Source of the DNA: Hymenobacter sp. APR13
GTDB lineage: Bacteria > Bacteroidota > Bacteroidia > Cytophagales > Hymenobacteraceae
DNA length: 64,000 nt
Assembly (NCBI RefSeq): GCF_000737515.1
Contig: NZ_CP006587.1
Coordinates: forward strand, 4,273,001-4,337,000
Direction of reading: 5' to 3'
Shown: positions 1 through 64,000 of the stretch, one piece after another
How positions within the stretch are numbered: position 1 is the stretch's first letter
How the letters are laid out: each line of letters opens with the position of its first letter
Position numbers and translations under genes: made by a program
The notes under the pieces: model-generated
The model's input: the letters and a program-made list of their open reading frames with translations, nothing else
What the model was told of the DNA's origin: nothing
Database searches by the model: none

Positions 1-62
1 GCTACATAGACCGGGGCTTCGAACCTGGGACACCCACGCCTCTCAACCAGCCCCACGTCAAG

Positions 63-112
63 CAGAAAAGCCCGCCCGATTTCCCCAATGGGAAGCCGGA
101 CGGGCTTTTCTG
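63..112. terminator. Bidirectional hairpin terminator
   Basis: A 12-bp perfect stem (CAGAAAAGCCCG at 63-74 and its complement at 101-112) has A/T-rich outer ends on both sides, the usual form of a rho-independent terminator in this genome. It lies downstream of whatever precedes the window. No complete gene is visible in bases 1-62. Confidence 0.7.
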
Positions 113-169
113 GTAATGAGAGAACCGGCTATGGATCTTCACTAGCGGGTTAAGCTGGAAGCAGCCGAG

Positions 170-267
170 GTAGAGACGCAATATGTTGCGTCTCGTCGTT
201 GAACGACTTGAAGCGTGAATTTTTAACAACATCAGCAACGACGAGACGCAAGATATTGCGTCTCTAC
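170..267. repeat. Paired palindromic repeat (REP-like, family 1)
   Basis: Two 32-bp arms, 170-201 and 236-267, are inverted copies with one mismatch. Each arm is itself a palindrome (GAGACGCAA...TTGCGTCTC). The spacer is 34 bp. The structure sits between the terminator at 63-112 and the 3' end of azoR. It looks like an interspersed bipartite REP element rather than a simple terminator. Confidence 0.75.
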
Positions 268-280
268 GCCGTTCTGCTGG

Positions 281-901
281 CTACGCGGTAAGTTCGGCCG
301 ACTCTGGGACGGTCACGCTGTTCAGGGCTTTTTCCAGGGCCGTGTCCTGCACGCCGGGGATGGCCACGCCTTCCACGCGCGCTACCGTAACGTCGGTCAT
401 GCCGAGGAAGCCGAGGACGGCCTGCAGGTACGGAGCCACAAAGTCGAAGCCGGCAGCCGGGCCTTCCGAGTAGATGCCGCCGCTGGACATGGCCACGTAC
501 ACTCTCTTGCCGGTTACCAGGCCCTGGGGCGCGTTATCGACGTACTTGAACGTGATGCCGGCGCGGGCAATGTGGTCAATCCAAGCTTTGAGCGTGGACG
601 GGATACCGAAGTTGTAGAGCGGTGCGCCGATAACAATGATGTCGGCTGCCTGCAGTTCGGTAATGGCGTCGTCGGAGTGGCGGGCGGCTTCTTGCTGCTC
701 GGGCGTGCGGTTGGCGGGCGGCGTGAAGAAGGACTGCAGCTTGGCTTCTTCCAACTGCGGGAATGGATGCGTGGCCAGGTCGCGGGTGGTTACGGTGCTG
801 CCGGGATGTGCGGCCTGCAGCTTTTCGATGATGCCGTTGGCCAGTTTGATGCTGAAGGAAGCGCCGCCGCGGGGACTGGAAATGACGTTCAGAATGTTCA
901 T
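281..901 (-). CDS. azoR: FMN-dependent NADH:quinone oxidoreductase / azoreductase
   Basis: A 206-residue flavodoxin-fold enzyme of the AzoR family, which reduces quinones and azo compounds by two-electron transfer from NAD(P)H using FMN. The N-terminus (MNILNVISSPRGGASFS) carries the phosphate-binding loop. The block IGAPLYNFGIPSTLKAWIDH (about residues 92-111) is the family's FMN/dimer motif, and SSGGIYS follows near residue 140. Length matches the family (about 200). It is a single gene with an operator-like palindrome about 115 bp upstream (1014-1044). The start ATG at 899-901 is the only sensible one. The family assignment is firm; the physiological substrate is unknown. Confidence 0.93.
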   Translation of the reverse strand: MNILNVISSPRGGASFSIKLANGIIEKLQAAHPGSTVTTRDLATHPFPQLEEAKLQSFFTPPANRTPEQQEAARHSDDAITELQAADIIVIGAPLYNFGIPSTLKAWIDHIARAGITFKYVDNAPQGLVTGKRVYVAMSSGGIYSEGPAAGFDFVAPYLQAVLGFLGMTDVTVARVEGVAIPGVQDTALEKALNSVTVPESAELTA

Positions 902-1013
902 GCTAGTGTAGTAGAAAGAGGTAAGAGTCTCCCCGCTGCACCACGAAATCGTGCCGGCCCCGCCCCGTAGGTAGGAGGCTGCGGCCAGTCAGGCAGTGTG
1001 CGAGTAAGACAAT

Positions 1014-1044
1014 CAATGTTTATACATAAAATGTACATACATTG
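1014..1044. promoter_or_regulatory. Operator-like palindrome upstream of azoR
   Basis: Two 14-bp arms (1014-1027 and 1031-1044) are inverted copies matching at 12 of 14 positions, separated by AAA. On the minus strand TACATTTT (1035-1028) lies inside the palindrome and matches the Bacteroidota -7 box TAnnTTTG at all but one position. A repressor bound here would block an azoR promoter. No regulator gene is adjacent. Confidence 0.45.
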
Positions 1045-1137
1045 TTTCACGCAATCCTTCTTTTTGTTCCGCCGAGTTTTTCCGACCACCGGCCCCTACA
1101 ACAACTCCCCACCGGCGCCTCGCAGCCTACTTGCTCA

Positions 1138-1344
1138 CTACCACCGCCACCCGCAATACAGCCCCACTACCAGCAACAGCCCGAAGCAGCCGAGCCGGCG
1201 CGCCTTCTCGCGCAGGGCCCGCCGGCGGCCATAAGCGGCGGCAGCGGCCACCGGCAGAAAATAGCCCCGCCACGCGCCTTCCGGCTCCGACAGTATTCAT
1301 ACCTCCCGGCACGTCGGGCACGCAAAACACACCACCAATTCTGC
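1138..1344 (-). pseudogene. Possible remnant of a small Cys-rich membrane protein
   Basis: Reading the minus strand downward from 1344 gives a frame containing a CPTC motif, then an in-frame TGA (1297-1299). The same frame goes on with a Trp/Gly/Tyr-containing segment, an Arg-rich stretch and a hydrophobic tail (CFGLLLVVGLYCG) before TAG at 1138-1140. A zinc-ribbon-like CxxC followed by one membrane helix is plausible, interrupted by a stop. No family was recognised, so this may be chance. Confidence 0.2.
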
Positions 1345-1561
1345 TTATGGAGCCTCCTCAGCAGGCAGCATCAGCAACTTGCGGAGCAGGCGCTGCTCAA
1401 ACGCCTCATAATCCCACCACTAGGGAAGCCATATATCCCGACCTGGAAGCAGTCAGGGTGCATAGTGCTTGTGTAGCGTGAAGCCTCTGCTTAGCGCATG
1501 GCAGAACGACACGCCATGAAAATCAACAACGATACGCGCAGCAAAAGCTGCGCGCTATTGG

Positions 1562-2638
1562 CTACTGCCCCACCACCGCGTGCAGCGGCACCGGATGGAT
1601 GATGAGCCAGATCAGTTCCCGCAGGATTTCACCGTCGGTCATCGAGCCGCTGTCAATGCCTTTGCTCTGAGCGTCGGCGCGGCGAATGAGGTGCACGATG
1701 TCACGGGTGCGGTGGAAGTCGAACACCTTCAGGCCGGTCTGATAGTCTTTGCGCTGGATGGGGAAGCGCAGGCCCATTTTCAGCCAGTCGGTTTCCGAGG
1801 GGTTGGGGTTCTGGTGCAGGGCCAGCAGCCGGGAGAAGTAGTTGAACAGCAGCGTCAGGTTCGGGATGAGCGGATTGTTCTTGGGGTTGGCCTCGAAGTA
1901 GAGCAGGATGCGGTTGGCCTTGAGCACGTCGCGGCGAACCAGGGCACTCTGCAGCTCGAAGATGTTGTACTCCTTGCTAATGCCCACCATGCGCTGCACC
2001 AAATCCTCGTCGATGCTGTGGCCCGGCAGCAGATTGATGAGCATCTTGTCCACCTCGTTGGTGAGGCGGCCCAGTTCCCCGCCGATGTACTCGGCCAGCA
2101 TTACGGTGGCCTGGGGCGTAATCTGCTGGTTTTTCGAGCGCACGTAGTTGCTCAGCCACGGCGCCACCTGGTTGTCGTAGAGCTTTTTGCTGGTCATGAG
2201 CACGGTGCCGGCGGGGGCGGGCTCCTTTTTGTCGCCGGCGAGCAGCTTGCCCAGCTTCTTGCGCGCATCCAGGGTTTTGTGCTTGTAGCAGAACACCAGC
2301 ACGGTGCTTTGCAGCGGATTGCGCAGATACGCCTCCAGAAACGGCCACGACTTCTCGGCCTCCAGGTCGGCCACGGTTTGGGCTTCTTTCACAATGACCA
2401 CCGAGCGTTCGGCCATCATGGGGAAGCGCTTGGCCTGGCCCAGGATGCCGGCCACGTCGGTGTCCTTGCCGTACATCACCACCTGGTTGAAGCCCTTCTC
2501 GTGCTCGGGCAGCACATGCTTTTCCAGCAGATCGGCAATCAGGTCGATATAGTACGGCTCCTCCCCCTGCAGAAAGTACACGGGCGCAAACTGCCGCTGC
2601 TGGAGCTGCTTCAGGATTTCGTCGGGCGAGAGAGTCAA
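1562..2638 (-). CDS. holA: DNA polymerase III delta subunit (clamp loader)
   Basis: HolA opens the sliding clamp within the DnaX clamp-loader complex. The protein begins LSPDEILKQLQQRQFAPVYF and continues LQGEEPYYIDLIADLL, the characteristic N-terminus of the Bacteroidota delta subunit. It carries the degenerate AAA+ fold with VLVFCYKHK and the later ELGRLTNEVDKM helix. There is no in-frame ATG near the beginning. I place the start at TTG 2638 (358 aa), because the flank directly before it (TACACG TTGA) mirrors the one before the TTG of the divergent tyrS (TACACT TTGA). An alternative TTG lies 7 codons upstream at 2659. A perfect -7 box (TACCTTTG) is at 2726-2719. Confidence 0.9.
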   Translation of the reverse strand: MTLSPDEILKQLQQRQFAPVYFLQGEEPYYIDLIADLLEKHVLPEHEKGFNQVVMYGKDTDVAGILGQAKRFPMMAERSVVIVKEAQTVADLEAEKSWPFLEAYLRNPLQSTVLVFCYKHKTLDARKKLGKLLAGDKKEPAPAGTVLMTSKKLYDNQVAPWLSNYVRSKNQQITPQATVMLAEYIGGELGRLTNEVDKMLINLLPGHSIDEDLVQRMVGISKEYNIFELQSALVRRDVLKANRILLYFEANPKNNPLIPNLTLLFNYFSRLLALHQNPNPSETDWLKMGLRFPIQRKDYQTGLKVFDFHRTRDIVHLIRRADAQSKGIDSGSMTDGEILRELIWLIIHPVPLHAVVGQ

Positions 2639-2718
2639 CGTGTAATTAGTAATGAGCAATTAGTAATTAAGAATTGGGGGCAGGCGCACTGATGGGCACC
2701 TTCCCAATTCTTCCTACC

Positions 2719-2726
2719 CAAAGGTA
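2719..2726 (-). promoter_or_regulatory. -7 box of holA promoter
   Basis: TACCTTTG on the minus strand is a perfect match to the Bacteroidota -7 element TAnnTTTG, about 80 bp before the proposed holA start. It is back-to-back with the tyrS box at 2739-2746, so the two upstream elements would overlap. Confidence 0.55.
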
Positions 2727-2738
2727 CGGGCTGCCTCT

Positions 2739-2746
2739 TACCTTTG
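2739..2746 (+). promoter_or_regulatory. -7 box of tyrS promoter
   Basis: TACCTTTG, a perfect TAnnTTTG match, gives a predicted leader of about 110 nt for tyrS. It is divergent to the holA box 12 bp away. Confidence 0.5.
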
Positions 2747-2860
2747 CCGAACAGCTTTGGAAGAATTGGGCAGCTGGTACCGGCTGAGGAAAGCACGTTT
2801 GCCTCTCTGGATTTCGCCGGCTCAATTCTTAATTCCTAATTCTTACTTACTACTTACACT

Positions 2861-4159
2861 TTGAACCTCATAGACGAACTGCGCTGGCGGGGCATGTTTC
2901 ATGACATGATGCCCGGCACCGAGGAGCACCTGCTGAAGAACGCGCCCATCACTGGCTACATAGGCTTCGACCCCACCGCGCCTTCCCTGCACATCGGCAA
3001 CTTGGCCACCATTATGCTGCTGGTGCACCTGCAGCGCGCCGGCCACCGGCCCCTGGCCCTCGTAGGCGGCGCTACCGGCATGATTGGCGACCCGTCGGGC
3101 AAATCGGCGGAGCGCAACCTGCTCGACGAGGAGGTCCTGCGCCGCAACCAGGCCGGTATTCAGGCCCAGTTGGAGAAGTTCCTGGTGTTCGACGACTCGC
3201 CCACCGGCGCGCGGGTGGTGAACAACTACGACTGGTTCAAGGACTTCAACTTCCTGCAGTTCCTGCGCGAAGTGGGCAAGCACCTTACCGTGAACTACAT
3301 GATGGCCAAGGACTCGGTGAAGCGCCGCATCGGCGGCAACGAGGAATCCGGGGCCGACGGCATCAGCTACACCGAGTTCAGCTACCAGCTGCTGCAGGGC
3401 TACGACTTCTTCCACCTCTACAAAGAGCTGGGCACCACCTTGCAGATGGGCGCCAGTGACCAGTGGGGCAACATCACCACCGGCACCGAGCTGATCCGGC
3501 GCATGTCGGGCGGCGAGGGCAAGGCCTACGCCCTCACCGGCCAGCTCATCACCAAAGCCGACGGCACCAAGTACGGCAAGAGCGAAACCGGCACCGTGTG
3601 GCTCGATGGCGCCATGACGAGCCCGTACCAGTTCTACCAGTTCTTCCTCAACGCCGCCGACGCCGACGTGCCCCGCCTCATCCGCGTGTTCACACTGTTG
3701 AGCCAGCCGGAAATCGAAGCGCTGGAAGCCGAGCACGCCCAGGCCCCGCACCTGCGCACCCTGCAGAAGGCCCTGGCCCAGGACGTGACCATCCGCGTGC
3801 ACGGCCAGGCCGCCTATGAGGCAGCCGTAGCGGCCTCGCAGGTGCTGTTTGGCGGCGGTGAGCTCAGCAGCCTCGACGAGGCCACCCTGCTCGACGTGTT
3901 TGCCGGCGTGCCCCACGTGGAGGTGCCCCGCGCCAGCCTCTCGGAGCACAACGTCATCAGCCTGCTGAGCGAGGCCACCAACGCCGTCATCTTCCCCTCC
4001 AAAGGCGAGGCCAAGAAGATGATTCAGGCCGGCGGCGTGAGCCTCAACCGGGCCAAAGCCACGCTGGAGCAGCAGGCCGCCGAGCTACCGCTGCTGCACG
4101 ACAAGTACGTGGTGGCCCAGAAGGGCAAGAAGAACTACTACCTCATCAAGGTAGTATAA
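2861..4159 (+). CDS. tyrS: Tyrosyl-tRNA synthetase
   Basis: Class I aminoacyl-tRNA synthetase charging tRNA-Tyr, cytosolic, 432 aa. HIGN is at residues 44-47, and the KMSKS-equivalent KYGKS at 237-241 ([18 protein letters not shown]). DQWGNITTG binds tyrosine/ATP, and a C-terminal S4-like RNA-binding domain includes [14 protein letters not shown]. The start is TTG at 2861: the peptide [21 protein letters not shown] matches the conserved family N-terminus, while the first ATG (2891-2893) would delete its first ten residues. The gene is monocistronic with a strong terminator at 4182-4217. Length and motifs are those of a normal, functional enzyme. Confidence 0.97.
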
Positions 4160-4181
4160 GCCCCGATGGCTGCAAGCCATA

Positions 4182-4217
4182 AAAAATGGCCTCACCGGAT
4201 AGGTGAGGCCTTTTCTT
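4182..4217 (+). terminator. tyrS terminator
   Basis: A 9-bp GC stem (GGCCTCACC/GGTGAGGCC) is flanked by A-run and T-run, 25 bp after the tyrS stop. Confidence 0.8.
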
Positions 4218-4275
4218 TTGCATAATCCGGGCGAACAGCATCCGACTAATCCGTCGAATCTGTGTTCATCCGTGA

Positions 4276-4545
4276 TTACTTCTTCTTGGCAGCCGGAGCA
4301 GCTTTCTTGGCTGCAGCGGGAGCAGCCTTCTTGGCGGCCGGAGCAGCTTTAGCAGCACCAGCAGCTGGAGCAGCGCTGTTTTTGGCGTTCTGAACCTCCG
4401 TGCGGATGCTCTGGGCCATGTTCTTCAGTTCCTGCATGCCTTTGCGCACGCGGGTGCCAGCGGCCGAGTTGTTCTTGTCGTAGAACTTCTCGAAGTCGCT
4501 TTCCAGGCCCATAACGAGGTCCTTGAGTTGGCTGAAATTGCTCAT
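4276..4545 (-). CDS. Histone H1-like DNA-binding protein
   Basis: An 89-residue protein with an N-terminal helical part (MSNFSQLKDLVMGLESDFEKF, residues 1-21) and a low-complexity Ala/Lys/Pro tail (about residues 58-89) built from repeats of the type APAAKKA. This is the layout of bacterial H1-like proteins (Hc1/HctA type) that bind DNA without sequence specificity and help compact the nucleoid. The start is set at ATG 4545 because the conserved N-terminus begins there; the reading frame is open further upstream but that part is not protein-like. It stands alone between two hairpins. Functional role is inferred from composition and family resemblance. Confidence 0.85.
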   Translation of the reverse strand: MSNFSQLKDLVMGLESDFEKFYDKNNSAAGTRVRKGMQELKNMAQSIRTEVQNAKNSAAPAAGAAKAAPAAKKAAPAAAKKAAPAAKKK

Positions 4546-4726
4546 GTGTGAGGGGTTGTGTGGAGTGGAAAAAATAGTTTGACCGGGCCTAATATACAGG
4601 GATTTCAAATACAAGCAAGTGGCCCACTTTTTTTCTTAAACGCGTTTCACGGCTCCCAGGGCCACTTTTTCTGAAAAAAAGTTGATTCCAGGTTTTTCCC
4701 ACAACCACCTCACCCACGGAATAATA

Positions 4727-4774
4727 CTAAATACAAAAGCCAGCCCGCTCGTAGGGACTGGCTTTTGTATTTAG
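4727..4774. terminator. Bidirectional terminator
   Basis: A 17-bp perfect inverted repeat (CTAAATACAAAAGCCAG at 4727-4743 and its complement at 4758-4774) lies just after the stop of the minus-strand gene at 4786-6036. Its A/T-rich outer arms give a U-run in either direction. Confidence 0.75.
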
Positions 4775-4785
4775 CGAAGCCGAAC

Positions 4786-6036
4786 CTAGTTCTGCAGGCC
4801 GGCAGGTACTTCGGCTTTGGAATAAAGCCCTTTCGACAGCTTTTCCTGCACCACTTCAAACGCCTTGATGGTCGTATCCACGTCCTCAAGGGTATGGACC
4901 GCGGTGGGGATAATGCGCAGCATGATGACGCCCTTCGGCACTACCGGATACACCACAATAGAGCAGAAAATGCCGTGATTCTCACGTAGATCGAAGGTTA
5001 CCTGGGTGGCGTCGGGAATCTGGCCCTCCAGCAGCACCGGTGTTACGGGCGAGGTGGTGGTGCCGATATTGAAGCCTTTTTCGCGCAGGCCGCTCTGCAG
5101 GGCCCGCACAATGGTCCAGAGGTTTTCCTTCAGCTCGGGGCGGGTGCGCAGCAACTCCAAACGCTTCAAAGCGCCCACTACAAGCGGCATGGGCAGGCTT
5201 TTGGCGAAAATCTGGCTGCGCATGTTGTAGCGCAAATATTCAATTACGTTCTCGGGGCCGGCTACGAAGGCACCAATGCTGGCCATGCTCTTCGCAAACG
5301 TCGAAAAATAAAGATCGATGCCGTCCTGTACGCCCTGTTCTTCGCCCGTTCCGGCGCCGGTGGTGCCCATCGTGCCGAAGCCGTGCGCATCATCCACAAA
5401 CAGCCGGAACTGGAATTTCTCCTTCAGCGCAATCACGCCGCGCAGGTCGCCCTGGTTGCCCGACATGCCGAATACGCCCTCGGTAATCACGAGGATGCCG
5501 CCGCCGGTTTCGTCGGTGAGGCGCTTGGCGCGCTCCAGCTGCTTCTCCAGGCTACCCATGTCGTTGTGGGTATACACGAAACGCTTGCCGGCGTGCAGGC
5601 GTACCCCGTCGATGATGCAGGCGTGCGACTCGGCGTCGTACACAATCACGTCGTGGCGGTTCACCATGGCGTCGATGATGGACACCACGCCCTGGTAGCC
5701 GAAGTTGAGCAGCATGCAGTCGGGCTTCATCACGAATTCGGCCAGCTCATTTTCCAGCTGCTCGTGCAGGTTGGAGTTGCCGGACATCATGCGGGCGCCC
5801 ATGGGCAGGGCCATGCCGAACTCGGCAGCGGCGTCGGCGTCAGCCTTGCGCACCTCGGGGTGGTTGGCCAGGCCCAGGTAGTTGTTCAGGCTCCAGGTGA
5901 GCACCTCCTTGCCGCGGAAAATCATGCGGGGCTTGATTTCGCCTTCCAGCTTAGGGAACGTGAAATAGCCGTGCGCGTAGTGCGAGTGGCTGCCCAGCGG
6001 GCCGCGGTTGGCGGCAATCTTCTCAAATAGATCCAC
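4786..6036 (-). CDS. AOS-family PLP enzyme, serine palmitoyltransferase-like
   Basis: A 416-residue alpha-oxoamine synthase, the family that condenses an amino acid with an acyl-CoA (serine palmitoyltransferase, KBL, BioF, HemA). The PLP lysine is K249 in FSTFAKSMASIGAF; the ring-stacking histidine H138 is in AESHAC, and VDDAHGFG at 214-221 holds the cofactor-contacting Asp and His. The absence of a BioF/KBL-specific neighbourhood, and the TFAKS lysine context, favour a serine palmitoyltransferase-like role in sphingolipid synthesis, which is widespread in Bacteroidota. 2-amino-3-ketobutyrate CoA ligase remains an alternative. Two perfect -7 boxes lie upstream (6104-6129). A bidirectional terminator follows the stop. 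Confidence 0.82.
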   Translation of the reverse strand: MDLFEKIAANRGPLGSHSHYAHGYFTFPKLEGEIKPRMIFRGKEVLTWSLNNYLGLANHPEVRKADADAAAEFGMALPMGARMMSGNSNLHEQLENELAEFVMKPDCMLLNFGYQGVVSIIDAMVNRHDVIVYDAESHACIIDGVRLHAGKRFVYTHNDMGSLEKQLERAKRLTDETGGGILVITEGVFGMSGNQGDLRGVIALKEKFQFRLFVDDAHGFGTMGTTGAGTGEEQGVQDGIDLYFSTFAKSMASIGAFVAGPENVIEYLRYNMRSQIFAKSLPMPLVVGALKRLELLRTRPELKENLWTIVRALQSGLREKGFNIGTTTSPVTPVLLEGQIPDATQVTFDLRENHGIFCSIVVYPVVPKGVIMLRIIPTAVHTLEDVDTTIKAFEVVQEKLSKGLYSKAEVPAGLQN

Positions 6037-6103
6037 GAGGGGACGGGTTAATGTGAAAGGAAACGAGCGGCTGTCCGCGAAGGGCTAACCGCCGGGGAAT
6101 GTA

Positions 6104-6129
6104 CAAAGTTATGGCAATCCGCAAAGGTA
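6104..6129 (-). promoter_or_regulatory. Two stacked -7 boxes before the AOS enzyme gene
   Basis: On the minus strand TACCTTTG (6129-6122) and TAACTTTG (6111-6104) both match TAnnTTTG perfectly. They give predicted leaders of roughly 60 to 80 nt. Confidence 0.45.
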
Positions 6130-6236
6130 GCCCTCAGCAGGCAGGCTTCCAACCATCCACGAATTGGGTTGCGCGGTTTTACGGTCCGGCCGGAATGGCG
6201 TTTCTTTGGGTGTCTGAACGCCTGTTACAGCCAACA

Positions 6237-6338
6237 AGAACGTCATGCTGAGCCTGTCGAAGCATCTCTACCGCTTCGTTGTGATAGTACTTGATTACCC
6301 TCGGTAGAGATGCTTCGACAAGCTCAGCATGACGTTCT
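6237..6338. repeat. Paired inverted repeat (REP-like, family 2)
   Basis: Two 37-bp arms, 6237-6273 and 6302-6338, are inverted copies with one mismatch (core CGTCATGCTGAGCCTGTCGA) around a 28-bp spacer. The element fills much of the 349-bp gap between the AOS gene and accC, which has no other gene. The second arm ends about 50 bp before the accC start, so it may lie in the accC leader. Confidence 0.8.
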
Positions 6339-6385
6339 GTTTACATAATCCGACTCCACTCCCACCCGCCCCCACTCTCACCTCC

Positions 6386-7897
<1,512 letters not shown>

Positions 7898-7914
7898 AGA
7901 AAGTAGGTTACTGT

Positions 7915-7954
7915 AAAGCAAAACGCCCGACCACTTGGCCGGGCGTTTTGCTTT
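7915..7954. terminator. Terminator after accC
   Basis: A long perfect stem (AAAGCAAAACGCCCG and its complement) lies between the convergent accC and usp genes, with T-rich ends in both directions. Confidence 0.8.
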
Positions 7955-8003
7955 GTATAAACTTATTAGAGGGCTATTACAGCTCCGTATTTCGGCGCCC
8001 ATC

Positions 8004-8825
8004 CTATGCCGCAGGCAGCACCAGCACCGGCAGGCGGCTGTGCAACAGCACCTGGGCCGTTACGCTTCGGTGGAAGAGCTGCCCGAAGAAGCTGCGGTGC
8101 CGGGCAATTAGCACCACCAAATCATAGTCGGCAGGGTTGGCGGCGTGCAGGATGGCGGCGGCGGGAGGCGCGTGCCCGACCGTGCGGGTCTGCACCGGCG
8201 GCAAGTCGATGGTGAGGCCGGTGCGCAGCACCGAGTCCAGGGCCTGGGCTTCGGTGGCGGCCGACGAAGTGCTATCGGGGGCGACGTGCAGCACCGTGAG
8301 CTGGGCCTGCAGGGCCGTGAGCAGGTGGCGGGCGGCCCCGGCATAGTCACCGAGCGTGAACTGCTCCCCATCAACGGCCAGCAGCACCCGCCGGGGTGAG
8401 GCGGTGGTTTGCTGGCTGTGGGGCACCACCAGCATGGGGTACGGGGCCGTGCGCAGGATGTCGAGGGCGGTGGTTTGCACCAGCTCATCGGGCGTGCCGG
8501 ACTGGTCGGGGCGGCCCAGGATGATGAGGGCCGGATGGTGGCGGCTGACGGCATCGGCCACGGCAAACGCCACGCGGCCGTGCGCCACTTCGGCCACCAC
8601 GGGCACGGCCAGGTTGCCGGCTAGGCTGGTAAGGGCCAGGTTGATGGCTTCCTGGCTCAGGTTGGACAGCTCGCCGGTGAACATTTCGGGGTCGAGGACG
8701 GAGTCGCGGCGTACGTGTAGCAGCACCAGGCGCGCCCCCAGCGGGCCAGCCAGATTGGTGGCGTAGTCGAGGGCGCGGTTGGCGGCCTGGAAGAAGTCGG
8801 TGAGAATCAGCAGCGAAGTAGCCAT
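8004..8825 (-). CDS. Universal stress protein, tandem UspA domains
   Basis: 273 aa with two UspA-like Rossmann-type domains: one from MATSLLILTDFFQAAN, the second from about residue 140 (RRVLLAVDGEQFT). The start is ATG 8825, where the conserved Usp beta-strand begins. The ATP-binding G-x2-G-x9-G(S/T) signature is not visible in either half, so nucleotide binding is doubtful. The second domain ends with the Bacteroidota-typical block RSFFGQLFHRSVTAQVL. It is divergent from ldhA; the shared dyad at 8912-8927 lies 51.5 bp upstream of its putative -7 box. It is one of four such genes in 12 kb. The biochemical role is unknown beyond stress association of the family. Confidence 0.9.
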   Translation of the reverse strand: MATSLLILTDFFQAANRALDYATNLAGPLGARLVLLHVRRDSVLDPEMFTGELSNLSQEAINLALTSLAGNLAVPVVAEVAHGRVAFAVADAVSRHHPALIILGRPDQSGTPDELVQTTALDILRTAPYPMLVVPHSQQTTASPRRVLLAVDGEQFTLGDYAGAARHLLTALQAQLTVLHVAPDSTSSAATEAQALDSVLRTGLTIDLPPVQTRTVGHAPPAAAILHAANPADYDLVVLIARHRSFFGQLFHRSVTAQVLLHSRLPVLVLPAA

Positions 8826-8860
8826 GAGCAGGGGGCGTAGCGGGAAGAGAAAGTACATGG

Positions 8861-8868
8861 CAAAGCAC
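8861..8868 (-). promoter_or_regulatory. Putative -7 box of usp (8004-8825)
   Basis: GTGCTTTG on the minus strand keeps the TTTG half of TAnnTTTG but not TA. Its 5' end is 51.5 bp from the centre of the dyad at 8912-8927, the same offset seen for the upstream dyads before the 15.3-kb and 18.9-kb genes. Confidence 0.35.
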
Positions 8869-8911
8869 CGGCACCGCCGCCGCCCGTCCTATGCCAAAGC
8901 TTAGCGGCGGG

Positions 8912-8927
8912 CATGACGTTCGTCATG
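8912..8927. promoter_or_regulatory. CRP/FNR-type operator A (usp / ldhA divergent)
   Basis: CATGACGTTCGTCATG is a perfect dyad with 7-bp arms centred at 8919.5, containing the core TGA-N6-TCA. Its centre is 29.5 bp upstream of the ldhA -7 box, so a bound dimer would be at about -41.5. A degenerate partner (TGC-N6-TTA) is centred 22 bp away at 8897.5. Confidence 0.7.
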
Positions 8928-8948
8928 AGAACCGGCCGGACCGGGCCG

Positions 8949-8956
8949 TAACCTTG
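8949..8956 (+). promoter_or_regulatory. -7 box of ldhA
   Basis: TAACCTTG matches TAnnTTTG at five of six fixed positions, 29.5 bp from the centre of operator A. It predicts a leader of about 60 nt. Confidence 0.55.
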
Positions 8957-9021
8957 TGCTGCAGCCTGCCCGGCCTGCCGGTTTTCGGTGGGTGGCCGGG
9001 TTGCGTTTCACATTGCCTACT

Positions 9022-10047
9022 ATGCGCGCCACCCTATTCAGTGTTCAATCGTTTGAGCGCAGCTTTCTGCAGCACGCCAACACCCGCCATCACCAGCTGC
9101 AGCTGCTGGACACGCGCCTATGCGCCGACACCGCCCACTTGGCCCAGGGCGCGGCGGCCATCAGCGTGTTCAGCCCCGATGACGTGTCGGGGCCGGTGCT
9201 GGAGCAGCTAGGTGGCTACGGCGTGCGCTATGTGGCCGTGCGCGCCGCCGGCTTCGACAACGTAGACCTGGTAGCGGCCCGGCAGCTGGGCATCCGGGTG
9301 GCCAACGTGCCCGACTATTCGCCCCACGCCATTGCCGAGCACGCCGTGACGCTGATGCTGACGCTGTGCCGCCACCTGCGCCAGGCCGACCAGCAGCTGC
9401 GGGCCAACGACTTCCGGCTCGACCAGCTGATTGGGTTTGAGCTGCACGGCAAGACGGTCGGGATTCTGGGCGTGGGGCGCATTGGGGCCGTGGTGGCGCG
9501 CATTCTGCACGGCTTTGGCTGCCGGCTGCTGGGCACCGACGTGCAGCCCAACCCTGAGCTGACCGAGCGCTACGGCCTGGAATACGTGCCACTCAACCAG
9601 CTCTGCTCCCAATCGGACATCATCAGCGTGCACACGCCGCTCACGCCTCAAACCCGCCACCTGATCAATGAACGGCTACTCAAAAGCATGAAGCCCGGCG
9701 TGATGCTCATCAACACAGGCCGCGGGGGCGTGCTGGACACGGCCGCCGCGCTGCAGGCCCTCAAATCGGGCCAGCTGGGCTTTCTGGGGCTGGACGTGTA
9801 CGAAGCCGAGAAGGGCCTGTTTTTTACGGACCACACCCGCGACCTGCTGCTTGACGACACGTTTGCCCGCCTGCTGACCTTCAAAAACGTGCTCATCACC
9901 GGCCACCAGGCATACCTGACCCGCGAGGCCCTCACCAACATTGCCGAGGCCACCGTGGCCAGCCTCACGGCCTGGGACCAAGGCGAAACCCCGGCGCACG
10001 AGCTTCAGCCGCTGGTGCGGGCCCTGGCCGCCGGCAGCCCTAGCTGA
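9022..10047 (+). CDS. ldhA: D-lactate dehydrogenase (2-hydroxyacid dehydrogenase)
   Basis: 341 aa. NAD-dependent reduction of pyruvate to D-lactate, a fermentative electron sink. The NAD-binding loop is GKTVGILGVGRIGAVVA (about residues 143-159), with substrate Arg/Glu motifs in VAVRAAGFDNVD and LINTGRGGVLDT. Catalytic His is H295 in ITGHQAYLTREAL, the block that marks true D-LDH within the wider family. Start ATG 9022 agrees with the conserved MRATLFSVQSFE; the open frame extends 22 codons further but crosses the promoter. It lies in a stress-protein cluster behind a dyad operator, which fits induction when respiration is limited. Confidence 0.92.
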   Translation: MRATLFSVQSFERSFLQHANTRHHQLQLLDTRLCADTAHLAQGAAAISVFSPDDVSGPVLEQLGGYGVRYVAVRAAGFDNVDLVAARQLGIRVANVPDYSPHAIAEHAVTLMLTLCRHLRQADQQLRANDFRLDQLIGFELHGKTVGILGVGRIGAVVARILHGFGCRLLGTDVQPNPELTERYGLEYVPLNQLCSQSDIISVHTPLTPQTRHLINERLLKSMKPGVMLINTGRGGVLDTAAALQALKSGQLGFLGLDVYEAEKGLFFTDHTRDLLLDDTFARLLTFKNVLITGHQAYLTREALTNIAEATVASLTAWDQGETPAHELQPLVRALAAGSPS

Positions 10048-10060
10048 ACCTGCTTAAGGG

Positions 10061-10076
10061 CATGACGAATGTCATA
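10061..10076. promoter_or_regulatory. CRP/FNR-type operator B (upstream of pair)
   Basis: CATGACGAATGTCATA contains TGAC-N4-GTCA centred at 10068.5. It lies 22 bp upstream of the second dyad (10081-10100) and 50.5 bp before the putative -7 box at 10119. Confidence 0.65.
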
Positions 10077-10080
10077 GCGC

Positions 10081-10100
10081 AAACTGATGCTAATCAGTTT
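10081..10100. promoter_or_regulatory. FNR-like dyad B2 (or weak ldhA terminator)
   Basis: AAACTGATGCTAATCAGTTT is a perfect 8-bp-arm palindrome centred at 10090.5. It contains TGAT-N4-ATCA, close to the classical FNR half-sites. Centre-to-centre distance to operator B is exactly 22 bp. An alternative reading is an A/T-rich hairpin terminating ldhA. Confidence 0.5.
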
Positions 10101-10118
10101 ATTAGCAGGATAAAACTT

Positions 10119-10126
10119 CGAATTTG
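10119..10126 (+). promoter_or_regulatory. Putative -7 box for the small ORF and usp at 10387
   Basis: CGAATTTG keeps TTTG but not TA. It lies 28.5 and 50.5 bp from the centres of B2 and B, one base shorter than at the other promoters of the group. Confidence 0.35.
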
Positions 10127-10179
10127 CAGTAGATTTTCTTGTCTGATGTGGGCCAACCAGCCCCGAAATTCCAAACGCC

Positions 10180-10278
10180 ATGGTAACTCCCACCCTCCTG
10201 CTTACAATGTTGCTGCTGGCCGCTCTGGCCCTGACTAGTGCCTACCGGCGTGGCATGCAGCAGCGACCTGCCGCCTGA
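10180..10278 (+). CDS. Candidate 32-residue membrane peptide
   Basis: An ATG-TGA frame starting about 50 nt after the predicted transcript start encodes MVTPTLLLTMLLLAALALTS followed by AYRRGMQQRPAA. That is one membrane helix (residues 5-21) followed by a short basic tail, the build of accessory peptides of membrane complexes such as CydX-like proteins. It lies 108 bp before a usp gene on the same strand and would share its transcript. No homology was recognised; reality of the gene rests on position and hydrophobic pattern only. Confidence 0.4.
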   Translation: MVTPTLLLTMLLLAALALTSAYRRGMQQRPAA

Positions 10279-10386
10279 CGCGGCACCCGTTGCGGGCCGC
10301 CGCCGCCGACCAGAGCCGCCAGCAGTTCCGGTCTGGGTGGTTGCGGGCGGCCTGATACCGTGTTTCTATCTTCCCAGCGCTGCTGT

Positions 10387-11250
10387 ATGCCTCCTTCCCT
10401 TCTCGTCCTGACGAATCTGGCTGCCCCTGCCGAGCAAGCCGCACGCTATGCGGCACTACTCGGCGCGCCGCTGCACGCCCGGCTGGTGCTGCTGCACCTC
10501 TACCACAATCCGGTGCTGGACCCCGAGCTGGTGACCGTGACTACGGCGCAGGCCTACCGCAGCCAGGCCGAAACCTCGGTGGCGCTGCACCAGCTGGCCG
10601 ACCGCCTGAACACCCCGGCCAGCGTCGAAGTGTCAGTATGGGCGGCGCCCGAAGCCGTGGATGAAGCCGTGCGGCGGCACAAGCCATTGCTGCTGGCCAT
10701 GGGCCTGAGTGCGGAGCAGGATATCCTCGACCACCTGCTGCACAACCAGGCGCTGCCCGTGCTGCGGGCCACGCACCGCCCGCTACTGCTGGTGCCGGCC
10801 GCGGCTACCGCCGGGAGCCGGCCGCGCCGCGTGGTGCTGGCCGTTGATGCCGAAGAATTCACGCCGAACGCCGCCACCCGGGCCGTTGCCCCGCTGCTGG
10901 CCTGCTGGGGCGCCGACTTCACGGTGGTGCACGTAGCGCCAACAGCCGAGCGGGAGGCCTTTGCGGGCCAGCGGGCGCTGGGGGCCGTGCGCCTGAGCGG
11001 GCTGCTGCCGGCCGCCACCGCGCCCATGCTCTACGAATCCAAGCGCATGCCTGCAGCCACCGGTATTCTGCAAGCGCTGGAAGACGTGCAGGCTGATTTG
11101 CTGGTGCTGCTGGCTCGGCCCCGGAGCTTCTTAGGGCGCCTGTTCCACCAAAGCGTGACGGCCCAGGTGCTGCGTGGCAGCCGCGTGCCGGTGCTGCTGT
11201 TGCCGGTTGAAGCGCCCGAACAGCCCGGCTGGATGCCGCCCATGTGCTAA
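10387..11250 (+). CDS. Universal stress protein, tandem UspA domains
   Basis: 287 aa, two UspA-like domains: residues 1 to about 140 from MPPSLLVLTNLAAPAEQAARY, and from about 142 (RRVVLAVDAEEFT) to the end. ATG 10387 is chosen because the first beta-strand begins there. The block RSFLGRLFHQSVTAQVLRGS near the C-terminus is nearly the same as in the usp at 8004-8825, so these are paralogues. No complete ATP-binding glycine motif is visible. It probably heads an operon with the next usp (80-bp gap) and is preceded by the tandem dyads B/B2. Function beyond family membership is unknown. Confidence 0.9.
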   Translation: MPPSLLVLTNLAAPAEQAARYAALLGAPLHARLVLLHLYHNPVLDPELVTVTTAQAYRSQAETSVALHQLADRLNTPASVEVSVWAAPEAVDEAVRRHKPLLLAMGLSAEQDILDHLLHNQALPVLRATHRPLLLVPAAATAGSRPRRVVLAVDAEEFTPNAATRAVAPLLACWGADFTVVHVAPTAEREAFAGQRALGAVRLSGLLPAATAPMLYESKRMPAATGILQALEDVQADLLVLLARPRSFLGRLFHQSVTAQVLRGSRVPVLLLPVEAPEQPGWMPPMC

Positions 11251-11330
11251 GCGGCCCGCGGCCGGAGCACGCGCTTCGTTCCGCCAATATTCTGGCGAGA
11301 TGCCTATTTGCTACTTTTTCCCGTTGCGCG

Positions 11331-12182
11331 ATGAAACCTAACCTGGTTGTTCTCACCGATTTCTCGGCCGCCGCCGAGCGGGCCCGGGCCTACGCCGCGG
11401 CTCTGGCGGCAGCGCTGGGCGCTGAGCTGCACCTCGTGCACGCCTACTCGCCGATGCCACTCACGGCCACCGAGTTCGGGGTCATCATGCCGCCCATTGA
11501 CACCCGCTACGTGCAGGAAACCCGGCAGGCGCTGGAGCAGGTGGCAGCCGGCCTCCCGGTGCCGGCCACGGCCGAGCTGCTGGAAACCGACTGGTACGGG
11601 GCAGTGGTGCACACCCTCAGCCATTACCATCCGCTGCTGCTGGTAGCCGGCCTCACGGCTACCGAGGGCCTGCTGGATGAGTGGCTCAGCAACCGTGCCC
11701 TGCCCCTGGCCCACGAAACCGGCTACCCGCTGCTGCTGGTGCCCGAGCACCTGCCCGACACGGCCCTGCACGCGCCGCGCCGCCTGGCCCTGGCCGTCGA
11801 GGACCGGGCGTTTCGGCTGGCGCCGGCCGCCACCGCCGTGGCGCCCCTGCTCGATGCGCTGGACACCGAGGTAGTGGCAGTGTGCGTGCTGCCCGCCGAA
11901 CAGCGCGCCGGGGGCTGGACCGGGCTGCAGGCCCTGCAGCACTCCGGCCTGAGTGCCGCCATTAGTGGCTGCGGGCTGCACAAAGTCACCGGCGACGCAC
12001 TGGGGCCAGGCATTCTGCAGGCCGCGGCAGAGTTGTCGGCGGATATGGTGGGTTTGCTCGACCAGGGCCACGGCTGGATACACAAGCTCTTCCACGGCAG
12101 CGTCATCGACCATGTGCTGCGCCACACGCCGCTGCCGGTGCTGCTACTGCCCACCGACCCGCAGCCGCTTCTGCCCGGCTAA
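11331..12182 (+). CDS. Universal stress protein, tandem UspA domains
   Basis: 283 aa, third member of the cluster. It starts MKPNLVVLTDFSAAAERARAY at ATG 11331 (an in-frame extension to 11244 would overlap the previous gene and is not Usp-like). The second domain from about residue 143 (RRLALAVEDRAFR) is more diverged and ends in KLFHGSVIDHVLRH. Canonical nucleotide-binding glycines are not apparent. No TGA-N6-TCA dyad lies in the 80 bp upstream, so it is likely co-transcribed with the preceding usp. A GC-rich hairpin follows before the ATPase gene. Confidence 0.88.
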   Translation: MKPNLVVLTDFSAAAERARAYAAALAAALGAELHLVHAYSPMPLTATEFGVIMPPIDTRYVQETRQALEQVAAGLPVPATAELLETDWYGAVVHTLSHYHPLLLVAGLTATEGLLDEWLSNRALPLAHETGYPLLLVPEHLPDTALHAPRRLALAVEDRAFRLAPAATAVAPLLDALDTEVVAVCVLPAEQRAGGWTGLQALQHSGLSAAISGCGLHKVTGDALGPGILQAAAELSADMVGLLDQGHGWIHKLFHGSVIDHVLRHTPLPVLLLPTDPQPLLPG

Positions 12183-12248
12183 GCCAGTTTTTCCGGCCGG
12201 CTGGCAGCATGCCACCGGTTAGCAGCATCCTTCCACTCCTGAAACCAG

Positions 12249-12288
12249 GCGGGGCGGGCATCAGGCACTGGCCTGGTACCCGCCCCGC
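12249..12288 (+). terminator. GC-rich hairpin between usp and P-type ATPase
   Basis: A 10-bp perfect stem (GCGGGGCGGG / CCCGCCCCGC) with a 20-nt loop lies 66 bp after the usp stop. There is only a weak T-run, so termination may be partial. Confidence 0.5.
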
Positions 12289-12340
12289 TTACTGTTGCCC
12301 TGCGCACCGGGTTCCGTTTATCATATCATTAACTGCCGCC

Positions 12341-14887
12341 ATGCACGCTGCACTCCCCGCTCCCGCCCCGCCGAAACCGGCCCCCTCGGCCGCTGCCTCC
12401 GTGGCCGGCGAAACTGCCGGCGGCCTGGGCCTCACCGATGCCGCCGTAGCCGCAGCTCGCCGGGCGCATGGCAGCAACACCCTGGCGGCATCCGCCGGGG
12501 CCGGCTGGCTAGGCACCCTGAAGGAAGTAGTGCTGGAGCCCATGTTCTTGATGCTGCTGACGGCCGGCGGCCTCTACGTGGCGCTGGGCCAGGCCCAGGA
12601 AGCCATTACGCTGCTGCTGGCCCTGCTGCTGGTAGCGGGCATTTCCCTCTACCAGAATATCCGCAGCAACCAGGCCCTGAGCGCCCTGCGCGAGCTTACC
12701 CAGCCCCAAGCCCAGGTCCGGCGCAACGGGGCGGTGGTTACGGTGCCGGTTGAGAAGTTGGTGGTAGGCGATGCTGTGCTGGTAGCCGAGGGCAGCCGCC
12801 TGCCCGCCGACGGCACCGTCACCGAGCTCAACGACTTTTCGGTGGATGAGGCCATTTTGACCGGGGAGGCCGTACCGGTAGCCAAGGCCCGCGGCGACGC
12901 CGTGTTTGGCGGCACCAGCGCCGTGACTGGCAGCGCCTGGCTGCAGCTTACGGCCGTGGGCAACAGCTCTCGGCTGGGCGTCATCGGCCACAGTATGGAA
13001 AGCATAATCACCGAAAAAACGCCCCTGCAGCGGCAGGTGCACCAGTTTGTGCTGCGCATGGCCTGGGTGGGCGCGGGTGCCTTTGCGCTGGTGTGGGGCG
13101 TGAACTATGCGCACTCCGGCAACTGGGTGACGGCGCTGCTGTTTGGGCTTACGCTGGCCATGTCCGTTCTGCCCGAGGAAATTCCGATGGCCTTCAGCAG
13201 CTTTATGGCCCTGGGCGCCGCCCGCTTGAGCCGGCTGGGCGTGCTCACCAAGCAGCCCCAGACCGTGGAAAGTCTGGGCTCGGCCACCATCATCTGCACC
13301 GACAAAACCGGCACCCTCACCCAGGACGGCATGCGCCTGGCTCAGGTGTACGCCGAAGCCACCCAGACGCTACTGCCGGTGCCGGGCGCGCTGCCCCCGC
13401 AGGCCACGCAGGTGCTGGCCTACGCCCGCTGGGCCAGCGAAACCACTCCGTTCGACCCCATGGAGCAGGCCCTGGTGGCGGCCTTCGCCACGGCTAGCCC
13501 CGCCGAGGCCCAGGCCCCCTGCCCCATGGTGCACGAGTACCCGCTGGCCGGCACGCCCCCCATGATGACCCACGTACGGCAAATCGGCGGCGCGCAGGTG
13601 GTGGCGGCCAAGGGGGCGGTAGAGCACATTCTGGCCGTATGCCGCCCGGCCCCGGCCGATGCCGCCCGGCTGCGCGAAATGGCCCGGCAGCTGTCCGTGC
13701 AGGGCTACCGGGTGCTGGGCGTGGCGCAGGGCCAGCCCGAGCATAGTGGCTTCCCGGCGGAGCAGGACGATTTCCGTTGGACGCTGCTGGGACTGGTGGC
13801 GCTGGAAAACCCACCCAAAGCCAACGCCGCCGCGGTGGTTCGGGCCTTCACGCAGGCCGGCATTCAGGTGAAGATGATTACCGGCGACTTCCCCGAAACC
13901 GCCCAGGCCATTGCCCGCCAGATTCAGCTGCCCGACGCCGATACGCTGCTCACCGGCCAGCAGGTGATGGACCTGCCCGAGCCCGAGCTGCAGCGCCAAG
14001 CCGCGGCCACTGCCGTGTTTGCCCGCATGTTTCCGGAAGCCAAGCTGCGCGTGGTGGAAGCCCTAAAAAAGAACGGCGCCGTGGTGGCCATGACCGGCGA
14101 CGGCGTCAACGACGGCCCGGCCCTCAAGGCCGCCCACATCGGCGTGGCGATGGGCCGGCGCGGCACCGAGGTAGCCCGGCAAGCGGCCTCCCTGGTGCTC
14201 GTGGATGATGACCTGGGCAGCATGGTGACGGCCATTGCACAGGGCCGCCGCATCTACCAGAACTTCAAAAAGGCCGTGTTCTACGTGGTGTCCATCCACC
14301 TGCCGATTGTGCTGACGGTGGCCGTGCCGCTGCTGGCGGGCTGGCCGCTGGCTAACCTGCTCACGCCCGTGCACATCATCTTTCTGGAACTGGTGATGGG
14401 CCCTACTTGCTCCATTGCCTTCGAAAACGAGCCCGCCGAAGCCGGCCAGATGCTTCAGCCCCCACGCCCCCTCACGGCCACCTTACTGGCCGGGGCCGAG
14501 CTAAGCCGCAGCCTGGTGCAGGGCCTGGGCATTTCGGCGGCGGTGCTGGGCGTGTACTACGTGGCCATGCGGCTGGGCCAGCCCGAAGCGGCGGTACGCT
14601 CGCTGGTGTTTGCCACGCTGGTGCTCAGCAACATCTTCCTCACGCTCAGCAGCCGGTCGTTTACGCAGTCGGTGGGGCGGATGCTGCGGGTGCCCAACCC
14701 GGTGCTGTGGCTAATGCTGGGCCTTACGCTGGCGCTGCTGCTGGCCACGCTGCTGGTACCCGCGGCCCGGCAGCTGTTCGGGTTTGTGCCAGTGCCGCCG
14801 GCCGCGCTGAGCTGGTGCACGCTGGCGGCGCTGGCCGGCACGGGCTGGGTGGAAATCTACAAAGCCATACGGCGGGCCAAGGCCTGA
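12341..14887 (+). CDS. Cation-translocating P-type ATPase (P2-like)
   Basis: 848 aa inner-membrane pump. Phosphorylation site DKTGTLTQDGM has D321; the actuator loop LTGEAVPVAK is near residue 174, and the hinge MTGDGVNDGPALKAAHIGVAMG near 583-604. M4 carries LPEEIPMAF (about 277-285) instead of the PEGLP of classical Ca2+ pumps, and M6 reads FLELVMGPTCSIAFENEP. These features place it in the Ca2+/Mn2+-type P2 branch or a related uncharacterised cation group; the ion cannot be fixed from sequence. No N-terminal CxxC metal domain, so not a Cu/Zn pump. Start ATG 12341 (MHAALPAPAPP). It follows the usp genes and may be co-expressed with them. Confidence 0.88.
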   Translation: MHAALPAPAPPKPAPSAAASVAGETAGGLGLTDAAVAAARRAHGSNTLAASAGAGWLGTLKEVVLEPMFLMLLTAGGLYVALGQAQEAITLLLALLLVAGISLYQNIRSNQALSALRELTQPQAQVRRNGAVVTVPVEKLVVGDAVLVAEGSRLPADGTVTELNDFSVDEAILTGEAVPVAKARGDAVFGGTSAVTGSAWLQLTAVGNSSRLGVIGHSMESIITEKTPLQRQVHQFVLRMAWVGAGAFALVWGVNYAHSGNWVTALLFGLTLAMSVLPEEIPMAFSSFMALGAARLSRLGVLTKQPQTVESLGSATIICTDKTGTLTQDGMRLAQVYAEATQTLLPVPGALPPQATQVLAYARWASETTPFDPMEQALVAAFATASPAEAQAPCPMVHEYPLAGTPPMMTHVRQIGGAQVVAAKGAVEHILAVCRPAPADAARLREMARQLSVQGYRVLGVAQGQPEHSGFPAEQDDFRWTLLGLVALENPPKANAAAVVRAFTQAGIQVKMITGDFPETAQAIARQIQLPDADTLLTGQQVMDLPEPELQRQAAATAVFARMFPEAKLRVVEALKKNGAVVAMTGDGVNDGPALKAAHIGVAMGRRGTEVARQAASLVLVDDDLGSMVTAIAQGRRIYQNFKKAVFYVVSIHLPIVLTVAVPLLAGWPLANLLTPVHIIFLELVMGPTCSIAFENEPAEAGQMLQPPRPLTATLLAGAELSRSLVQGLGISAAVLGVYYVAMRLGQPEAAVRSLVFATLVLSNIFLTLSSRSFTQSVGRMLRVPNPVLWLMLGLTLALLLATLLVPAARQLFGFVPVPPAALSWCTLAALAGTGWVEIYKAIRRAKA

Positions 14888-14907
14888 AGAGCGACTAAGG
14901 CAAAAAC

Positions 14908-14947
14908 CCAGTAGCAGAAACGCCACAATCCGCGTTTCTGCTACTGG
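14908..14947. terminator. Bidirectional terminator between convergent genes
   Basis: A perfect 16-bp stem (CCAGTAGCAGAAACGC and complement) lies between the ATPase and the minus-strand thioredoxin-like gene. Confidence 0.75.
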
Positions 14948-14983
14948 ATTTCGTTGATGGGCCAGCGCAATTCAACCACTTTC

Positions 14984-15319
14984 CTAGCTGATGCCGGCCT
15001 GCAGCAGCACTAGGTCGAGGGCGGCAACTCCGTCCGGGGTGGGCATGCCGGGCTGGCGCCACAGCTCCACGCCCTGGTGCAACAGCACGCAGGTGGGCAG
15101 CTGCTCGGGCGCAAAGCTGTGTACCACCGCCGGAAAAGCTGCCTCGTTGATTTGCATCACCTGCACGGCCGCACCCAGCCGGCGCTGCAGCGCCTCCAGA
15201 TCGGAAGCCGAAAAGCCGGGCCCGGCTGCCGGAGTCGAAAACGACGAAGCGGGCAGCAGCACCAGCAGCACGGCAGCAGCCGGCAGTTCTGGCGCCGCTG
15301 GTGGAGGATAGCCTGGCAT
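14984..15319 (-). CDS. Thioredoxin-fold protein lacking the CxxC motif
   Basis: 111 aa. A Pro/Ala-rich, hydrophobic N-terminus (residues 10-25 could be a membrane anchor or poor signal) is followed by a thioredoxin-like domain. QVMQINEAAFPAVVHSF corresponds to the beta-strand and helix after the active site. LPTCVLLHQGVELWRQPG is the cis-Pro loop (LPT) and the strand that follows it. The usual WCGPC is absent, so it cannot be an ordinary thioredoxin; a binding or chaperone role is possible. It has the best promoter of the regulon: perfect -7 box TAATTTTG and two dyads at 29.5 and 51.5 bp. The ATG at 15319 would give a leader of about 27 nt. Confidence 0.7.
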   Translation of the reverse strand: MPGYPPPAAPELPAAAVLLVLLPASSFSTPAAGPGFSASDLEALQRRLGAAVQVMQINEAAFPAVVHSFAPEQLPTCVLLHQGVELWRQPGMPTPDGVAALDLVLLQAGIS

Positions 15320-15350
15320 GGGCGGCGGTGAAAACGGGGAAGGACGAATC

Positions 15351-15358
15351 CAAAATTA
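15351..15358 (-). promoter_or_regulatory. -7 box of the thioredoxin-like gene
   Basis: TAATTTTG on the minus strand is a perfect TAnnTTTG. Its 5' end (15358) is exactly 29.5 and 51.5 bp from the centres of dyads C and C-prime. Confidence 0.65.
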
Positions 15359-15379
15359 CCATGCAGACTCCCGCGCCCA

Positions 15380-15395
15380 CATGACGAACGTCAGG
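15380..15395. promoter_or_regulatory. CRP/FNR-type operator C
   Basis: CATGACGAACGTCAGG holds TGACG-AA-CGTCA centred at 15387.5, between the minus-strand thioredoxin-like gene and the histidine kinase. The position fits class II activation of the minus-strand promoter. Confidence 0.68.
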
Positions 15396-15402
15396 AAGGC
15401 CA

Positions 15403-15416
15403 CTGAGATAGGTCAT
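15403..15416. promoter_or_regulatory. CRP/FNR-type half-conserved dyad C-prime
   Basis: CTGAGATAGGTCAT contains TGA-N6-TCA centred at 15409.5, exactly 22 bp from the centre of operator C and 51.5 bp from the -7 box of the thioredoxin-like gene. Confidence 0.5.
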
Positions 15417-15463
15417 CTGTGGTTTTTTGCGCAAGTTGCGCCCTTCTTCGCTTCTTGCCGCCC

Positions 15464-17080
15464 ATGCCCACCGAGCTATACCAGAATCCACTAACCGACA
15501 TTCTGTTTGAGCAGGCCAAGGATTTTGTGGGCCTTTACGACGTGACACTGGGCTGGTTTTCGCGGGTGAATGCGGCCGGCTACCAGCTGCTGGGCTACCC
15601 CTCGGCCCAGGCTCTCTATCAGGATCCGGTTCGGTCGTTGCGCGCCGCGCCGCTGCTGCCCGCCGACCAGGCCGTGCTGCGCGAAAAAATCCGGCAGGAA
15701 GGCCGCTACGAGCAGGAGCTGGAGGTGCGCCACCAGGCCGGCCACACGTTCTGGGCCCAGGTAGAGGCTTCGCCGCTGCAGCTGGAGGGGCGACCGTATC
15801 TGTTGGTGCGGCTCACCAACACCCAGCCGCTGCACCAGGCCGAGCAGCAGCTGGCGCAGAGCTTGGGCCGGTTTGAAGCCGTGTTTTCGCACGCCACCAT
15901 CGGCATCATCGTCTGCAACCGCCAGGGCCATATCGAGCTGGCCAACGCCAAGGCCCAGGAGCTGTTCGGCTATACGGGCCCGCCGGGCCTCATGGGCCGC
16001 CGCATCGAGGAGTTGGTGCCCGATGCCGCCGGCCGCCGCCACGAGCAGCTGCGGGCCGGCTTCAACGCCCACCCCACGGCCCGCGTGATGGGCGCCCACC
16101 GCGGCGCGCTGGAAGCCCTGCGCCAGAATGGCAGCGTGTTTCCGGTGGAAATCAGCCTCAGCCACTTCCACCTCGACGACGAGCTGTTTGTGGTGTCCTA
16201 CATCATCGACATCACCTTCAAAAAGGAAGCCGAGCGGGAGCTGATTGCCCAGCGCCAGCGTGTAGAGCGCCTCAATGCCGACCTGGAACGCAAGGTAGCC
16301 GACCGCACCCACGCTCTGATGACCACGCTGGGCCAGCTGGAGCAGCGCACCCGCGAGCTAACCCAAGCCCTGGCCGCCGAGCAGGAACTGGGCGAGTTGA
16401 AGTCGCGGTTCGTGAGCATGGCCTCGCACGAGTTCCGCACCCCCCTGACCACGGTACTCACCTCGGCCGCCCTCATCGAAAAGTACCCCGGCGCCGACCA
16501 GCAGGACAAGCGCCTGCGGCACCTGGACCGCATCCGCACCTCGGTGAAGCACCTGAGCGACATTCTGGAGGAATTTCTGTCGGTGGGCAAGATTGAGGAA
16601 GGCCGGGTGCAGGCCCGCCCCTCCCGGCTGGACCTGCCGGAGCTGCTGCAGGAAACCGTGGCCGACGTGCAGGGGCTGCTGCGGCCGGGCCAGCGCATTG
16701 TGCCGGAGCTGCTGGGCACCGAGCCCGCCTGGCTGGACACGTCGCTGCTGCGCAAAATCCTGGTCAACCTGCTCTCCAACGCTCTCAAGTACGCCGCCGA
16801 AAACACCACGGTGCAGGTGCGCGCGGCCTGCCAAGCCGGCCGCCTCACGCTGGTGGTGCAGGATGAAGGCGTGGGCATTTCGGAGGAAGACCAGCAGCAC
16901 CTGTTCGAGCGGTTTTTTCGGGCCCGCAACGTCACCAATATTCCCGGCACCGGCCTGGGACTCTACATAGTTGGCAAGTACCTGGAGCTGATGGGCGGCA
17001 CTATTGCCCTGCACAGCCAGCTAGGGGTCGGCACCACCGTTACCATCTCCATACCCTATGAAAACCATTCTGCTGATTGA
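15464..17080 (+). CDS. PAS-domain sensor histidine kinase
   Basis: 538 aa, apparently cytosolic (no membrane segment seen). A first PAS-like domain at about residues 8-125 is followed by a second, S-box PAS at about 140-255 (FEAVFSHATIGIIVCNRQGHIELAN). Then come a coiled-coil linker, a HisKA domain with H322 in SMASHEFRTPLTTV, and a HATPase_c domain (NLLSNALKYA, DEGVGI, GTGLGLYIVGKYLE). The second PAS resembles FixL, but the haem-ligand His position appears as Arg (RVMGAHRG), so haem binding is unlikely. Its stop overlaps the next gene by 23 bp, indicating translational coupling with that response regulator. Start ATG 15464 (MPTELYQNPLTD). The signal is unknown. Confidence 0.92.
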   Translation: MPTELYQNPLTDILFEQAKDFVGLYDVTLGWFSRVNAAGYQLLGYPSAQALYQDPVRSLRAAPLLPADQAVLREKIRQEGRYEQELEVRHQAGHTFWAQVEASPLQLEGRPYLLVRLTNTQPLHQAEQQLAQSLGRFEAVFSHATIGIIVCNRQGHIELANAKAQELFGYTGPPGLMGRRIEELVPDAAGRRHEQLRAGFNAHPTARVMGAHRGALEALRQNGSVFPVEISLSHFHLDDELFVVSYIIDITFKKEAERELIAQRQRVERLNADLERKVADRTHALMTTLGQLEQRTRELTQALAAEQELGELKSRFVSMASHEFRTPLTTVLTSAALIEKYPGADQQDKRLRHLDRIRTSVKHLSDILEEFLSVGKIEEGRVQARPSRLDLPELLQETVADVQGLLRPGQRIVPELLGTEPAWLDTSLLRKILVNLLSNALKYAAENTTVQVRAACQAGRLTLVVQDEGVGISEEDQQHLFERFFRARNVTNIPGTGLGLYIVGKYLELMGGTIALHSQLGVGTTVTISIPYENHSAD

Positions 17081-18113
17081 AGACAACGCCCCGATTCGCG
17101 AAAACACTGCCGAGATTCTGGAGTTGGCTGGCTACGCCGTGCACACCGCCGAAAACGGCAAGCTGGGTGTGGAGCAGGCCCTGGCCGTACGCCCCGACCT
17201 GGTAATCTGCGACATTATGATGCCCGTGCTCGATGGCTATGGCGTGCTGCACATCTTCAACCAGAATCCCCAGCTGGCCGGCATTCCGTTTATTTTCCTG
17301 ACGGCCAAAACTGAGCGCATCGACCAGCGCCGCGGCATGGAGCTGGGCGCTGACGACTACCTCACCAAGCCCTTTGACGAGGCCGAGTTGCTGAGCGCCA
17401 TCACGGGCCGCCTCAACCGCTTCCGCCGCCTGCAACCCGACTACGACCTGCGCAGCGAAGCTGGCCTGCACGAGTTTCTGGACGATGCCCGCGCCGTGGG
17501 CGGCCTGCAACGTTTGTCAGTGGACCGCAAGCCCCACGCCGTGCGCAAAAAGCAAGACATCTACCGCGAAGGCGACGAGCCGGCCCGGGTGTACTTTGTG
17601 CAGAGTGGCCGGGTGAAAACCGTGAAAACCACCAGCGGCGGCAAGGAGCTGATAACGGGCCTCTACGGGCCCGGCGAGTTTTTCGGGTACCTATCGGTGC
17701 TGCAGCGCATGCCCTACGACGACTCGGCCGTGGCCGTAGACGATACGGCCCTGGTGCACATTCCGAAGAGTGATTTTCTGCAGCTGGTGATGCACAACGC
17801 CGAGGTGGGCCAGCAGTTTATCCGGCTGCTGGCGGGCCGGGTGCGAGAGCGGGAACAGCAGCTGCTCGACATGGCCTATAACTCCATCCGGCGGCGCGTG
17901 GCCGACACGCTGCTGCACATGCACGAGCAGGCCGGCAGCACTCCGGAAGCCGCCATCCAGCTCTCCCGCGACGACCTGGCCGCCATCGTGGGCACGGCGC
18001 CCGAGTCGCTGATCCGTACGCTGAGCGAGTTTCGGCAGGATGGCCTGATAGAGCTGACGCCCAAAAACATTCGGGTGCTGCAGCCGGCCAAGCTGCGCAA
18101 CGGCCACTGGTAG
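17058..18113 (+). CDS. Response regulator: receiver domain fused to CRP/FNR-type DNA-binding protein
   Basis: 351 aa. Receiver domain at residues 1-120 with acidic pocket ED at 8-9, phospho-acceptor D52 (LVICDIMMP) and the conserved K of YLTKPFD. A cyclic-nucleotide-binding-like beta-roll follows at about 150-270 (IYREGDEPARVYFVQSGRVK). The C-terminal HTH_CRP is at about 275-345, with recognition helix APESLIRTLSEF. E316 and R320 fall where CRP/FNR use Glu and Arg to read the TGA of their half-sites. There is no FNR cysteine cluster, so input should come by phosphorylation from the overlapping kinase. It is the best candidate to bind the TGA-N6-TCA dyads in this block. Confidence 0.92.
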   Translation: MKTILLIEDNAPIRENTAEILELAGYAVHTAENGKLGVEQALAVRPDLVICDIMMPVLDGYGVLHIFNQNPQLAGIPFIFLTAKTERIDQRRGMELGADDYLTKPFDEAELLSAITGRLNRFRRLQPDYDLRSEAGLHEFLDDARAVGGLQRLSVDRKPHAVRKKQDIYREGDEPARVYFVQSGRVKTVKTTSGGKELITGLYGPGEFFGYLSVLQRMPYDDSAVAVDDTALVHIPKSDFLQLVMHNAEVGQQFIRLLAGRVREREQQLLDMAYNSIRRRVADTLLHMHEQAGSTPEAAIQLSRDDLAAIVGTAPESLIRTLSEFRQDGLIELTPKNIRVLQPAKLRNGHW

Positions 18114-18134
18114 CCGGGCAGCGCAGCGTGCCTT

Positions 18135-18524
18135 TTAAATCAGCGAAAGTGGGTCTCGTTTGCGCAGGCGGTACTCAAACATAGTAGCAATGTTGAGGGC
18201 CCGCACCTTGGCCTCCTCGGCTTTCGAGCCTGCAAATAGCTCGTCTACGGTACTTCCAAACAGCTCCAGCCAGCGCTGAAAGTGCGTGGCATCGATGGGT
18301 AGCGGCATATGTTTGGGGAAGGGCCGGCCGTGGTAGCGCGCACTGCCCAGCAGAATGCTGCTCCAGAAATCGTACATGATGGGCAGGTGGCGCGACCAGT
18401 CTACGCGGGCAAATTCGTTGAATACGGGGTCCAACAGTGCATCGAGGTGCACTTTCTGATAGAACGTATCGACGAGGAGCTGAATATCTGCTTCAGTTTG
18501 AATATCAGGAACTACGGCGGCCAT
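18135..18524 (-). CDS. Truncated haemoglobin, group III
   Basis: 129 aa globin of the 2-on-2 type. The proximal haem ligand is H81 in DATHFQRWLELF, the group III pattern; MYDFWSSILLGSARYHGRPF (residues 50-69) covers the E-helix region and distal pocket. Such proteins bind O2 and NO and are linked to nitrosative or low-oxygen stress. Start ATG 18524 (MAAVVPDIQTEAD) is preferred over an upstream in-frame extension. It converges with the response regulator gene and diverges from a usp gene; the dyads at 18655-18692 lie upstream, but no -7 box is at the standard offset on this strand (a possible CAACTTTG is at 18621-18614). Confidence 0.88.
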   Translation of the reverse strand: MAAVVPDIQTEADIQLLVDTFYQKVHLDALLDPVFNEFARVDWSRHLPIMYDFWSSILLGSARYHGRPFPKHMPLPIDATHFQRWLELFGSTVDELFAGSKAEEAKVRALNIATMFEYRLRKRDPLSLI

Positions 18525-18654
18525 AGAAGCAGATGGTAAGAGAAACAGAATCGGCGGCAAACGCAAAGGCCAGGCCGGGAGCCACTCCAACCCGGCCTTC
18601 CGGAACAATCCCACAAAGTTGAAAGTTTGAGGCCGGATTGCGCAATAGGCCCTG

Positions 18655-18670
18655 CCTGAGATGAATCAGG
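18655..18670. promoter_or_regulatory. CRP/FNR-type dyad D-prime
   Basis: CCTGAGATGAATCAGG has 5-bp perfect outer arms and the core TGA-N6-TCA, centred at 18662.5. That is exactly 22 bp upstream of operator D and 51.5 bp from the usp -7 box. Confidence 0.55.
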
Positions 18671-18676
18671 CACAAA

Positions 18677-18692
18677 CCTGACATTCGTCAGG
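18677..18692. promoter_or_regulatory. CRP/FNR-type operator D
   Basis: CCTGACATTCGTCAGG is a dyad with 6-bp perfect arms, centred at 18684.5. It is 29.5 bp upstream of the -7 box at 18714, the same geometry as for ldhA and the thioredoxin-like gene. Confidence 0.7.
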
Positions 18693-18713
18693 TAACGGGC
18701 GCGCCGTGCAGGA

Positions 18714-18721
18714 GAACTTTG
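18714..18721 (+). promoter_or_regulatory. -7 box of usp (18864-19793)
   Basis: GAACTTTG matches TAnnTTTG at five of six fixed positions. It predicts a leader of about 138 nt, unusually long for this cluster. Confidence 0.5.
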
Positions 18722-18752
18722 GCGCTGCCATCAGCCCGTTTGCCCGCGCCTT

Positions 18753-18821
18753 ATGGCCGACCCTGCGGCCGCTATGGTAATCAGGCCGGCCATTCCGCCT
18801 ACTGTTCATTATTGCCACTAA
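18753..18821 (+). CDS. Possible 22-codon leader ORF
   Basis: ATG-TAA frame (MADPAAAMVIRPAIPPTVHYCH) within the predicted long leader of the usp at 18864. Nothing but position supports it; it is listed because leader ORFs can regulate the downstream gene. Confidence 0.15.
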   Translation: MADPAAAMVIRPAIPPTVHYCH

Positions 18822-18863
18822 CTGCCACAAACTCTTTCCTTCCTGCTGCCTGACGTTTGCCTT

Positions 18864-19793
18864 ATGAACACGCTTCTCGTTCCCCTCGACCACACAACTT
18901 CGGCCGAACCCCTGCTGGCCTACGCCAACAAGCTGGCCGTGCGCTGGCCAGCCGAAATCGTACTGCTCTACTGCCAGCCACCAGTTCCCGATGCCGACGG
19001 GGCTTCGGCCGTACGCACCGCCGACCTGGCCGTGGAGGAACAGCGCCTGCGCAGCCTCGTGGAGCGCCTGCGCTACCAGCAACTCACCCGCCAGGATGGC
19101 CGCCGCATTCGCTACCACTACCGCGTGCTCAGCGGCTGCCTCCACGACCACATCGCCGCCGAAGTAGCGCGCTGTGCTGCCCAGCTGGTGGTGATGAGCC
19201 TAGAACACGTAGACTGCGGCCGCCAGGAGGCGCCCGGCAACCACGCCGCCGCCATTGCCGACCTCATTGCCTGTCCCGTGCTGGTGGTGCCGCCCGGCCG
19301 CCGGTCGTTGCCGAGCCGGCTGGTATTCAGCGCCGATTTCAGTACGCTGCCACTCCACACGCTGCCGCGGCTATCGGCGCTGGCGGAGGCCTTCCCCGGC
19401 ACCCTGGATCTGGTGCAGTTCTACGCCCCCACCGAGCGCAGCCGGCGCCTTGCTCTCAAGCAGGCCCAGACGCGCGCCCTGCGTCAGCTAACCTGGCCCC
19501 ACGTGCACACTCACCTGCTCGAAGACGAGTCGGCGCTGGAAGGCGTGAGTGAGTTTTGCGCCCGGCAGCAGGCGCAGCTGCTCATCGTAGCTCCGGCCAG
19601 CCGCGCCGAGCTGCTGCACTACTTCGATGCCTGCTACACCACCACGCAGGCCTACCACACGCGCATACCGGTACTGGTGGTGCGGAGCGCCGGCGCCTCG
19701 GCCCACACGGTGTGCTGTGGCAAGTGCGCCGAGCGTCTGACGCGCGAGCAACTGCAAGCCAATCTTATCCTTCAATCTGCCCAGCCGGCTTAG
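18864..19793 (+). CDS. Universal stress protein with Cys-rich C-terminal tail
   Basis: 309 aa, two UspA-like halves (MNTLLVPLDHTTSAEPLLAY; second from about residue 150, SRLVFSADFSTLPLHTLPR). It is only distantly similar to the other three Usp proteins of the block. The C-terminus carries HTVCCGKCAERL (about residues 286-297), a CCxxC cluster that could bind metal or sense redox state. No canonical ATP-binding glycines are seen. It lies downstream of tandem dyads D-prime/D and ends at a long hairpin terminator. Start ATG 18864 is well placed for the first Usp beta-strand. Confidence 0.85.
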   Translation: MNTLLVPLDHTTSAEPLLAYANKLAVRWPAEIVLLYCQPPVPDADGASAVRTADLAVEEQRLRSLVERLRYQQLTRQDGRRIRYHYRVLSGCLHDHIAAEVARCAAQLVVMSLEHVDCGRQEAPGNHAAAIADLIACPVLVVPPGRRSLPSRLVFSADFSTLPLHTLPRLSALAEAFPGTLDLVQFYAPTERSRRLALKQAQTRALRQLTWPHVHTHLLEDESALEGVSEFCARQQAQLLIVAPASRAELLHYFDACYTTTQAYHTRIPVLVVRSAGASAHTVCCGKCAERLTREQLQANLILQSAQPA

Positions 19794-19805
19794 CGGCTGT
19801 CGGCA

Positions 19806-19874
19806 ATCAAAACGAACCGCCCTGGTCGTCGGGCAGCAGGGGCTGTCGGACGACCGGGGCGGTATCGTTTTGAT
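19806..19874. terminator. Long bidirectional hairpin
   Basis: The outer stem ATCAAAACGA/TCGTTTTGAT (19806-19815, 19865-19874) continues into a GC-rich inner stem, between the convergent usp and bshB1 genes. Confidence 0.75.
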
Positions 19875-19890
19875 GGTAGAAGGCGTTACG

Positions 19891-20610
19891 CTATATCAAG
19901 TCTGAAATCTCCCGCACGCCTACGGGCCGCTGCCGTGTGAAGCCTTCCCCAAACTCCACCCCAATCAGGTGCCCAAACTCGCGGGCACGGGCTTCCATAA
20001 ACTTGCCAAACTCCTGGCTGGAAAGGTAGGTCTGCGGCTGGTCGAGGTTGGGGTTGAAAAACTGGGTCTGATACGCCTGAATAGACTCCCACTTCTTCGC
20101 CCAGTGCGGCGTAATATCCACCACAAAATCAGAGGGTAGTTGGCGGTCCTGGATGTAGTGATACACCACGCGCGGGCGCCAAGGCAGCTGCGGCTGGCCG
20201 TCTTCGCCCAGCGTCTCAATCATGCGCAAACCGCTCAGAAAGCAGGCATCCGAGGCCAGCTGGGCGCCGCGGCCGTGATCGGGGTGGCGGTCCGTAATGG
20301 CGTTGCAGAGCACCACGTCGGGCTGGTAGCGCCGCAGGGCCGCAATCAGGGGCAGCTGATGCTCCCGGTCGTTGCGGAAAAAGCCATCGGCCAGGCCCAG
20401 ATTTTCGCGGGCGTGCAGGCCCAGGATGCGACTGGCGGCCTCGGCCTCCTGGGCGCGGGTAACGGGCGTACCGCGCGTGCCCAGCTCGCCTCGGGTAAAG
20501 TCAACAATGCCGATTTTCTTACCGGCCGCCGCCGCCGCCAGCAGCGTACCGGCCGCTGACATTTCTACATCATCGGGGTGCGCCCCGAAGGCCAGGATAT
20601 CTAGTTTCAT
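19891..20610 (-). CDS. bshB1: Bacillithiol biosynthesis deacetylase BshB1
   Basis: 239 aa LmbE/PIG-L-like zinc hydrolase that removes the acetyl group from GlcNAc-malate during bacillithiol synthesis. Metal-binding motifs are AHPDDVEMS (residues 10-18) and DRHPDHGRGA; FTRGELGTRGT is the conserved LmbE loop. ITPHWAKKWESIQAYQTQFFNP is typical of the BshB1 subgroup. Start ATG 20610. Other bsh genes are not in the window. The nearby trxB fits a low-molecular-weight thiol/redox theme. Family call is firm. Confidence 0.94.
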   Translation of the reverse strand: MKLDILAFGAHPDDVEMSAAGTLLAAAAAGKKIGIVDFTRGELGTRGTPVTRAQEAEAASRILGLHARENLGLADGFFRNDREHQLPLIAALRRYQPDVVLCNAITDRHPDHGRGAQLASDACFLSGLRMIETLGEDGQPQLPWRPRVVYHYIQDRQLPSDFVVDITPHWAKKWESIQAYQTQFFNPNLDQPQTYLSSQEFGKFMEARAREFGHLIGVEFGEGFTRQRPVGVREISDLI

Positions 20611-20630
20611 TTACTTAAATGGTTGAAAAA

Positions 20631-20694
20631 CTGAATGGTTAAATGGCTGGCTGTTCCGACGATGCGTTGAACGACCAGCCATTTAACCATTCAG
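20631..20694. repeat. 20-bp perfect inverted repeat / hairpin
   Basis: CTGAATGGTTAAATGGCTGG (20631-20650) and its exact complement (20675-20694) flank a 24-nt loop in the 96-bp gap between the M23 peptidase gene and bshB1. It may terminate the peptidase transcript, but the A/T-rich arms are unlike the GC-stem terminators elsewhere. Confidence 0.6.
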
Positions 20695-20706
20695 CTCTTA
20701 CGCTAT

Positions 20707-21843
20707 TTACTTGATCCGCAGCGTCCGGCCCACGCGCAATATAGCGGTGCCGCCGTTCAGACGCCGGATCTGGGCCTGCGACACGCCGTACTTGTCGGCA
20801 ATTTCCGACAGCGTATCGCCGCTACGGATTTTGTGCGACACAATACGGCGGGCCTGGGTGGGCTTGGCGGCACTGCTGCTGCGACTATTGCTGCTGCTGG
20901 CCGCGCCCGGCACGCTGCCGCCCCGGTACTTCAGCGACTTGCTGTAGTACGCAAACAGGCCGGAGGTAATCTGAAAGTTGTCCTTCACCAGCCGGTAGTC
21001 GGGGAAGTCGTACATCTGCTCCGGGTCGATGGGGTTGCCTTCGTAGCGTACCTCGAAGTGCAAGTGCGAGCCGCTGCTGCGCCCAGTGCTGCCGCCCCGA
21101 CCAATCAGCTGGCCGGCCTTCACAAACGTGCCCGGCGTCACGAGCGACTTCTGCATGTGGCCGTACAGCGTTTCGATGCCGTTGTAGTGGCGGATGAGCA
21201 CGTAGTTGCCGTAGCCCGAGCCGTCCCACTTGACGATGCGCACCACCCCGTCGAAGGCCGCTTTCACCGAGTCGCCGGTTTCCAGGTCCAGGTCCACGCC
21301 GTAGTGCCAGCGGTAGCCCCGAAAGCCGAAGTCTGAAGTCAGCGGGGTTTTCACCAAGGGCATTTTTGCGTAGCGCTGACGCTCCGGCTCGGTCAGGCGC
21401 AGGTTCAGCGTGTCCTTGAGGCGGCGGCCATCCACCCGGTACGGGTTGATGTTATGGGTGTCCCAGATGGCATAGTAGCCGGCCACCTTAATCCAGGAAG
21501 AGTCAATTTTCACCTCCTCCGACATCTCCACAATCTCCTGCCCGCCTTCGTTGAGCGTGGTGGTGTCCTCGCTCACAATGGACAACTTTTTGGCGGGGTT
21601 AAAGAAGATGGACTTCGCAGCGTCGGAGCCCTCTTCGGGTAGCTCTTCCGTCTGGATCAGAATGGTGGTATCGGGCCGCACGTAGCGGATGGTGGGAGAC
21701 TTGATGCGGAAGAAATCACTCCGCTTGCCCGCAGAGCCGGCTTTTGCCTTCGGCTCTGGCGCTTTGCGCCGCTGGGCCAGCAGCTGGCCGGGCAAGCCTA
21801 GAAACAGCCCGATCAGTAGTAGCGGCAGCAGCCAATGTTTCAC
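20707..21843 (-). CDS. M23 peptidase with C-terminal LysM domain (envelope)
   Basis: 378 aa exported protein. The GTG start at 21843 gives a good signal peptide (MKHWLLPLLLIGLFLGLPGQ, cleavage near LLAQ); the frame is open upstream but lacks signal-like character. Middle region: lysostaphin-type zinc peptidase (M23) with HYGVDLDLETGD, GNYVLIRHYNG and the final HLHFEVR. The LysM domain at the C-terminus (SHKIRSGDTLSEIADKYGV onwards) binds peptidoglycan. Likely acts on cell-wall cross-links during growth or division, though the first metal ligand region reads RWHYGVD, so activity needs proof. Paired inverted repeats lie upstream at 21891-21972. Confidence 0.9.
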   Translation of the reverse strand: MKHWLLPLLLIGLFLGLPGQLLAQRRKAPEPKAKAGSAGKRSDFFRIKSPTIRYVRPDTTILIQTEELPEEGSDAAKSIFFNPAKKLSIVSEDTTTLNEGGQEIVEMSEEVKIDSSWIKVAGYYAIWDTHNINPYRVDGRRLKDTLNLRLTEPERQRYAKMPLVKTPLTSDFGFRGYRWHYGVDLDLETGDSVKAAFDGVVRIVKWDGSGYGNYVLIRHYNGIETLYGHMQKSLVTPGTFVKAGQLIGRGGSTGRSSGSHLHFEVRYEGNPIDPEQMYDFPDYRLVKDNFQITSGLFAYYSKSLKYRGGSVPGAASSSNSRSSSAAKPTQARRIVSHKIRSGDTLSEIADKYGVSQAQIRRLNGGTAILRVGRTLRIK

Positions 21844-21890
21844 AAAATGGAGCAAGGGCAAAAAGTTAATAAGTGAGGAAGTGACGTATT

Positions 21891-21972
21891 GAATGAGTGA
21901 ATGAAGCCGTTCGCTCAACGCCCTACCAGCCTGGATAGTGTAGCGTGGGCCAACTCCTTCATTCACTCATTC
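21891..21972. repeat. Inverted repeat between trxB and M23 peptidase gene
   Basis: GAATGAGTGAATGAA (21891-21905) and its exact complement (21958-21972) enclose 52 nt. It lies immediately after the trxB stop on the minus strand and may act as its terminator. Its A/T-rich arms resemble the hairpin at 20631-20694. Confidence 0.5.
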
Positions 21973-21983
21973 TCTACTTCACT

Positions 21984-22931
21984 CTAATGGTCGCCCAGCG
22001 CGGCCAGGTAGCGCTCGGCGTCGAGGGCGGCCATGCAGCCGGAGCCGGCGGCCGTTACAGCCTGGCGGTAGGTATAGTCCTGCACGTCGCCGCAGGCGAA
22101 TACGCCATCCACGTTGGTTTTGGCCGTACCGGGAATGGTTTTCAGGTAGCCCTGCTCATCGTGGTGCAGGTAGGGCTGGAATATCTTGGAGTTGGGCTCG
22201 TGGCCGATGGCTACGAAGAAGCCCTCAATGGCCAGGTCGCGGGTGGTGCCGTCCAGCACGTTTTTCACACGCGCCCCGTCCACGGCGTGCTCGCCCAGGA
22301 TTTCGTCGGTTACCGTGTTCCAGAGCACCTCAATCTTGGGGTTGTCCATCACGCGCTTCTGCATGATTTTCGAAGCACGCATCTCGCCTTTGCGCACAAT
22401 CATGTACACCTTGTTGCACAGGTTGGCCAAGTAAGTAGCCTCTTCAGCTGCCGTGTCGCCGGCGCCCACAATGGCTACGTCCTTGCCGCGGTAGAAGAAC
22501 CCGTCGCACACGGCGCAGGCCGATACACCCGAGCCGTTCAGACGCTGCTCCGAGGGCAGCCCCAGCCACTTGGCCGACGCGCCAGTGGCAATGATGATGG
22601 TATCCGCCGTCAGCTCCACCTTTTCATCCACCGTCACGCGGTGCGGGTGGCCCGAGAAGTCCACCGAAGTGGCAATGCCGTAGCGGATATCGGTGCCGAA
22701 GCGGGCGGCCTGCTTCTTGAGGTCCTCCATCATTTCGGGGCCCATGATGCCGTCGGGGTAGCCGGGGAAGTTCTCGACGTCGTTGGTGATGGTCAGCTGG
22801 CCACCGGGCTGCAAACCTTGGTACATCACGGGGTTGAGGTTGGCGCGGGCCGCGTAAATAGCCGCCGTGTAGCCGGCCGGGCCGGAGCCGATAATCAGAC
22901 ACTTAATGTGTTCCGGGGTGGTAGTCGCCAT
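21984..22931 (-). CDS. trxB: Thioredoxin reductase
   Basis: 315 aa FAD/NADPH enzyme that keeps thioredoxin reduced. FAD-binding loop CLIIGSGPAGYTAAIYAARA is near the N-terminus, the redox-active disulfide is in SACAVCDGFFYRGK, the NADPH loop in VAIVGAGDTAAEEA, and the C-terminal FAD motif VFACGDVQDYTYRQA. Start ATG 22931 (MATTTPEH); an upstream in-frame ATG would add 12 residues with no family support. A perfect -7 box lies at 22995-22988. Length is normal for the family. Confidence 0.96.
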   Translation of the reverse strand: MATTTPEHIKCLIIGSGPAGYTAAIYAARANLNPVMYQGLQPGGQLTITNDVENFPGYPDGIMGPEMMEDLKKQAARFGTDIRYGIATSVDFSGHPHRVTVDEKVELTADTIIIATGASAKWLGLPSEQRLNGSGVSACAVCDGFFYRGKDVAIVGAGDTAAEEATYLANLCNKVYMIVRKGEMRASKIMQKRVMDNPKIEVLWNTVTDEILGEHAVDGARVKNVLDGTTRDLAIEGFFVAIGHEPNSKIFQPYLHHDEQGYLKTIPGTAKTNVDGVFACGDVQDYTYRQAVTAAGSGCMAALDAERYLAALGDH

Positions 22932-22987
22932 ACAAGTGAAGGTGGCGGCAGCTTGCGCCAGCGCCATGAAGGGTTAAGATTGGGATG

Positions 22988-22995
22988 CAAAAGTA
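22988..22995 (-). promoter_or_regulatory. -7 box of trxB
   Basis: TACTTTTG on the minus strand, a perfect TAnnTTTG, about 57 bp before the trxB start. Confidence 0.5.
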
Positions 22996-23126
22996 CACGC
23001 GTCCCGGGTTTTCATCCGGTGCGACTCCGTATTGCCGAAAATTGCGCCAACTCTGCACATCGGCCACTTTGTCCGAAACGCCGGGAAAGCAGGATAATAC
23101 GGAGGCCGCCGACACGTATCCAACAA

Positions 23127-23153
23127 AAAACCCCAACCAAAGGCCAGGGTTTT
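23127..23153 (-). terminator. Terminator of the sigma factor gene
   Basis: A short stem with AAAACCC/GGGTTTT ends lies 20-45 bp after the sigma factor stop, with a U-run on the minus strand. Confidence 0.5.
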
Positions 23154-23173
23154 CTGCTGCGGGGTAGAACTAC

Positions 23174-24037
23174 TTACCCCAGGTACGGCTTCAGTGCCTT
23201 GCTGCGCGAGGTGTGGCGCAGGCGGCGGATGGCCTTCTCTTTGATCTGGCGCACCCGTTCGCGGGTCAGGTTGAACTTCTCCCCGATTTCTTCCAGCGTG
23301 AGCGAGTGTTCCCCATTCAGGCCGAAGTAGAGCGTGATGACGTCGGCTTCGCGCTTGGTGAGCGTGCTCAGGGCGCGCTGCACTTCCTTGCGAAGCGAGT
23401 CGTTCATCAGGCCGGTGTCGGGCGATTCTTCGTCCTCGTTTTCGAGCACGTCGAGCAGGCGGTTTTCTTCACCCTGCACAAACGGCGCATCCACCGATAC
23501 GTGGCGGCCCGAAATCTTGAGCGTGTCCACCACTTCCGAGGTGGTCAGCTCCAGTACTTCGGCAATTTCCTCGGGCGAAGGCTCGCGCTCAAACTTCTGC
23601 TCCAGCTCCGAGAACGACTTGCTGATTTTGTTCAGCGAGCCAACCCGGTTCAGGGGCAGACGCACGATGCGGCTCTGCTCGGCCAAGGCCTGCAGAATCG
23701 ACTGGCGAATCCACCATACGGCGTAGGAAATGAATTTGAAGCCCCGGGTTTCGTCGAAGCGCTTGGCGGCTTTAATCAGGCCGAGGTTGCCCTCGTTGAT
23801 CAAATCGCCCAGGCTCAGGCCCTGGTTCTGGTACTGCTTGGCCACCGACACCACGAAGCGCAGGTTGGCCTTGGTGAGTTTTTCCAGCGCTTGCTGGTCA
23901 CCTTCTTTGATGCGTTGCGCCAGCGTTACCTCCTCGTCGGGGGTTAACAGATCCACCTTGCCAATCTCCTGGAGGTATTTATCCAGCGACTGGCTTTCGC
24001 GGTTGGTGATCTGCTTGCTGATTTTTAGCTGTCTCAT
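23174..24037 (-). CDS. rpoD: Primary RNA polymerase sigma factor (Bacteroidota type)
   Basis: 287 aa sigma-70 factor with region 1.2 ([20 protein letters not shown]), region 2 ([32 protein letters not shown]), region 3 and region 4 ([38 protein letters not shown]). Region 1.1 and the long insert of proteobacterial RpoD are missing, which is the standard form of the housekeeping sigma in Bacteroidota. This is the sigma expected to read the TAnnTTTG boxes annotated here. Start ATG 24035-24037 ([15 protein letters not shown]), matching the conserved N-terminus. Single gene between two hairpins. Confidence 0.96.
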
Positions 24038-24109
24038 TGCGGGCGCGAGAGAGTTGAGTTGTTGATGCTAGTAAGGTCGTGTTGGTCCGGTATACGAGGG
24101 ATACCCAAA

Positions 24110-24152
24110 CGCGGGTACCGGGTCAGTTGAAAGCAACACCCCGGTACCCGCG
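24110..24152 (-). terminator. Hairpin after pnp
   Basis: A 13-bp stem CGCGGGTACCGGG and its near-complete complement (24110-24152) follows the pnp stop on the minus strand. The U-run is weak. Confidence 0.55.
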
Positions 24153-24170
24153 AAAGTTCGGCGGCAGCGC

Positions 24171-26330
24171 TTACGCTGCGCCGTTGGAATCAGCAGCGCG
24201 CTCCGGCTTCGGCAGCAGCACCTTGCGCGACAAGCGGTATTTGCCCGTTTTCTTGTCGATGTCGAGCAGTTTCACGTCAATCTCCTGCCCTACTTCCAGC
24301 ACGCCTTCCAGCGCGGCGAGGCGCTCGTGCGATACTTCCGAAATGTGCAGCAGGCCATCTTTGCCCGGCATAATTTCCACGAAGGCACCGTAGGGCTGGA
24401 TGCTGCGCACCTTGCCTTTGTAGGTTTCGCCCACTTCCGGCGTGGCCGCAATGGCGCGGATTCGGTCGATGGCCGCCTGCATGTCTTCCTGGTTGGAAGC
24501 GTAGATGCTCACGTGGCCTTTCTCGTCCTTCTCCTCGATGATAACCGTGGCGTTGGTGTCCTTCTGGATCTGCTGGATGACTTTGCCACCGGGTCCGATA
24601 ACGGCACCGATGTACTCCTTGTCGATCAGCATTTTGTGCGAGCGAGGCGTATGCGGCTTCAGCTCAGCAGCCGGCGCAGCAATGGTCTTGGCCATCTCAC
24701 GCAGGATGTGCAGGCGGCCTTCGCGGGCCTGGTGCAGGGCAGCCGTCATGATTTCGGCGCTCAAGCCCTGGATTTTGATGTCCATCTGGCAAGCCACGAT
24801 ACCTTTCTCGGTGCCGGTTACTTTGAAGTCCATGTCGCCGAGGTGGTCCTCATCGCCCAGGATGTCCGAAAGCACAGCGTATTCGCCGGTTTCCTTGTCC
24901 TGCACGAGGCCCATGGCAATGCCCGAAACGGCAGCGCGCACCGGAATGCCCGCGTCCATCAAGGCCATCGAACCAGCGCACACCGTAGCCATCGACGAAG
25001 AGCCGTTCGACTCCAGGATGTCCGACACGATACGCACGGTGTAGGGGTTCTCGTCGTCGGAAGGCATTACCTTCTTCAGCGAGCGTTGGGCCAGGTTGCC
25101 GTGGCCGATTTCGCGGCGGCCGGGGCCGCGGTTCGGCTTCACCTCACCGGTCGAGAAGGCCGGGAAGTTGTAGTGCAGCATGAACTTGCTGTAACCCGAG
25201 GTCATGGCCGTGTCGATGATCTGCTCATCGAGCTTGGTGCCGAGGGCTACGGTGGTCAGCGACTGGGTTTCGCCGCGGGTGAACAAGGCCGAGCCGTGGG
25301 CACCGGGCAGGTAGTTCACTTCGCTCCAGATGGGGCGGATTTCCGTCAGGGCGCGGCCGTCGAGGCGGGTGCGCTCCTTGATCATCATGTCGCGGATGGC
25401 CTTCTTCTCGGCAGACGAGTAGTAACGGCCGAACATCTTCATGTCCAGCTCGGGCTGCTCTTCCAGCAGTTTCTCGGTCAGCGACTTCTTGATGGCGCCA
25501 AAACCTTCCTTGCGGCCGGCCTTGCTGGGGTTGCCCGAGTGCGCCACTTTGTAGGCGTGCTCATATACGCCTTCGTGGATGCGCTTTTTCAGGTCGTCGT
25601 TTTCCTCGTACTTGGGATACTCACGCTTCACGTGGGATTTCTCCACTTCGGCGGCCAGCTCCAGCTGCACGCGTACCTGCTCCTTGATAGCTTCGTGGGC
25701 GAAGGCAATGGCTTCCACCATTTCCTCTTCACTCACTTCGTTCATTTCGCCTTCCACCATGGCTACCGAATCAGCCGTGGCACCTACAATCAGGTCGATG
25801 TCGGCGCGGGCAATGTCGGCGGTGAGGGGGTTGATCTGCAGCTTGCCGTCGATGCGGGCCACGCGAACCTCCGAGATGGGGCCAGCGAAGGGAATATCCG
25901 AAATCGAGAGGGCAGCCGAGGCGGCCAGCGCGGCCAGCGCGTCGGGCTGCACGGTTTTATCGGCCGAAATCAGGGTAATCATCACCTGCACCTCGTAGTG
26001 ATAGTCCTTGGGGAACATCGGGCGCAGGATACGGTCTACGATACGGCACACCAGGATTTCGTAATCCGAGAGGCGGCCTTCGCGGCGCTGGAACGAGCCG
26101 GGAATGTTGCCGGCACCACCGAATTTCTCCTGGTAGTCAACCGACAGGGGCAGGAAGTCCACGTCGCCGCGCGAGCTGGGCTGCGACACGACCGTTGCCA
26201 GCAGCATGGCGTCGCCGAGGCGCACCACTACGGCGCCGTCGGCGAATTTGGCCAGCTTGCCGGTTTCGATGGAAATCTGCCGCCCGTCGGGCAGCGTAAT
26301 GTGTTTGGTAACCGCGGTGTAATTGGGCAT
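24171..26330 (-). CDS. pnp: Polynucleotide phosphorylase
   Basis: 719 aa. 3'-to-5' phosphorolytic exoribonuclease and RNA-tailing enzyme. Two RNase PH-like domains (first: [15 protein letters not shown]; second: [18 protein letters not shown]), an alpha-helical linker, then KH ([16 protein letters not shown]) and S1 ([23 protein letters not shown]) RNA-binding domains, all in order. Start ATG 26330 ([16 protein letters not shown]). It lies directly after rpsO on the same strand with a strong hairpin between, the classic rpsO-pnp arrangement in which the hairpin separates or processes the two messages. Confidence 0.97.
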
Positions 26331-26477
26331 CTGAGAGGGTGCTTGTGGAAAGCGTGCAGCGGGCGAGCAGCCGTAAAAACGGGGCCGGCAGCGGCCCCAT
26401 TTTGCTCTAAAAAATCATATTCTGAGAAATCAACGTCCGAACCTAGCAAATGGTGCACTTGGTTTCGGACAAAAAAA

Positions 26478-26514
26478 GAGCAGGGAACCTTCCGGGGTGG
26501 AAGGCTCCCTGCTC
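26478..26514 (-). terminator. rpsO-pnp intercistronic hairpin
   Basis: A 16-bp-class stem (GAGCAGGGAACCTTCC with its complement) is followed by a U-run on the minus strand, 13 bp after the rpsO stop. It would terminate rpsO or serve as a processing site for the longer rpsO-pnp transcript. Confidence 0.75.
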
Positions 26515-26526
26515 CAGGCATTGGGC

Positions 26527-26802
26527 TTACTTACGAATGCCCAGCTCCTTGATGATAGCGCGGTAGCGGTTGATTTCGCGGTGCTGGAGGTAGTCCAGCA
26601 TGCGACGACGCTTACCAACAAGCTTCAGCAGACCCAGACGGGTCGAGAAGTCTTTTTTGTTCACTTTCAGGTGCTCGGTGAGGTGCGTGATGCGGTGCGT
26701 GAACAGCGCAATCTGAGCCTCGGCCGAACCCGTGTCGGTGGCTACTTTTTGCAGGCTGTTTTTCTCGAAAATCGCCTGTTTTGCTTCGGTAGTGAGTTTC
26801 AT
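26527..26802 (-). CDS. rpsO: 30S ribosomal protein S15
   Basis: 91 aa, binds 16S rRNA early in 30S assembly. The sequence [20 protein letters not shown] and HKVNKKDF-like block [20 protein letters not shown], then KRRRMLDYL and the terminal ELGIRK, are fully conserved S15. Start ATG 26802 ([15 protein letters not shown]). A perfect -7 box at 26882-26875 gives a leader of about 68 nt that would begin at a hairpin (26872-26849), which might act in autoregulation or only be the terminator of the upstream permease gene. Confidence 0.97.
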
Positions 26803-26848
26803 CGGCAGATAGGTTTCCCCGTCTTGGATTTAAAAATGAAAAAAAGAA

Positions 26849-26872
26849 AGCCACCCCGCATTTCGGGGTGGC
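26849..26872 (-). terminator. Hairpin upstream of rpsO (permease terminator or rpsO leader)
   Basis: GGCCACCCCGAAATGCGGGGTGGC-type stem-loop on the minus strand is followed by a long T-rich run. It terminates the minus-strand permease gene, but it also lies just downstream of a perfect -7 box, so it would form the 5' end of the rpsO mRNA. Confidence 0.6.
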
Positions 26873-26874
26873 CG

Positions 26875-26882
26875 CAAAGGTA
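26875..26882 (-). promoter_or_regulatory. -7 box of rpsO
   Basis: TACCTTTG on the minus strand, perfect TAnnTTTG, directly before the hairpin at 26849-26872. Confidence 0.5.
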
Positions 26883-26964
26883 GAAAAAAATAGTGGCTTG
26901 TTGTTTGTTTTTCCCTTGCCCGATTCAGAAGTATAGCCCGTGCTGAACAACGAATAACGAGCGG

Positions 26965-28398
26965 TCAGACCGCTTTTTTGTAGCGCCGGACCGGCCAGCG
27001 CACCCAGGCGGGCACGAAACGCCCCAGGTCCCAGTCGAGCAGGCCGGAGTCGTTTCGGGCCTGATACAGGAAGAAAAGGCCGAAGGGCAGCAGCGCCGCC
27101 GTCGACATCCACATGCCCAGCGTAACGGGCATTACCCCTTCCCGCCCGTACTTCTCGCCCATAATGGACAAAATGTAGTAGACGATGAAGAACAGAATAG
27201 ATACCAGAATCGGTACGCCCAAGCCGCCTTTTTTGATGATGGCCCCCAGCGGGGCCCCAATCAGAAACATCAGCAGAATGGCCACCGACTGCACATACTT
27301 GCGGTAGATTTCGATGCGGTAATTGCCCGACTCTTTGGCTAGGTTGGCCAGCCGCTCGCCAGTGGTGCCGGCAAAGGCCCGCACGTTGCGGGCGCGGTTG
27401 GTGGCCTGTTCCAGCACGCTCACATTGACGGCCGGCAGACGGGTTTCCGCCACCTGAATCGGCTCGGCTCGGCGGTTCTGAGCCTGGCCCGTGGTGTCGA
27501 AGCGCAAATAGGAATAATACGGCGCCAACTGGCGCGATACCTGCTCCCGTTCGGTGTGCAGCCGCCCTTGCAGCGAGTCGATGTAAGATTCCAGCTGCGG
27601 AATGTTTTTCATCATCTTGTTCTGCGAAAACAGCTCCACCTGCGTCCGGTTCAGGTCGAATGATTTCAGCGAGAACGTAATCATGTTGCGGTTGAAGGCC
27701 TGCCGAATGAACGTGGCCCCGGAGCGGCTGCGCGCATCAGGCTGCTCTACATAGCTCTGCCCGCGGAACAGCTCCAGGCCCAGATACTGCCCGCCGAAGC
27801 GCGTGAACATGCGGCCCGAATCAGCCAGAATCACGCGCATGTTGCCCGAGCCCTGGGTGTGGTCGTAAATCATAATGCCCATCAGGATTTCACCGTCTTC
27901 GCCCTGCTTGTCGTTCACCTTGATGGTATAGCCAGGGATGCCGCTGTAGAATACGCCGGGCCGAATATCGAGGGCCAGCTTCTGCTGCCGTAAGTCCCAG
28001 AGCAAGCTGTAGGCTTTCAGGTTGGCTTTGGGAACGATGGTGTTGTTGAACCAGAAGGCTCCCACCATCAGCCCCAAACTAGTCAGCAGCACTGGCCGCA
28101 GAATCCGGGTCAGCGAAATGCCCGAAGTCTTGATGGCCGTCAGTTCGTGGTGCTCGCCAAGCGTGCCGAAGGTCATTAGCGAGGAGAGCAGCACGGCCAG
28201 CGGCAACGATACCGGCACCATCAGCACCGCGAAAAAGAACAGCAGCTGCCCAATCACCTCAATCCCCAGGTCCTTGCCCACCAGGTCATCGAGGTATTTC
28301 AGCATGTATTGCGTGAGCAGAATGAACTCTACCACCGCAAACGTGAGCACAAACGGCCCCGTGAAGGCCTTCAGAATAAGCTTATCGAGTTTTTTCAT
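26965..28398 (-). CDS. LptF/LptG family permease (YjgP/YjgQ)
   Basis: 477 aa inner-membrane protein of the LPS-export ABC transporter LptB2FG. N-terminal membrane block (MKKLDKLILKAFTGPFVLTF, then helices around residues 55-80 and 95-120) with the conserved FGTLGEHHELTAIKTSGISL coupling segment. A large periplasmic beta-jellyroll covers about 130-370, and three C-terminal helices include LLMFLIGAPLGAIIKKGGLGVP. Start ATG 28398; an earlier in-frame ATG (28440) adds an unlikely Cys-rich stretch. The partner permease is not in the window. A basic tail ends RYKKAV. Confidence 0.9.
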   Translation of the reverse strand: MKKLDKLILKAFTGPFVLTFAVVEFILLTQYMLKYLDDLVGKDLGIEVIGQLLFFFAVLMVPVSLPLAVLLSSLMTFGTLGEHHELTAIKTSGISLTRILRPVLLTSLGLMVGAFWFNNTIVPKANLKAYSLLWDLRQQKLALDIRPGVFYSGIPGYTIKVNDKQGEDGEILMGIMIYDHTQGSGNMRVILADSGRMFTRFGGQYLGLELFRGQSYVEQPDARSRSGATFIRQAFNRNMITFSLKSFDLNRTQVELFSQNKMMKNIPQLESYIDSLQGRLHTEREQVSRQLAPYYSYLRFDTTGQAQNRRAEPIQVAETRLPAVNVSVLEQATNRARNVRAFAGTTGERLANLAKESGNYRIEIYRKYVQSVAILLMFLIGAPLGAIIKKGGLGVPILVSILFFIVYYILSIMGEKYGREGVMPVTLGMWMSTAALLPFGLFFLYQARNDSGLLDWDLGRFVPAWVRWPVRRYKKAV

Positions 28399-28512
28399 GC
28401 AGGAGCAGCGACCGGGCGCGCAGGCGGAAATGGGCCACAAAAAAGAGCGGAACGGAAACGAAGATACTGTCCGTTTCGCGTCCGCTCCGCTTTTCTACTG
28501 CGTAAAACCCGC

Positions 28513-28926
28513 TTACCCGCCTACCAGTTCACGCAACTTCACAATCAGGCCTTCCCACATGCCTTGCAGCTCATCGTCGTCGGTTTCCTCGGAGTAGTCC
28601 AGCACCCGCAGATACACTTCCTGCGTCAGTTGCGATTCTTCCAAAGTGAAATCCAGGTAGTTAGCATCCGGTGTGTGCCGCTTGTTCTGGTCGAGAAAAA
28701 CGTAGCGCACCGAACGGTTGGTGCGGTGCGAGTTCATCTCAGCAAAGTGCGGTTGGTTGTCCCAAATGAAGTTAAAGCGGTGATCTTCGTCGATGCGCAC
28801 ATCCTGGCAGAACCACTGCGACAGCCCGGAGGCAGACGCCAAATAGGGATACAGGATTTTGGGGGAAGCGTTTATGGGAAATTCGACGGTAAACCGATGT
28901 TTGTGACGAGTGGCAGAAAGAGGCAT
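28513..28926 (-). CDS. START-like / SRPBCC domain protein
   Basis: 137 aa. One START-like (AHSA1-related) helix-grip domain: FTVEFPINASPKILYPYLAS at the N-terminus, SGLSQWFCQDVRIDEDHRF, and an acidic C-terminal helix EETDDDELQGMWEGLIVKLRE. The fold usually encloses a hydrophobic ligand or acts as a co-chaperone; this subgroup is a conserved Bacteroidota protein of unknown function. Start ATG 28926 (MPLSATRHKHR). Monocistronic, between the permease and the tRNA gene. No transfer signs. Confidence 0.85.
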   Translation of the reverse strand: MPLSATRHKHRFTVEFPINASPKILYPYLASASGLSQWFCQDVRIDEDHRFNFIWDNQPHFAEMNSHRTNRSVRYVFLDQNKRHTPDANYLDFTLEESQLTQEVYLRVLDYSEETDDDELQGMWEGLIVKLRELVGG

Positions 28927-29040
28927 AAGCAGAACAGACTTAGGAAATTATTGGTCCGCAGCATTCACCAAAGACCATAGGGAAGCAATATACACGGGTT
29001 TTTTTTGCTTCAGGGCTTGTGCCGGAACAAATCTTGTTCT

Positions 29041-29048
29041 TACCTTTG
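29041..29048 (+). promoter_or_regulatory. -7 box of the tRNA gene
   Basis: TACCTTTG, perfect TAnnTTTG, 15 bp before the mature tRNA 5' end. Confidence 0.6.
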
Positions 29049-29063
29049 CAGCACCAAAAACCC

Positions 29064-29137
29064 GGCGGGGTAGCTCAGTTGGTTAGAGCACAGGATTCAT
29101 AACCCTGAGGTCACGAGTTCAACTCTCGTCCCCGCTA
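29064..29137 (+). tRNA. tRNA with CAT anticodon (tRNA-Met)
   Basis: A cloverleaf can be drawn. Acceptor GGCGGGG (29064-29070) pairs with CCCCGCT, the D-arm is AGCTCAGTTGGTTAGAGCA, the anticodon loop TTCATAA, and the T-arm CGAGTTCAACTCTCG, with discriminator A. CCA is not encoded. Anticodon CAT with a normal first pair favours elongator tRNA-Met; tRNA-Ile with lysidine-modified CAT cannot be fully excluded. The 3' end abuts the scar of a mobile element. Confidence 0.93.
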
Positions 29138-29142
29138 CTTGT

Positions 29143-29177
29143 AAAAAGCCCCTTTCTATAGCAGGAAGGGGCTTTTT
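29143..29177. terminator. tRNA terminator
   Basis: Stem AAAAAGCCCCTT/AAGGGGCTTTTT begins 6 nt after the tRNA. A diverged copy lies at 31841-31874 on the far side of the decayed element. Confidence 0.8.
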
Positions 29178-29208
29178 TTATTACGGTTTATCGTTTTATC
29201 ACAACCTC

Positions 29209-29420
29209 ATGTACCCGCCAGAGTATGAGCCCCGGCTGTCTGGCGCTAACGGAGGCCTGAGCAAGCGGTGGCATACAGGCTACCGAATCTGGGACAGAGA
29301 CAAGCAGGACTTCGTCTGAAAGCAGTTCACGGGCATAAATAAGCACACCCCGCTGCGGGACTGGCGGCAGGTGAGCAAAGACAAGCTCCGGGAGATTCAG
29401 CTGCTGCAGGAAGGCCGCTC
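29209..29420 (+). pseudogene. Remnant of a tyrosine-recombinase (phage-type) integrase N-terminus
   Basis: The frame from ATG 29209 reads LSKRWHTGYRIWDRDKQDFV, then TGA (29317-29319), then KQFTGINKHTPLRDWRQVSK and DKLREIQLLQEG. This is the start of a Bacteroidota tyrosine integrase (beta-strand W..GYR.WD followed by the K..TGIN...L..R arm-binding helix), cut by a stop and missing its catalytic domain. It points away from the tRNA 72 bp upstream, the usual place for an integrase of a tRNA-inserted element. The right boundary is approximate. Confidence 0.55.
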
Positions 29421-29559
29421 GTCCTTGTCGCCCGACTCCGTGTCGTGGTACTCTTTAATAGACAGTGTAGCCCAGCGGCTCGGCGAAGGCCTGCAGCAGG
29501 CTCTCGTTGTCTTGGCCCTTGTCGCGGGTGCTGACGCGCACGTGGAGGGCTGCTTTTAT
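29400..29559 (-). pseudogene. Remnant of a serine recombinase (resolvase) N-terminus
   Basis: On the minus strand from 29559 the frame reads KAALHVRVSTRDKGQDNESL and LQAFAEPLGYTVY, then a stop. A one-base shift restores KEYHDTESGDKDERP, and a second shift gives AFLQQL. This is the N-terminal catalytic domain of a resolvase/invertase with the catalytic Ser in VRVST. The expected start codon ATG reads ATA. At least two frameshifts and no C-terminal HTH make it dead. It overlaps the decayed integrase end on the other strand. Confidence 0.55.
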
Positions 29560-29571
29560 GTAGAGCAGCTA

Positions 29572-29949
29572 TTAGATGGGGCAGGAAAGCAGATACGCCT
29601 GCGCCTCGGCCAGTGTCTGAAACGCATCCGACTTATTCTGCTTCCGGGCCTCCGCCTGAATCTGATGAATGGATAGCCTGGCAATGGCATCACGCGCTAC
29701 CACGTAAGCCACGCACACGTGCTCGGGGCGGGCAATTTTACGGGTGTACCATTCGTCTACCAGAAACTGCTTCTCTGGCTCTGATAAGGGCTGGATCAGG
29801 TGCATGTCTACCAGAATGCGGCGCCACTGGCGGCGCAGCAGCAGCTGGCCAAGGTGCGTGAGCAGAGCCCAAAATTCCGTTAGTTCCCGGGGCGACTCCT
29901 TGTACAGTACCCAGGCATAGCCATCGGGATGTTCCAGGATCCGGCCCAA
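29572..29949 (-). CDS. Small STAS/SpoIIAA-like protein (lineage-expanded family)
   Basis: 125 aa. Conserved pattern GRILEHPDGYAWVLYKES, LTHLGQLLLRRQWRRILVDMHLIQPL, EWYTRKIARPEHVCVAYVV, and a final AFQTLAEAQAYLLS. It shares its layout with the proteins at 32068, 49340 and 49774: a beta-strand/helix sandwich with a closing F..EA..WL motif, resembling SpoIIAA/STAS-like folds. The frame continues upstream of the TTG at 29949 with plausible family residues (IYFEDAL) but no ATG before a stop, so the start is uncertain and may have been lost. It lies inside the decayed mobile region. Function unknown. Confidence 0.6.
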   Translation of the reverse strand: MGRILEHPDGYAWVLYKESPRELTEFWALLTHLGQLLLRRQWRRILVDMHLIQPLSEPEKQFLVDEWYTRKIARPEHVCVAYVVARDAIARLSIHQIQAEARKQNKSDAFQTLAEAQAYLLSCPI

Positions 29950-30271
29950 GGCATCCTCAAAGTAAATGGGATGGTGGGCAGACTACGGCATGAAGCAGAT
30001 AGTAGACTCAAAGCTACAAAACCACTATCCAAAAAAGAGCAGCAAAAAGGCCCCGAAAAACCGCATTTTTGAGGCTGTGGAAGCGAGTGCTGAAAATGCC
30101 CAGAAATCGATGTTTTTTGGTTACAACACGAAGCAGATTTAGTGCTCCCGTTCGCGAATCATGCCACAGATTATAAGCGCCCTCCCCTATCTTGATGGTA
30201 TGTATGAGTACCGTCCAGCTTGTGGCAAACCGAGATAAGCACCTATTTACTGACGGTTTATTGCTTCTCTT
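29950..30271. other. Intergenic stretch without recognisable content
   Basis: About 320 bp of lower-GC sequence inside the decayed region. I see no gene, hairpin terminator or clear promoter in it. Confidence 0.4.
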
Positions 30272-30600
30272 ATGGAAAACACCTTACCTCCCAATTTCTT
30301 TGCCGAACCTCATCTGCTTAACTCTCAGGAAGAGTTTCGCTTTTCTCTTGGCAGCGAGCTTTGATATTGTATATAAAATGAGCGCTGACTGGCGCTTGAT
30401 GTACCGCTTGGTCGGCAAGACATTTCTAACCGACACACTGGCCCCGTCCGATACGTGGCTTACGACCTATATTCCGGTTACAGAGCAGCCTCAGGTGCTG
30501 GCCTGGGTTGCCCAGGCCATCCAGACTAAAAGTGTGTTTGATCACGAACAAACCGTCCTGCAAGCTGATGGATCGGTTGGCCGGCTGTCTTCCTCCCAAT
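30272..30600 (+). pseudogene. PAS-domain sensor gene, frameshifted and truncated
   Basis: ATG 30272 opens MENTLPPNFFAEPHLLN and runs to SLGSEL-stop. One base away the frame goes on FDIVYKMSADWRLMYRLVGK, then LAPSDTWLTTYIPVTEQPQV and HEQTVLQADGSVG, a PAS fold of the kind found in multi-PAS histidine kinases of this lineage. The frameshift is near 30355, and the coding sequence stops at the left end of the IS3-family element (30601). The missing 3' part is not found on the far side, so a deletion accompanied or followed insertion. Confidence 0.65.
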
Positions 30601-30681
30601 TGACCTCCTCCCATAAAACCGGACCGGTGTAAAGTAGAGAAAACAGGCCCTTGTCGTATCTTAAACCAAGAGACACGTGCC

Positions 30682-30948
30682 ATGAGGAAGACGAAGTTTA
30701 CCGAGGCCCAGATCGTGTTTGCTCTGCGCCAGGCGGACACGGGCGTAGCCGTCGCGGAAGTCTGCCGGAAGATGGGCATCAGCGAGGCCACGTACTATAA
30801 CTGGACGAACAAATACGGTGGCTTGGGCGTGCCCGAGCTACGCCGCCTGAAGCAGTTGGAAGAAGAGAATTTGCACCTCAAACAGCTGGTGGCCGACCTG
30901 AGCCTAGACAAGCAGATGCTGCAGGACGTGCTCAAAAAAAAGTTCTGA
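30682..30948 (+). CDS. IS3-family transposase OrfA
   Basis: 88 aa HTH protein that binds the IS ends: MRKTKFTEAQIVFALRQADT, then helix-turn-helix VAEVCRKMGISEATYYNWTNKYGG, and a leucine-zipper-like coiled coil (LKQLEEENLHLKQLVADL). It ends at an A8-G run (30934-30942) containing the -1 slippage heptamer A AAA AAG, the usual signal for making the OrfAB fusion transposase. It appears intact, but its partner frame is broken. Confidence 0.85.
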   Translation: MRKTKFTEAQIVFALRQADTGVAVAEVCRKMGISEATYYNWTNKYGGLGVPELRRLKQLEEENLHLKQLVADLSLDKQMLQDVLKKKF

Positions 30949-31789
30949 AGCCCGTGCAGCGTCGACACGCGGCTCACCACCTGATCGACGCCTACCGCAT
31001 CTCGACCCGTCGGGCCTGCTAGGTCGTATCGCTGCAGCGCTCGAGCTGGTACTACCGACCGCACGGGCGGGACGACACGGTGCTGCGCCGGCGGTTGCGG
31101 GAGCTAGCCCAGATACGGGTGCGCTACGGCTGCCAGCGCCTGTTTACATTGCTGCGACGGGAAGGCTGGCCGGACAATCACAAGCGCGTCCACCGCCTCT
31201 ACTGCCTGGAAGGGCTGCATTTACGCAGCAAACGTCCCAAGCGCAGCCAGGCCGCGGCGCACCGTCTGGAGCGGGTCGAATTGCAGCGGCCGCATCAGAG
31301 CTGGAGCATGGATTTCGTAGCGGAACAGCTCTTCGATGGGCGCAAGATTCGCGCCCTAACGATTGTCGATAACTTTAGTCGCCAGTACCTGGCCATTTAT
31401 GTGGGGCAGTCGCTGAAAGGCGAAGACGTGGTGGCTGTGATGAGCAGCCTGCAGAACTGGTAGGCGTAGTACCTGAGCGCATCCAGGTCGATAACGGCAG
31501 CGAGTTTATCAGTAAAGCGCTGGATAAATGGGCCTATGAGCAGCGGGTCACGCTGGACTTCTCGCGGCCCGGCAAACCGACGGACAACCCGTATATTGAG
31601 TCGTTCAACGGTAGTTTTCGGGACGAGTGCCTGAACGTACACTGGTTCCTATCGCCGACGGACGCGCAGGAGAAAATCGAGCAGTGGCGGCAGGAGTATA
31701 ACAGCTTCCGACCACACAGCTCGTTACAGAATTTAACGCCCGATCAGGTCATGGCGGTAGCCACTACTGTCGAGCTTCAGAACGCCTGA
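30933..31789 (+). pseudogene. IS3-family transposase OrfB, inactivated
   Basis: The -1 frame continues VLKPVQRRHAAHHLIDAYRI, meets an in-frame TAG (31020-31022), and resumes SLQRSSWYYRPHG. It shows the first catalytic Asp in HQSWSMDFVAEQLFDGRKIR, stops again at 31461-31463, and needs a frameshift near 31460 to continue [13 protein letters not shown] (second Asp) and [15 protein letters not shown] (Glu). All three DDE residues survive but in two frames, so no active transposase can be made. Confidence 0.8.
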
Positions 31790-31829
31790 TTCTCTACTGC
31801 GGGCCGGTCCAGCAATTGGGAGGAGGTCA

Positions 31830-31874
31830 CTCGCAACTTGCAAAAAGCCCCTTATTGCAGCAAGAAAGGGCTTT
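31830..31874. terminator. Diverged copy of the tRNA-terminator region
   Basis: CGCAACTTGCAAAAAGCCCC and the following hairpin closely resemble the sequence spanning the tRNA 3' end and its terminator (29133-29177: CGCTACTTGTAAAAAGCCCC). It forms a hairpin at 31841-31874. It may be the far att-like border of an element inserted at the tRNA. Confidence 0.5.
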
Positions 31875-32067
31875 GTCGTTCTGTGTTAATCAGGATGTTT
31901 GCCGGTCCTCTTTCACTGGCATTTCACTTCGGTTGGTGCCAGCCGTATATAGATGTAGCTTTGTAATTGGTAGCGAGCCTAGGGCGCCAAGTGCCACTTT
32001 GGCCCCAGCTTAGCTGCTACACTCCACATTTTCGTCAACACCTGCCCATATTCTACCCACTGAACCT

Positions 32068-32496
32068 ATGCTCACCGAATTAACCAATGGTTTCGGCAAG
32101 GTCTACCTGACCATCGACTATGATGCCGCCAATCGGTGGGTACACAACAACTGGATTGGCTATCAGACATACACCGGGGTTCTGGCTGGGGCCGATGCGT
32201 GCTTGTTTCCGATCCGCGAAAACCATTGCGCTTATTTGCTCAACGACAACCGGCAGGTGCTGGGCCCCTGGGACCATGCCGTAGAATGGATTGCCACTAA
32301 CTGGGCGCCTCGCGCCACGGAAGCCGGCCTGACCCATTTCGCTCATATCGTAAGTGCCGAGTCGTTGGCCGCTGACTCGGCTCGTTCTATGTTTTTAGGC
32401 ATTGGCGGGCGCCTCCACATGCGTATGTTCAGCAATGCTGAGGAAGCGCAGGATTGGCTTCGGGCTGCACAGATGGAGGCAGGGCGCACCAAATAA
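32068..32496 (+). CDS. Small STAS/SpoIIAA-like protein (lineage-expanded family)
   Basis: 142 aa, starting at ATG 32068 (MLTELTNGFGKVYLTIDYDAANRW). Family features: two beta-strands at the N-terminus, NWIGYQTYTGVLAGADACL, an EWIATNWAPRATEAGLTHFA helix-strand, and the closing RMFSNAEEAQDWLRAA. It is similar in layout to the genes at 49340 and 49774, with the shared block W.A.(N/D)WAPRA. No catalytic residues are apparent; likely a small regulatory or sensory protein. It lies just outside the decayed element, next to the rplT terminator. Function unknown. Confidence 0.72.
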   Translation: MLTELTNGFGKVYLTIDYDAANRWVHNNWIGYQTYTGVLAGADACLFPIRENHCAYLLNDNRQVLGPWDHAVEWIATNWAPRATEAGLTHFAHIVSAESLAADSARSMFLGIGGRLHMRMFSNAEEAQDWLRAAQMEAGRTK

Positions 32497-32591
32497 AGCG
32501 CCTCTGTTGCTGCACGGACCCCGACAACCATTCGCCTACGCTTACGGGCTGCCCTGCCTGTAGCAGCAGAAACTGTAAACTAGCTGCATAA

Positions 32592-32624
32592 AAAAAGAGC
32601 CTGATCTATCCGATCAGGCTCTTT
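32592..32624. terminator. Terminator of the thrS-rplT operon
   Basis: Stem AAAAGAGCCTGATC/GATCAGGCTCTTTT with T-runs in both directions, between convergent rplT and the small gene at 32068. Confidence 0.8.
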
Positions 32625-32646
32625 TAGTAAATAGGCTCCGGGGAGC

Positions 32647-32991
32647 TTACTTGATTTTCTCCACGATGCCTTTGAAGGCAGCCGGGTGGTTCAGGGCGAG
32701 GTCAGCCAGAACTTTACGGTTCAGGTCGATACCAGCCTTCTTCAGGCCGCCCATCAGCTGCGAGTAGGACATGCCATGCTCACGGGCACCAGCGTTGATA
32801 CGCTGGATCCAGAGGGCACGGAACTCACGCTTCTTAACCTTACGGTCACGGTAAGCATAGAGCAGGCCTTTCTCAACGGCGTTTTTAGCAACGGTCCAAA
32901 CGTTTTTGCGACGGCCATAATAGCCTTTTGCCAAACGCATAATCTTTTTCCGACGGTGGCGCGAGGCCGCGTGGTTGACACTTCTTGGCAT
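32647..32991 (-). CDS. rplT: 50S ribosomal protein L20
   Basis: 114 aa, binds 23S rRNA and is needed early in 50S assembly. Signature [30 protein letters not shown] at the N-terminus and [20 protein letters not shown] at the end. It is the last gene of the infC-rpmI-rplT cluster (minus strand). In many bacteria L20 represses this operon by binding its own mRNA; whether that happens here cannot be judged. Start ATG 32991. Normal length and composition. Confidence 0.98.
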
Positions 32992-33135
32992 AACCAGTTG
33001 TTTTTTGGCGGCCGGCGGCGGGTTAATGCCGCATCTTTTATTTCAGCCGGACGCCTGGTGGAAAAAATGAATTAATAATTGACAATCAGCAGTCAGGCAT
33101 CAAAGCACGCTTAACTACTGATTCTTAATTACTAA

Positions 33136-33330
33136 TTAAATCGTAAGCATGTCTTTTACGCGGTTCATATCAGCCGAGCTAACCAGACCAACGTGCGTGA
33201 GGGCACGCTTCTGCTTGGTGGTTTTCTTGGTCAGGATGTGGCTCTTGTAAGCGTGCTTACGCTTGATTTTGCCCGTACCCGTCAGCGAGAAACGCTTCTT
33301 GGCACCGGACTTGGTTTTCATTTTCGGCAT
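33136..33330 (-). CDS. rpmI: 50S ribosomal protein L35
   Basis: 64 aa: [40 protein letters not shown], then a short C-terminus. All L35 hallmarks are present, strongly basic. Start ATG 33330; the open frame to 33417 is non-coding-like and is ignored. It is the middle gene of infC-rpmI-rplT, 90 bp after infC and 144 bp before rplT. The rpmI-rplT gap is unusually A/T-rich and contains an AATTACTAATTA-type stretch. Confidence 0.97.
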
Positions 33331-33420
33331 TGTGGTGATGAAAAAAGGGTGAAAAACTGCGGCGGTCGGCTGCCTAGGGCCGGTGCGCCAGCGTACAATG
33401 GGGCCGAAGCCCCGCAAAAG

Positions 33421-34074
33421 CTATTCAGCGGGCTTTTCAGCTGGGGCAGCAGCAGGCTTGGCTTCTTTCGGAGCTTCCTTACCACCTTCTTTCGGGGCGG
33501 CGGGCTTGCTGGCGGGCTTGGCAGGCACGATGGCCTTTGGCGCCAGGTACAGGAACATGCGCTTGCCTTCCAGCTTGGGCAGTTGCTCTACTTTGCCAAG
33601 GTCTTCGAGGGCCTGAGCGAACTTGAGCAGCAGGATTTCACCCCGCTCCTTGAACACGATGCTCCGGCCTACGAAATGCACATACGCCTTGATCTTGGCC
33701 CCTTCGCGCAGGAATTCCTGCGCGTGCTTGAGCTTGAAAGCAAAGTCGTGGTCGTCGGTGTTGGGTCCGAAACGGATTTCCTTGATGACAACCTTGGTTT
33801 GCTTGGCCTTCAGCTCGCGGGTCTTTTTCTTCTGCTCGTACTTGAATTTCGAGTAGTCGATAACACGGCACACGGGCGGTACAGCCGTGGGCGAAATTTC
33901 CACGAGGTCGAGGTTCTGCTCCTGAGCAAAGCGCCGGGCCTGCTCAATTGGATAGATACCTTGTTCGATGTTGTCGCCAACAAGACGGACTTCGCGGGCC
34001 GTAATCTTTTGATTGATTTTGAACGGCTCCTCGACCTGGGCGCGAGGAATATAACGGCGGTTGGGGGTTGCTAT
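33421..34074 (-). CDS. infC: Translation initiation factor IF-3 (AUA start)
   Basis: 217 aa. IF-3 keeps ribosomal subunits apart and rejects non-standard start codons. The full N-terminal domain is encoded only if translation begins at ATA 34074: [20 protein letters not shown], then [20 protein letters not shown], linker, and the C-domain ([20 protein letters not shown]). No in-frame ATG exists for more than 57 codons; the first other start-like codon (GTG 33903) would remove the N-domain. A clear AAAGGAG lies 8 nt upstream. A rare AUA/AUU start is the known basis of IF-3 autoregulation. The C-terminus has an extra Ala/Lys/Pro-rich tail (about 35 aa). Confidence 0.93.
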
Positions 34075-34082
34075 GGCTGTTT

Positions 34083-34089
34083 CTCCTTT
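34083..34089 (-). promoter_or_regulatory. Shine-Dalgarno sequence that fixes the infC start
   Basis: AAAGGAG on the minus strand is separated by 8 nt from the ATA start codon of infC. Strong SD sequences are uncommon in this window, which supports initiation at the rare codon. Confidence 0.7.
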
Positions 34090-34275
34090 AGGTGAACGTC
34101 GGTTTTAGCTAGGATTGACAAGACACCGGGGGTGCCTGATGGGTTCAATCAGCGTGCGAATATCCGGCATTTTTTCTGAACGCTCAAGAAAGACTATATA
34201 AAATTGCCGGAAAAGGCTGTCTTTCTCGGGTCTACGCGCTTGCAAAACGACTGAATTGCGGGTGGCGCCGGCAGC

Positions 34276-34314
34276 AAACAGGCCGCTGATGCGTGCTGCA
34301 TCAGCGGCCTGTTT
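34276..34314 (-). terminator. Terminator after thrS
   Basis: A perfect 16-bp stem AAACAGGCCGCTGATG with its complement, just after the thrS stop. It separates thrS from infC, so infC probably has its own promoter within the remaining 200 bp. Confidence 0.75.
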
Positions 34315-34340
34315 ATTCGGGGCAGAAACGTGGAACAACG

Positions 34341-36287
34341 CTATTTTTTGCCGTCCATCATGTCCTGGACCTGCTGCTGGAAATCAGCAATGAAGGCCGC
34401 AATGGGCATGGCGCCCACGTCGCCCTGGCCGTGGCGGCGGATGGAGACGATGCCTTCGGCCTGCTCCTTCTCGCCCACGATGAGCATGTAAGGCACTTTC
34501 GACACCTCCGCGTCGCGGATTTTGCGGCCAATTTTCTCGTCGCGGTGGTCTACTGTGCCGCGTAGCTCGGCCTGCGTGAGCTGATCGTACACCTGCTGGG
34601 CGTAGTCGTGGTATTTCTCCGAGATGGGCAGCACGGCAAACTGCTCGGGCGAGAGCCAAAGCGGGAAGTTGCCGCCGCAGTGCTCAATTAGCACGGCCAC
34701 GAAGCGCTCCAGCGAGCCAAACGGGGCCCGGTGAATCATGACGGGGCGCTGGCGCGAGTTGTCGGGGGCCACGTACTCCAGCTCGAACCGCTCGGGCAGG
34801 TTGTAGTCCACCTGAATGGTACCCAGCTGCCACTTACGGCCGATGGCGTCGCGCACCATGAAGTCGAGCTTGGGGCCGTAGAAGGCCGCCTCGCCCAGCT
34901 CCGTCACCGTGCTCAGGCCTTTCTCGGCCGCGGCTTCGATAATGGCCTGCTCCGCGCGGGCCCAGTTTTCGTCGGAACCGATGTACTTGGTTTTGTTTTC
35001 GGGGTCGCGCAGCGAAATCTGAGCCGTGAAATCAGGGAAGTCGAGGGCTTTGAGGACGTAGAGCACGATGTCAATCACCTTTAGGAACTCCTCCTTCACC
35101 TGATCAGGGCGGCAGAAAATGTGGGCGTCATCCTGGGTGAAGCCGCGCACGCGGGTCAGGCCGTGTAGCTCACCGCTCTGCTCGTAGCGGTACACCGTGC
35201 CGAACTCGGCGAGTCGCACCGGCAGGTCGCGGTACGAGCGGGGCTTGCTCTTGTAGATTTCGCAGTGGTGGGGGCAGTTCATCGGCTTGAGGAAGAACTC
35301 CTCGCCGGGGTTGGGCGTCTTGATGGGCTGGAACGAGTCGGCGCCGTACTTCTCGTAGTGGCCGCTGGTCACGTAGAGCTCCTTGGAGCCGATGTGGGGC
35401 GTCACGACGGGCTGGTAGCCAGCTTTGAGCTGGGCCCGGCGCAGAAACTGCTCCAGCTTTTCGCGCAGGGCCGTGCCTTTAGGCAGCCACAGGGGCAGCC
35501 CCGCTCCTACTTTCTCCGAAAACGTGAACAGCTCCAGCTCCTTGCCCAGCTTGCGGTGGTCGCGGCGCTTGGCTTCCTCGAGGCGTTCCAGGTACTCGGT
35601 GAGCTCCTTGGCCTTGGGGAAGGTGATTCCGTAGATGCGGGTGAGCTGCTTGTTCTTCTCGTCGCCGCGCCAGTAGGCTCCGGCCACGTTGAGCAGCTTC
35701 ACAGCCTTGATGGGCGAGGTATCGGGGATGTGGGGGCCGCGGCAGAGGTCGGTGAAGTCGCCCTGGGTGTAGAAGGTGATGGAACCGTCTTCCAGGCGCT
35801 CCAGCAGATCCAGCTTGTAAGGGTCCTCCTTTTCGGTGAAGTAGGCAATGGCGTCGGCCTTGCTTACTTCCTTGCGCTCAAACTGGCTTTTCTTCTTGGC
35901 CAGCTCCAGCATTTTCTTCTCGACTTCCGGCAGGTCGTCGGTGGAAATCGTGCGGCCTTCGCCGAGGTCGATGTCGTAGTAGAAGCCGTTTTCGATGCTG
36001 GGGCCGATGCCCAGCTTCACGCCGGGATACAGCGCCTCCAGGGCTTCGGCCATGAGGTGAGCCGAGGAGTGCCAGAACGAGGCTTTGCCTTCGGAGTCGT
36101 TCCAGGTCAGGATGGCAACCTGCGCATCCTGTTCAATGGGGCGGTGCAGGTCGCGCACTTCGCCGTTGACGCGCACGCCGAGGGCATTCCGGGCGAGGCC
36201 TTCGCTGATGCCGGCGGCAACGTCGTAGCCCGTGGCGCCATCTACAAACTGGCGCACCGAGCCGTCGGGGAGGGTGATGTTGAGCAT
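34341..36287 (-). CDS. thrS: Threonyl-tRNA synthetase
   Basis: 648 aa class II synthetase. N-terminal TGS domain ([20 protein letters not shown]), editing domain with [11 protein letters not shown] (the HxxxH site) and the later Cys/His positions, catalytic core with motif 2 ([20 protein letters not shown]) and motif 3 ([18 protein letters not shown]), and a C-terminal anticodon-binding domain. Start ATG 36287; the frame stays open 30 codons upstream but without family support. It is upstream of infC-rpmI-rplT in the classical order. Complete and of normal length. Confidence 0.97.
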
Positions 36288-36449
36288 AAAAAAAGAAGGG
36301 GGATTATGGCTATACAAGCAGCCGTGAGCCCGCAAGGTACGGAAATGGGGAAATCGAAAAACAGAAAAGAGGCCCAATCAGGTAGGCTGACCGCCCTGAA
36401 TGGCTCAATCAACCCGCTAATCTACCTCCTTACTTAGCCCATTATCCGC

Positions 36450-37601
36450 CTAAAACCCCGACAGCGGCCGCTGGGTGCTGATGGGCTCCACGGCCTCCAC
36501 GACCGGCCGGCTGACCGGCGTTTCGTTGACGATGATGCCGCGGGCCCGGTTGCCCACTTTCCAGGCCTTGTAGGTCCAGTGGCGGTTGCCGGGGTTTTCC
36601 TGCACCAGCAGGCGGTACTGCGCGGCGGCTTCCGGATAGCGGCTCAGGCTTTCGAAGCTCTCGGCCAGCATCTGCCGGGCCCCGGCCAGGCGCGGCGAGC
36701 GGCGCAGCGCCCGCTGCAGGTGCAGCACCACCTCGGCGTAGCGGCGGGCCTTGTAAGAAGCCAGGCCCAGCCGGTAGTCGGCGCGGTAGAAGGTGGTATC
36801 GAGCTGCACGGCGCGGGTGTAGATGCGCACGGCGCTGTCGGGCTGGTTCTGCAGCTCAAACTGCCGGCCGTAGTCGTACCAGAGCGGGCCGAAGGTGGGG
36901 GCCACTTTCAGGCCGCGGGCCGCATACACGGCGGCGTTGGCCGGCTGGCGGTAGGCATTCGACAGAAAAGCCAGCTGGTGCAGGGTTTCGGGCTGGCGTG
37001 GGTCGCGGGCCAGACTGGCGCGCAGGTAGTCCAAGGCCTGGGCCGTATCCCGCAGTCCCACGTAGGCCATGCCTTTGTAGAAGAGGGCCGCTGTGTGGTC
37101 GGGTTCCTGCTGCAGGGCCCGGTCCAGGTAATCGACGGCGGTCTGGTACTCGCGGGCGGCCAGGTGGGTTTCGCCTACCAGCAGGTTCAGCTCGGCGGAG
37201 GCGTAGCCCCGGCGCGAGGCCACATCGGCCGCAGCCAAGGCGCTTTGCAGCTTGCCCTGCAACCGCAGGGCGCGGGCCTTAATGAAGTAGAACTCGCCTT
37301 TGGTGTCGTCGAGGTTCAGGGCTTCGTTGACGTCGCGCAGAGCGGGCTCCAGCTGGCCAGCATCGAGCCGGAAGGCGGCCCGGCGGGCGTAGAGCGAGGC
37401 ATTGCGGGGCTGGCGGGCAATGGCGCCCTCCAGCTCTTCGGCCTGAATGCGGGGGCCGCTCTGCACCGTGGCCAGGTTCACCATGGTTTCGGGCTGGTCG
37501 GGCACGGAGGTGCCGCAGGCCGTGGCCAGCAGCACCGCCAGCGGCAGCAGCGGCCGGGCGGCACGCGCAAGAAAGGCAGAGGCAGAAGAAAAAGCAGGCA
37601 T
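36450..37601 (-). CDS. TPR-repeat lipoprotein
   Basis: 383 aa. Signal peptide with lipobox (LAVLLATAC, Cys near residue 29), then about eight tetratricopeptide repeats (for example NASLYARRAAFRLDAGQLEP and AALFYKGMAYVGLRDTAQAL), and a basic C-terminal region with YKAWKVGNRARG. Likely outer- or inner-membrane anchored periplasmic scaffold. The -7 box TATCTTTG (37615-37608) is so close that transcription would begin within a few bases of ATG 37601, suggesting a leaderless mRNA. Specific partner unknown. Confidence 0.85.
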   Translation of the reverse strand: MPAFSSASAFLARAARPLLPLAVLLATACGTSVPDQPETMVNLATVQSGPRIQAEELEGAIARQPRNASLYARRAAFRLDAGQLEPALRDVNEALNLDDTKGEFYFIKARALRLQGKLQSALAAADVASRRGYASAELNLLVGETHLAAREYQTAVDYLDRALQQEPDHTAALFYKGMAYVGLRDTAQALDYLRASLARDPRQPETLHQLAFLSNAYRQPANAAVYAARGLKVAPTFGPLWYDYGRQFELQNQPDSAVRIYTRAVQLDTTFYRADYRLGLASYKARRYAEVVLHLQRALRRSPRLAGARQMLAESFESLSRYPEAAAQYRLLVQENPGNRHWTYKAWKVGNRARGIIVNETPVSRPVVEAVEPISTQRPLSGF

Positions 37602-37607
37602 CAGCAG

Positions 37608-37615
37608 CAAAGATA
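37608..37615 (-). promoter_or_regulatory. -7 box of the TPR lipoprotein gene (leaderless?)
   Basis: TATCTTTG, perfect TAnnTTTG on the minus strand, only 6 bp before the ATG at 37599-37601. Confidence 0.45.
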
Positions 37616-37651
37616 CGCAGCCGGCACCGCCGCTCAGCCAGGGGCCCACCT

Positions 37652-38524
37652 CTACTCTACCGCCCGGATATGGCGCTGCACCTGCTTCACCAGCCGCCGG
37701 TTGAGCTGGGTAAGCAGATTGCGGGAGCGGCGGCTTACTTCCAGCTCCTCGGCCGTTACGGGCGTCAGGGACACGGCATCCTGCAGGGCGGCCACGGCCT
37801 GGCGCTGGTGGCCCTGGTTGAGGTGCACGCGGGCCAGGTCGTAGGCGTACTGAATCTGCTGCGGGTCGAGGGTGTGGGCGTTGGTCAGGGCTTCCAGCGC
37901 CGCGCTGGTGCTGGCGCCGGTGGGCATGCCACCCAGAAACACCCGGCTGAAAATCCGCTCCAGCAGGTTGTAGTGGTCGACGCGGTAGTGCCAGCGGCCC
38001 AGCAGCTGCCAGGCCGGCGCGAAATCGGGCCGCTGCTGCACGGCCAGAAACACGTGCGGCTTCATCACCTTGTACGACAGCAGCCGGCTGCGAGCCGTGA
38101 GCAACGTGGCCTGGTTGGCCAGGGCCAGCGCCTCGGCGTAATTACTTTCGGCGCCATCAGGCCGCACCACCAGGGCCCGACTGGAGTAGAGCCGGGCCGT
38201 GGAGAAGTAGGCGGTTTTGCGGGTTTCGTCGGTGTAGCGTGCCCCAATCCGGACGCTGAGCACGGCGGCCTGCCACAGCGCCTCGTAGGTGGCCGGGGCG
38301 AGGGCCAGCACCTGCTCGTACTTGCCCAGCGCCTCCGACTCCTTGTATTGGGCCTGCAGCGTCCGGGCTTCTGCCAGCAGCCGCAGCACCTCGGCGGGCG
38401 GCGGGACTTGGGGAGCCACCACCAGCTTGGGTTTGGGCTTGCGGAACTGCGCTGCCGCGGGCGCCACCTGCAGCCCCAGCAGCACACTCACCAGCAAAAT
38501 CATCCGGCCAATCGGCATTCCCAT
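37652..38524 (-). CDS. Exported TPR protein resembling RMDN (regulator of microtubule dynamics) family
   Basis: 290 aa. Signal peptide MGMPIGRMILLVSVLLGLQV with AAAQ cleavage, a Pro/Lys linker, then helical TPR-like repeats. The block RPDFAPAWQLLGRWHYRVDH, followed by STSAALEALTNAHTLDP and AYDLARVHLNQG, matches the pattern of RMDN/FAM82-type TPR proteins, which exist in bacteria as exported proteins of unknown function. ATG 38524 is chosen for the signal peptide; the frame is open to 38635. It is transcribed toward the TPR lipoprotein gene with a 50-bp gap, so they may form an operon. Confidence 0.75.
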   Translation of the reverse strand: MGMPIGRMILLVSVLLGLQVAPAAAQFRKPKPKLVVAPQVPPPAEVLRLLAEARTLQAQYKESEALGKYEQVLALAPATYEALWQAAVLSVRIGARYTDETRKTAYFSTARLYSSRALVVRPDGAESNYAEALALANQATLLTARSRLLSYKVMKPHVFLAVQQRPDFAPAWQLLGRWHYRVDHYNLLERIFSRVFLGGMPTGASTSAALEALTNAHTLDPQQIQYAYDLARVHLNQGHQRQAVAALQDAVSLTPVTAEELEVSRRSRNLLTQLNRRLVKQVQRHIRAVE

Positions 38525-38635
38525 TCCTAAGCAGCTACAATCCGAACTGTAAAGCTGAGATTTTTCAGGGCAAAGCTCCAAATACCCGCCCGCCCCGGCG
38601 GTCATTCTTGGCCCGGCCGCCGGCCGTAAACGCAA

Positions 38636-38667
38636 AAAAGCCTCACCAGCCGGGCCGGTGAGGCTTT
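38636..38667 (-). terminator. parC terminator
   Basis: AAAGCCTCACC/GGTGAGGCTTT stem with a U-run on the minus strand, 75 bp after the parC stop. Confidence 0.7.
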
Positions 38668-38741
38668 ACAGAAGGCAGGCAGCAGGCCCGGAGTTGTGGC
38701 CGAATCAGTTAGCGAACCGCGGATTGCTGCTGCTTTGGCGC

Positions 38742-41705
38742 TTAAAACAGCTTGAGCTGCGACTTGGGCGTTTTGAGAATGGCCTGGGCCTGCGCAATGT
38801 CGGCTTCCGAAATATCCACGTCGCCGGTGGGCTCGGGCAGCGGCGTTTCCGGCGGGGCGGGGCTGGCCGCCGGCCGGGGCAGTGTGGCGGGGCCGGCTTT
38901 GCGCTTTACCTCGCGGCGTTCGGGCTCGGGGCCTTCGTCGGTGAGGAGCGTGAGGCCGTGGATGCGGAAGTAGTTGAGCTTGTTGCCCATGGCCTTCCAG
39001 CCTTTCACGTCGATAAACTCGTGCAGGCTGATTTTCTCGGTTTCCTTATCGGCCTTCTTGTCGCGCTGCAGCTTCACTTCCACCTGCGGCTCGGGGTTGG
39101 CCGTTACGGCCAGCATCTTGGAGCCTTTGGTTTCGGAAATGAACGTGAAGCGCTTGGCCACCGTGCTGGTTTCAATCTTGAACCGCTTCACGTAGTGCAC
39201 CTTGGTTTCACCTTCCATGTACACGGTGCTGAGCACGGTATCGGGCTCCAGCTTGCGCAGCAGCACAATGTTGGGCACGTCGAAGTGAATGGCCGGGTCG
39301 GGCGCGGTCAGCTCGTAGGAACCATCCTTGAACACCACCAGAATGGTGTTGTCGGTATCGAAGGTGCCCAGGTAACGGCCGTGGCCGGCCGTGTTGAGGC
39401 GGCCCACCACCGAGTCGAAGAACACTTCCCGGCCGCCCAGGGTGGAGTCGCCGAGGCTTTTCTGGACTATTTTCTTGATGGGCTGCTTGGTGACGATGTT
39501 GCCCATCGAGCCTTTGCCTTTGATGGCCAGCTCGGCAAAGTCGAAGTCGAACTGCTTCACGCGGGCCGGGGCCTTGTCGGACAGCTGGATGCCCACAATT
39601 TCCGACTCGGAGTTGGGGTTGGCCGTCAGGTAGAGCGTTTTGGTGCCTTTAGTGCCCTTGGTCAGGTCGTACACCTTGTCGCGGGTGATGCCCGTGACGA
39701 GGAAGCGCTTGGCAAAGCTGATGCCCGAAGCGCCGTCCTGGTACACCATGTTGTACACCAGCCGGTCGTCGTTCTTGTTGTAGACGCCCACGTGCAGAAT
39801 GTCCTTGCCCACGAAAGTCTTCTCGGCGATTTTCGTGACCGTGAACGTGCCGTCGCGCCGGATGGCGATGATGTCGTCGAGGTCCGAGCAGTCGCACACG
39901 GTCACGGCCTTCTCGTCTTTCTTGAGGCCGTAGCCGATGAAGCCGTCGGCGTAGTTCACGTAGAGCTTCTGGTTGGCCACGGCCACTTTCTGAGCGGTTA
40001 CCAGGTCGAAGGTGCGCAGCTGGGTTTTCCGCTCGCGGTGCTGGCCGTACTTTTTCAGCAGCCCTTCAAAGTAGTTGATGGCGTAGCGCGTGAGGTTCAC
40101 GAGGTGGTCGGCCACCTCGGCCACCTCGGTTTCCAGGCGCTGGATGTACTCCTCGGCCTTGAAGCCATCGAACTTGCTGATGCGCTTGATGCGGATTTCG
40201 GTGAGGCGCGTGAGGTCGTCCTCGGTGATGGCGCGGCGCAGCACAATGCGGGTGTCGTTGGCCTTGGGCTTCTCCCCTTCAATGCGCACAAACTTCTTCA
40301 GGCCGGCATCAATGGTCTGCAGAATGTCTTCCCAGGTTTCGCACTCCTCGATTTTGCGGTAGATGCGGTTCTCGATGAAAATCTTCTCCAGCGACGCCGA
40401 ATGCCACTTTTCCTGCAGCTCGTCCTGCCGGATTTCCAGCTCACGCTCCAGCAGGCGCACCGTTTTCTGGGTGCTGAGCTTGAGCATGTCCTCCACCCCC
40501 ACAAAGCGCGGCTTATCCTCGATAATCACGCAGGTATTGGGCGAAATGCTGATTTCGCAGTCGGTGAAGGCGTACAGCGCGTCCATGGTGAGGTCCGGCG
40601 ACACGCCCGTGGGCAGGTGCACCTGGATTTCCACCTCGGCGGCCGTATTATCAACCACCTTCCGGATTTTGATTTTGTTGGCCTCCGAGGCCTTCACGAT
40701 GCTTTCCATCAGCGCCGTGGTGGTGGTGCCGTACGGAATGTCGCGAATGACCAGCATGGTCTTGTCGGCCTTCTCGATGGTGGCGCGCAGCCGGATTTTG
40801 GCCCCGCGCAAGCCGCCGTTGTAGTTGGTCACGTCGCAGAGGCCGCCGGTCGGGAAGTCCGGAAACAGCTGGATTTCCCGGCCCCGCAGCACGTCGATGC
40901 TGGCCTTGCACAGCTCGCGGAAGTTGTGGGGCATAATCTTGGTGCTCAGGCCCACGGCAATGCCTTCCACGCCCTGCGCCAGCAACAGCGGGAACTTCAC
41001 GGGCAGCGTGGTCGGCTCGCGCTTGCGTCCGTCGTAGCTCATCTGCCACTCCGTGATGTCGGGGTTGAACACCACGTCCAGCGCAAACTTGCTCAGGCGG
41101 GCCTCAATGTAACGCGGAGCCGCCGCGCCGTCGCCGGTGCGGATGTCGCCCCAGTTGCCCTGGGTTTCGATGAGCAGGTCCTTCTGGCCCAGGTTCACCA
41201 TGGCGTCGCCGATGCTGGCGTCGCCGTGGGGGTGGTACTGCATGGTCTGCCCGATGACGTTGGCCACTTTGTTGAAGCGGCCGTCGTCCATTTCCTTCAT
41301 GGCGTGCAGAATGCGGCGCTGCACGGGCTTGAGGCCGTCCTCGATGGCCGGCACGGCGCGCTCCAGAATCACGTAGCTGGCGTAGTCCAGAAACCAGTTC
41401 TGGTACATGCCGTTCACGGTGGCCACGTCGTGGATGGTTTCGCCGGGCGCGAACTTGGGCTCCTCCTCGGCTTCCTCGGCCGGCGCAATCGGCTCCGGCT
41501 CGGTCACGGCGTGTACGTCGGCGCTGGACTCGGCCAGCAGCAGCTCGCCGGACTCGTTCACCACGGACGGCGCGGCCTCGTCGGCCGGGGTTTCCGCATC
41601 GGCCGGCGCGGCCGGCGTGGCCCCGAATTCCACCGAATCGCCGGCGCCAAACAGGTTGGGCTGCTCTTCGGAATCAGGGGTCTGGGGATTGGTTTCTTCT
41701 GACAT
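38742..41705 (-). CDS. parC: DNA topoisomerase IV subunit A
   Basis: 987 aa. Breaks and rejoins DNA for decatenation of daughter chromosomes. Catalytic tyrosine Y199 in AAPRYIEARL; the preceding QYHPHGDASIGDAMVNLGQ is the conserved breakage region. The C-terminal beta-pinwheel repeats follow from about residue 530. Bacteroidota-typical acidic, Pro/Ala-rich N-terminal extension (about 85 aa). Start ATG 41705 (MSEETNPQTPDSEE). It is downstream of parE on the same strand with a 110-bp gap holding a REP-like repeat; the two products form the heterotetramer. Confidence 0.95.
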   Translation of the reverse strand: MSEETNPQTPDSEEQPNLFGAGDSVEFGATPAAPADAETPADEAAPSVVNESGELLLAESSADVHAVTEPEPIAPAEEAEEEPKFAPGETIHDVATVNGMYQNWFLDYASYVILERAVPAIEDGLKPVQRRILHAMKEMDDGRFNKVANVIGQTMQYHPHGDASIGDAMVNLGQKDLLIETQGNWGDIRTGDGAAAPRYIEARLSKFALDVVFNPDITEWQMSYDGRKREPTTLPVKFPLLLAQGVEGIAVGLSTKIMPHNFRELCKASIDVLRGREIQLFPDFPTGGLCDVTNYNGGLRGAKIRLRATIEKADKTMLVIRDIPYGTTTTALMESIVKASEANKIKIRKVVDNTAAEVEIQVHLPTGVSPDLTMDALYAFTDCEISISPNTCVIIEDKPRFVGVEDMLKLSTQKTVRLLERELEIRQDELQEKWHSASLEKIFIENRIYRKIEECETWEDILQTIDAGLKKFVRIEGEKPKANDTRIVLRRAITEDDLTRLTEIRIKRISKFDGFKAEEYIQRLETEVAEVADHLVNLTRYAINYFEGLLKKYGQHRERKTQLRTFDLVTAQKVAVANQKLYVNYADGFIGYGLKKDEKAVTVCDCSDLDDIIAIRRDGTFTVTKIAEKTFVGKDILHVGVYNKNDDRLVYNMVYQDGASGISFAKRFLVTGITRDKVYDLTKGTKGTKTLYLTANPNSESEIVGIQLSDKAPARVKQFDFDFAELAIKGKGSMGNIVTKQPIKKIVQKSLGDSTLGGREVFFDSVVGRLNTAGHGRYLGTFDTDNTILVVFKDGSYELTAPDPAIHFDVPNIVLLRKLEPDTVLSTVYMEGETKVHYVKRFKIETSTVAKRFTFISETKGSKMLAVTANPEPQVEVKLQRDKKADKETEKISLHEFIDVKGWKAMGNKLNYFRIHGLTLLTDEGPEPERREVKRKAGPATLPRPAASPAPPETPLPEPTGDVDISEADIAQAQAILKTPKSQLKLF

Positions 41706-41778
41706 GGGGAATTATTGCTCTTGTACCTCTCTCCGGGGCTCAGGCAAGCGCCCGAAGGTTGAATTACTTATTCTAGCG

Positions 41779-41808
41779 CGTCATGCTTCGGCTGCGCTCC
41801 GCATGACG
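41779..41808. repeat. REP-like palindrome between parE and parC
   Basis: CGTCATGC (41779-41786) and GCATGACG (41801-41808) enclose TTCGGCTGCGCTCC. The outer sequence CGTCATGC is the same as the start of the family 2 repeat arms at 6241, so they may be related. Confidence 0.55.
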
Positions 41809-41815
41809 TTCTGCG

Positions 41816-43732
41816 TTACGCCAGGTCTTCCTCGGCCACTTCGGCCAGCGGCAGCACGTCGCTGGTCACCAGGTCTTTTTCCAGGCGCAGGTTGTCGATG
41901 ATGAACTCCTGGCGGGCCGGCGTATTCTTGCCCATGTAGTAGGTCAGCACCTGCTGAATCGAGCGGTCAGACTGCAGAATCACAGGCTCCAGCTTGATGT
42001 TGTCGCCGATGAACTTGCCGAACTCGTCGGGGCTGATTTCGCCGAGGCCTTTGAAGCGCGTGATTTCGGGGTTGCGACCCAGCTGGCGCATGGCGGCCTG
42101 CTTTTCCTGCTCGGTGTAGCAGTAGATGGTGGTTTTCTTGTTGCGCACCCGAAACAGCGGCGTTTCCAGGATGAACACGTGGCCGTTGCGCACGAGGTCG
42201 GGGAAGAACTGCAGGAAGAACGTGAGCAGCAGCAGCCGGATGTGCATGCCATCCACGTCGGCGTCGGTGGCAATCACCACGCGGTTATAGCGCAGCCCCT
42301 CAATGCCTTCTTCGATGTTGAGGGCGTGCTGCAGCAGGTTCAGTTCCTCGTTTTCGTAAACAATTTTCTTTTTCAGCCCGAAGCAGTTCAGCGGCTTGCC
42401 GCGCAAGCTGAATACGGCCTCGGTTTCCACGTTGCGGCTCTTGGTGATGGAGCCCGAGGCCGAGTCGCCCTCGGTGATGAAGAGCGTGGTCAGGGCTTCG
42501 GCGTCCTGCTTGCCTTCGCCGAAGTGGAAGCGGCAGTCGCGGAGCTTGCGGTTGTGCAGGTTGGCTTTTTTGGCGCGCTGGTTGGCCAGCTTCTTCACCC
42601 CAGCCATGTCCTTGCGCTCCCGCTCGTTCTGCTCGATGCGCTTTTTGAGGGCCTCCGCGGCGGCGGGATTTTTGTGCAGGTAGTTGTCGAGGTGCTCCTT
42701 GACAAAGTCGAGGATGAAGCCGCGAACCGTGGGGCCGTCAGGGCCCATGTTCATCGAGCCCAGCTTGGTTTTGGTCTGGCTCTCGAACACCGGCTCCTGC
42801 ACCCGCACCGAAATGGCGGCCACGATGGAGCCGCGGATGTCGGTGGCGTCGTACTCCTTCTTGTAAAACTCGCGCAGGGTTTTCACCACGGCCTCGCGGA
42901 AGGCCGCCAGGTGCGTACCGCCCTGCGTGGTGTACTGCCCGTTCACAAACGAGTAATACTCCTCGCCGTAGTCGTTGCCGTGGGTCAGGGCCAGCTCGAT
43001 GTCCTCGCCTTTGAGGTGGATGATGTCGTAGCGGCGGCTTTCCTGGTCGATTTTACGGGCCAGCAGATCCAGCAGGCCGTTTTCGGAGTAGTACTTCTGG
43101 CCGTTGAAATTGATGGTCAGGCCCGCATTCAGGTACACGTAGTTCCAGATCTGGTTTTCCAGGTATTCCGGAATGAAACGGTAGTTGCGGAAGATGGAAT
43201 CGTCGGGCTGGAACGTGAAGAGCGTGCCGTTGCGCTGGCTGGTTTTCACCGGCTTAGGGTCGCTGGTGAGGATGCCCTGGGCAAACTCGGCCGACTTCAT
43301 CAGCCCCTCCCGGACGCTCTGCACCAAAAAGTAATTGCTCAGCGCGTTAACCGCTTTGGTGCCGACCCCGTTTAAGCCCACAGATTTCTGAAAGACCTTG
43401 CTGTCGTACTTGCCGCCCGTATTGATTTTGCTGACCACTTCCACCACTTTGCCCAGCGGAATGCCCCGGCCATAGTCGCGCACCTGCACGCGCTGGTCGG
43501 AAATCTTGATTTCGATGGTGCGGCCGTGGCCCATCACGTGCTCGTCGATGGAGTTGTCAATCACTTCCTTCACCAGCACGTAAATCCCATCGTCGTAGGC
43601 CGAGCCGTCGCCCAGCTTGCCGATGTACATACCGGGCCGCAGCCGGATGTGCTCCCGCCAGTCCAGGGAGCGGATACTGTCTTCGGTGTAGCCGTGGTCG
43701 GGGGTGGTGGCGGGTACTAGTTCTTCAGCCAT
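41816..43732 (-). CDS. parE: DNA topoisomerase IV subunit B
   Basis: 638 aa ATPase subunit. GHKL ATP-binding elements: [25 protein letters not shown] and [20 protein letters not shown] region: [20 protein letters not shown] (catalytic Glu) and [19 protein letters not shown] (Asp-x-Asp). Start ATG 43732 ([18 protein letters not shown]); 12 codons further upstream are open but not conserved. First gene of the parE-parC pair. Distinguished from GyrB by pairing with the ParC-type subunit and shorter length. Confidence 0.95.
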
Positions 43733-43923
43733 GAAATCAGGAAATCGAAATTTAAGGTAAAATAACACAGAAAACCGGCGTTTTCCGCGCGCTGTTTACG
43801 CTAGCGAAGTTAGCATTTCCTTGTCTGAAAACCCAGCGCCGGACGGGTTTGTTCCCACATATTTTGCGCATACGCGGCTTTACGGTCCCTTTCACGCTTC
43901 TCTCACTCCCATTTTTTTAGTAA

Positions 43924-45105
43924 ATGTTCCCTCCCGCTACCCAACATCACCTGCCGCCGTCGGGCCACAAACCTACTCCGGAGGTGCGCCAGACGCCCAT
44001 TGTGCAGTTTGCTTTCTTCATGCTCGGGGCCGTGCTGCTGGTCTACTCGCTGAGACTGCTCGACGACATTCTGCTGCCGCTGCTGTTTTCGGCGGTATTC
44101 ACGCTGCTGCTGCTGCCCATCTGCCGGTGGCTGGAGCTGCGGGGCGTGCCGCGCATTCTGGCCATCATTGTGTGCCTGCTGCTGGTGCTGGCCATCTTCA
44201 CGGGCATCATTCTCGGGTTTGGCTCGCAGCTGGCGCAGTTCAAAAACGAGATTCCCAAGCTGCAGGTGAAGATGATGGAGTTTTTCACCAGCGCGCAGCA
44301 GTGGGCCCACAACCGCTTCGGCTACGAGCCCATGAGCGTAGACGACCTGAAGGAAACGTCCATCAAGGCCCTCAAGAAATCGGGCGGCTCGTACTTGGGC
44401 ACCACGCTCAACACCACCTCGGCCGTGCTCGGCAACCTGGCGCAGGTGCTTATCTACATCTTCTGTCTGCTGCTCTACCGCGACCATCTGCGGCAGTTCA
44501 TGTTCCGCTTTGTGGCCCCCGACAAGCGCACGTCGGTGCTGCACACCGTGGACAACATCCAGACCGTGGTGCAGGCCTACATTTCGGGCCTGATTAAGGT
44601 GATTATCATCGTGGCCATTCTCAACGGAATCGGGCTGCTGGTGCTGGGGGTGAAGTTTGCCATCTTCTTTGCCATCTTCGCCTCGGTGCTGGCCATTATT
44701 CCCTACATCGGCATCATGATTGGGGCCATGGTTCCGGCCATCATCACGCTGGTGGAAACCGGCTCGCCGGTGCAGGCGGCCCTGGTTATCGGGGTGTTTG
44801 TGGTGGTGCAGTTCCTGGAGGGCAACTTTATTACGCCTATGATTACCGGCTCGCAGGTGAGCATCAACCCGCTGGCTGCCATCCTGGCCCTGATTCTGGG
44901 CGCGGAGCTCTGGGGCACGCCGGGCATGATTCTAAGCATTCCGCTGATGGCCGTGATTAAAGTGGTGCTCGATGCCAACAAAACCACCGAGCCCTGGGGC
45001 TTCTTGCTCGGCGACACAGCCGATGGCGAAGACTCGGCCAAGGCCGGCAGTCAGGAACCAGGCGGCTTTCGCAAACTCTGGAACCGCGTCACCAACCAAA
45101 CCTGA
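43924..45105 (+). CDS. AI-2E family transporter (PerM/YdiK-like)
   Basis: 393 aa integral membrane protein with about eight helices. Paired N-terminal helices (FAFFMLGAVLLVYSLRLLDD), a long amphipathic domain at about 90-170, and the C-terminal core with YIGIMIGAMVPAIITL and GNFITPMITGSQVSINPLAA, the signature of this family. Members have been linked to autoinducer export or Na+/H+ exchange; substrate here is unknown. Start ATG 43924. It is divergent from parE; no convincing -7 box seen in the 190-bp gap. Confidence 0.9.
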   Translation: MFPPATQHHLPPSGHKPTPEVRQTPIVQFAFFMLGAVLLVYSLRLLDDILLPLLFSAVFTLLLLPICRWLELRGVPRILAIIVCLLLVLAIFTGIILGFGSQLAQFKNEIPKLQVKMMEFFTSAQQWAHNRFGYEPMSVDDLKETSIKALKKSGGSYLGTTLNTTSAVLGNLAQVLIYIFCLLLYRDHLRQFMFRFVAPDKRTSVLHTVDNIQTVVQAYISGLIKVIIIVAILNGIGLLVLGVKFAIFFAIFASVLAIIPYIGIMIGAMVPAIITLVETGSPVQAALVIGVFVVVQFLEGNFITPMITGSQVSINPLAAILALILGAELWGTPGMILSIPLMAVIKVVLDANKTTEPWGFLLGDTADGEDSAKAGSQEPGGFRKLWNRVTNQT

Positions 45106-45150
45106 CAGCTTTAGTGAAACCGCGCAGTTAGCCAGCGGAAAGGCTTAACT

Positions 45151-46131
45151 CTACAAATCGAGGGTGTAGGTGTCTGTGGTTTCGGCCGCCGCACCGAAAC
45201 CCTCTTTTTGGTTTAATAGCCCTGAGTTGAGGGTACCCTGCACCGTGGAAATGCCAAATGACAAACGCCGAAACGCTGCTGGCTTGCAGCGAAGGAGTTC
45301 GGCCAGCACGGCATCCACGGCCCCCACCTGCTTACCACGCGGGCTGCCCCCGATGTACTGGGTGTGCACAAAGCCCTGGTGAACATCTTGGAAAACCAGC
45401 ACCCCGCCCACTACCTCAGCCCCCAAGCGTGCCACCCACAGCTCCAGATGCCCAGGGTTCTGGTCGCGCAGGCGGCAGATTTCCGGCAGACTATGTACCG
45501 GAAGGCGGCCGTGGGTCTGATGCAGGTTGGTCGTCAGCAGCTCCCAAAAGGCTGCGTAATCGGCATCGGCGGCCGTGCACGCTACCACCACGCCGTGGTG
45601 GCGGGCCTTGCGCAGGTTGCCGCGGCGCCAAGTGCCAATGCGGAAGGGTTGGGTCAGGTCGATGACAGAGTTCAACTCGCGGCCCGCCAAGTGGGCGCCC
45701 TGCTGGTGCAGCCAGAACAGAACAGCGTCGGAAGGCTGCCGGCAGAACACCCGGGGCACCGGCTTGAGCAGCAATTGCCGAAACCCAGCGGCCCGCCAAG
45801 CCTCGCGCAACGCGTCCAGCCAGGCCAGCACATTGAGCGTTTTAGCGAGTCCGACCGTAACGAGGCCGCCGTAGGCCAGGCCGGGGTGGGCTACTAGCGT
45901 AGTGGAATCAGAAGCAGTGCGGGCGCGACCAGCCACAAACACCGCCCGTAGCCGCTCGCCCTGCCACACCAGCCACGAGCAGTCCTCGAACCGGTCGTGG
46001 TGGTAATCCAGATACGAGCGGCAAAATAGGAAAGGACCGTTAACCGAGGCCGCCACTAAGGCATCCCAGGCGGCGGCGTGGCCGGGCTGGTACCTCTCTA
46101 CCCAGATAGCCGCATGCAGCGCGCCACTCAT
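45151..46131 (-). CDS. FemAB/GNAT-like acyltransferase
   Basis: 326 aa with two GNAT-like halves, as in FemAB or BioF2-like proteins: ASVNGPFLFCRSYLDYHHDR near the N-terminus, RKARHHGVVVACTAADADYA in the middle, and LWVARLGAEVVGGVLVFQDV plus YIGGSPRGKQVGAVDAVLAE at the acyl-donor site. It overlaps the stop of the upstream cupin gene by 4 bp, so translation is coupled. With an FdtA-like sugar isomerase as partner, a role in modifying an amino-sugar of a surface glycan is plausible. Donor and acceptor are not known. Confidence 0.8.
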   Translation of the reverse strand: MSGALHAAIWVERYQPGHAAAWDALVAASVNGPFLFCRSYLDYHHDRFEDCSWLVWQGERLRAVFVAGRARTASDSTTLVAHPGLAYGGLVTVGLAKTLNVLAWLDALREAWRAAGFRQLLLKPVPRVFCRQPSDAVLFWLHQQGAHLAGRELNSVIDLTQPFRIGTWRRGNLRKARHHGVVVACTAADADYAAFWELLTTNLHQTHGRLPVHSLPEICRLRDQNPGHLELWVARLGAEVVGGVLVFQDVHQGFVHTQYIGGSPRGKQVGAVDAVLAELLRCKPAAFRRLSFGISTVQGTLNSGLLNQKEGFGAAAETTDTYTLDL

Positions 46132-46577
46132 ATGGGCACGCCCGTTGACTGACCGGTAGCGGCCAGCGCCCGAAATGCCGCATAGTTACGGATATAGCTA
46201 GCTTCTGAATAGGGCTCTGATACCAGGCACAGCAGCACGGACTGCGCTTGGAAACGCACGGTGCGCCAGTAAAGGCCTGGCAAGTAAAGGCCCAAATCGG
46301 GCCGGTCGAGCACAAAGTGCTGCTGCTCGCCGGCAGGCGTTTCCAGCGTGATATCGAGCCGGCCGCTCACGGCGATGAGCAGCTGCTGCAGCGTATGGTG
46401 GGCATGGTGGCCGCGCTGTACCTGGCTGGGCGTGTCATAAATCCAGTAGGAGCGCGCCACGGCAAAGGGCAGCAGCCCCTCAGACGCCACGCTCACCGTG
46501 AAGCCAGTATCGGCGCTGCCAGTGCAGGGCAGCGGCAGCAGGCACGGCAGAGAAGGCACGGCAGGCGTCGGGGGCAT
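46128..46577 (-). CDS. FdtA/QdtA-type cupin, dTDP-4-oxo-sugar isomerase-like
   Basis: 149 aa single-domain cupin. RGHHAHH (residues 56-62) contains the catalytic His pair of FdtA/QdtA ketoisomerases; ISGRLDITLETPAGE-like strand SGRLDITLETPAGEQQHFVL and the final SYIRNYAAF follow the family pattern. FdtA-type enzymes move the keto group of dTDP-4-keto-6-deoxyglucose before transamination and N-acylation. No aminotransferase or rml gene is nearby. The N-terminal 25 residues are Pro-rich and probably variable. Start ATG 46577. Function is inferred by family. Confidence 0.82.
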   Translation of the reverse strand: MPPTPAVPSLPCLLPLPCTGSADTGFTVSVASEGLLPFAVARSYWIYDTPSQVQRGHHAHHTLQQLLIAVSGRLDITLETPAGEQQHFVLDRPDLGLYLPGLYWRTVRFQAQSVLLCLVSEPYSEASYIRNYAAFRALAATGQSTGVPI

Positions 46578-46698
46578 AGGGTTGGGAAGGCAACAACTGC
46601 CGGCAATACGGCCGGATCAATCAGCCAAAAGTAGTGCTTCTGGCCTTGCCACCCAACCGCCTGCCCTGGCAGCCGGCACTAAAGCAGTTGGTGCAGAA

Positions 46699-46719
46699 GG
46701 CCGGAATTTTATTCCGGCC
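46699..46719. promoter_or_regulatory. 21-bp palindrome in a divergent intergenic region
   Basis: GGCCGGAAT-TTT-ATTCCGGCC, perfect 9-bp arms, between the cupin gene (minus) and the four-helix-bundle gene (plus). It is not next to a stop codon, so an operator is more likely than a terminator. Confidence 0.4.
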
Positions 46720-46810
46720 GCGCACAACTCCCGCGCGGCCACCTTAGTATACCTGCTCAGTTCCGACCTGCTTTGGTTCGGAATTTTCCTCCCACTCAAA
46801 CTACCATACC

Positions 46811-47281
46811 ATGGCTGCTATCACCGGCGAAACCGCTCGCGCATACAACGACCTCGTAGAAATCAACAAAACTGCCGCCAAAGGCTATCAGGAAGCGGCT
46901 GAAGGTGTCAGCAACGCCGAACTGAAGTCCAAGCTGAGCCAAATGAGCCAGCACCGGGCGCAGTTTGCCGCTGAACTCACCCAACACGCCCAGCAACTGG
47001 GCATCCAGGCCGAGCAGGAAGGCACGGTAGAAGGCGTAATTGCCGATGCCGCCGCCGCCGTTCACCGTGGCTGGATCAATCTGAAATCGGTCGTAACCGG
47101 CCAAGACGACTCGGCTATTCTGGGTGAGTGCGAAACTGGCGACTCGGTGGCCCTGCAGTCGTACGAAACGGCCCTGAAATCAAACGAGCTGCCAGCTGGT
47201 GCTCGTGAAGTGATCCAAAAGCAGCACGGTGCCATCTTGTCTGACAAGAACTGGGTGACCCAGCAGAAAGCCAGCCGCTAA
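46811..47281 (+). CDS. PA2169/DUF2383 four-helix-bundle protein
   Basis: 156 aa all-helical ferritin-like protein: TARAYNDLVEINKTAAKGYQ, LSQMSQHRAQFAAELTQHAQ, VHRGWINLKSVVTGQDDSAI and SYETALKSNELPAGAREVIQ are the four helices of the DUF2383 family. Such proteins are often stress-induced and their role is unknown; a metal-binding function is not evident because the ferritin ExxH ligands are not in place. Start ATG 46811. Monocistronic with a terminator at 47313-47339 and a 21-bp palindrome 92 bp upstream. Confidence 0.88.
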   Translation: MAAITGETARAYNDLVEINKTAAKGYQEAAEGVSNAELKSKLSQMSQHRAQFAAELTQHAQQLGIQAEQEGTVEGVIADAAAAVHRGWINLKSVVTGQDDSAILGECETGDSVALQSYETALKSNELPAGAREVIQKQHGAILSDKNWVTQQKASR

Positions 47282-47312
47282 TCTTTCGGAACTGCCTGGC
47301 AGTTCCCTACTG

Positions 47313-47339
47313 AAAAGCCCGCCTTGTGCGGGCTTTTTT
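47313..47339 (+). terminator. Terminator of the DUF2383 gene
   Basis: AAAAGCCCGC/GCGGGCTTTTTT stem-loop 32 bp after the stop. Confidence 0.85.
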
Positions 47340-47393
47340 GCGTTTGGCCCCTGGCACTCTCACTAAGCCAACACGTGCAACCTTCCGGGCGTG

Positions 47394-47401
47394 TATCTTT
47401 G
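47394..47401 (+). promoter_or_regulatory. -7 box of the exonuclease/GIY-YIG gene
   Basis: TATCTTTG, perfect TAnnTTTG, about 46 bp before the TTG start at 47448. Confidence 0.5.
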
Positions 47402-47447
47402 TTACCAATTAGCTTAGCATCTTTTTTTACCCGATACCGCGCCGCTT

Positions 47448-49013
47448 TTGTACGCCATCATCGACCTTGAGACCACCGGGGGCCAGCCCACGCAGGACCG
47501 CATCACCGAAATTGCCATTTTCATTCACGATGGCGAAAAGGTGGTCGACCAGTTCGACACCCTGTTGAACCCGGGGCGCCCGATACCCTTTTTCATCACC
47601 CAGCTCACTGGTATCAGCGACGAGATGGTAAAGGATGCGCCCAAATTTCATGAGGTGGCGCGCAAGGTGGTGGAAATGACTGAGGGCTGCGTGTTTGTGG
47701 CCCACAACGTGCGGTTCGACTACTCGTTTCTGAAAAAGGAATTTGGCGACCTAGGCTACACATATTCGCGCAAAACGCTGTGCACGGTGCGCCTGAGCCG
47801 CTCGCTGATGCCGGGCCAGCCCAGCTACAGCCTGGGCAAGCTGTGCCAGAACATTGGGATTCCGCTCAATGGCCGCCACCGCGCCGCCGGCGACGCCGCT
47901 GCTACCGCCATCCTCTTCGACCGGCTGCTCAAGATCAGCCAGCAGGAAGAGGCGCTGACTCAGCCCGGCCTCTCCCCTGCCGATACCTTGGCCGCCGTGG
48001 ATGCCAACGCCCCGGCAGGACGCCGCCCCGCCGGAGCGCCTGCCCGCGCTGCCCATACGGCTCCCAGCGCCTTGCCGGCCAGCTCTTCCGCCGACGCCCC
48101 GGCAGTAGTAGCCACTAAAAAACCTTCGGCCCGCAAGGTGAAAGCCGTGCAGGATGCCATCCGGACGGCGCTGCTGCCACCTAACATTACCCCTGAAAAA
48201 GTGGCCTCGCTGCCGCACGAGGCCGGCGTCTACTACTTCCACGACGAGAAGGGCGAGGTGATTTATGTGGGCAAGAGCATCAACATCTACAAGCGGATTC
48301 AGCAGCACTTTGCCATTGACTACAAGTCGCGCAAAAGCATCGAGTTCAAGAACTCGATTTCGGACATTACCTGGGAACTGACGGGCTCGGAGTTGGTGGC
48401 ACTGCTCTACGAATCGCACGAAATCAAGCGCCTCAAGCCGCTTTACAACCGCAAGCTGCGGCGCTCGGTGTTTCCGGCTGGCATCTTCCTGCGCACCGAT
48501 GAGCAGGGCTATAAGCGCCTCTACTACGGCCGCGCCGACGACCACTCCAACTCACACCCGCTGATTGCACTGGGCAATCAGTTCAAGGCCAAAGGCTTTC
48601 TGTTCCATAAGGTATCGAAGTTCAACCTGTGCCAGAAGCTCTGTGACCTGTACAAAACCAATGGCTCCTGCTTTGACTATCAGGTGCACCGCTGCAAGGG
48701 CGCCTGCCTGGGCCTGGAGCCCGCCGAGGAGTACAACAAGCGGGTGGAAGAAGCCATCGAGAGCTTCACCTATGAGCACGGCTCGTTCGTGGTCATCGGG
48801 CAGGGCCGCCGCGACGACGAGAAGACCGTAGTAGTGGTGGAGCATGGCCGCTACCTCGGCTTCGGCTACGTGGATACCGAAACCTTCACGGCCCGCCGCC
48901 TCGACGATTTCAAGGAGGTCATCAACCGCTACAACGACAATAAAGACGCCCAGCAAATCATCCGGCAGTATTTGCGCACCTCGCACAAAGACAAGGTTAA
49001 GGTGTTCAAATAG
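47448..49013 (+). CDS. DnaQ-type exonuclease fused to UvrC-like GIY-YIG nuclease
   Basis: 521 aa. N-terminal DEDDh 3'-5' exonuclease at about 1-165 (IIDLETTGGQPTQDRITEIA; VFVAHNVRFDYSFLKKEF; HRAAGDAAATAILF). An Ala/Pro-rich linker of about 60 residues follows, then a GIY-YIG endonuclease domain at about 248-335 (EAGVYYFHDEKGEVIYVGKS). A UvrC/Cho-like C-terminal part has four cysteines (CQKLCDLYKTNGSC, HRCKGACLG). This fusion suggests DNA-repair incision coupled to trimming. Start is TTG 47448, directly before the conserved YAIIDLETTG; no ATG precedes it in frame. Confidence 0.88.
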   Translation: MYAIIDLETTGGQPTQDRITEIAIFIHDGEKVVDQFDTLLNPGRPIPFFITQLTGISDEMVKDAPKFHEVARKVVEMTEGCVFVAHNVRFDYSFLKKEFGDLGYTYSRKTLCTVRLSRSLMPGQPSYSLGKLCQNIGIPLNGRHRAAGDAAATAILFDRLLKISQQEEALTQPGLSPADTLAAVDANAPAGRRPAGAPARAAHTAPSALPASSSADAPAVVATKKPSARKVKAVQDAIRTALLPPNITPEKVASLPHEAGVYYFHDEKGEVIYVGKSINIYKRIQQHFAIDYKSRKSIEFKNSISDITWELTGSELVALLYESHEIKRLKPLYNRKLRRSVFPAGIFLRTDEQGYKRLYYGRADDHSNSHPLIALGNQFKAKGFLFHKVSKFNLCQKLCDLYKTNGSCFDYQVHRCKGACLGLEPAEEYNKRVEEAIESFTYEHGSFVVIGQGRRDDEKTVVVVEHGRYLGFGYVDTETFTARRLDDFKEVINRYNDNKDAQQIIRQYLRTSHKDKVKVFK

Positions 49014-49039
49014 CATCTGTTAGGAGCCGCTAGACTTCT

Positions 49040-49069
49040 TACTCCGCCCTCTCGGCGGAGTATTTTTTT
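49040..49069 (+). terminator. Terminator of the exonuclease/GIY-YIG gene
   Basis: TACTCCGCC/GGCGGAGTA hairpin followed by seven T. Confidence 0.85.
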
Positions 49070-49339
49070 GCCCTGGCATTTTATAATTACTATTATTTAT
49101 TTAAATTTTACAAATAAATCAACTACCTATGAGTCCTGAAGTTGGCAGCAGCGGTGCGGGCCACCAAGGCGCGCCGCCCGCCATGCCCTGCCTGTTGGGC
49201 CACTAACCTGCTGTATTCTATGACTGAGCGTAACGAATTAATTAATAGCTATTTTTTCGCCAAATACATGGTTATCATACAATTAAGGAATGTACAATTA
49301 CTCAACGCATAGGTTTTACTACTTACCAGGACTCTACCC
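49070..49339. other. A/T-rich intergenic stretch
   Basis: About 270 bp, locally much more A/T-rich than the window (ATTTTATAATTACTATTATT near 49077), with a short GC patch at 49140-49200. No gene recognised. It carries the upstream region of the gene at 49340, without a perfect TAnnTTTG. Confidence 0.4.
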
Positions 49340-49777
49340 ATGAATAAGCTAGTCTACCCCTACCAGAAGTCGTTGTATTTTCATAACAGCCTAGCAAACA
49401 TCATCGAGCACCCGTGCCGCTACGTGCAGGTGGAATGGCAGCCCACGCCCATGTTCAGTGCCAGCCTGCGCGAGGTGCATGAGCAGCTGCTACAGCTGCT
49501 GAAAGAGTCGCAGCTCAGCAAAGTCCTGTCCGACAACCAGATGATGCCGGCCATCATGCCCCACGACCAGGACTGGCTGGCCACCGACTGGGCCCCGCGG
49601 GCCGTGCAGGAAAGCGGCTACCGCTACTGCGCCATCATCAACCCGCACGATGTATACAACCGGCTGGCTACCACCGACCTGGTGCAGCGCGTGCGGGGCA
49701 GCGTGGCGCTGCGCGTCTCTCACTTTCAGGATTATGACTCGGCAACCCGCTGGCTGCTGAGCAATACTATGGCTTAG
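49340..49777 (+). CDS. Small STAS/SpoIIAA-like protein (lineage-expanded family)
   Basis: 145 aa, ATG 49340 (MNKLVYPYQKSLYFHNSLAN). Shares with the other family members EHPCRYVQVEWQPTPM (strand), LLQLLKESQLSKVLSDNQMM (helix and strand), WLATDWAPRAVQESGYRYCA, and the closing HFQDYDSATRWLLSNT. The block WLATDWAPRA is close to IATNWAPRA of the protein at 32068. No enzyme motif. Its 3' end overlaps the convergent paralogue by 4 bp. Such small proteins may be partners of signalling systems; function unknown. Confidence 0.75.
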   Translation: MNKLVYPYQKSLYFHNSLANIIEHPCRYVQVEWQPTPMFSASLREVHEQLLQLLKESQLSKVLSDNQMMPAIMPHDQDWLATDWAPRAVQESGYRYCAIINPHDVYNRLATTDLVQRVRGSVALRVSHFQDYDSATRWLLSNTMA

Positions 49778-50211
49778 GCCGGGCTATGGCCGGCGGCCTG
49801 CTGGCATTCGCGCAGCCACTGCACCGCGCTGGCTTCGTCGTTGAAGCGCCGCATGTGGTAGGTCTGGGTGGGGCTGGTTTCGTTTTCCTGAAACACCGGC
49901 AGCTCCTGCGTGATCTGCTGGTAGTAGGGCGAGAGCAACTGGCTCAGGAAGGCATCCTGCCCCAGCTGGCTGCGCAGCGTGGGAAAAAACTCCTGAAATC
50001 CCCACTGCGTTGTGGCGGCATCGGCTGGCTTGCGGCGGCGGCCATCGAGCAGCCAATAGGGGCAATTGGTCTGGCGCGCGGCGGCCAAAATCTGGTAGTA
50101 TCCCTCCCGCGTTTCCGGCGCCGAAACTTCCCGCAGCCAGCGGGCCACCAGCATGTTCAGGTCGGGGCGAAAGGAGACGGACAGATAATCTGAAACAGAA
50201 AGTGCGAGCAT
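49774..50211 (-). CDS. Small STAS/SpoIIAA-like protein (lineage-expanded family)
   Basis: 145 aa, start ATG 50211 (MLALSVSDYLSVSFRPDLNM); 7 further codons are open upstream. Pattern: SVSFRPDLNMLVARWLREVS, EGYYQILAAARQTNCPYWLL followed by DGRRR, then FQEFFPTLRSQLG, LSPYYQQIT and the closing MRRFNDEASAVQWLRECQQA. The WLLDGRRR strand is typical of a large Hymenobacter-type family. Perfect -7 box TACATTTG at 50237-50230 implies a leader of only about 14 nt. Convergent with the gene at 49340. Function unknown. Confidence 0.75.
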   Translation of the reverse strand: MLALSVSDYLSVSFRPDLNMLVARWLREVSAPETREGYYQILAAARQTNCPYWLLDGRRRKPADAATTQWGFQEFFPTLRSQLGQDAFLSQLLSPYYQQITQELPVFQENETSPTQTYHMRRFNDEASAVQWLRECQQAAGHSPA

Positions 50212-50229
50212 AGCAACCAGAAAGGGGCG

Positions 50230-50237
50230 CAAATGTA
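50230..50237 (-). promoter_or_regulatory. -7 box of the gene at 49774-50211
   Basis: TACATTTG, perfect TAnnTTTG on the minus strand. Confidence 0.45.
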
Positions 50238-50298
50238 CACTGGAAATGCACTTCTGCTACCTACCCGGCAGCAGTAGCTTTCGAAGCCCGGGCCGAGG

Positions 50299-51900
50299 CT
50301 AATACAGCCGGTGCCGCAGCAGCCAGCCGGCGGCATCAAACTCGTTGGCCGCCGGCGTATACTTCTCCACTTTCACGGTGCGGGGCAAGGTCAGTGTGTT
50401 GCCGTCGCCGCTGTCGAAAACCTTGGTGCGGGTAGAAGTGGGAGCTGCCGGCCCCAGCACCACATCCTGCCCGGCGCCATCGTAGAGGTGTAAGGTCATG
50501 CCGGACGGAGGCAGGGTACGCAACTCAAAAATATCATTACCGCCCAGGCCAAAGAGCTTCAGGGTGCTGGTTTCCCCGATCCGGAAGGTGCGCTGGCCAG
50601 CCAGGCTGTCGGGGTGGGTGGCGTGGCGCAGATACACGCGCACACGCACCTGCTGCGGCATCGGCACATCCACCACAAAACGCTCTGGCCGGTCGGTGCC
50701 CGGCAGCTCTACGTTGCGCGCCAGCAGCGAGTAAAACTTATCGGCAACGGCCGGCAGCTGGCTGCGGCGGCCATTGAGCTTCTGCTCGAACTCCTGCCCT
50801 ACCAGTCCATACACCTCCTTGGGCCAGACGCTGAGCGCCTGCTGTATCACGGTTGGCGAGAGCTGCTGCTGCAGCGAATCGGCAATCTGCCGGAAATCCT
50901 CGCGCGAGAGGTACACCAGCAGCGACTTGTCCATGGGCCGCGCGGCGCGGTTAAGGCCTTCCACGTCGGCCAGCCGGATTTGCTCATCAAACGTCTGGTA
51001 GTTGGATTTCACCCAGCCGATGATATGGGTGAAAAAGCCGTCGTTAAACTTGAAAAACGCGTGGTCCCGGTCGCGCGGGATGGGCCGGTAGCGGATTCCG
51101 CCGTCGGGGGCGGCAAAACTGGCCCAGCGCCACTGGTCTTCCCGGCGGCTCCAGTCACCGAGCCACATATCAAAGAGCCGGGCCCGCAGATAGTTGCGGG
51201 CATCCACCCGAAACTGCGGGCTGGCCAGCAGGTTGGTGAATACTTTGCGGGAGCTTTCCACCCGCGTGGAGTTGCCGAAGCTGGCCACCAGGCTTTGGTC
51301 GCCCTCAGGCCGCTCCTCCAGTAGGTACAGCGCATTAGCGAAGCTCTGGCGGAACTCCCCCAGGCCCGGGTCGTCGGCGAGGTACACCAGCCGCGGGTTG
51401 GTGTGGTAGACGCCGGCAGCCTGCGCCAGCCGCGGTACAATGTACGCCCCGTAGGGGTTGATGACGCTGGTCTGGTCCTTCATTAGTCGGCCAATCGGGC
51501 CGTCCTGCAGCCCTTCCGGCAGGGCCTTGGTAGCGTCCTTATCGACGGAGCGCAGCACGTACTGCACCCCGTTGCGGTCGACGAGGCGCAGGTTTTTGGT
51601 TTGAAATGACCCTCCTTCCTGCACCGGCGTCAGCCCCCCTGGCACAGCCGTGCGCAACTGCACGATAGGCACCGTGACGGGCAGTGCCCACAGAGCCCGA
51701 TAATGCCGGCCCCAGAAGAAATTATGGATGCTTGAGCGTTCGTACTGCGGCCCGGCCGCCACCTGCACCGTCGAGTCGGACAGGACCCGCGCTTGTGGCC
51801 GGGCCGGCGGCGCGGCCGGAGCCGTGCAGGCGTGGCACAACAGAGCTGTACACAGCCCCCCGGCAATCAGAATGCGGGAATTCAGTGAAAAAAACGACAC
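50299..51900 (-). CDS. Kinase-like exported lipoprotein
   Basis: 533 aa, GTG start at 51900. Lipoprotein signal (LCTALLCHAC, lipid Cys near residue 25). Ordered motifs: YVLRSVDKDATKALPE with K121, GAYIVPRLAQAAGVYHTNPR, LLEERPEG, LRARLFDMWLGDWSRREDQW (238-257) and YRPIPRDRDHAFFKF (271-285). This order resembles atypical kinase folds (Fam20C/CotH/HipA-like), with a lysine, a D-R-H-like catalytic site and a metal-binding D-R-D. Here the D-R-H site reads S-R-R, so activity may be lost. In related Bacteroidota proteins this module is fused behind a metallophosphoesterase. Divergent from a paralogue at 52074. Confidence 0.7.
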   Translation of the reverse strand: MSFFSLNSRILIAGGLCTALLCHACTAPAAPPARPQARVLSDSTVQVAAGPQYERSSIHNFFWGRHYRALWALPVTVPIVQLRTAVPGGLTPVQEGGSFQTKNLRLVDRNGVQYVLRSVDKDATKALPEGLQDGPIGRLMKDQTSVINPYGAYIVPRLAQAAGVYHTNPRLVYLADDPGLGEFRQSFANALYLLEERPEGDQSLVASFGNSTRVESSRKVFTNLLASPQFRVDARNYLRARLFDMWLGDWSRREDQWRWASFAAPDGGIRYRPIPRDRDHAFFKFNDGFFTHIIGWVKSNYQTFDEQIRLADVEGLNRAARPMDKSLLVYLSREDFRQIADSLQQQLSPTVIQQALSVWPKEVYGLVGQEFEQKLNGRRSQLPAVADKFYSLLARNVELPGTDRPERFVVDVPMPQQVRVRVYLRHATHPDSLAGQRTFRIGETSTLKLFGLGGNDIFELRTLPPSGMTLHLYDGAGQDVVLGPAAPTSTRTKVFDSGDGNTLTLPRTVKVEKYTPAANEFDAAGWLLRHRLY

Positions 51901-52073
51901 GCAGCAAAACGGTAAGATGACAGCCGAACAGATGGCCCGCCCTTATAGCGTAAACCCGGCCGCAGGGGTTGGCATCGGGCACCTGCCTGCCACCCAAGCG
52001 TTGCTGCTCGGTATTACCCTAACTACTGCGGCATATCTGCGTTCAAGGACTCCAGTTGCGCATTCCGCCCCGC

Positions 52074-53663
52074 ATGATTTCTCGCTACGCTCTGCCTTTT
52101 CTGCTGCTGACCACGGTTGGCTGCGCCCGCCAAACATTTTTTCAGCCTGATGCCCGGCCGAACACAGCCAGCCTTCGGCCAGATGCCGATAGTGCGCAGG
52201 TAACAGCCGGCCGCCACTACCGGCGGGGGGCGCTAGGCCGCGTTTTGCTGGGCCGCCACCACCGCCCGGCTTGGGTGCAGCCGGTTACGCTACCTGTACT
52301 GAACCCAGCCACTACTGTGCCGGGCGGACTGCGCGCCGGCAAGGTGGGAGGTGGCTTCCAAACCATTAGCATGACGGTGGTTGGGGCCGATGGCCGCGGC
52401 TACGCTCTGCGCTCCGTAGACAAAGACCCCTACCGCACGCTGCCCAAGGTGCTGCGCCACACGTTTGTGCTGAACCTGGTGCGCGACGCTACGGCGGCCG
52501 GCCACCCCTATGGAGCCTTTGTGGTACCGCCGCTGGCCGAAGCCGCCGGGCTGCATCATACCAACCCGCGCGCCTACTACGTGCGCAACGACGAAACCGG
52601 CCTGGGTCCGGCTTCGGAGCGCTACCGGGGCCGAGTGGTGCTGCTGGAAGAAAAGCTGGAAGGCCGGCAAAATATTGCCGGGCGCCTGCCGGGCGCCACC
52701 GAACTGGAGGAAAGCGACAATATGCTGGCTGAGCGCTACCAATCGCCAAAGCACCGCATCGACGAAGCTTCCTTTCTGCGTGCCCGCCTGCTCGACCTGT
52801 GGCTCGGCGACTGGGACCGGCACGAGGGCCAGTGGACCTGGGCGGCCTATCCGCAGGCCGACGGCCGCACCCGCTGGGAGCCAGTGCCGCAGGACCGCGA
52901 CCAGGTATTTTTCAGGTTTGATGACGGGCTGATTTCCTGGCTGGCCAGCAAGGCGGTGGCCAAATTCCGCACCTTCGGCCCGCAGTACCAAAGCATCGAA
53001 GGCTACACCCGCAATTCCCGCTACATCGACGAGCACGTGCTGACTGAGCTGGACCGGGCCACCTACATGAGCACGGCCCGCGACCTGCAGCGCCGCCTTA
53101 CGGATGCCGTGATTGAGCAGGCGGTACGCCAGGGTCTGCCCCGCGAGGTGTACGCACAGGAAGGCACGCAAATGATAGCCGCCCTGCGCGCCCGCCGCGA
53201 CAAACTTCCGCAGGCCGCAGCCGACTACTACGCCCTGCGGGCCCAGGAGGTGCTGGTAGCCGGCACCGACGCCGACGAGCGGTTTGTGGTGGAACGCCTC
53301 ACCGACTCAACCACCGTAGTATCGGTGTATGAAATTGACCCGCCGGCCAAACGGGCCGATTCGCTGCTGTACCGCCGCGTGTTCAATCCTACCGACACCC
53401 GCCAGGTGCTGCTACACGGCCTCAAAGGCGACGACGTATTTGAGCTGCGAGGTACTGTGCGGCGCAGCCCGCTGATCAGCATCTACGGCGGCCCCGATGA
53501 AGACCAGGTGCGTGACGCGTCGAGGGTGACTGGCTTGCAACGCAAAACCCGCTTCTATGACACCAGCCGCAACAACGACATCGAACCCGCCCCGGAGCTC
53601 AAGGACAAGACCTCGCACGGCGTCGAAAGCCACGCTTTCGACCGGGACGGCTCGGGAAGATGA
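52074..53663 (+). CDS. Kinase-like exported lipoprotein (paralogue)
   Basis: 529 aa, ATG 52074. Signal peptide with lipobox LLLTTVGC (Cys17). Same module as the divergent neighbour: YALRSVDKDPYRTLPK with K117, GAFVVPPLAEAAGLHHTNPR, VLLEEKLEG, LRARLLDLWLGDWDRHEGQW (235-254) and WEPVPQDRDQVFFRFDDG (268-285). The GDWDRHEGQW site is intact, unlike in the neighbour, so this copy is the better candidate for activity. The C-terminal part has beta-rich repeats (VLLHGLKGDDVFELRG). The substrate is unknown; it should face the periplasm or cell surface. Confidence 0.72.
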   Translation: MISRYALPFLLLTTVGCARQTFFQPDARPNTASLRPDADSAQVTAGRHYRRGALGRVLLGRHHRPAWVQPVTLPVLNPATTVPGGLRAGKVGGGFQTISMTVVGADGRGYALRSVDKDPYRTLPKVLRHTFVLNLVRDATAAGHPYGAFVVPPLAEAAGLHHTNPRAYYVRNDETGLGPASERYRGRVVLLEEKLEGRQNIAGRLPGATELEESDNMLAERYQSPKHRIDEASFLRARLLDLWLGDWDRHEGQWTWAAYPQADGRTRWEPVPQDRDQVFFRFDDGLISWLASKAVAKFRTFGPQYQSIEGYTRNSRYIDEHVLTELDRATYMSTARDLQRRLTDAVIEQAVRQGLPREVYAQEGTQMIAALRARRDKLPQAAADYYALRAQEVLVAGTDADERFVVERLTDSTTVVSVYEIDPPAKRADSLLYRRVFNPTDTRQVLLHGLKGDDVFELRGTVRRSPLISIYGGPDEDQVRDASRVTGLQRKTRFYDTSRNNDIEPAPELKDKTSHGVESHAFDRDGSGR

Positions 53664-53680
53664 TTTCAAGTAGAAATTGA

Positions 53681-53745
53681 GAATTAAAAATTGGGCCGTT
53701 CAACCTCTCCCGATAGGAAGTGTTGAACGGCCCAATTTTTAATTC
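53681..53745. terminator. 24-bp perfect inverted repeat, bidirectional terminator
   Basis: Arms 53681-53704 and 53722-53745 are exact complements (GAATTAAAAATTGGGCCGTT...), between convergent genes, with A/T-rich outer parts and GC inner part. Confidence 0.75.
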
Positions 53746-53748
53746 CCC

Positions 53749-54864
53749 TTATTTCCCTTCCAGCTCGGCCAACATTTCCAGCACCATGTGTTCGGTGGGG
53801 GTCAGCAGGTCGTTTTTGGCGGGGTTGGCATCGTGGCGGCGCAGGTAGTCGATGAGTTTGTCGGAGTTGAACAGCTCCATCACCTGCGGGTGGATGTAGT
53901 ATTTCGAGCACACCGTGGGCGTATTGCCTAGGTCGTGAGCCACGTCCTTGAGGGCGCGCTTTAAGGTCTTGGGCTTCGGAAAATCGGGCTCCTCATCCAG
54001 CACCCGCTCCAGGCACTCCACCATCTTCACTGTGCCGCCCCAGGTGCGAAAGTCCTTGGCCGAAAGCTTGAGGCCCGTTACCTGCTGCAGGTACTCGTTC
54101 ACGTCGCCGGACTCCAGTTCCTGTCGATGGCCGTCGGGGGTGTAATACTGGAACAAGTGCTGGCCCGGAATTTCCTTGCACTTCTGCACCAGTTTGGCCA
54201 GCTTCCGGTCGTGCAGCGTGAGGTCATGGGCCACGCCTTTCTTTCCCACGAAGGCAAAACGCACGTCGGCGCCGCTTACCTGCACGTGCTTGTCGCGGAG
54301 GGTAGTGAGGCCGTAGGTTTTGTTTTTCTCGGCGTACTCACGGTTGCCAACTCGGATAAACGACTTGTCCATTAGCGTGAGCACCAAGGCCATCACCTTC
54401 GGTTTGTCTAGCGCTGGGCGGGCCAGGTCTTTGTGCATCTGGGCGCGCAGGTCGGCCAGCTTCTCGCCGAAGGCCCGCAGGCGGCTGAACTTGGTGAGGC
54501 TGCGGGCTTGGTCCCAGGCGGGGTGGTAGAGGTACTGCTTGCGGCCCTTGGCGTCGCGGCCCGTCACCTGCAAGTGGGTATTGGCCGAGGGCGAAATCCA
54601 GACTTCCGTCCAGGCCGGTGGAATCACGAAGCCCTGGATGCGGGTCAGCACTTTTTCGTCGGTGATTTTGTCGCCGGCCACGGTGTGGTAGCTGAAGTTG
54701 CCGGTGCGGGTGGCTTTGCGGGTCAGGCCCGGCTTGGCATCGGTGAAGTAGCGCAGGCCGGCCAGCTCGGCCTGCCGGGCGGGGTCTTTGTAGAGCTCGT
54801 GGGCTTCCTGCAAGGGTAGCAGGTGCTTCTTTTTGGTTTTGGGGCGGGCAGTGGTAGTAGACAT
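53749..54864 (-). CDS. DNA topoisomerase IB (poxvirus type)
   Basis: 371 aa. Relaxes supercoils through a 3'-phosphotyrosine intermediate. N-terminal domain FVIPPAWTEVWISPSANTHL and QVTGRDAKGRKQYLYHPAWD; catalytic domain with RVGNREYAEKNKTYGLTTLR (catalytic Arg) and KDFRTWGGTVKMVE (Arg). Tyrosine Y323 is in NTPTVCSKYYIHP. All active-site residues appear present. Start ATG 54864, with a Lys/Thr-rich N-terminus (MSTTTARPKTKKKH). Bacterial topo IB is common in Hymenobacter-like species. Monocistronic. Confidence 0.95.
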   Translation of the reverse strand: MSTTTARPKTKKKHLLPLQEAHELYKDPARQAELAGLRYFTDAKPGLTRKATRTGNFSYHTVAGDKITDEKVLTRIQGFVIPPAWTEVWISPSANTHLQVTGRDAKGRKQYLYHPAWDQARSLTKFSRLRAFGEKLADLRAQMHKDLARPALDKPKVMALVLTLMDKSFIRVGNREYAEKNKTYGLTTLRDKHVQVSGADVRFAFVGKKGVAHDLTLHDRKLAKLVQKCKEIPGQHLFQYYTPDGHRQELESGDVNEYLQQVTGLKLSAKDFRTWGGTVKMVECLERVLDEEPDFPKPKTLKRALKDVAHDLGNTPTVCSKYYIHPQVMELFNSDKLIDYLRRHDANPAKNDLLTPTEHMVLEMLAELEGK

Positions 54865-55144
54865 AAACAGGCCGATAAGTCCCGGCTAGAACAGCGCGGG
54901 TAGGGTGCATGTACGCAAAGCAGCCGGGAAAGGTGAACTGTCCGCCACCTGAGCCGCGCCACGCAGGCAGCCGGCCGGAGCAGTCTTTTTTTCCGGCTGA
55001 TCTGCAGCCAGATGCCAACGGTTTCGCCGCCGTCACATCCATCCACAGAACCTTTGCGAACCGGCCTGCGTGTTTCTGGCATCGTTTTTTCTTTCGGCAG
55101 CTCACTGCTCACTCGTTTCATTTCCACTGTTCGCCTCCCTTCCA

Positions 55145-55957
55145 ATGCTACACCTACTGCGTAAACCCTGGCTTCTTTTCTCTTTGGCTGCCACCCTCGG
55201 CGGCACGGCCGCCTGCTCTTCCGATGGCGGCGACGGCGTGGTGCTGTTTTCGGTGGAAGACGACAAAGCCCTGGGCCAACAGGTGGCCGACCAGACCGAC
55301 TCCACCTACCGCGCCAAAGACCAGCTGCTGGAGCGCAGCCGCAATCCGCGCGCCTACCAGCTGCTCGATGGCGTGGTGAACAAGGTGCTGAACTCGGGTG
55401 AGGTGCGCTACCGCAACGAGTTTCCTTGGGACGTGAAAATCATCAAGGACGACGCCGTGCAAAACGCCTTTGCCACGCCCGGCGGCCACATCTACGTGTT
55501 TTCGGGCCTGATCAAGTTTCTGGATAATGAAAGCGAGCTGGCTGGCATCCTGGGCCACGAAATTGCCCACGCTGACCGCCGCCATACTTCCAAGCAGCTG
55601 CAGCAGCAATACGGCATCAGCTTGCTCTTGAGCTTGCTAGCCGGCGACAACCCCAATCAGCTAGTGCAGATTGCCACCGGCCTCGGCCAGCTCAAGTTCA
55701 GCCGCGACGATGAAAACGAGGCTGACCAGTACTCGGTCATCTACCTCAACAAAACCGAATACGCCTGCGACGGCGCGGCGGGCTTCTTCATCAAGGCCGA
55801 AAGCCGGAACCAGAACGGCAACCCGCCGGCCTTCCTGAGCACCCACCCCGCTCCGGCCACCCGCATTCAGGACATCCAAACCAAAGCCGACCAGCTGAAC
55901 TGCCGCAGCCGCTCGGTGTCGAACAGCAACTTCGAGGAATTGAAGCGCATCATCTAA
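55145..55957 (+). CDS. M48-family metalloprotease lipoprotein
   Basis: 270 aa. Lipoprotein signal (LFSLAATLGGTAACSS; lipid Cys near residue 24). Zinc site HEIAH at H138-H142 with the third ligand in DDENEADQYSVIYL. NAFATPGGHIYVFSGLIKFL is the conserved strand ahead of the active helix, and FLSTHPAPATRIQDI the family's substrate-side block, as in BepA/Oma1-like proteases. Probably performs periplasmic quality control of outer-membrane proteins. ATG 55145 gives the signal peptide; the frame is open upstream to 55070. A weak -7-like AACCTTTG lies at 55048-55055. Confidence 0.93.
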   Translation: MLHLLRKPWLLFSLAATLGGTAACSSDGGDGVVLFSVEDDKALGQQVADQTDSTYRAKDQLLERSRNPRAYQLLDGVVNKVLNSGEVRYRNEFPWDVKIIKDDAVQNAFATPGGHIYVFSGLIKFLDNESELAGILGHEIAHADRRHTSKQLQQQYGISLLLSLLAGDNPNQLVQIATGLGQLKFSRDDENEADQYSVIYLNKTEYACDGAAGFFIKAESRNQNGNPPAFLSTHPAPATRIQDIQTKADQLNCRSRSVSNSNFEELKRII

Positions 55958-55982
55958 CCTGGCCCAAAGCCCCAGGCTTAAC

Positions 55983-56017
55983 AAAAAGGCCGGCCGCGTA
56001 TGCAGCCGGCCTTTTTT
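55983..56017. terminator. Terminator after the M48 lipoprotein gene
   Basis: AAAAAGGCCGGC/GCCGGCCTTTTTT stem. Confidence 0.85.
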
Positions 56018-56083
56018 ATGGTTACAAGAGCCAAAAACGCGTTTTAAAGCATCAAATTAGATGATTTGCGCGTACTTGCCTGC

Positions 56084-57262
56084 ATGTCTCTGCTCAACCA
56101 CCTTGGCAATCTGGCCGAACGCGCCGATTCTCTGCTGACCCGTACCCGCGCCCGGCTGGGTTTGCTACACCCGCTGCAACTGCTGCCCTACCGCAGCTAC
56201 GGCACTCCCACGCGCCTCTACGTGAAAGGCCGTCTGCTCACCGACAAAGGCATTACCGAGCCCGACGCCTCCGACTCACGCCTGCACAACCTGCTGAACA
56301 TGTACCGCCGCTTCGACAGCAACGAAATCAGCGGCGCGCAGCTACTCGTGCAGCCCGCCGACGGCTCCCAGCACCCGATTGTGACCGACGAGGAAGGCTA
56401 TTTCACCCTGAATCTAGAGCCCCAAAGCTTGCCCGAGCCGGTGGACTACCTCTGGTACCCGGTGGAAGTGCTGCTGCAGCAGGTGCCCCACCCCTACACC
56501 GCCACCGACCTGCGGGCCATGGCCCCGGTCCTAATTCCGCCCGCCGACGCCGAGTTCGGCATCATCTCCGACCTCGACGACACCGTTATCCAGACTTCGG
56601 CCACCAACCTGCTGCGCATGGCCCGCACGGTGCTGGTGCGCAACGCCCGCTCGCGCCTGCCTTTCAAGGGTGTGGCCGAGTTTTACCGGCAGCTGCAGCT
56701 GGGCCGCAACGGCAAGCGCAACAACCCGTTTTTCTACGTCAGTAGCTCGCCCTGGAACCTCTACGATTTGCTGGAAGACTTCCTGCAGCTCAACTACATT
56801 CCGCCCGGCCCACTGCTGCTGCGCGACGCCGCGCTGGCCGCCAAAAAGTCGGGCGAGGCCTCCTCGCACCACGGCCATAAGCTCAAGGAAATCGACAACC
56901 TGCTGCTCACCTATCCCACGCTGCCGTTCATCCTCATTGGCGACTCGGGCCAGGAAGACGCCAACATCTACCGCGAGGTGGTGCGCCGCCACCCCGGCCG
57001 CGTGCTGGCCATCTACATCCGCGACGTGAACCTGCCCGAGCGCGCCACCCTCGTGCAGCGCGTGACCGAAGAGCTGCGCGACGATAAGGTGGAGATGCTG
57101 CTGGTGCAGGACACCGTGCAGGCCGCCGAACACGCCGCCAAAGCCGGCTTTATTTTCCACGAAGCCATTCCAGCTGTAGAGCAGGAAAAACAGAAAGACG
57201 AAGCCGCCGACACCGAAGACGACCTCGACGGCGAAGGAGATGGTAAGCCGGTGATGCAGTAA
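56084..57262 (+). CDS. App1/DUF2183 family phosphatase (phosphatidate phosphatase-like)
   Basis: 392 aa. HAD-type catalytic motif SDLDDTVIQT with D163 and D165 (DxDxT) in the middle, FYVSSSPWNLYDLLEDFLQ (motif II and helix), the conserved HHGHKLKEI, and FILIGDSGQEDANIYREV (motif III). Yeast App1 of this family dephosphorylates phosphatidic acid. The N-terminal 150 residues form a beta-rich domain (LLVQPADGSQHPIVTDEEGY). The C-terminus is acidic and disordered. Start ATG 56084 rather than TTG 56066. Cytosolic or peripheral; lipid substrate is inferred. Confidence 0.88.
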   Translation: MSLLNHLGNLAERADSLLTRTRARLGLLHPLQLLPYRSYGTPTRLYVKGRLLTDKGITEPDASDSRLHNLLNMYRRFDSNEISGAQLLVQPADGSQHPIVTDEEGYFTLNLEPQSLPEPVDYLWYPVEVLLQQVPHPYTATDLRAMAPVLIPPADAEFGIISDLDDTVIQTSATNLLRMARTVLVRNARSRLPFKGVAEFYRQLQLGRNGKRNNPFFYVSSSPWNLYDLLEDFLQLNYIPPGPLLLRDAALAAKKSGEASSHHGHKLKEIDNLLLTYPTLPFILIGDSGQEDANIYREVVRRHPGRVLAIYIRDVNLPERATLVQRVTEELRDDKVEMLLVQDTVQAAEHAAKAGFIFHEAIPAVEQEKQKDEAADTEDDLDGEGDGKPVMQ

Positions 57263-57268
57263 TTTCCT

Positions 57269-57436
57269 GTCATTGCGAGGACGAAGGACGAAGCAATCCT
57301 TCCTCTCTGTGAGACAAGCCACCCTAAGCAGAAAGCCCTGCGGCGTTAGTGGACTACACTATTGCCGGAGGGCTTTTCTGTAAGGAAAGTTTTTCAGCAG
57401 ATAGAGGAAGGATTGCTTCGCTTCGCTCGCAATGAC
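57269..57436. repeat. Paired inverted repeat (REP-like, family 3) around a terminator
   Basis: Arm 1 (57269-57306, GTCATTGCGAGGACGAAGGA...) and arm 2 (57403-57436) are inverted near-copies: AGAGGAAGGATTGCTTCG and CTCGCAATGAC match in reverse. Between them, CAGAAAGCCCTGCGG/CCGGAGGGCTTTTCTG (57329-57381) forms a terminator hairpin. It fills the gap between convergent genes. Confidence 0.75.
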
Positions 57437-57446
57437 AAAAAGCGCC

Positions 57447-57905
57447 CTAACTCGAATGGTCAGCCACGATTACCCAATGGCCATTCAGGCGGCGCAGCAC
57501 CAGCAGGTAGTGGCCCTGCAGGTCGCCGGCGGTGGGGCGCGTGAGGTGCCAGCGGCCGACTACCTGCGCCGTTTCCGGGGTCAGGGGTGTGATGCGCAGG
57601 CCGTCGAAGCGGAGCTGGCCCATGGCCTCGGGGCTGGGGTAGCTGCGGCGGTAGTTGTCGAGGGTGCGCTGCCAGCCGTAGGTGAGGCCACTTTTGCCGA
57701 TGAACACCAGCGAATCGTTCTGCCAGTAGCCCTGCATGAACCCGGCCACGTCGCCGCGGTTCCAGGCGGCGGTTTGGGTGGTCAGTAGCTGCTCGATGGC
57801 GCGGCGCGTTTCGGCTGGCGCCTCCGGCGGGCCCGTCGGGGAAGTTGGGCGGCTAGCAGAACAAGCCAGCAGAACGCCCAGCGGCAGGATTGCAAATCGT
57901 TTCAT
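57447..57905 (-). CDS. SnoaL/DUF4440-like (NTF2-fold) lipoprotein
   Basis: 152 aa. Lipobox LPLGVLLACS (Cys near residue 15), then an NTF2-like cone fold: AIEQLLTTQTAAWNRGDVAG, FMQGYWQNDSLVFIGKSGLT, WQRTLDNYRRSYPSPEAMGQ and a C-terminal VVGRWHLTRPTAGDLQGHYL followed by HWVIVADHSS. The family usually binds small molecules or serves as a scaffold; no catalytic set is recognised. Start ATG 57905 (MKRFAILPLG). Transcribed from the same strand as mtgA, 80 bp downstream of it. Confidence 0.85.
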   Translation of the reverse strand: MKRFAILPLGVLLACSASRPTSPTGPPEAPAETRRAIEQLLTTQTAAWNRGDVAGFMQGYWQNDSLVFIGKSGLTYGWQRTLDNYRRSYPSPEAMGQLRFDGLRITPLTPETAQVVGRWHLTRPTAGDLQGHYLLVLRRLNGHWVIVADHSS

Positions 57906-57985
57906 ACAGGAAGAGTAACGCAGGTACATCAGAAAGCCCTAAGGTGCAAACTACCGGTGAATTCGGCGCCGTGTTGGCGCCGGAA

Positions 57986-58822
57986 TTAGTCCAGCAGCTC
58001 GCGCACGTAGGCCGTGCCGCCTAGGCGGCGCATGTTGCGCACCACGCGGCGCTGCTTGGCGCGGGCCTGGGGCCCTGGGTTGCCGGCCCGGAACCGCAAT
58101 GGGTTGGGCAGCACCCCAGCCAGCAGCGCGGCTTCTTGGCGGTTGAGGCGGCTGGCGGGCTTGCGGAAGTAGCGCTGCGAAGCGGCCTCCACCCCAAAGG
58201 TGCAGTCGCCCATTTCGGCCACGCTCAGGTACATTTCCATGATGCGGCGCTTGTCCCAGAGCAGCTCGATGAGCACCGTAAAGTAGGCTTCGGCCGCCTT
58301 GCGGATGTAGCTGCGGCCGTGCCACAGAAACACGTTTTTGGCTACCTGCTGCGTGATGGTGCTGCCGCCGCGCAGCTGCTTGCCGCCCCCAAAGTTGTAC
58401 TTGGCCGCCTTCCAGAGCGCGTTGCCGTCGAAGCCGTGATGCAGCAGGAAGCGCTGGTCTTCGGCCGCAATCAGGGCCAGCGGCACTTCCGCCGACACTT
58501 CGTCGAGGCTTTTGAAATGGTAGCTGATTGTACGGTCGTCTTCCTGAATGCCGTAGTAGCCCAGGCCAACGGGCGCGTGGGCGCGGCGGTCCAGCATCAG
58601 CCATGTGGCCGGCGGCGATACCCAGCGGTAGAGCAGCACCCAGGCAATCGAGGCCAGAAATAAGGCCACTACTACCTGCAGGGCCACCTGCCGGGCCTGC
58701 CGCCACACCTTGGTATAGTCCGTTGTCACGTCCGGAGATAAGTAAAAATCTGCGAGGATTGCAGCGGCCCAGATGGCCGTAGTACCCGTAAAAGTAGCAT
58801 TTTCGGAGCCATAGGCCGACAT
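57986..58822 (-). CDS. mtgA: Monofunctional peptidoglycan glycosyltransferase
   Basis: 278 aa. One N-terminal membrane helix (about residues 45-66) and a GT51 domain that polymerises lipid II. Catalytic Glu E121 is in LIAAEDQRFLLHHGFD; further motifs are GGSTITQQVAKNVFLWHGRS, RKAAEAYFTVLIELLWDKRR, and EMYLSVAEMGDCTFGVEAAS. No transpeptidase domain, hence monofunctional. Start ATG 58822 gives a 40-residue cytosolic N-terminus; a later start is possible. Overlapping open frames in this region are shadows. Confidence 0.94.
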   Translation of the reverse strand: MSAYGSENATFTGTTAIWAAAILADFYLSPDVTTDYTKVWRQARQVALQVVVALFLASIAWVLLYRWVSPPATWLMLDRRAHAPVGLGYYGIQEDDRTISYHFKSLDEVSAEVPLALIAAEDQRFLLHHGFDGNALWKAAKYNFGGGKQLRGGSTITQQVAKNVFLWHGRSYIRKAAEAYFTVLIELLWDKRRIMEMYLSVAEMGDCTFGVEAASQRYFRKPASRLNRQEAALLAGVLPNPLRFRAGNPGPQARAKQRRVVRNMRRLGGTAYVRELLD

Positions 58823-58869
58823 GTTTCCGGTTTTCGCCTACCTTTTCGCTATATCGTTGTTAACAAGCC

Positions 58870-59505
58870 ATGTCGCGTCTGCTAGCCCTGTTTCCGCTTA
58901 ATTTGGTGGTTTTTCCCGGCGAAAAACTCAACCTCCACATCTTCGAGCCGCGCTACCGCCAGCTGGTGCGCGACTGCCTGAGCGAAGGCATCACCTTCGG
59001 CATTCCGCCCTACCGCAACGAGGCCGTGAGTATGCTGGGCACCGAGATGCAGCTCATCGGGGTCGAGAAAAGCTACGACAGCGGCGAGCTGGACATCCGC
59101 ACCCGCGCCATCGGCGTGTTCCGCATCGAGGAGTTCTACCGGCAGGCGCCGGGCAAGCTTTACGCCGGCGGCCTCATCGAGGAAGTAGCCGACGACAACA
59201 CGGCCGACGTGCTGCTGCAGGCCCGCATCACGGCGCACGTAGAGCGGCTCTACGATGTGCTGGGGCTGCGCAAGCTGATGCAGGAGCTGCCGGCCGACTA
59301 CCGCGTGTATGACGTGGCGCATCATCTGGGGCTGAGCACCGAGCAGGAATTTCAGCTGCTGGAGGCTGAAACCGAAACCGAGCGCCAGGAGCTGGTACTG
59401 GAGCACCTGGAGCACATTCTGCCCGTGCTGCTCGAAACCGAGCGACTCAAGGAGCGGGTGCGCCTCAACGGCCACTTCAAAAACCTGACGCCGCCGAATT
59501 TCTGA
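58870..59505 (+). CDS. LON N-terminal-domain protein (substrate-binding domain only)
   Basis: 211 aa. Lon substrate-binding (PUA-like) domain without ATPase or protease: LFPLNLVVFPGEKLNLHIFE followed by PRYRQLVRDCL is the family hallmark, and a helical second half ends VRLNGHFKNLTPPNF. Such stand-alone proteins are widespread in Bacteroidota; possibly adaptors. Start ATG 58870. It is divergent from mtgA; TACCTTTT at 58840-58847 is a near -7 box giving a leader of under 20 nt. Exact role unknown. Confidence 0.88.
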   Translation: MSRLLALFPLNLVVFPGEKLNLHIFEPRYRQLVRDCLSEGITFGIPPYRNEAVSMLGTEMQLIGVEKSYDSGELDIRTRAIGVFRIEEFYRQAPGKLYAGGLIEEVADDNTADVLLQARITAHVERLYDVLGLRKLMQELPADYRVYDVAHHLGLSTEQEFQLLEAETETERQELVLEHLEHILPVLLETERLKERVRLNGHFKNLTPPNF

Positions 59506-59583
59506 TTTAATGCAGTCAGCCGTCGGCGCTGGGCCGAACGATTGGGCCGCCCGTATACGTATGGTAAGTAGCGTTTTATTGGT

Positions 59584-60834
59584 GTGCCTGTGACTTCTCC
59601 TTCGACCTTGTTTTTTTATGTAGCGGCGGCGCTGGCGGCGGCGCTCACGGCCTGGCTGCTGGCGCGCTACCGCCAGGAGCGGCACTACCGGCGCCGGCCC
59701 TACGTGGCCCCCGCCCACAACGACTGGCTGCTCCACCAGCCCGACCCGCTGACGCCGCTGCAGCACCGCGTGGCCCTGCTCGGCGACCCGGGTGCCGTCG
59801 CCACCGATGGCACCGACAACCTGCTGCGGCTGCTGCAGCACTGGCAGCACGAAACCGGCCCGGCCGGCACCGTCATCATCCTCGGCGACAACGTGTACCC
59901 CACCGGCCTGCCCGCCCCAGAGCATCCCGGCCGCGCCGCCGCCGAGCAGCGCCTCAACGCCCTGCTGGACGTGCTGCGGCCCTTCCCCGGAAACGTGGTG
60001 TTTCTGAGCGGCAACCACGACTGGAACAAAGGACGCCCCGACGGCTACGAGTACCTGCTGCGCCAGGAAGCCTACATCCGCGAGCAGCTCCCGACGGCGC
60101 ACTACCTGCCGGCGGGTGGCACGCCCGGCCCGGTGGCGCTGCAACTGGCCGATGGGCTGCTGCTGCTGGTGCTCAACACGCAGTGGTGGGTGCAGCAGGG
60201 CCCGCGCCCGGCCTCCGATACCAAAGAGCCTTTCCAGCAGCTGCAGCGGCTGCTCACCGAAAATCAGCACCAGCGCATTGTGGTGGCGGGCCATCATCCG
60301 CTGTACTCCAATGCCCTGCACGGCGGCAAGTTCACGGCCAAGCAGCACGTATTTCCGCTTACCACCGTGCACAAGCGGGCTTACGTGCCGCTGCCGTTTA
60401 TCGGGTCTTTGCTGCCGCTGTACCGCAAGCTGGTGGGGGCCGCCGAGGACATGGCCCACCCCCGCTACCGCAAAATGCGCCGCCGCCTGCTGCGCGTGCT
60501 GCACCAGCACCCCCACCTGGTATACGCCGCCGGCCACGACCACAACCTGCAGTACTTCGAGCAGCACGGCAGCCACTACCTGGTGAGCGGCGCGGGCAGC
60601 AAAACGGCGTTTGTGCAGAAGGGCGGCCAGGCCACCTTTGTGCACGAGCACAAAGGATTCTTCAGCCTCGACTACTACGCCAACGGCGAAACGTGGCTGC
60701 GCACCCTGGAGCCCGACGCAACCGGGGCGCCGCTGCCCGAGGTGTTTCGGCAGCGCCTGTACCCGGGGCCCGTGGTAGCGGCGCCGCTCGTTCGGACGGT
60801 GGGGCTGCCGGTTACGGCGGAGCTGCCGCTATAG
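59584..60834 (+). CDS. Membrane-anchored metallophosphoesterase
   Basis: 416 aa, GTG start at 59584. N-terminal membrane anchor (residues 8-27). Calcineurin-like phosphoesterase motifs: LLGDPG (66-70; Pro replaces Ala/His of GDxH), ILGDNVYPTGLP (99-110), GNHDWNKG (143-150), VAGHHPLYSNALHGGKF and AAGHDHNLQYFEQHGSHYL. The same motif string is the N-terminal part of large Bacteroidota proteins that continue into a kinase-like domain and an outer-membrane barrel; here it stands alone, while two kinase-like modules lie 6-9 kb away. It overlaps the convergent lipid-kinase gene by 6 bp. Confidence 0.85.
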   Translation: MPVTSPSTLFFYVAAALAAALTAWLLARYRQERHYRRRPYVAPAHNDWLLHQPDPLTPLQHRVALLGDPGAVATDGTDNLLRLLQHWQHETGPAGTVIILGDNVYPTGLPAPEHPGRAAAEQRLNALLDVLRPFPGNVVFLSGNHDWNKGRPDGYEYLLRQEAYIREQLPTAHYLPAGGTPGPVALQLADGLLLLVLNTQWWVQQGPRPASDTKEPFQQLQRLLTENQHQRIVVAGHHPLYSNALHGGKFTAKQHVFPLTTVHKRAYVPLPFIGSLLPLYRKLVGAAEDMAHPRYRKMRRRLLRVLHQHPHLVYAAGHDHNLQYFEQHGSHYLVSGAGSKTAFVQKGGQATFVHEHKGFFSLDYYANGETWLRTLEPDATGAPLPEVFRQRLYPGPVVAAPLVRTVGLPVTAELPL

Positions 60835-61740
60835 CGCGGCCGGCACCAGCACCCGCAGGCTGCGCGGCCGGATTGTCACTTCAATCGGTGTAGTGAGGTA
60901 GCACGGCTCGCCATCAATCTGGCACAGCACCTGCGTAGCGCCGGGCACCCTGATGCTCACCTGCCGTCCCCGTAGCCGCCGCGTGTACTCCGAGGCATCG
61001 AACCCGGCCGTGTAGAGGTTGTAGAGGATGCCGGGTGCGGCCGTGCCGGGAAAGGGCTCAATCACACAAACCTCAAACTCGCCGTCGTCGAGGTGGCTAT
61101 CGGGGTTGATGATGACGTTGCTGCCGAAGGTGCGGGCGTTGGCGATGGTGAGCATAAAGGCCGGGCCCTCCCACTGCTCGTTCTCAGTTTGCACCTGGTA
61201 GGTAGCCGGCACGTAGCTCAGGTACTCCTGCGTGGCAATGCGCACGTACGCGCCCGGCCCGCGGGTATCGCCCTGGTCGAAACGCTCCACGATGAGGGCG
61301 TTGAAGCCCAGATCGGCCAGATGCGCCGCGAACCGGCCGTTGATCTGCAGCGTGTCGATGGGCCGCACCATGTGCTGCCATGTCAGCTTTAGGGCCTCCT
61401 GCGGATCCTGCGGAATGCCCAGGTCTTTCGATAAGCCATTGCCAGAACCCAGCGGCAGAATCCCGAGCGGCACCAGCCCACCGAGCAGGGCCTCGGCCAC
61501 CAGGCTCACGGTGCCGTCGCCGCCGGCCGCAAACACGGCGTCGTAGGCATGCTGCTGCAGATGCCGCTGCAGGTGTTGCAGGTCATTTTTGCCGGTGGTG
61601 TGGTAGAACCGGGCCCGGCGGCCGCGCTCCGTGCAGTAGGCCGTAATGGCGCTTTCCAGCTCGGCCTTGCTGATATCACCTGACACAGGATTCAGCACAA
61701 ACAATATGGTGTGAAGTGTCGGCGAGGTGGATAGAGCCAT
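60829..61740 (-). CDS. YegS/DGK-type lipid kinase
   Basis: 303 aa diacylglycerol-kinase catalytic fold. ILFVLNPVSGDISKAELESA at the N-terminus; DAVFAAGGDGTVSLVAEALL holds the GGDGT nucleotide loop; LGILPLGSGNGLSKDLGIPQ and DLGFNALIVERFDQGD follow, and the C-terminal beta-sandwich includes HLDDGEFEVCVIEPF and QIDGEPCYL. It phosphorylates diacylglycerol, sphingosine or related lipids; given the serine-palmitoyltransferase-like gene in this genome, a sphingoid base is possible. Start ATG 61740. Convergent with the metallophosphoesterase gene. Confidence 0.9.
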   Translation of the reverse strand: MALSTSPTLHTILFVLNPVSGDISKAELESAITAYCTERGRRARFYHTTGKNDLQHLQRHLQQHAYDAVFAAGGDGTVSLVAEALLGGLVPLGILPLGSGNGLSKDLGIPQDPQEALKLTWQHMVRPIDTLQINGRFAAHLADLGFNALIVERFDQGDTRGPGAYVRIATQEYLSYVPATYQVQTENEQWEGPAFMLTIANARTFGSNVIINPDSHLDDGEFEVCVIEPFPGTAAPGILYNLYTAGFDASEYTRRLRGRQVSIRVPGATQVLCQIDGEPCYLTTPIEVTIRPRSLRVLVPAAL

Positions 61741-61793
61741 GTTGCGGGAAGGAAATACGGGTGTGACGGCGAAGATATACTTCTTGCAAACCA

Positions 61794-61823
61794 CATGAGG
61801 CCGACCAAATGGCCGGCCTCATG
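61794..61823 (-). terminator. Hairpin after the M48 peptidase gene
   Basis: CATGAGGCCG/CGGCCTCATG stem 30-60 bp after the stop at 61854, without a strong U-run. Confidence 0.5.
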
Positions 61824-61853
61824 CAACGGTAGAAAAAAGCAGATTCGCAGTGC

Positions 61854-62663
61854 TTATGGCTTCAGGCCCGCTGGGATGCCCTGCGGAAACTCCGTTGCAA
61901 TGGCCCGCTCCAGCTCGCCGATGCGGTTGCCGGGGTTGGGGTGCGTGCTCAAAAACTCGGGCTGCCCGCCGCCACCGCCGGCCTGCTCCAGAATCTGCAT
62001 CACCTGAATCATGGAGCGGGGGTCGTAGCCGGCCTGTGCCGTGTAGTCCACGGCCAGCCGGTCCGATTCCAGCTCGTCTTCGCGGCCGAAGCGCAGCGTG
62101 AGCAGCTTTCCTACCATGGCCGCAGCTGCAGAGCCGGCAGCCGTAGCCGGCCGGTCGGGGTCGTACATGCCAATGGCGGCGGCCCCGCTCAGCCCCTGCG
62201 TCAGCTGCGACTTGGCAATCTGCTCGGCCGAATGACGGCCTACCACGTGGCCTACCTCGTGGGCCAGCACGCCGGCCACCTGGCCTTCGCTGCGCAGGTT
62301 TTTCAGCAGACCAGCCGTGATAAACACTTGGCCGCCGGGCAGCGCAAAAGCGTTGATGGTATTTTCGTCGGCCAGCAAATGAAACTGAAATTTATAGGGG
62401 CTCTGGCCGGCTTTGGTGCTGCGCACGATATCCTGCCCGATCTGCTCGACGCGGGCGCTGGCCTGGCGGTCGGGGTGCAGACCACCGTACTGCTGGGCCA
62501 TTTCGGGGGCCGCCTGGAGGCCGAGTGCAATTTCCTGCTCGGCTGTCATGTCCACGTGCTGCACTTCGCCGGTCACCTCATTCACAGAGCGTTTGCAGTA
62601 GTACGTCAGCAGGGTCACGCCAGCCATCAGCAGGGCGATAATGTAGCGGAGATTTCCTCTCAT
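61854..62663 (-). CDS. M48-family metallopeptidase
   Basis: 269 aa. N-terminal membrane segment or lipoprotein-like signal (RYIIALLMAGVTLLTYYC, Cys23), then NAFALPGGQVFITAGLLKNL, zinc site HEVGH (135-139), VVGRHSAEQIAKSQL, the third ligand in REDELESDRLAVDYTAQAGY, and FLSTHPNPGNRI. Close in design to the protein at 55145, but the two share only family motifs. Likely envelope quality control. Start ATG 62663. Confidence 0.93.
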   Translation of the reverse strand: MRGNLRYIIALLMAGVTLLTYYCKRSVNEVTGEVQHVDMTAEQEIALGLQAAPEMAQQYGGLHPDRQASARVEQIGQDIVRSTKAGQSPYKFQFHLLADENTINAFALPGGQVFITAGLLKNLRSEGQVAGVLAHEVGHVVGRHSAEQIAKSQLTQGLSGAAAIGMYDPDRPATAAGSAAAAMVGKLLTLRFGREDELESDRLAVDYTAQAGYDPRSMIQVMQILEQAGGGGGQPEFLSTHPNPGNRIGELERAIATEFPQGIPAGLKP

Positions 62664-62854
62664 GGTTGGAGTTGGTTGAAAAGGGAGCGAAAGGGGGAAT
62701 AGGCCGTTCTAACGGCTATTTGGGCTTGTAACGGGCCGGGCCCGGCAGGGTTGCCTGCCCCCTATACCCAAAAGGCCCGCTTCGCCGTATGTGTTCCCAT
62801 TATGCCTAACGGCCTCTCTCCCTACTCTCCTTCCACCTCACATTTTCTTCGGCC

Positions 62855-63049
62855 ATGAATCAGAAACGCACTTTCGGCTCCATCCTCACTATCCTAGGCA
62901 TCGTCGGCATCATTTATGGCGCTTTAGGCTTCCTGCATATGGCTGGCGTCTCGCTGAGCAAGGTGAATTCTATCGTGCCTTTCGCAGTGGGCCTGATTTT
63001 CTTCTTTGCCGGTATCAACCTGGTGAAAGCCACCGGTGACCGGGCATAA
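62855..63049 (+). CDS. Small two-helix membrane protein
   Basis: 64 aa, ATG 62855: MNQKRTFGSILTILGIVGII then YGALGFLHM (helix 1, about 8-28) and NSIVPFAVGLIFFFAGINLV (helix 2, about 38-57). Short conserved proteins of this pattern are common in Bacteroidota, of unknown function. The clear terminator at 63073-63108 and ATG-led frame support a real gene. No promoter of perfect form was found in the gap upstream. Confidence 0.75.
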   Translation: MNQKRTFGSILTILGIVGIIYGALGFLHMAGVSLSKVNSIVPFAVGLIFFFAGINLVKATGDRA

Positions 63050-63072
63050 CTCAGACGGCACATCTGCCACGC

Positions 63073-63108
63073 AAAGGGCCCGCCTGTAATCAGGCGGGCC
63101 CTTTTTTT
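63073..63108. terminator. Terminator between convergent genes
   Basis: AAAGGGCCCGCCTG/CAGGCGGGCCCTTT perfect stem with a 4-nt loop and a T8 run. Confidence 0.9.
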
Positions 63109-63130
63109 TCTCAGGTAATTGCCGGTAGAT

Positions 63131-63919
63131 CTAAGCCCCGGGCAGGCCGCGCCACTGCGCGAAGGCCGTCAGGGCCGGATCCAGCTGCAGCCACGCCGAG
63201 GCGTAGGAGGCTCTGCTGGGTCCGTGCGCGTACACCACTGAGCCATTCCGGATGGCCCGGATAATGGTGGGTGCCTGCGCAACCGGCAGCGCCGGACAGC
63301 CCTGGCTGCGGCCCAGACGCCCGTGCTGCCGCACAAACTGCTCACTCACGTAATCGGCACCGTGCACCACTACGGCGCGGCTGGCAGCGTTGGTATTATG
63401 GCCCGCATCCTGCCCGTGCAGCTTCAGCGAAAGGCCATGCTTGCCCTGGTATGTCTGGCCGGTGACGTAGAAACCCAGGCTGCTCATCTCCGAACCTTCC
63501 ACGTTGGAAAACCGCTGGGCCATATTGTCGCCGGTGTTTTTGCCGTGGGCCACCAGCGTATGAAACAACACCCGCGGCTGCTTGAGGTCAATCACCCACA
63601 GCCGTTTCTGGGTGCTGGGCAGGGAAAAGTCGATGATGGTGACCACCGGCTGGCTGGCCACGCCGCTGCGGTGCAGGCTGTAGTAGCCGAGCAGCGCCTC
63701 CCGGTAAACATTCGGGGAAAGGCCGTAGTTGGTAAGCCGGGCTTCCGCATAGCTGCTCAACGTGTATTGCTCGAAAGCCGCCAGATACTGCACGCGTAAA
63801 GCCCGGTTGCTGATATTTCCTGTGGGCTCAGTATCGGTCCGGGAGCCGGCCACTGGGGAAGCAGTGAACAGGCTGGCGGCAAGAAGTAGCGTGGCTACGG
63901 CAGTCGGTGCAAAGGTCAT
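63131..63919 (-). CDS. L,D-transpeptidase-like murein protein (YkuD_2 type)
   Basis: 262 aa exported. Signal peptide MTFAPTAVATLLLAASLFTA with cleavage near ASPVAG. Catalytic block RAVVVHGADYVSEQF (H186) and GRSQGCPALP (C208), preceded by IIDFSLPSTQKRLWVIDLKQ and FYVTGQTYQGKHGLSLKLHG, the pattern of the murein L,D-transpeptidase catalytic family found in Bacteroidota. Likely cross-links or modifies peptidoglycan. ATG 63919. Perfect -7 box TATTTTTG at 63991-63984. Confidence 0.9.
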   Translation of the reverse strand: MTFAPTAVATLLLAASLFTASPVAGSRTDTEPTGNISNRALRVQYLAAFEQYTLSSYAEARLTNYGLSPNVYREALLGYYSLHRSGVASQPVVTIIDFSLPSTQKRLWVIDLKQPRVLFHTLVAHGKNTGDNMAQRFSNVEGSEMSSLGFYVTGQTYQGKHGLSLKLHGQDAGHNTNAASRAVVVHGADYVSEQFVRQHGRLGRSQGCPALPVAQAPTIIRAIRNGSVVYAHGPSRASYASAWLQLDPALTAFAQWRGLPGA

Positions 63920-63983
63920 CGGCTGAACAGGCGAAACAGGTCGAAAAAGCAGGCGGACGTTCTGGGCCCGGGCTCAGGTTTAC

Positions 63984-63991
63984 AAAAATAG
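63984..63991 (-). promoter_or_regulatory. -7 box of the L,D-transpeptidase-like gene
   Basis: TATTTTTG on the minus strand, perfect TAnnTTTG, 65 bp before the start codon. The locally A/T-rich end of the window agrees with a promoter. Confidence 0.45.
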
Positions 63992-64000
63992 TATTTTAGC

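Follow-up and report, generated by a model that had tools for sequence, protein, structure and literature searches.

What do the paired inverted repeats of this locus do, and which protein reads them? In this work we have analysed a window of 64 kb, the whole stretch of DNA under study, in which the dyad TGA-N6-TCA occurs 23 times, compared with 7.45 ± 2.60 times in 100 shuffles and 15 times in the richest of these. The seven dyads which a preliminary description had named were all found at their places, starting at 8914, 10063, 10085, 15382, 15404, 18657 and 18679. The thioredoxin-like gene is preceded by the operator pair TGACGAACGTCA / TGAGATAGGTCA (15382..15415) and the Usp-family gene usp18864 (18864..19793, plus strand, assigned by profile match) by the pair TGAGATGAATCA / TGACATTCGTCA (18657..18690), the two dyads being 22 bp apart in each case. 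The -7-like box of the former, TAATTTTG (15351..15358, minus strand), lies 29.5 bp from the dyad centre at 15387.5, and that of the latter, GAACTTTG (18714..18721, plus strand), lies 29.5 bp from the centre at 18684.5. The same distance separates the box of ldhA, TAACCTTG (8949..8956, plus strand), from the centre at 8919.5 of the strong dyad TGACGTTCGTCA (8914..8925), so that all three distances claimed earlier were confirmed by re-measurement. ldhA (9022..10047, plus strand) encodes a D-2-hydroxyacid dehydrogenase resembling D-lactate dehydrogenase; among NCBIfam models, D-lactate dehydrogenases score best, without reaching the cut-off. The strong dyad is common to ldhA and the Usp-family gene usp8004 (8004..8825, minus strand; likely start ATG at 8825, with a longer reading frame to 8858), whose box GTGCTTTG (8861..8868, minus strand) had been said to use it at 51.5 bp. 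This distance is correct, but the dyad does not stand alone: the degenerate dyad TGCCAAAGCTTA (8892..8903, centre 8897.5; four of six arm letters match) is separated by 22 bp from TGACGTTCGTCA and by 29.5 bp from the box of usp8004, and the site is therefore a shared pair.

Are these arrangements kept in relatives? Footprinting, which the preliminary description had proposed and in which the usp11244 rows were left out since their reference was in the wrong frame, showed that orthologous promoters retain the pair. It is present before the orthologue of the thioredoxin-like gene in all six relatives, and fixI occupies the position corresponding to usp18864 in five of the six. For the ldhA promoter the comparison covers one close relative, G140, which has retained the arms of TGACGTTCGTCA, the degenerate dyad TGCCAAAGCTTA with one change, the ldhA box TAACCTTG and the stretch of the usp8004 box GTGCTTTG. 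The 10.1-kb promoter had also been counted as a member, and a motif scan does find its dyads TGACGAATGTCA (10063..10074) and TGATGCTAATCA (10085..10096) as well as a doubtful box CGAATTTG (10119..10126, plus strand) at 28.5 bp. However, in G140, the closest relative, the first dyad is identical, while the TGA arm of TGATGCTAATCA is lost and the box CGAATTTG is not conserved. We regard this promoter as a weak and only putative member of the regulon.

Which protein could bind such sites? The candidate regulator is encoded within the block (17058..18113, plus strand), and its profile matches comprise a receiver (PF00072, 91.3 bits), a cNMP-binding-like domain (PF00027, 80.4 bits against a cut-off of 27.5) and a Crp-type helix-turn-helix (PF13545, 62 bits against 27). 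The beta-roll of cNMP-binding type together with the Crp-type helix-turn-helix places it in the CRP/FNR superfamily. It also appears to be a two-component response regulator, as the phospho-acceptor Asp52 of the receiver is kept in 68 of 69 proteins and a gene for a PAS histidine kinase (15464..17080, plus strand) overlaps its gene from the upstream side. In all 69 the recognition helix has Glu316 and Arg320, and the output is of Crp type, not of the NarL type of DosR/DevR. In place of Glu72 and Arg82, which belong to the cAMP pocket of CRP, these proteins carry Tyr (69 of 69) and Asp (66 of 69, with Glu in the other 3) in an alignment made by eye. Nor do most of them have the Cys ligands of FNR/Anr: beyond residue 150, Cys is absent from 65 of the 69. 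The receiver-CRP protein seems to be without the usual small-molecule switch of its family. An AlphaFold2 model of the protein reached a pTM of only 0.39, too low for it to enter this reading. Among the best 120 of 7951 matches, the relatives bear generic names only.

We consider it very probable that the dyads are the operators of a conserved FixL/FixK-like low-oxygen regulon, in which the PAS kinase phosphorylates the receiver-CRP protein bound as two neighbouring dimers. The dyads, their pairing, their distance from the box, their recurrence before targets, their co-occurrence with the receiver-CRP gene and their linkage to it are features of the DNA itself. Direct binding, control by phosphorylation, an oxygen or redox signal, activation as opposed to repression and the start sites are what we infer. 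According to this model, the kinase encoded at 15464-17080 would phosphorylate the receiver of the 17058-18113 product, and the phosphorylated dimer would then occupy two adjacent TGA-N6-TCA sites with a spacing of 22-23 bp. Of these, the proximal dyad, which precedes the -7 box by 29.5 bp, would hold the position of a class II activator and replace a -33 element, and the distal dyad might help through dimer-dimer contact or by placing the alpha subunit of the polymerase. Since the operator pair is approximately a mirror, it could serve divergent promoters. Switched on would be ccoNO (cbb3 oxidase), FixI-like ATPases, Usp proteins, the thioredoxin-fold protein and enzymes of fermentation, for example that encoded by ldhA.

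What signal would the kinase perceive? The main targets across the loci are cbb3 oxidase, P-type ATPases (FixI-like ones among them), Usp proteins and the thioredoxin-fold protein, which in the window is encoded at 14984..15319 (minus strand, 111 aa) and whose fold and missing CxxC, both proposed earlier, are supported. The most frequent target is ccoNO (23 of 176 promoters), and a dyad with a box at 29.5 bp was found at 16 of 19 ccoNO loci; others are L,D-transpeptidase-like proteins, D-lactate dehydrogenase, phosphoketolase and acetate kinase. Target names come from one representative per cluster, and cluster 4 is a mixture of ATPases, 20 of them nearer the Ca-type protein of the window (12 at 30-33% identity) and 18 nearer FixI, its 18 counted promoters not being divided between the two types. 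A general autoactivation of the kinase gene was rejected, as a box faces it in 7 of 176 promoters. Cbb3 oxidase, Usp proteins, D-lactate dehydrogenase, phosphoketolase and acetate kinase form a set that fits oxygen limitation, and it is cbb3 oxidase and FixI as main targets which give the regulon its presumed low-oxygen meaning. A rather unlikely alternative is that the regulon and its regulator are correctly identified but the kinase senses a stress other than oxygen limitation, such as nitric oxide, the redox state or starvation. FixL PAS structures match its second PAS domain (residues 162-274) modestly, with E values of 4e-6 to 3e-5, and the best structure match is a multi-sensor kinase other than FixL; moreover, the targets include genes of the general stress response, those for Usp, L,D-transpeptidase-like and thioredoxin-fold proteins. 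Against such a signal stand the leading place of ccoNO among the targets and a candidate PAS histidine for heme binding, His208, which is kept in 66 of 70 kinases.

More questions are raised by the identity of the activator. Could the sites and their phase be real and the direct activator be another CRP/FNR protein of the cell, one without a receiver, to which the receiver-CRP protein is linked as target or partner? We regard this as improbable. It is true that 23 family genomes lack the receiver-CRP gene and 12 of them still carry one to three pairs, and that further CRP- or receiver-like proteins score in each genome. However, genomes with the gene have 4.49 pairs (n=127) and those without it 0.70 (n=23; p 4.5e-12), a six-fold fall which is also seen within the genus (4.23 in 48 genomes vs 0.78 in 18; p 2.6e-8). 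A genome-wide search of the source genome, advised in the preliminary description, found the exact 22-bp pair in five places, three of them in the window, and the reversed pattern in none; all five lie less than 7 kb from the two receiver-CRP gene copies. Among genomes of other genera, a pair with a box lies at most 25 kb from the receiver-CRP gene in 9 of 13. In the phylum (148 genomes), the gene was found in 23, the pair with the box in 18 and both in 15; eight of the 23 have no exact pair with box, and three genomes have pair and box without the gene. These three, as judged at E <= 1e-60, are two members of the class and one other genome of the phylum. We also found ccoNO in 19 of 26 genomes with receiver-CRP, hand-picked from the 127 (18 of the genus and 8 of other genera), and in none of the 23 without it. 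The 26 include all three genomes lacking an exact 22-bp pair, one of which (G015) has a 23-bp pair. Since genomes without the regulator are also without ccoNO, sites there may have gone with their targets. As had been suggested from its place in the block, the receiver-CRP protein is, by co-occurrence and linkage, the best candidate for the regulator.

The same switch appears to recur in many related bacteria, as judged from 80 public loci around receiver-CRP relatives (the best 80 of 364, with genes taken as greedy longest open reading frames). Pairs of TGA-N6-TCA occur 77 times at 22 bp and 23 times at 23 bp, and all other spacings up to 80 bp occur 0-8 times; after de-replication 71 pairs remain. 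The distance between a dyad centre and the exact box NANNTTTG is 29.5 bp in 115 cases and 51.5 or 52.5 bp in 139, and for 100 of 103 pairs a box matching at least 4 of 5 letters stands 29.5 or 30.5 bp away on one side or both. The fixed phase and 22-bp pairing proposed earlier are thus strongly supported in many genomes. In the source genome, the signal is carried by pairing and box distance, because TGAC-N4-GTCA by itself is not enriched (44 vs 38 for the control) and was rejected as a signal. Two lone copies were inspected, and neither is accompanied by a box: the perfect copy C1:3631246, situated away from long open frames, and C1:2891993, situated inside one. A dyad with a box at 28.5-30.5 bp falls outside the two blocks in 6 of 11 matches and at 50.5-52.5 bp in 2 of 9; six of these eight are inside long open frames. 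The unenriched core and its boxless perfect copy are all that speak for chance or base composition, an explanation we reject as hardly conceivable and against which the preliminary description had already argued, since ten shuffles of the 80 loci give 0-1 pairs vs 100 and 0-2 boxes at 29.5 bp vs 115, and reversed patterns are absent from the source genome and a class/phylum scan and occur 0.13 times per genome in a family scan.

How does the proposed regulon compare with known systems? In the FixL-FixJ-FixK cascade of rhizobia, a PAS kinase leads to a CRP/FNR-type activator of cbb3 oxidase genes, and the FNR/FixK site is TTGAY-N4-RTCAA. The rhizobial hFixL-FxkR-FixK cascade likewise leads from a PAS kinase to a CRP/FNR-type activator of these genes at low oxygen (PMC7888657). 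The likeness to our system is clear, but here receiver and CRP output are joined in one protein, the dyads are paired at 22-23 bp with a Bacteroidota-type box, and the similar TGAY..RTCA core is followed by T or G, whereas just 6 of the 115 proximal sites have A after TCA. FNR and Anr recognise TGA-type half-sites and carry an Fe-S cluster of their own as oxygen sensor. In the Burkholderia lxa locus, Usp-rich low-oxygen genes belong to an Anr/FNR-type regulon (PMC6127331). Regulator type, half-sites and Usp-rich targets are shared, whereas the Cys-poor C-terminal part of the window protein's family sets it apart. The output of DosR is NarL-type. Two-component control by DosR/DevR and by OsdR of Streptomyces covers Usp and nitroreductase genes in hypoxia (PMC5069765), which resembles the control of Usp genes proposed here, in contrast to which the output is Crp-type and the regulon centres on cbb3 oxidase, a centre not noted in the part of that account considered here. 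NmpRSTU of Myxococcus xanthus, as outlined in PMC11841059, exerts two-component control over a cbb3 oxidase, its P-type ATPase and a Usp, as we propose here, but through an NtrC-like regulator instead of a CRP-type one. A search of the open-access PMC literature found no description of this regulon.

In Hymenobacter, Spirosoma, Larkinella and their relatives, the receiver-CRP protein is a candidate for the regulator of the oxygen response, and with the operator defined to the base pair, its targets are open to prediction in each genome. The idea that in a CRP-type activator phosphorylation takes the place of the small molecule is testable. We lean, with some reserve, towards the broader view that this large, generically named family consists of phosphorylation-driven, ligand-blind CRP activators which condense FixL-FixJ-FixK into one step and act as a main low-oxygen regulator of one Bacteroidota class; two dimers, abutting on a mirror-like operator of 34-35 bp, would be able to fire two divergent class II promoters. 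In E. coli class II and class III CRP/FNR promoters, the 5' base of the -10-like element follows the dyad centre by 29.5 bp, and a second dimer sits upstream; here the second dimer site directly abuts (22-23 bp) and the box is a -7 box of the TAnnTTTG type. In the 115 cases the distance of 29.5 bp runs from the dyad centre to the 5' end of the box. Judged from the box, the dyads would be centred at -41.5 and -63.5 relative to a predicted start; a class II activator site is centred at about -41.5. A smaller box peak at 17.5 and 18.5 bp (16 and 14 cases) was rejected as a separate signal, being by eye mostly TGA..TTTG letters within the second dyad.

The paired dyads in the window (TGA-N6-TCA, two copies 22 bp apart from centre to centre, in relatives 22 or 23 bp) most probably mark a FixK-like low-oxygen regulon. 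It would be run through these pairs by a receiver-CRP activator (17058-18113, +), with direct binding to the pairs, the signal and the start sites all putative. The preliminary description had proposed four strong dyads, three of them with a partner 22 bp away, and every named dyad was found in its place. The distances from dyad centre to the 5' end of the -7-like box also agreed: 29.5 bp for ldhA, the thioredoxin-like gene (14984-15319, −) and usp18864, 51.5 bp for usp8004 and 28.5 bp at the 10.1-kb site. Between usp8004 and ldhA, each box has a dyad at 29.5 bp, that of usp8004 a degenerate one (8892-8903) and that of ldhA a strong one (8914-8925). The interiors of distal dyads are A-rich and those of proximal dyads T-rich, which gives a pair approximate mirror symmetry. 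Such a pair would suit divergent genes and, judged by its sequence, the usp8004/ldhA region is one such case in the window.

The central proposal, a regulon with paired dyads at a fixed distance from the box, was supported and extended by relatives' loci (the best 80 of 364 from a receiver-CRP protein scan, with flanks of up to 10 kb, 1.54 Mb in total). Here TGA-N6-TCA occurs 811 times versus 167 for a control pattern. Pairs number 77 at a spacing of 22 bp and 23 at one of 23 bp; any other spacing up to 80 bp has 0-8, the next being 44 bp with 8 (some of them triple arrays) and 49 bp with 5. When look-alike stretches were removed, 71 pairs were left (60 at 22 bp and 11 at 23 bp), and in ten dinucleotide shuffles there was never more than one pair, versus the 100 real ones. 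The exact box NANNTTTG stands 115 times at 29.5 bp, 106 times at 51.5 bp and 33 times at 52.5 bp from a dyad centre; remaining offsets from 16.5 to 66.5 bp have 0-7 each, save 16 at 17.5 and 14 at 18.5 bp, a peak rejected as a promoter phase because it consists mostly of second-dyad letters. With one mismatch in the five box letters allowed, 100 of 103 pairs (the window's three and those of the 80 loci) show a box at 29.5 or 30.5 bp on at least one side and 22 on both; the other three are those of L066, L098 and the 10.1-kb site. An exact distal dyad accompanies an exact box in 139 cases, and in 122 of them four or more of the six arm letters are present in the proximal dyad. A..TTTG is visible in the base profile at the box position and no clear TTTG in that of the -33 region, as expected if an activator replaces the -33 element. 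A is enriched 16-17 bp past the box 5' end, at 45.5-46.5 bp from the centre of the proximal dyad (60 and 59 of 149 promoters in the 80 loci); starts at this point would put the dyads closer to -45/-67 than to -41.5/-63.5. In Fibrisoma, Fibrella and Spirosoma a YkuD-type (L,D-transpeptidase-like) gene adjoins a row of three dyads with 22 bp from each to the next (L041:12268, L045:12271, L071:19302, L077:16518).

A genome-wide search of the kind suggested in the preliminary description found the exact 22-bp pair at five places in the strain's own 5.0-Mb genome, and the reversed pattern, as control, at none. Three lie in the window block, 0.5, 1.7 and 7 kb from the first receiver-CRP gene; the others (C1:4749104 and C1:4749572) are about 2.1 and 1.7 kb from a second receiver-CRP gene (C1:4751274-4752326), 64% identical to the first. 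This second locus (L117, C1:4743000-4760000) has its own operator pairs and encodes ccoNO (fused cbb3 oxidase subunits I/II, NCBIfam PRK14485 above cut-off), a FixI-like ATPase with a PF12156 domain, presumably as in FixI, a thioredoxin-like protein, a second kinase and the second receiver-CRP. Before its ccoNO the distal dyad is exact and the proximal one degenerate, with the box GACCTTTG at C1:4746346; a comparable site comes after the second receiver-CRP gene, at C1:4752356. Genome-wide, exact dyad and box combine 11 times at 28.5-30.5 bp, five of them in the two receiver-CRP blocks, and nine times at 50.5-52.5 bp, seven of them there; six of the eight matches outside both blocks fall within long open frames. 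A perfect TGACGTTCGTCA with no box occurs at C1:3631246 (L118:4247), in a stretch that by eye looks like a dispersed repeat, flanked by ORFs that, also by eye, resemble CysN and a uroporphyrinogen methyltransferase.

Are the operators kept in orthologous promoters, as the preliminary description had asked? The pair precedes the thioredoxin-like gene in all six same-genus genomes compared, with four of five box letters in five of them, fixI in five and ccoNO in four; within the fetched stretches, fixI was not found in L153, nor ccoNO in L152 and L153. ldhA is present in one of the six stretches, that of the closest relative, with box and dyad arms kept. The 10.1-kb site fared less well, for this relative (G140) keeps its first dyad and has lost the match to its second dyad and box. 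After these dyads comes an ORF of 32 aa (10180-10278, +) that includes a hydrophobic stretch. G140 seems to share its start, stop and frame, and it could be the first gene that this promoter actually serves. The 26 genomes examined for ccoNO yielded 19 loci; in 16 of them a dyad stands exactly 29.5 bp from a box, and 15 of these have a pair. The remaining three are our own genome and L141 and L142, the last two with sequence reaching only 1.5 kb from the match.

Which genes would be controlled? We surveyed 176 promoters in which an exact box stands 29.5, 51.5 or 52.5 bp from an exact dyad, naming clusters by one representative. They precede ccoNO (23), P-type ATPases (18), thioredoxin-like (13), kinase (7), Usp (7), globin-like (5), two unnamed clusters (5 each), YkuD-type (4), D-2-hydroxyacid dehydrogenase, PNPOx and receiver-kinase (3 each), nitroreductase and phosphoketolase (2 each), acetate kinase (1) and other genes; for 32 no gene was found. 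The window's thioredoxin-like small protein had no Pfam or NCBIfam match. Its thioredoxin fold without CxxC, as first described, is borne out by prediction (best match E 1e-5, TM 0.63) and by the lack of CxxC in 27 of 27 sequences; its cluster occurs in 44 of the 80 loci, adjoining the kinase. Similar genes are under other regulators in rhizobial hFixL-FxkR-FixK (PMC7888657), the Burkholderia lxa locus (PMC6127331), DevR/OsdR (PMC5069765) and Myxococcus NmpRSTU (PMC11841059). In a wastewater study (PMC8510549), CRP/FNR homologues from Flavobacteriales and Saprospiraceae genomes fall near MalR, and the paper has no match to 'receiver' or 'tandem'; a 2025 CRP/FNR evolution study (PMC12531629) has none to 'receiver', 'response regulator' or 'bacteroid'. 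Searches covering mostly open-access papers turned up no description of the regulon.

The link to receiver-CRP comes from co-occurrence and linkage. We divided 150 family genomes into 127 with the protein (best E ≤ 1e-90) and 23 without (best E ≥ 1e-35). Pairs per genome averaged 4.49 with it versus 0.70 without (p 4.5e-12, kinship ignored) and, in the same genus, 4.23 (48 genomes) versus 0.78 (18; p 2.6e-8, kinship ignored), while the reversed pattern gave 0.13 in both groups. With the same query, ccoNO was found in 0 of the 23 versus 19 of 26 receiver-CRP genomes picked by hand (p 3.5e-8, kinship ignored). Receiver-CRP, oxidase and sites are thus gained or lost as a module, and the loss of sites could therefore also follow the loss of targets. 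The 23 genomes belong to four genera, and 1-3 pairs persist in 12. The assignment to receiver-CRP also draws on the wider phylum, where 23 of 148 genomes have the gene (E ≤ 1e-60), 18 a pair with box and 15 both (p 2.6e-12, kinship ignored); the window's class holds all 23 and 17 of the 18, respectively. In 13 genomes of other genera with both, a pair with box lies within 25 kb of the gene in nine (13 of 40 matches) and within 100 bp in four. A contig titled Flavobacterium sp. SUN052 (L048) encodes a receiver-CRP 70% identical to the window's, like Spirosoma/Larkinella matches. At least 7951 sequences in the protein collection match at E ≤ 1e-60, and the 120 listed have generic names.

Receiver, cNMP-type domain and Crp-type HTH were all found in receiver-CRP, and the receiver's Asp52 is kept in 68 of 69 proteins. 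No Cys follows residue 150 in 65 of 69, which speaks against an FNR-type cluster. At the place of E. coli CRP Glu72 all 69 have Tyr, and at that of Arg82 there is Asp in 66 and Glu in 3. The recognition helix has Glu316 and Arg320 in every protein compared, which we take to fit the TGA core. FNR/FixK boxes have A after TCA, whereas the proximal sites here have T or G in 108 of 115. The second PAS of the kinase (gene 15464-17080, +) resembles FixL heme PAS structures (E 4e-6 to 3e-5), though less closely than a multi-sensor kinase (8e-7), and its candidate His is kept in 66 of 70 kinases. Oxygen is the likely signal.
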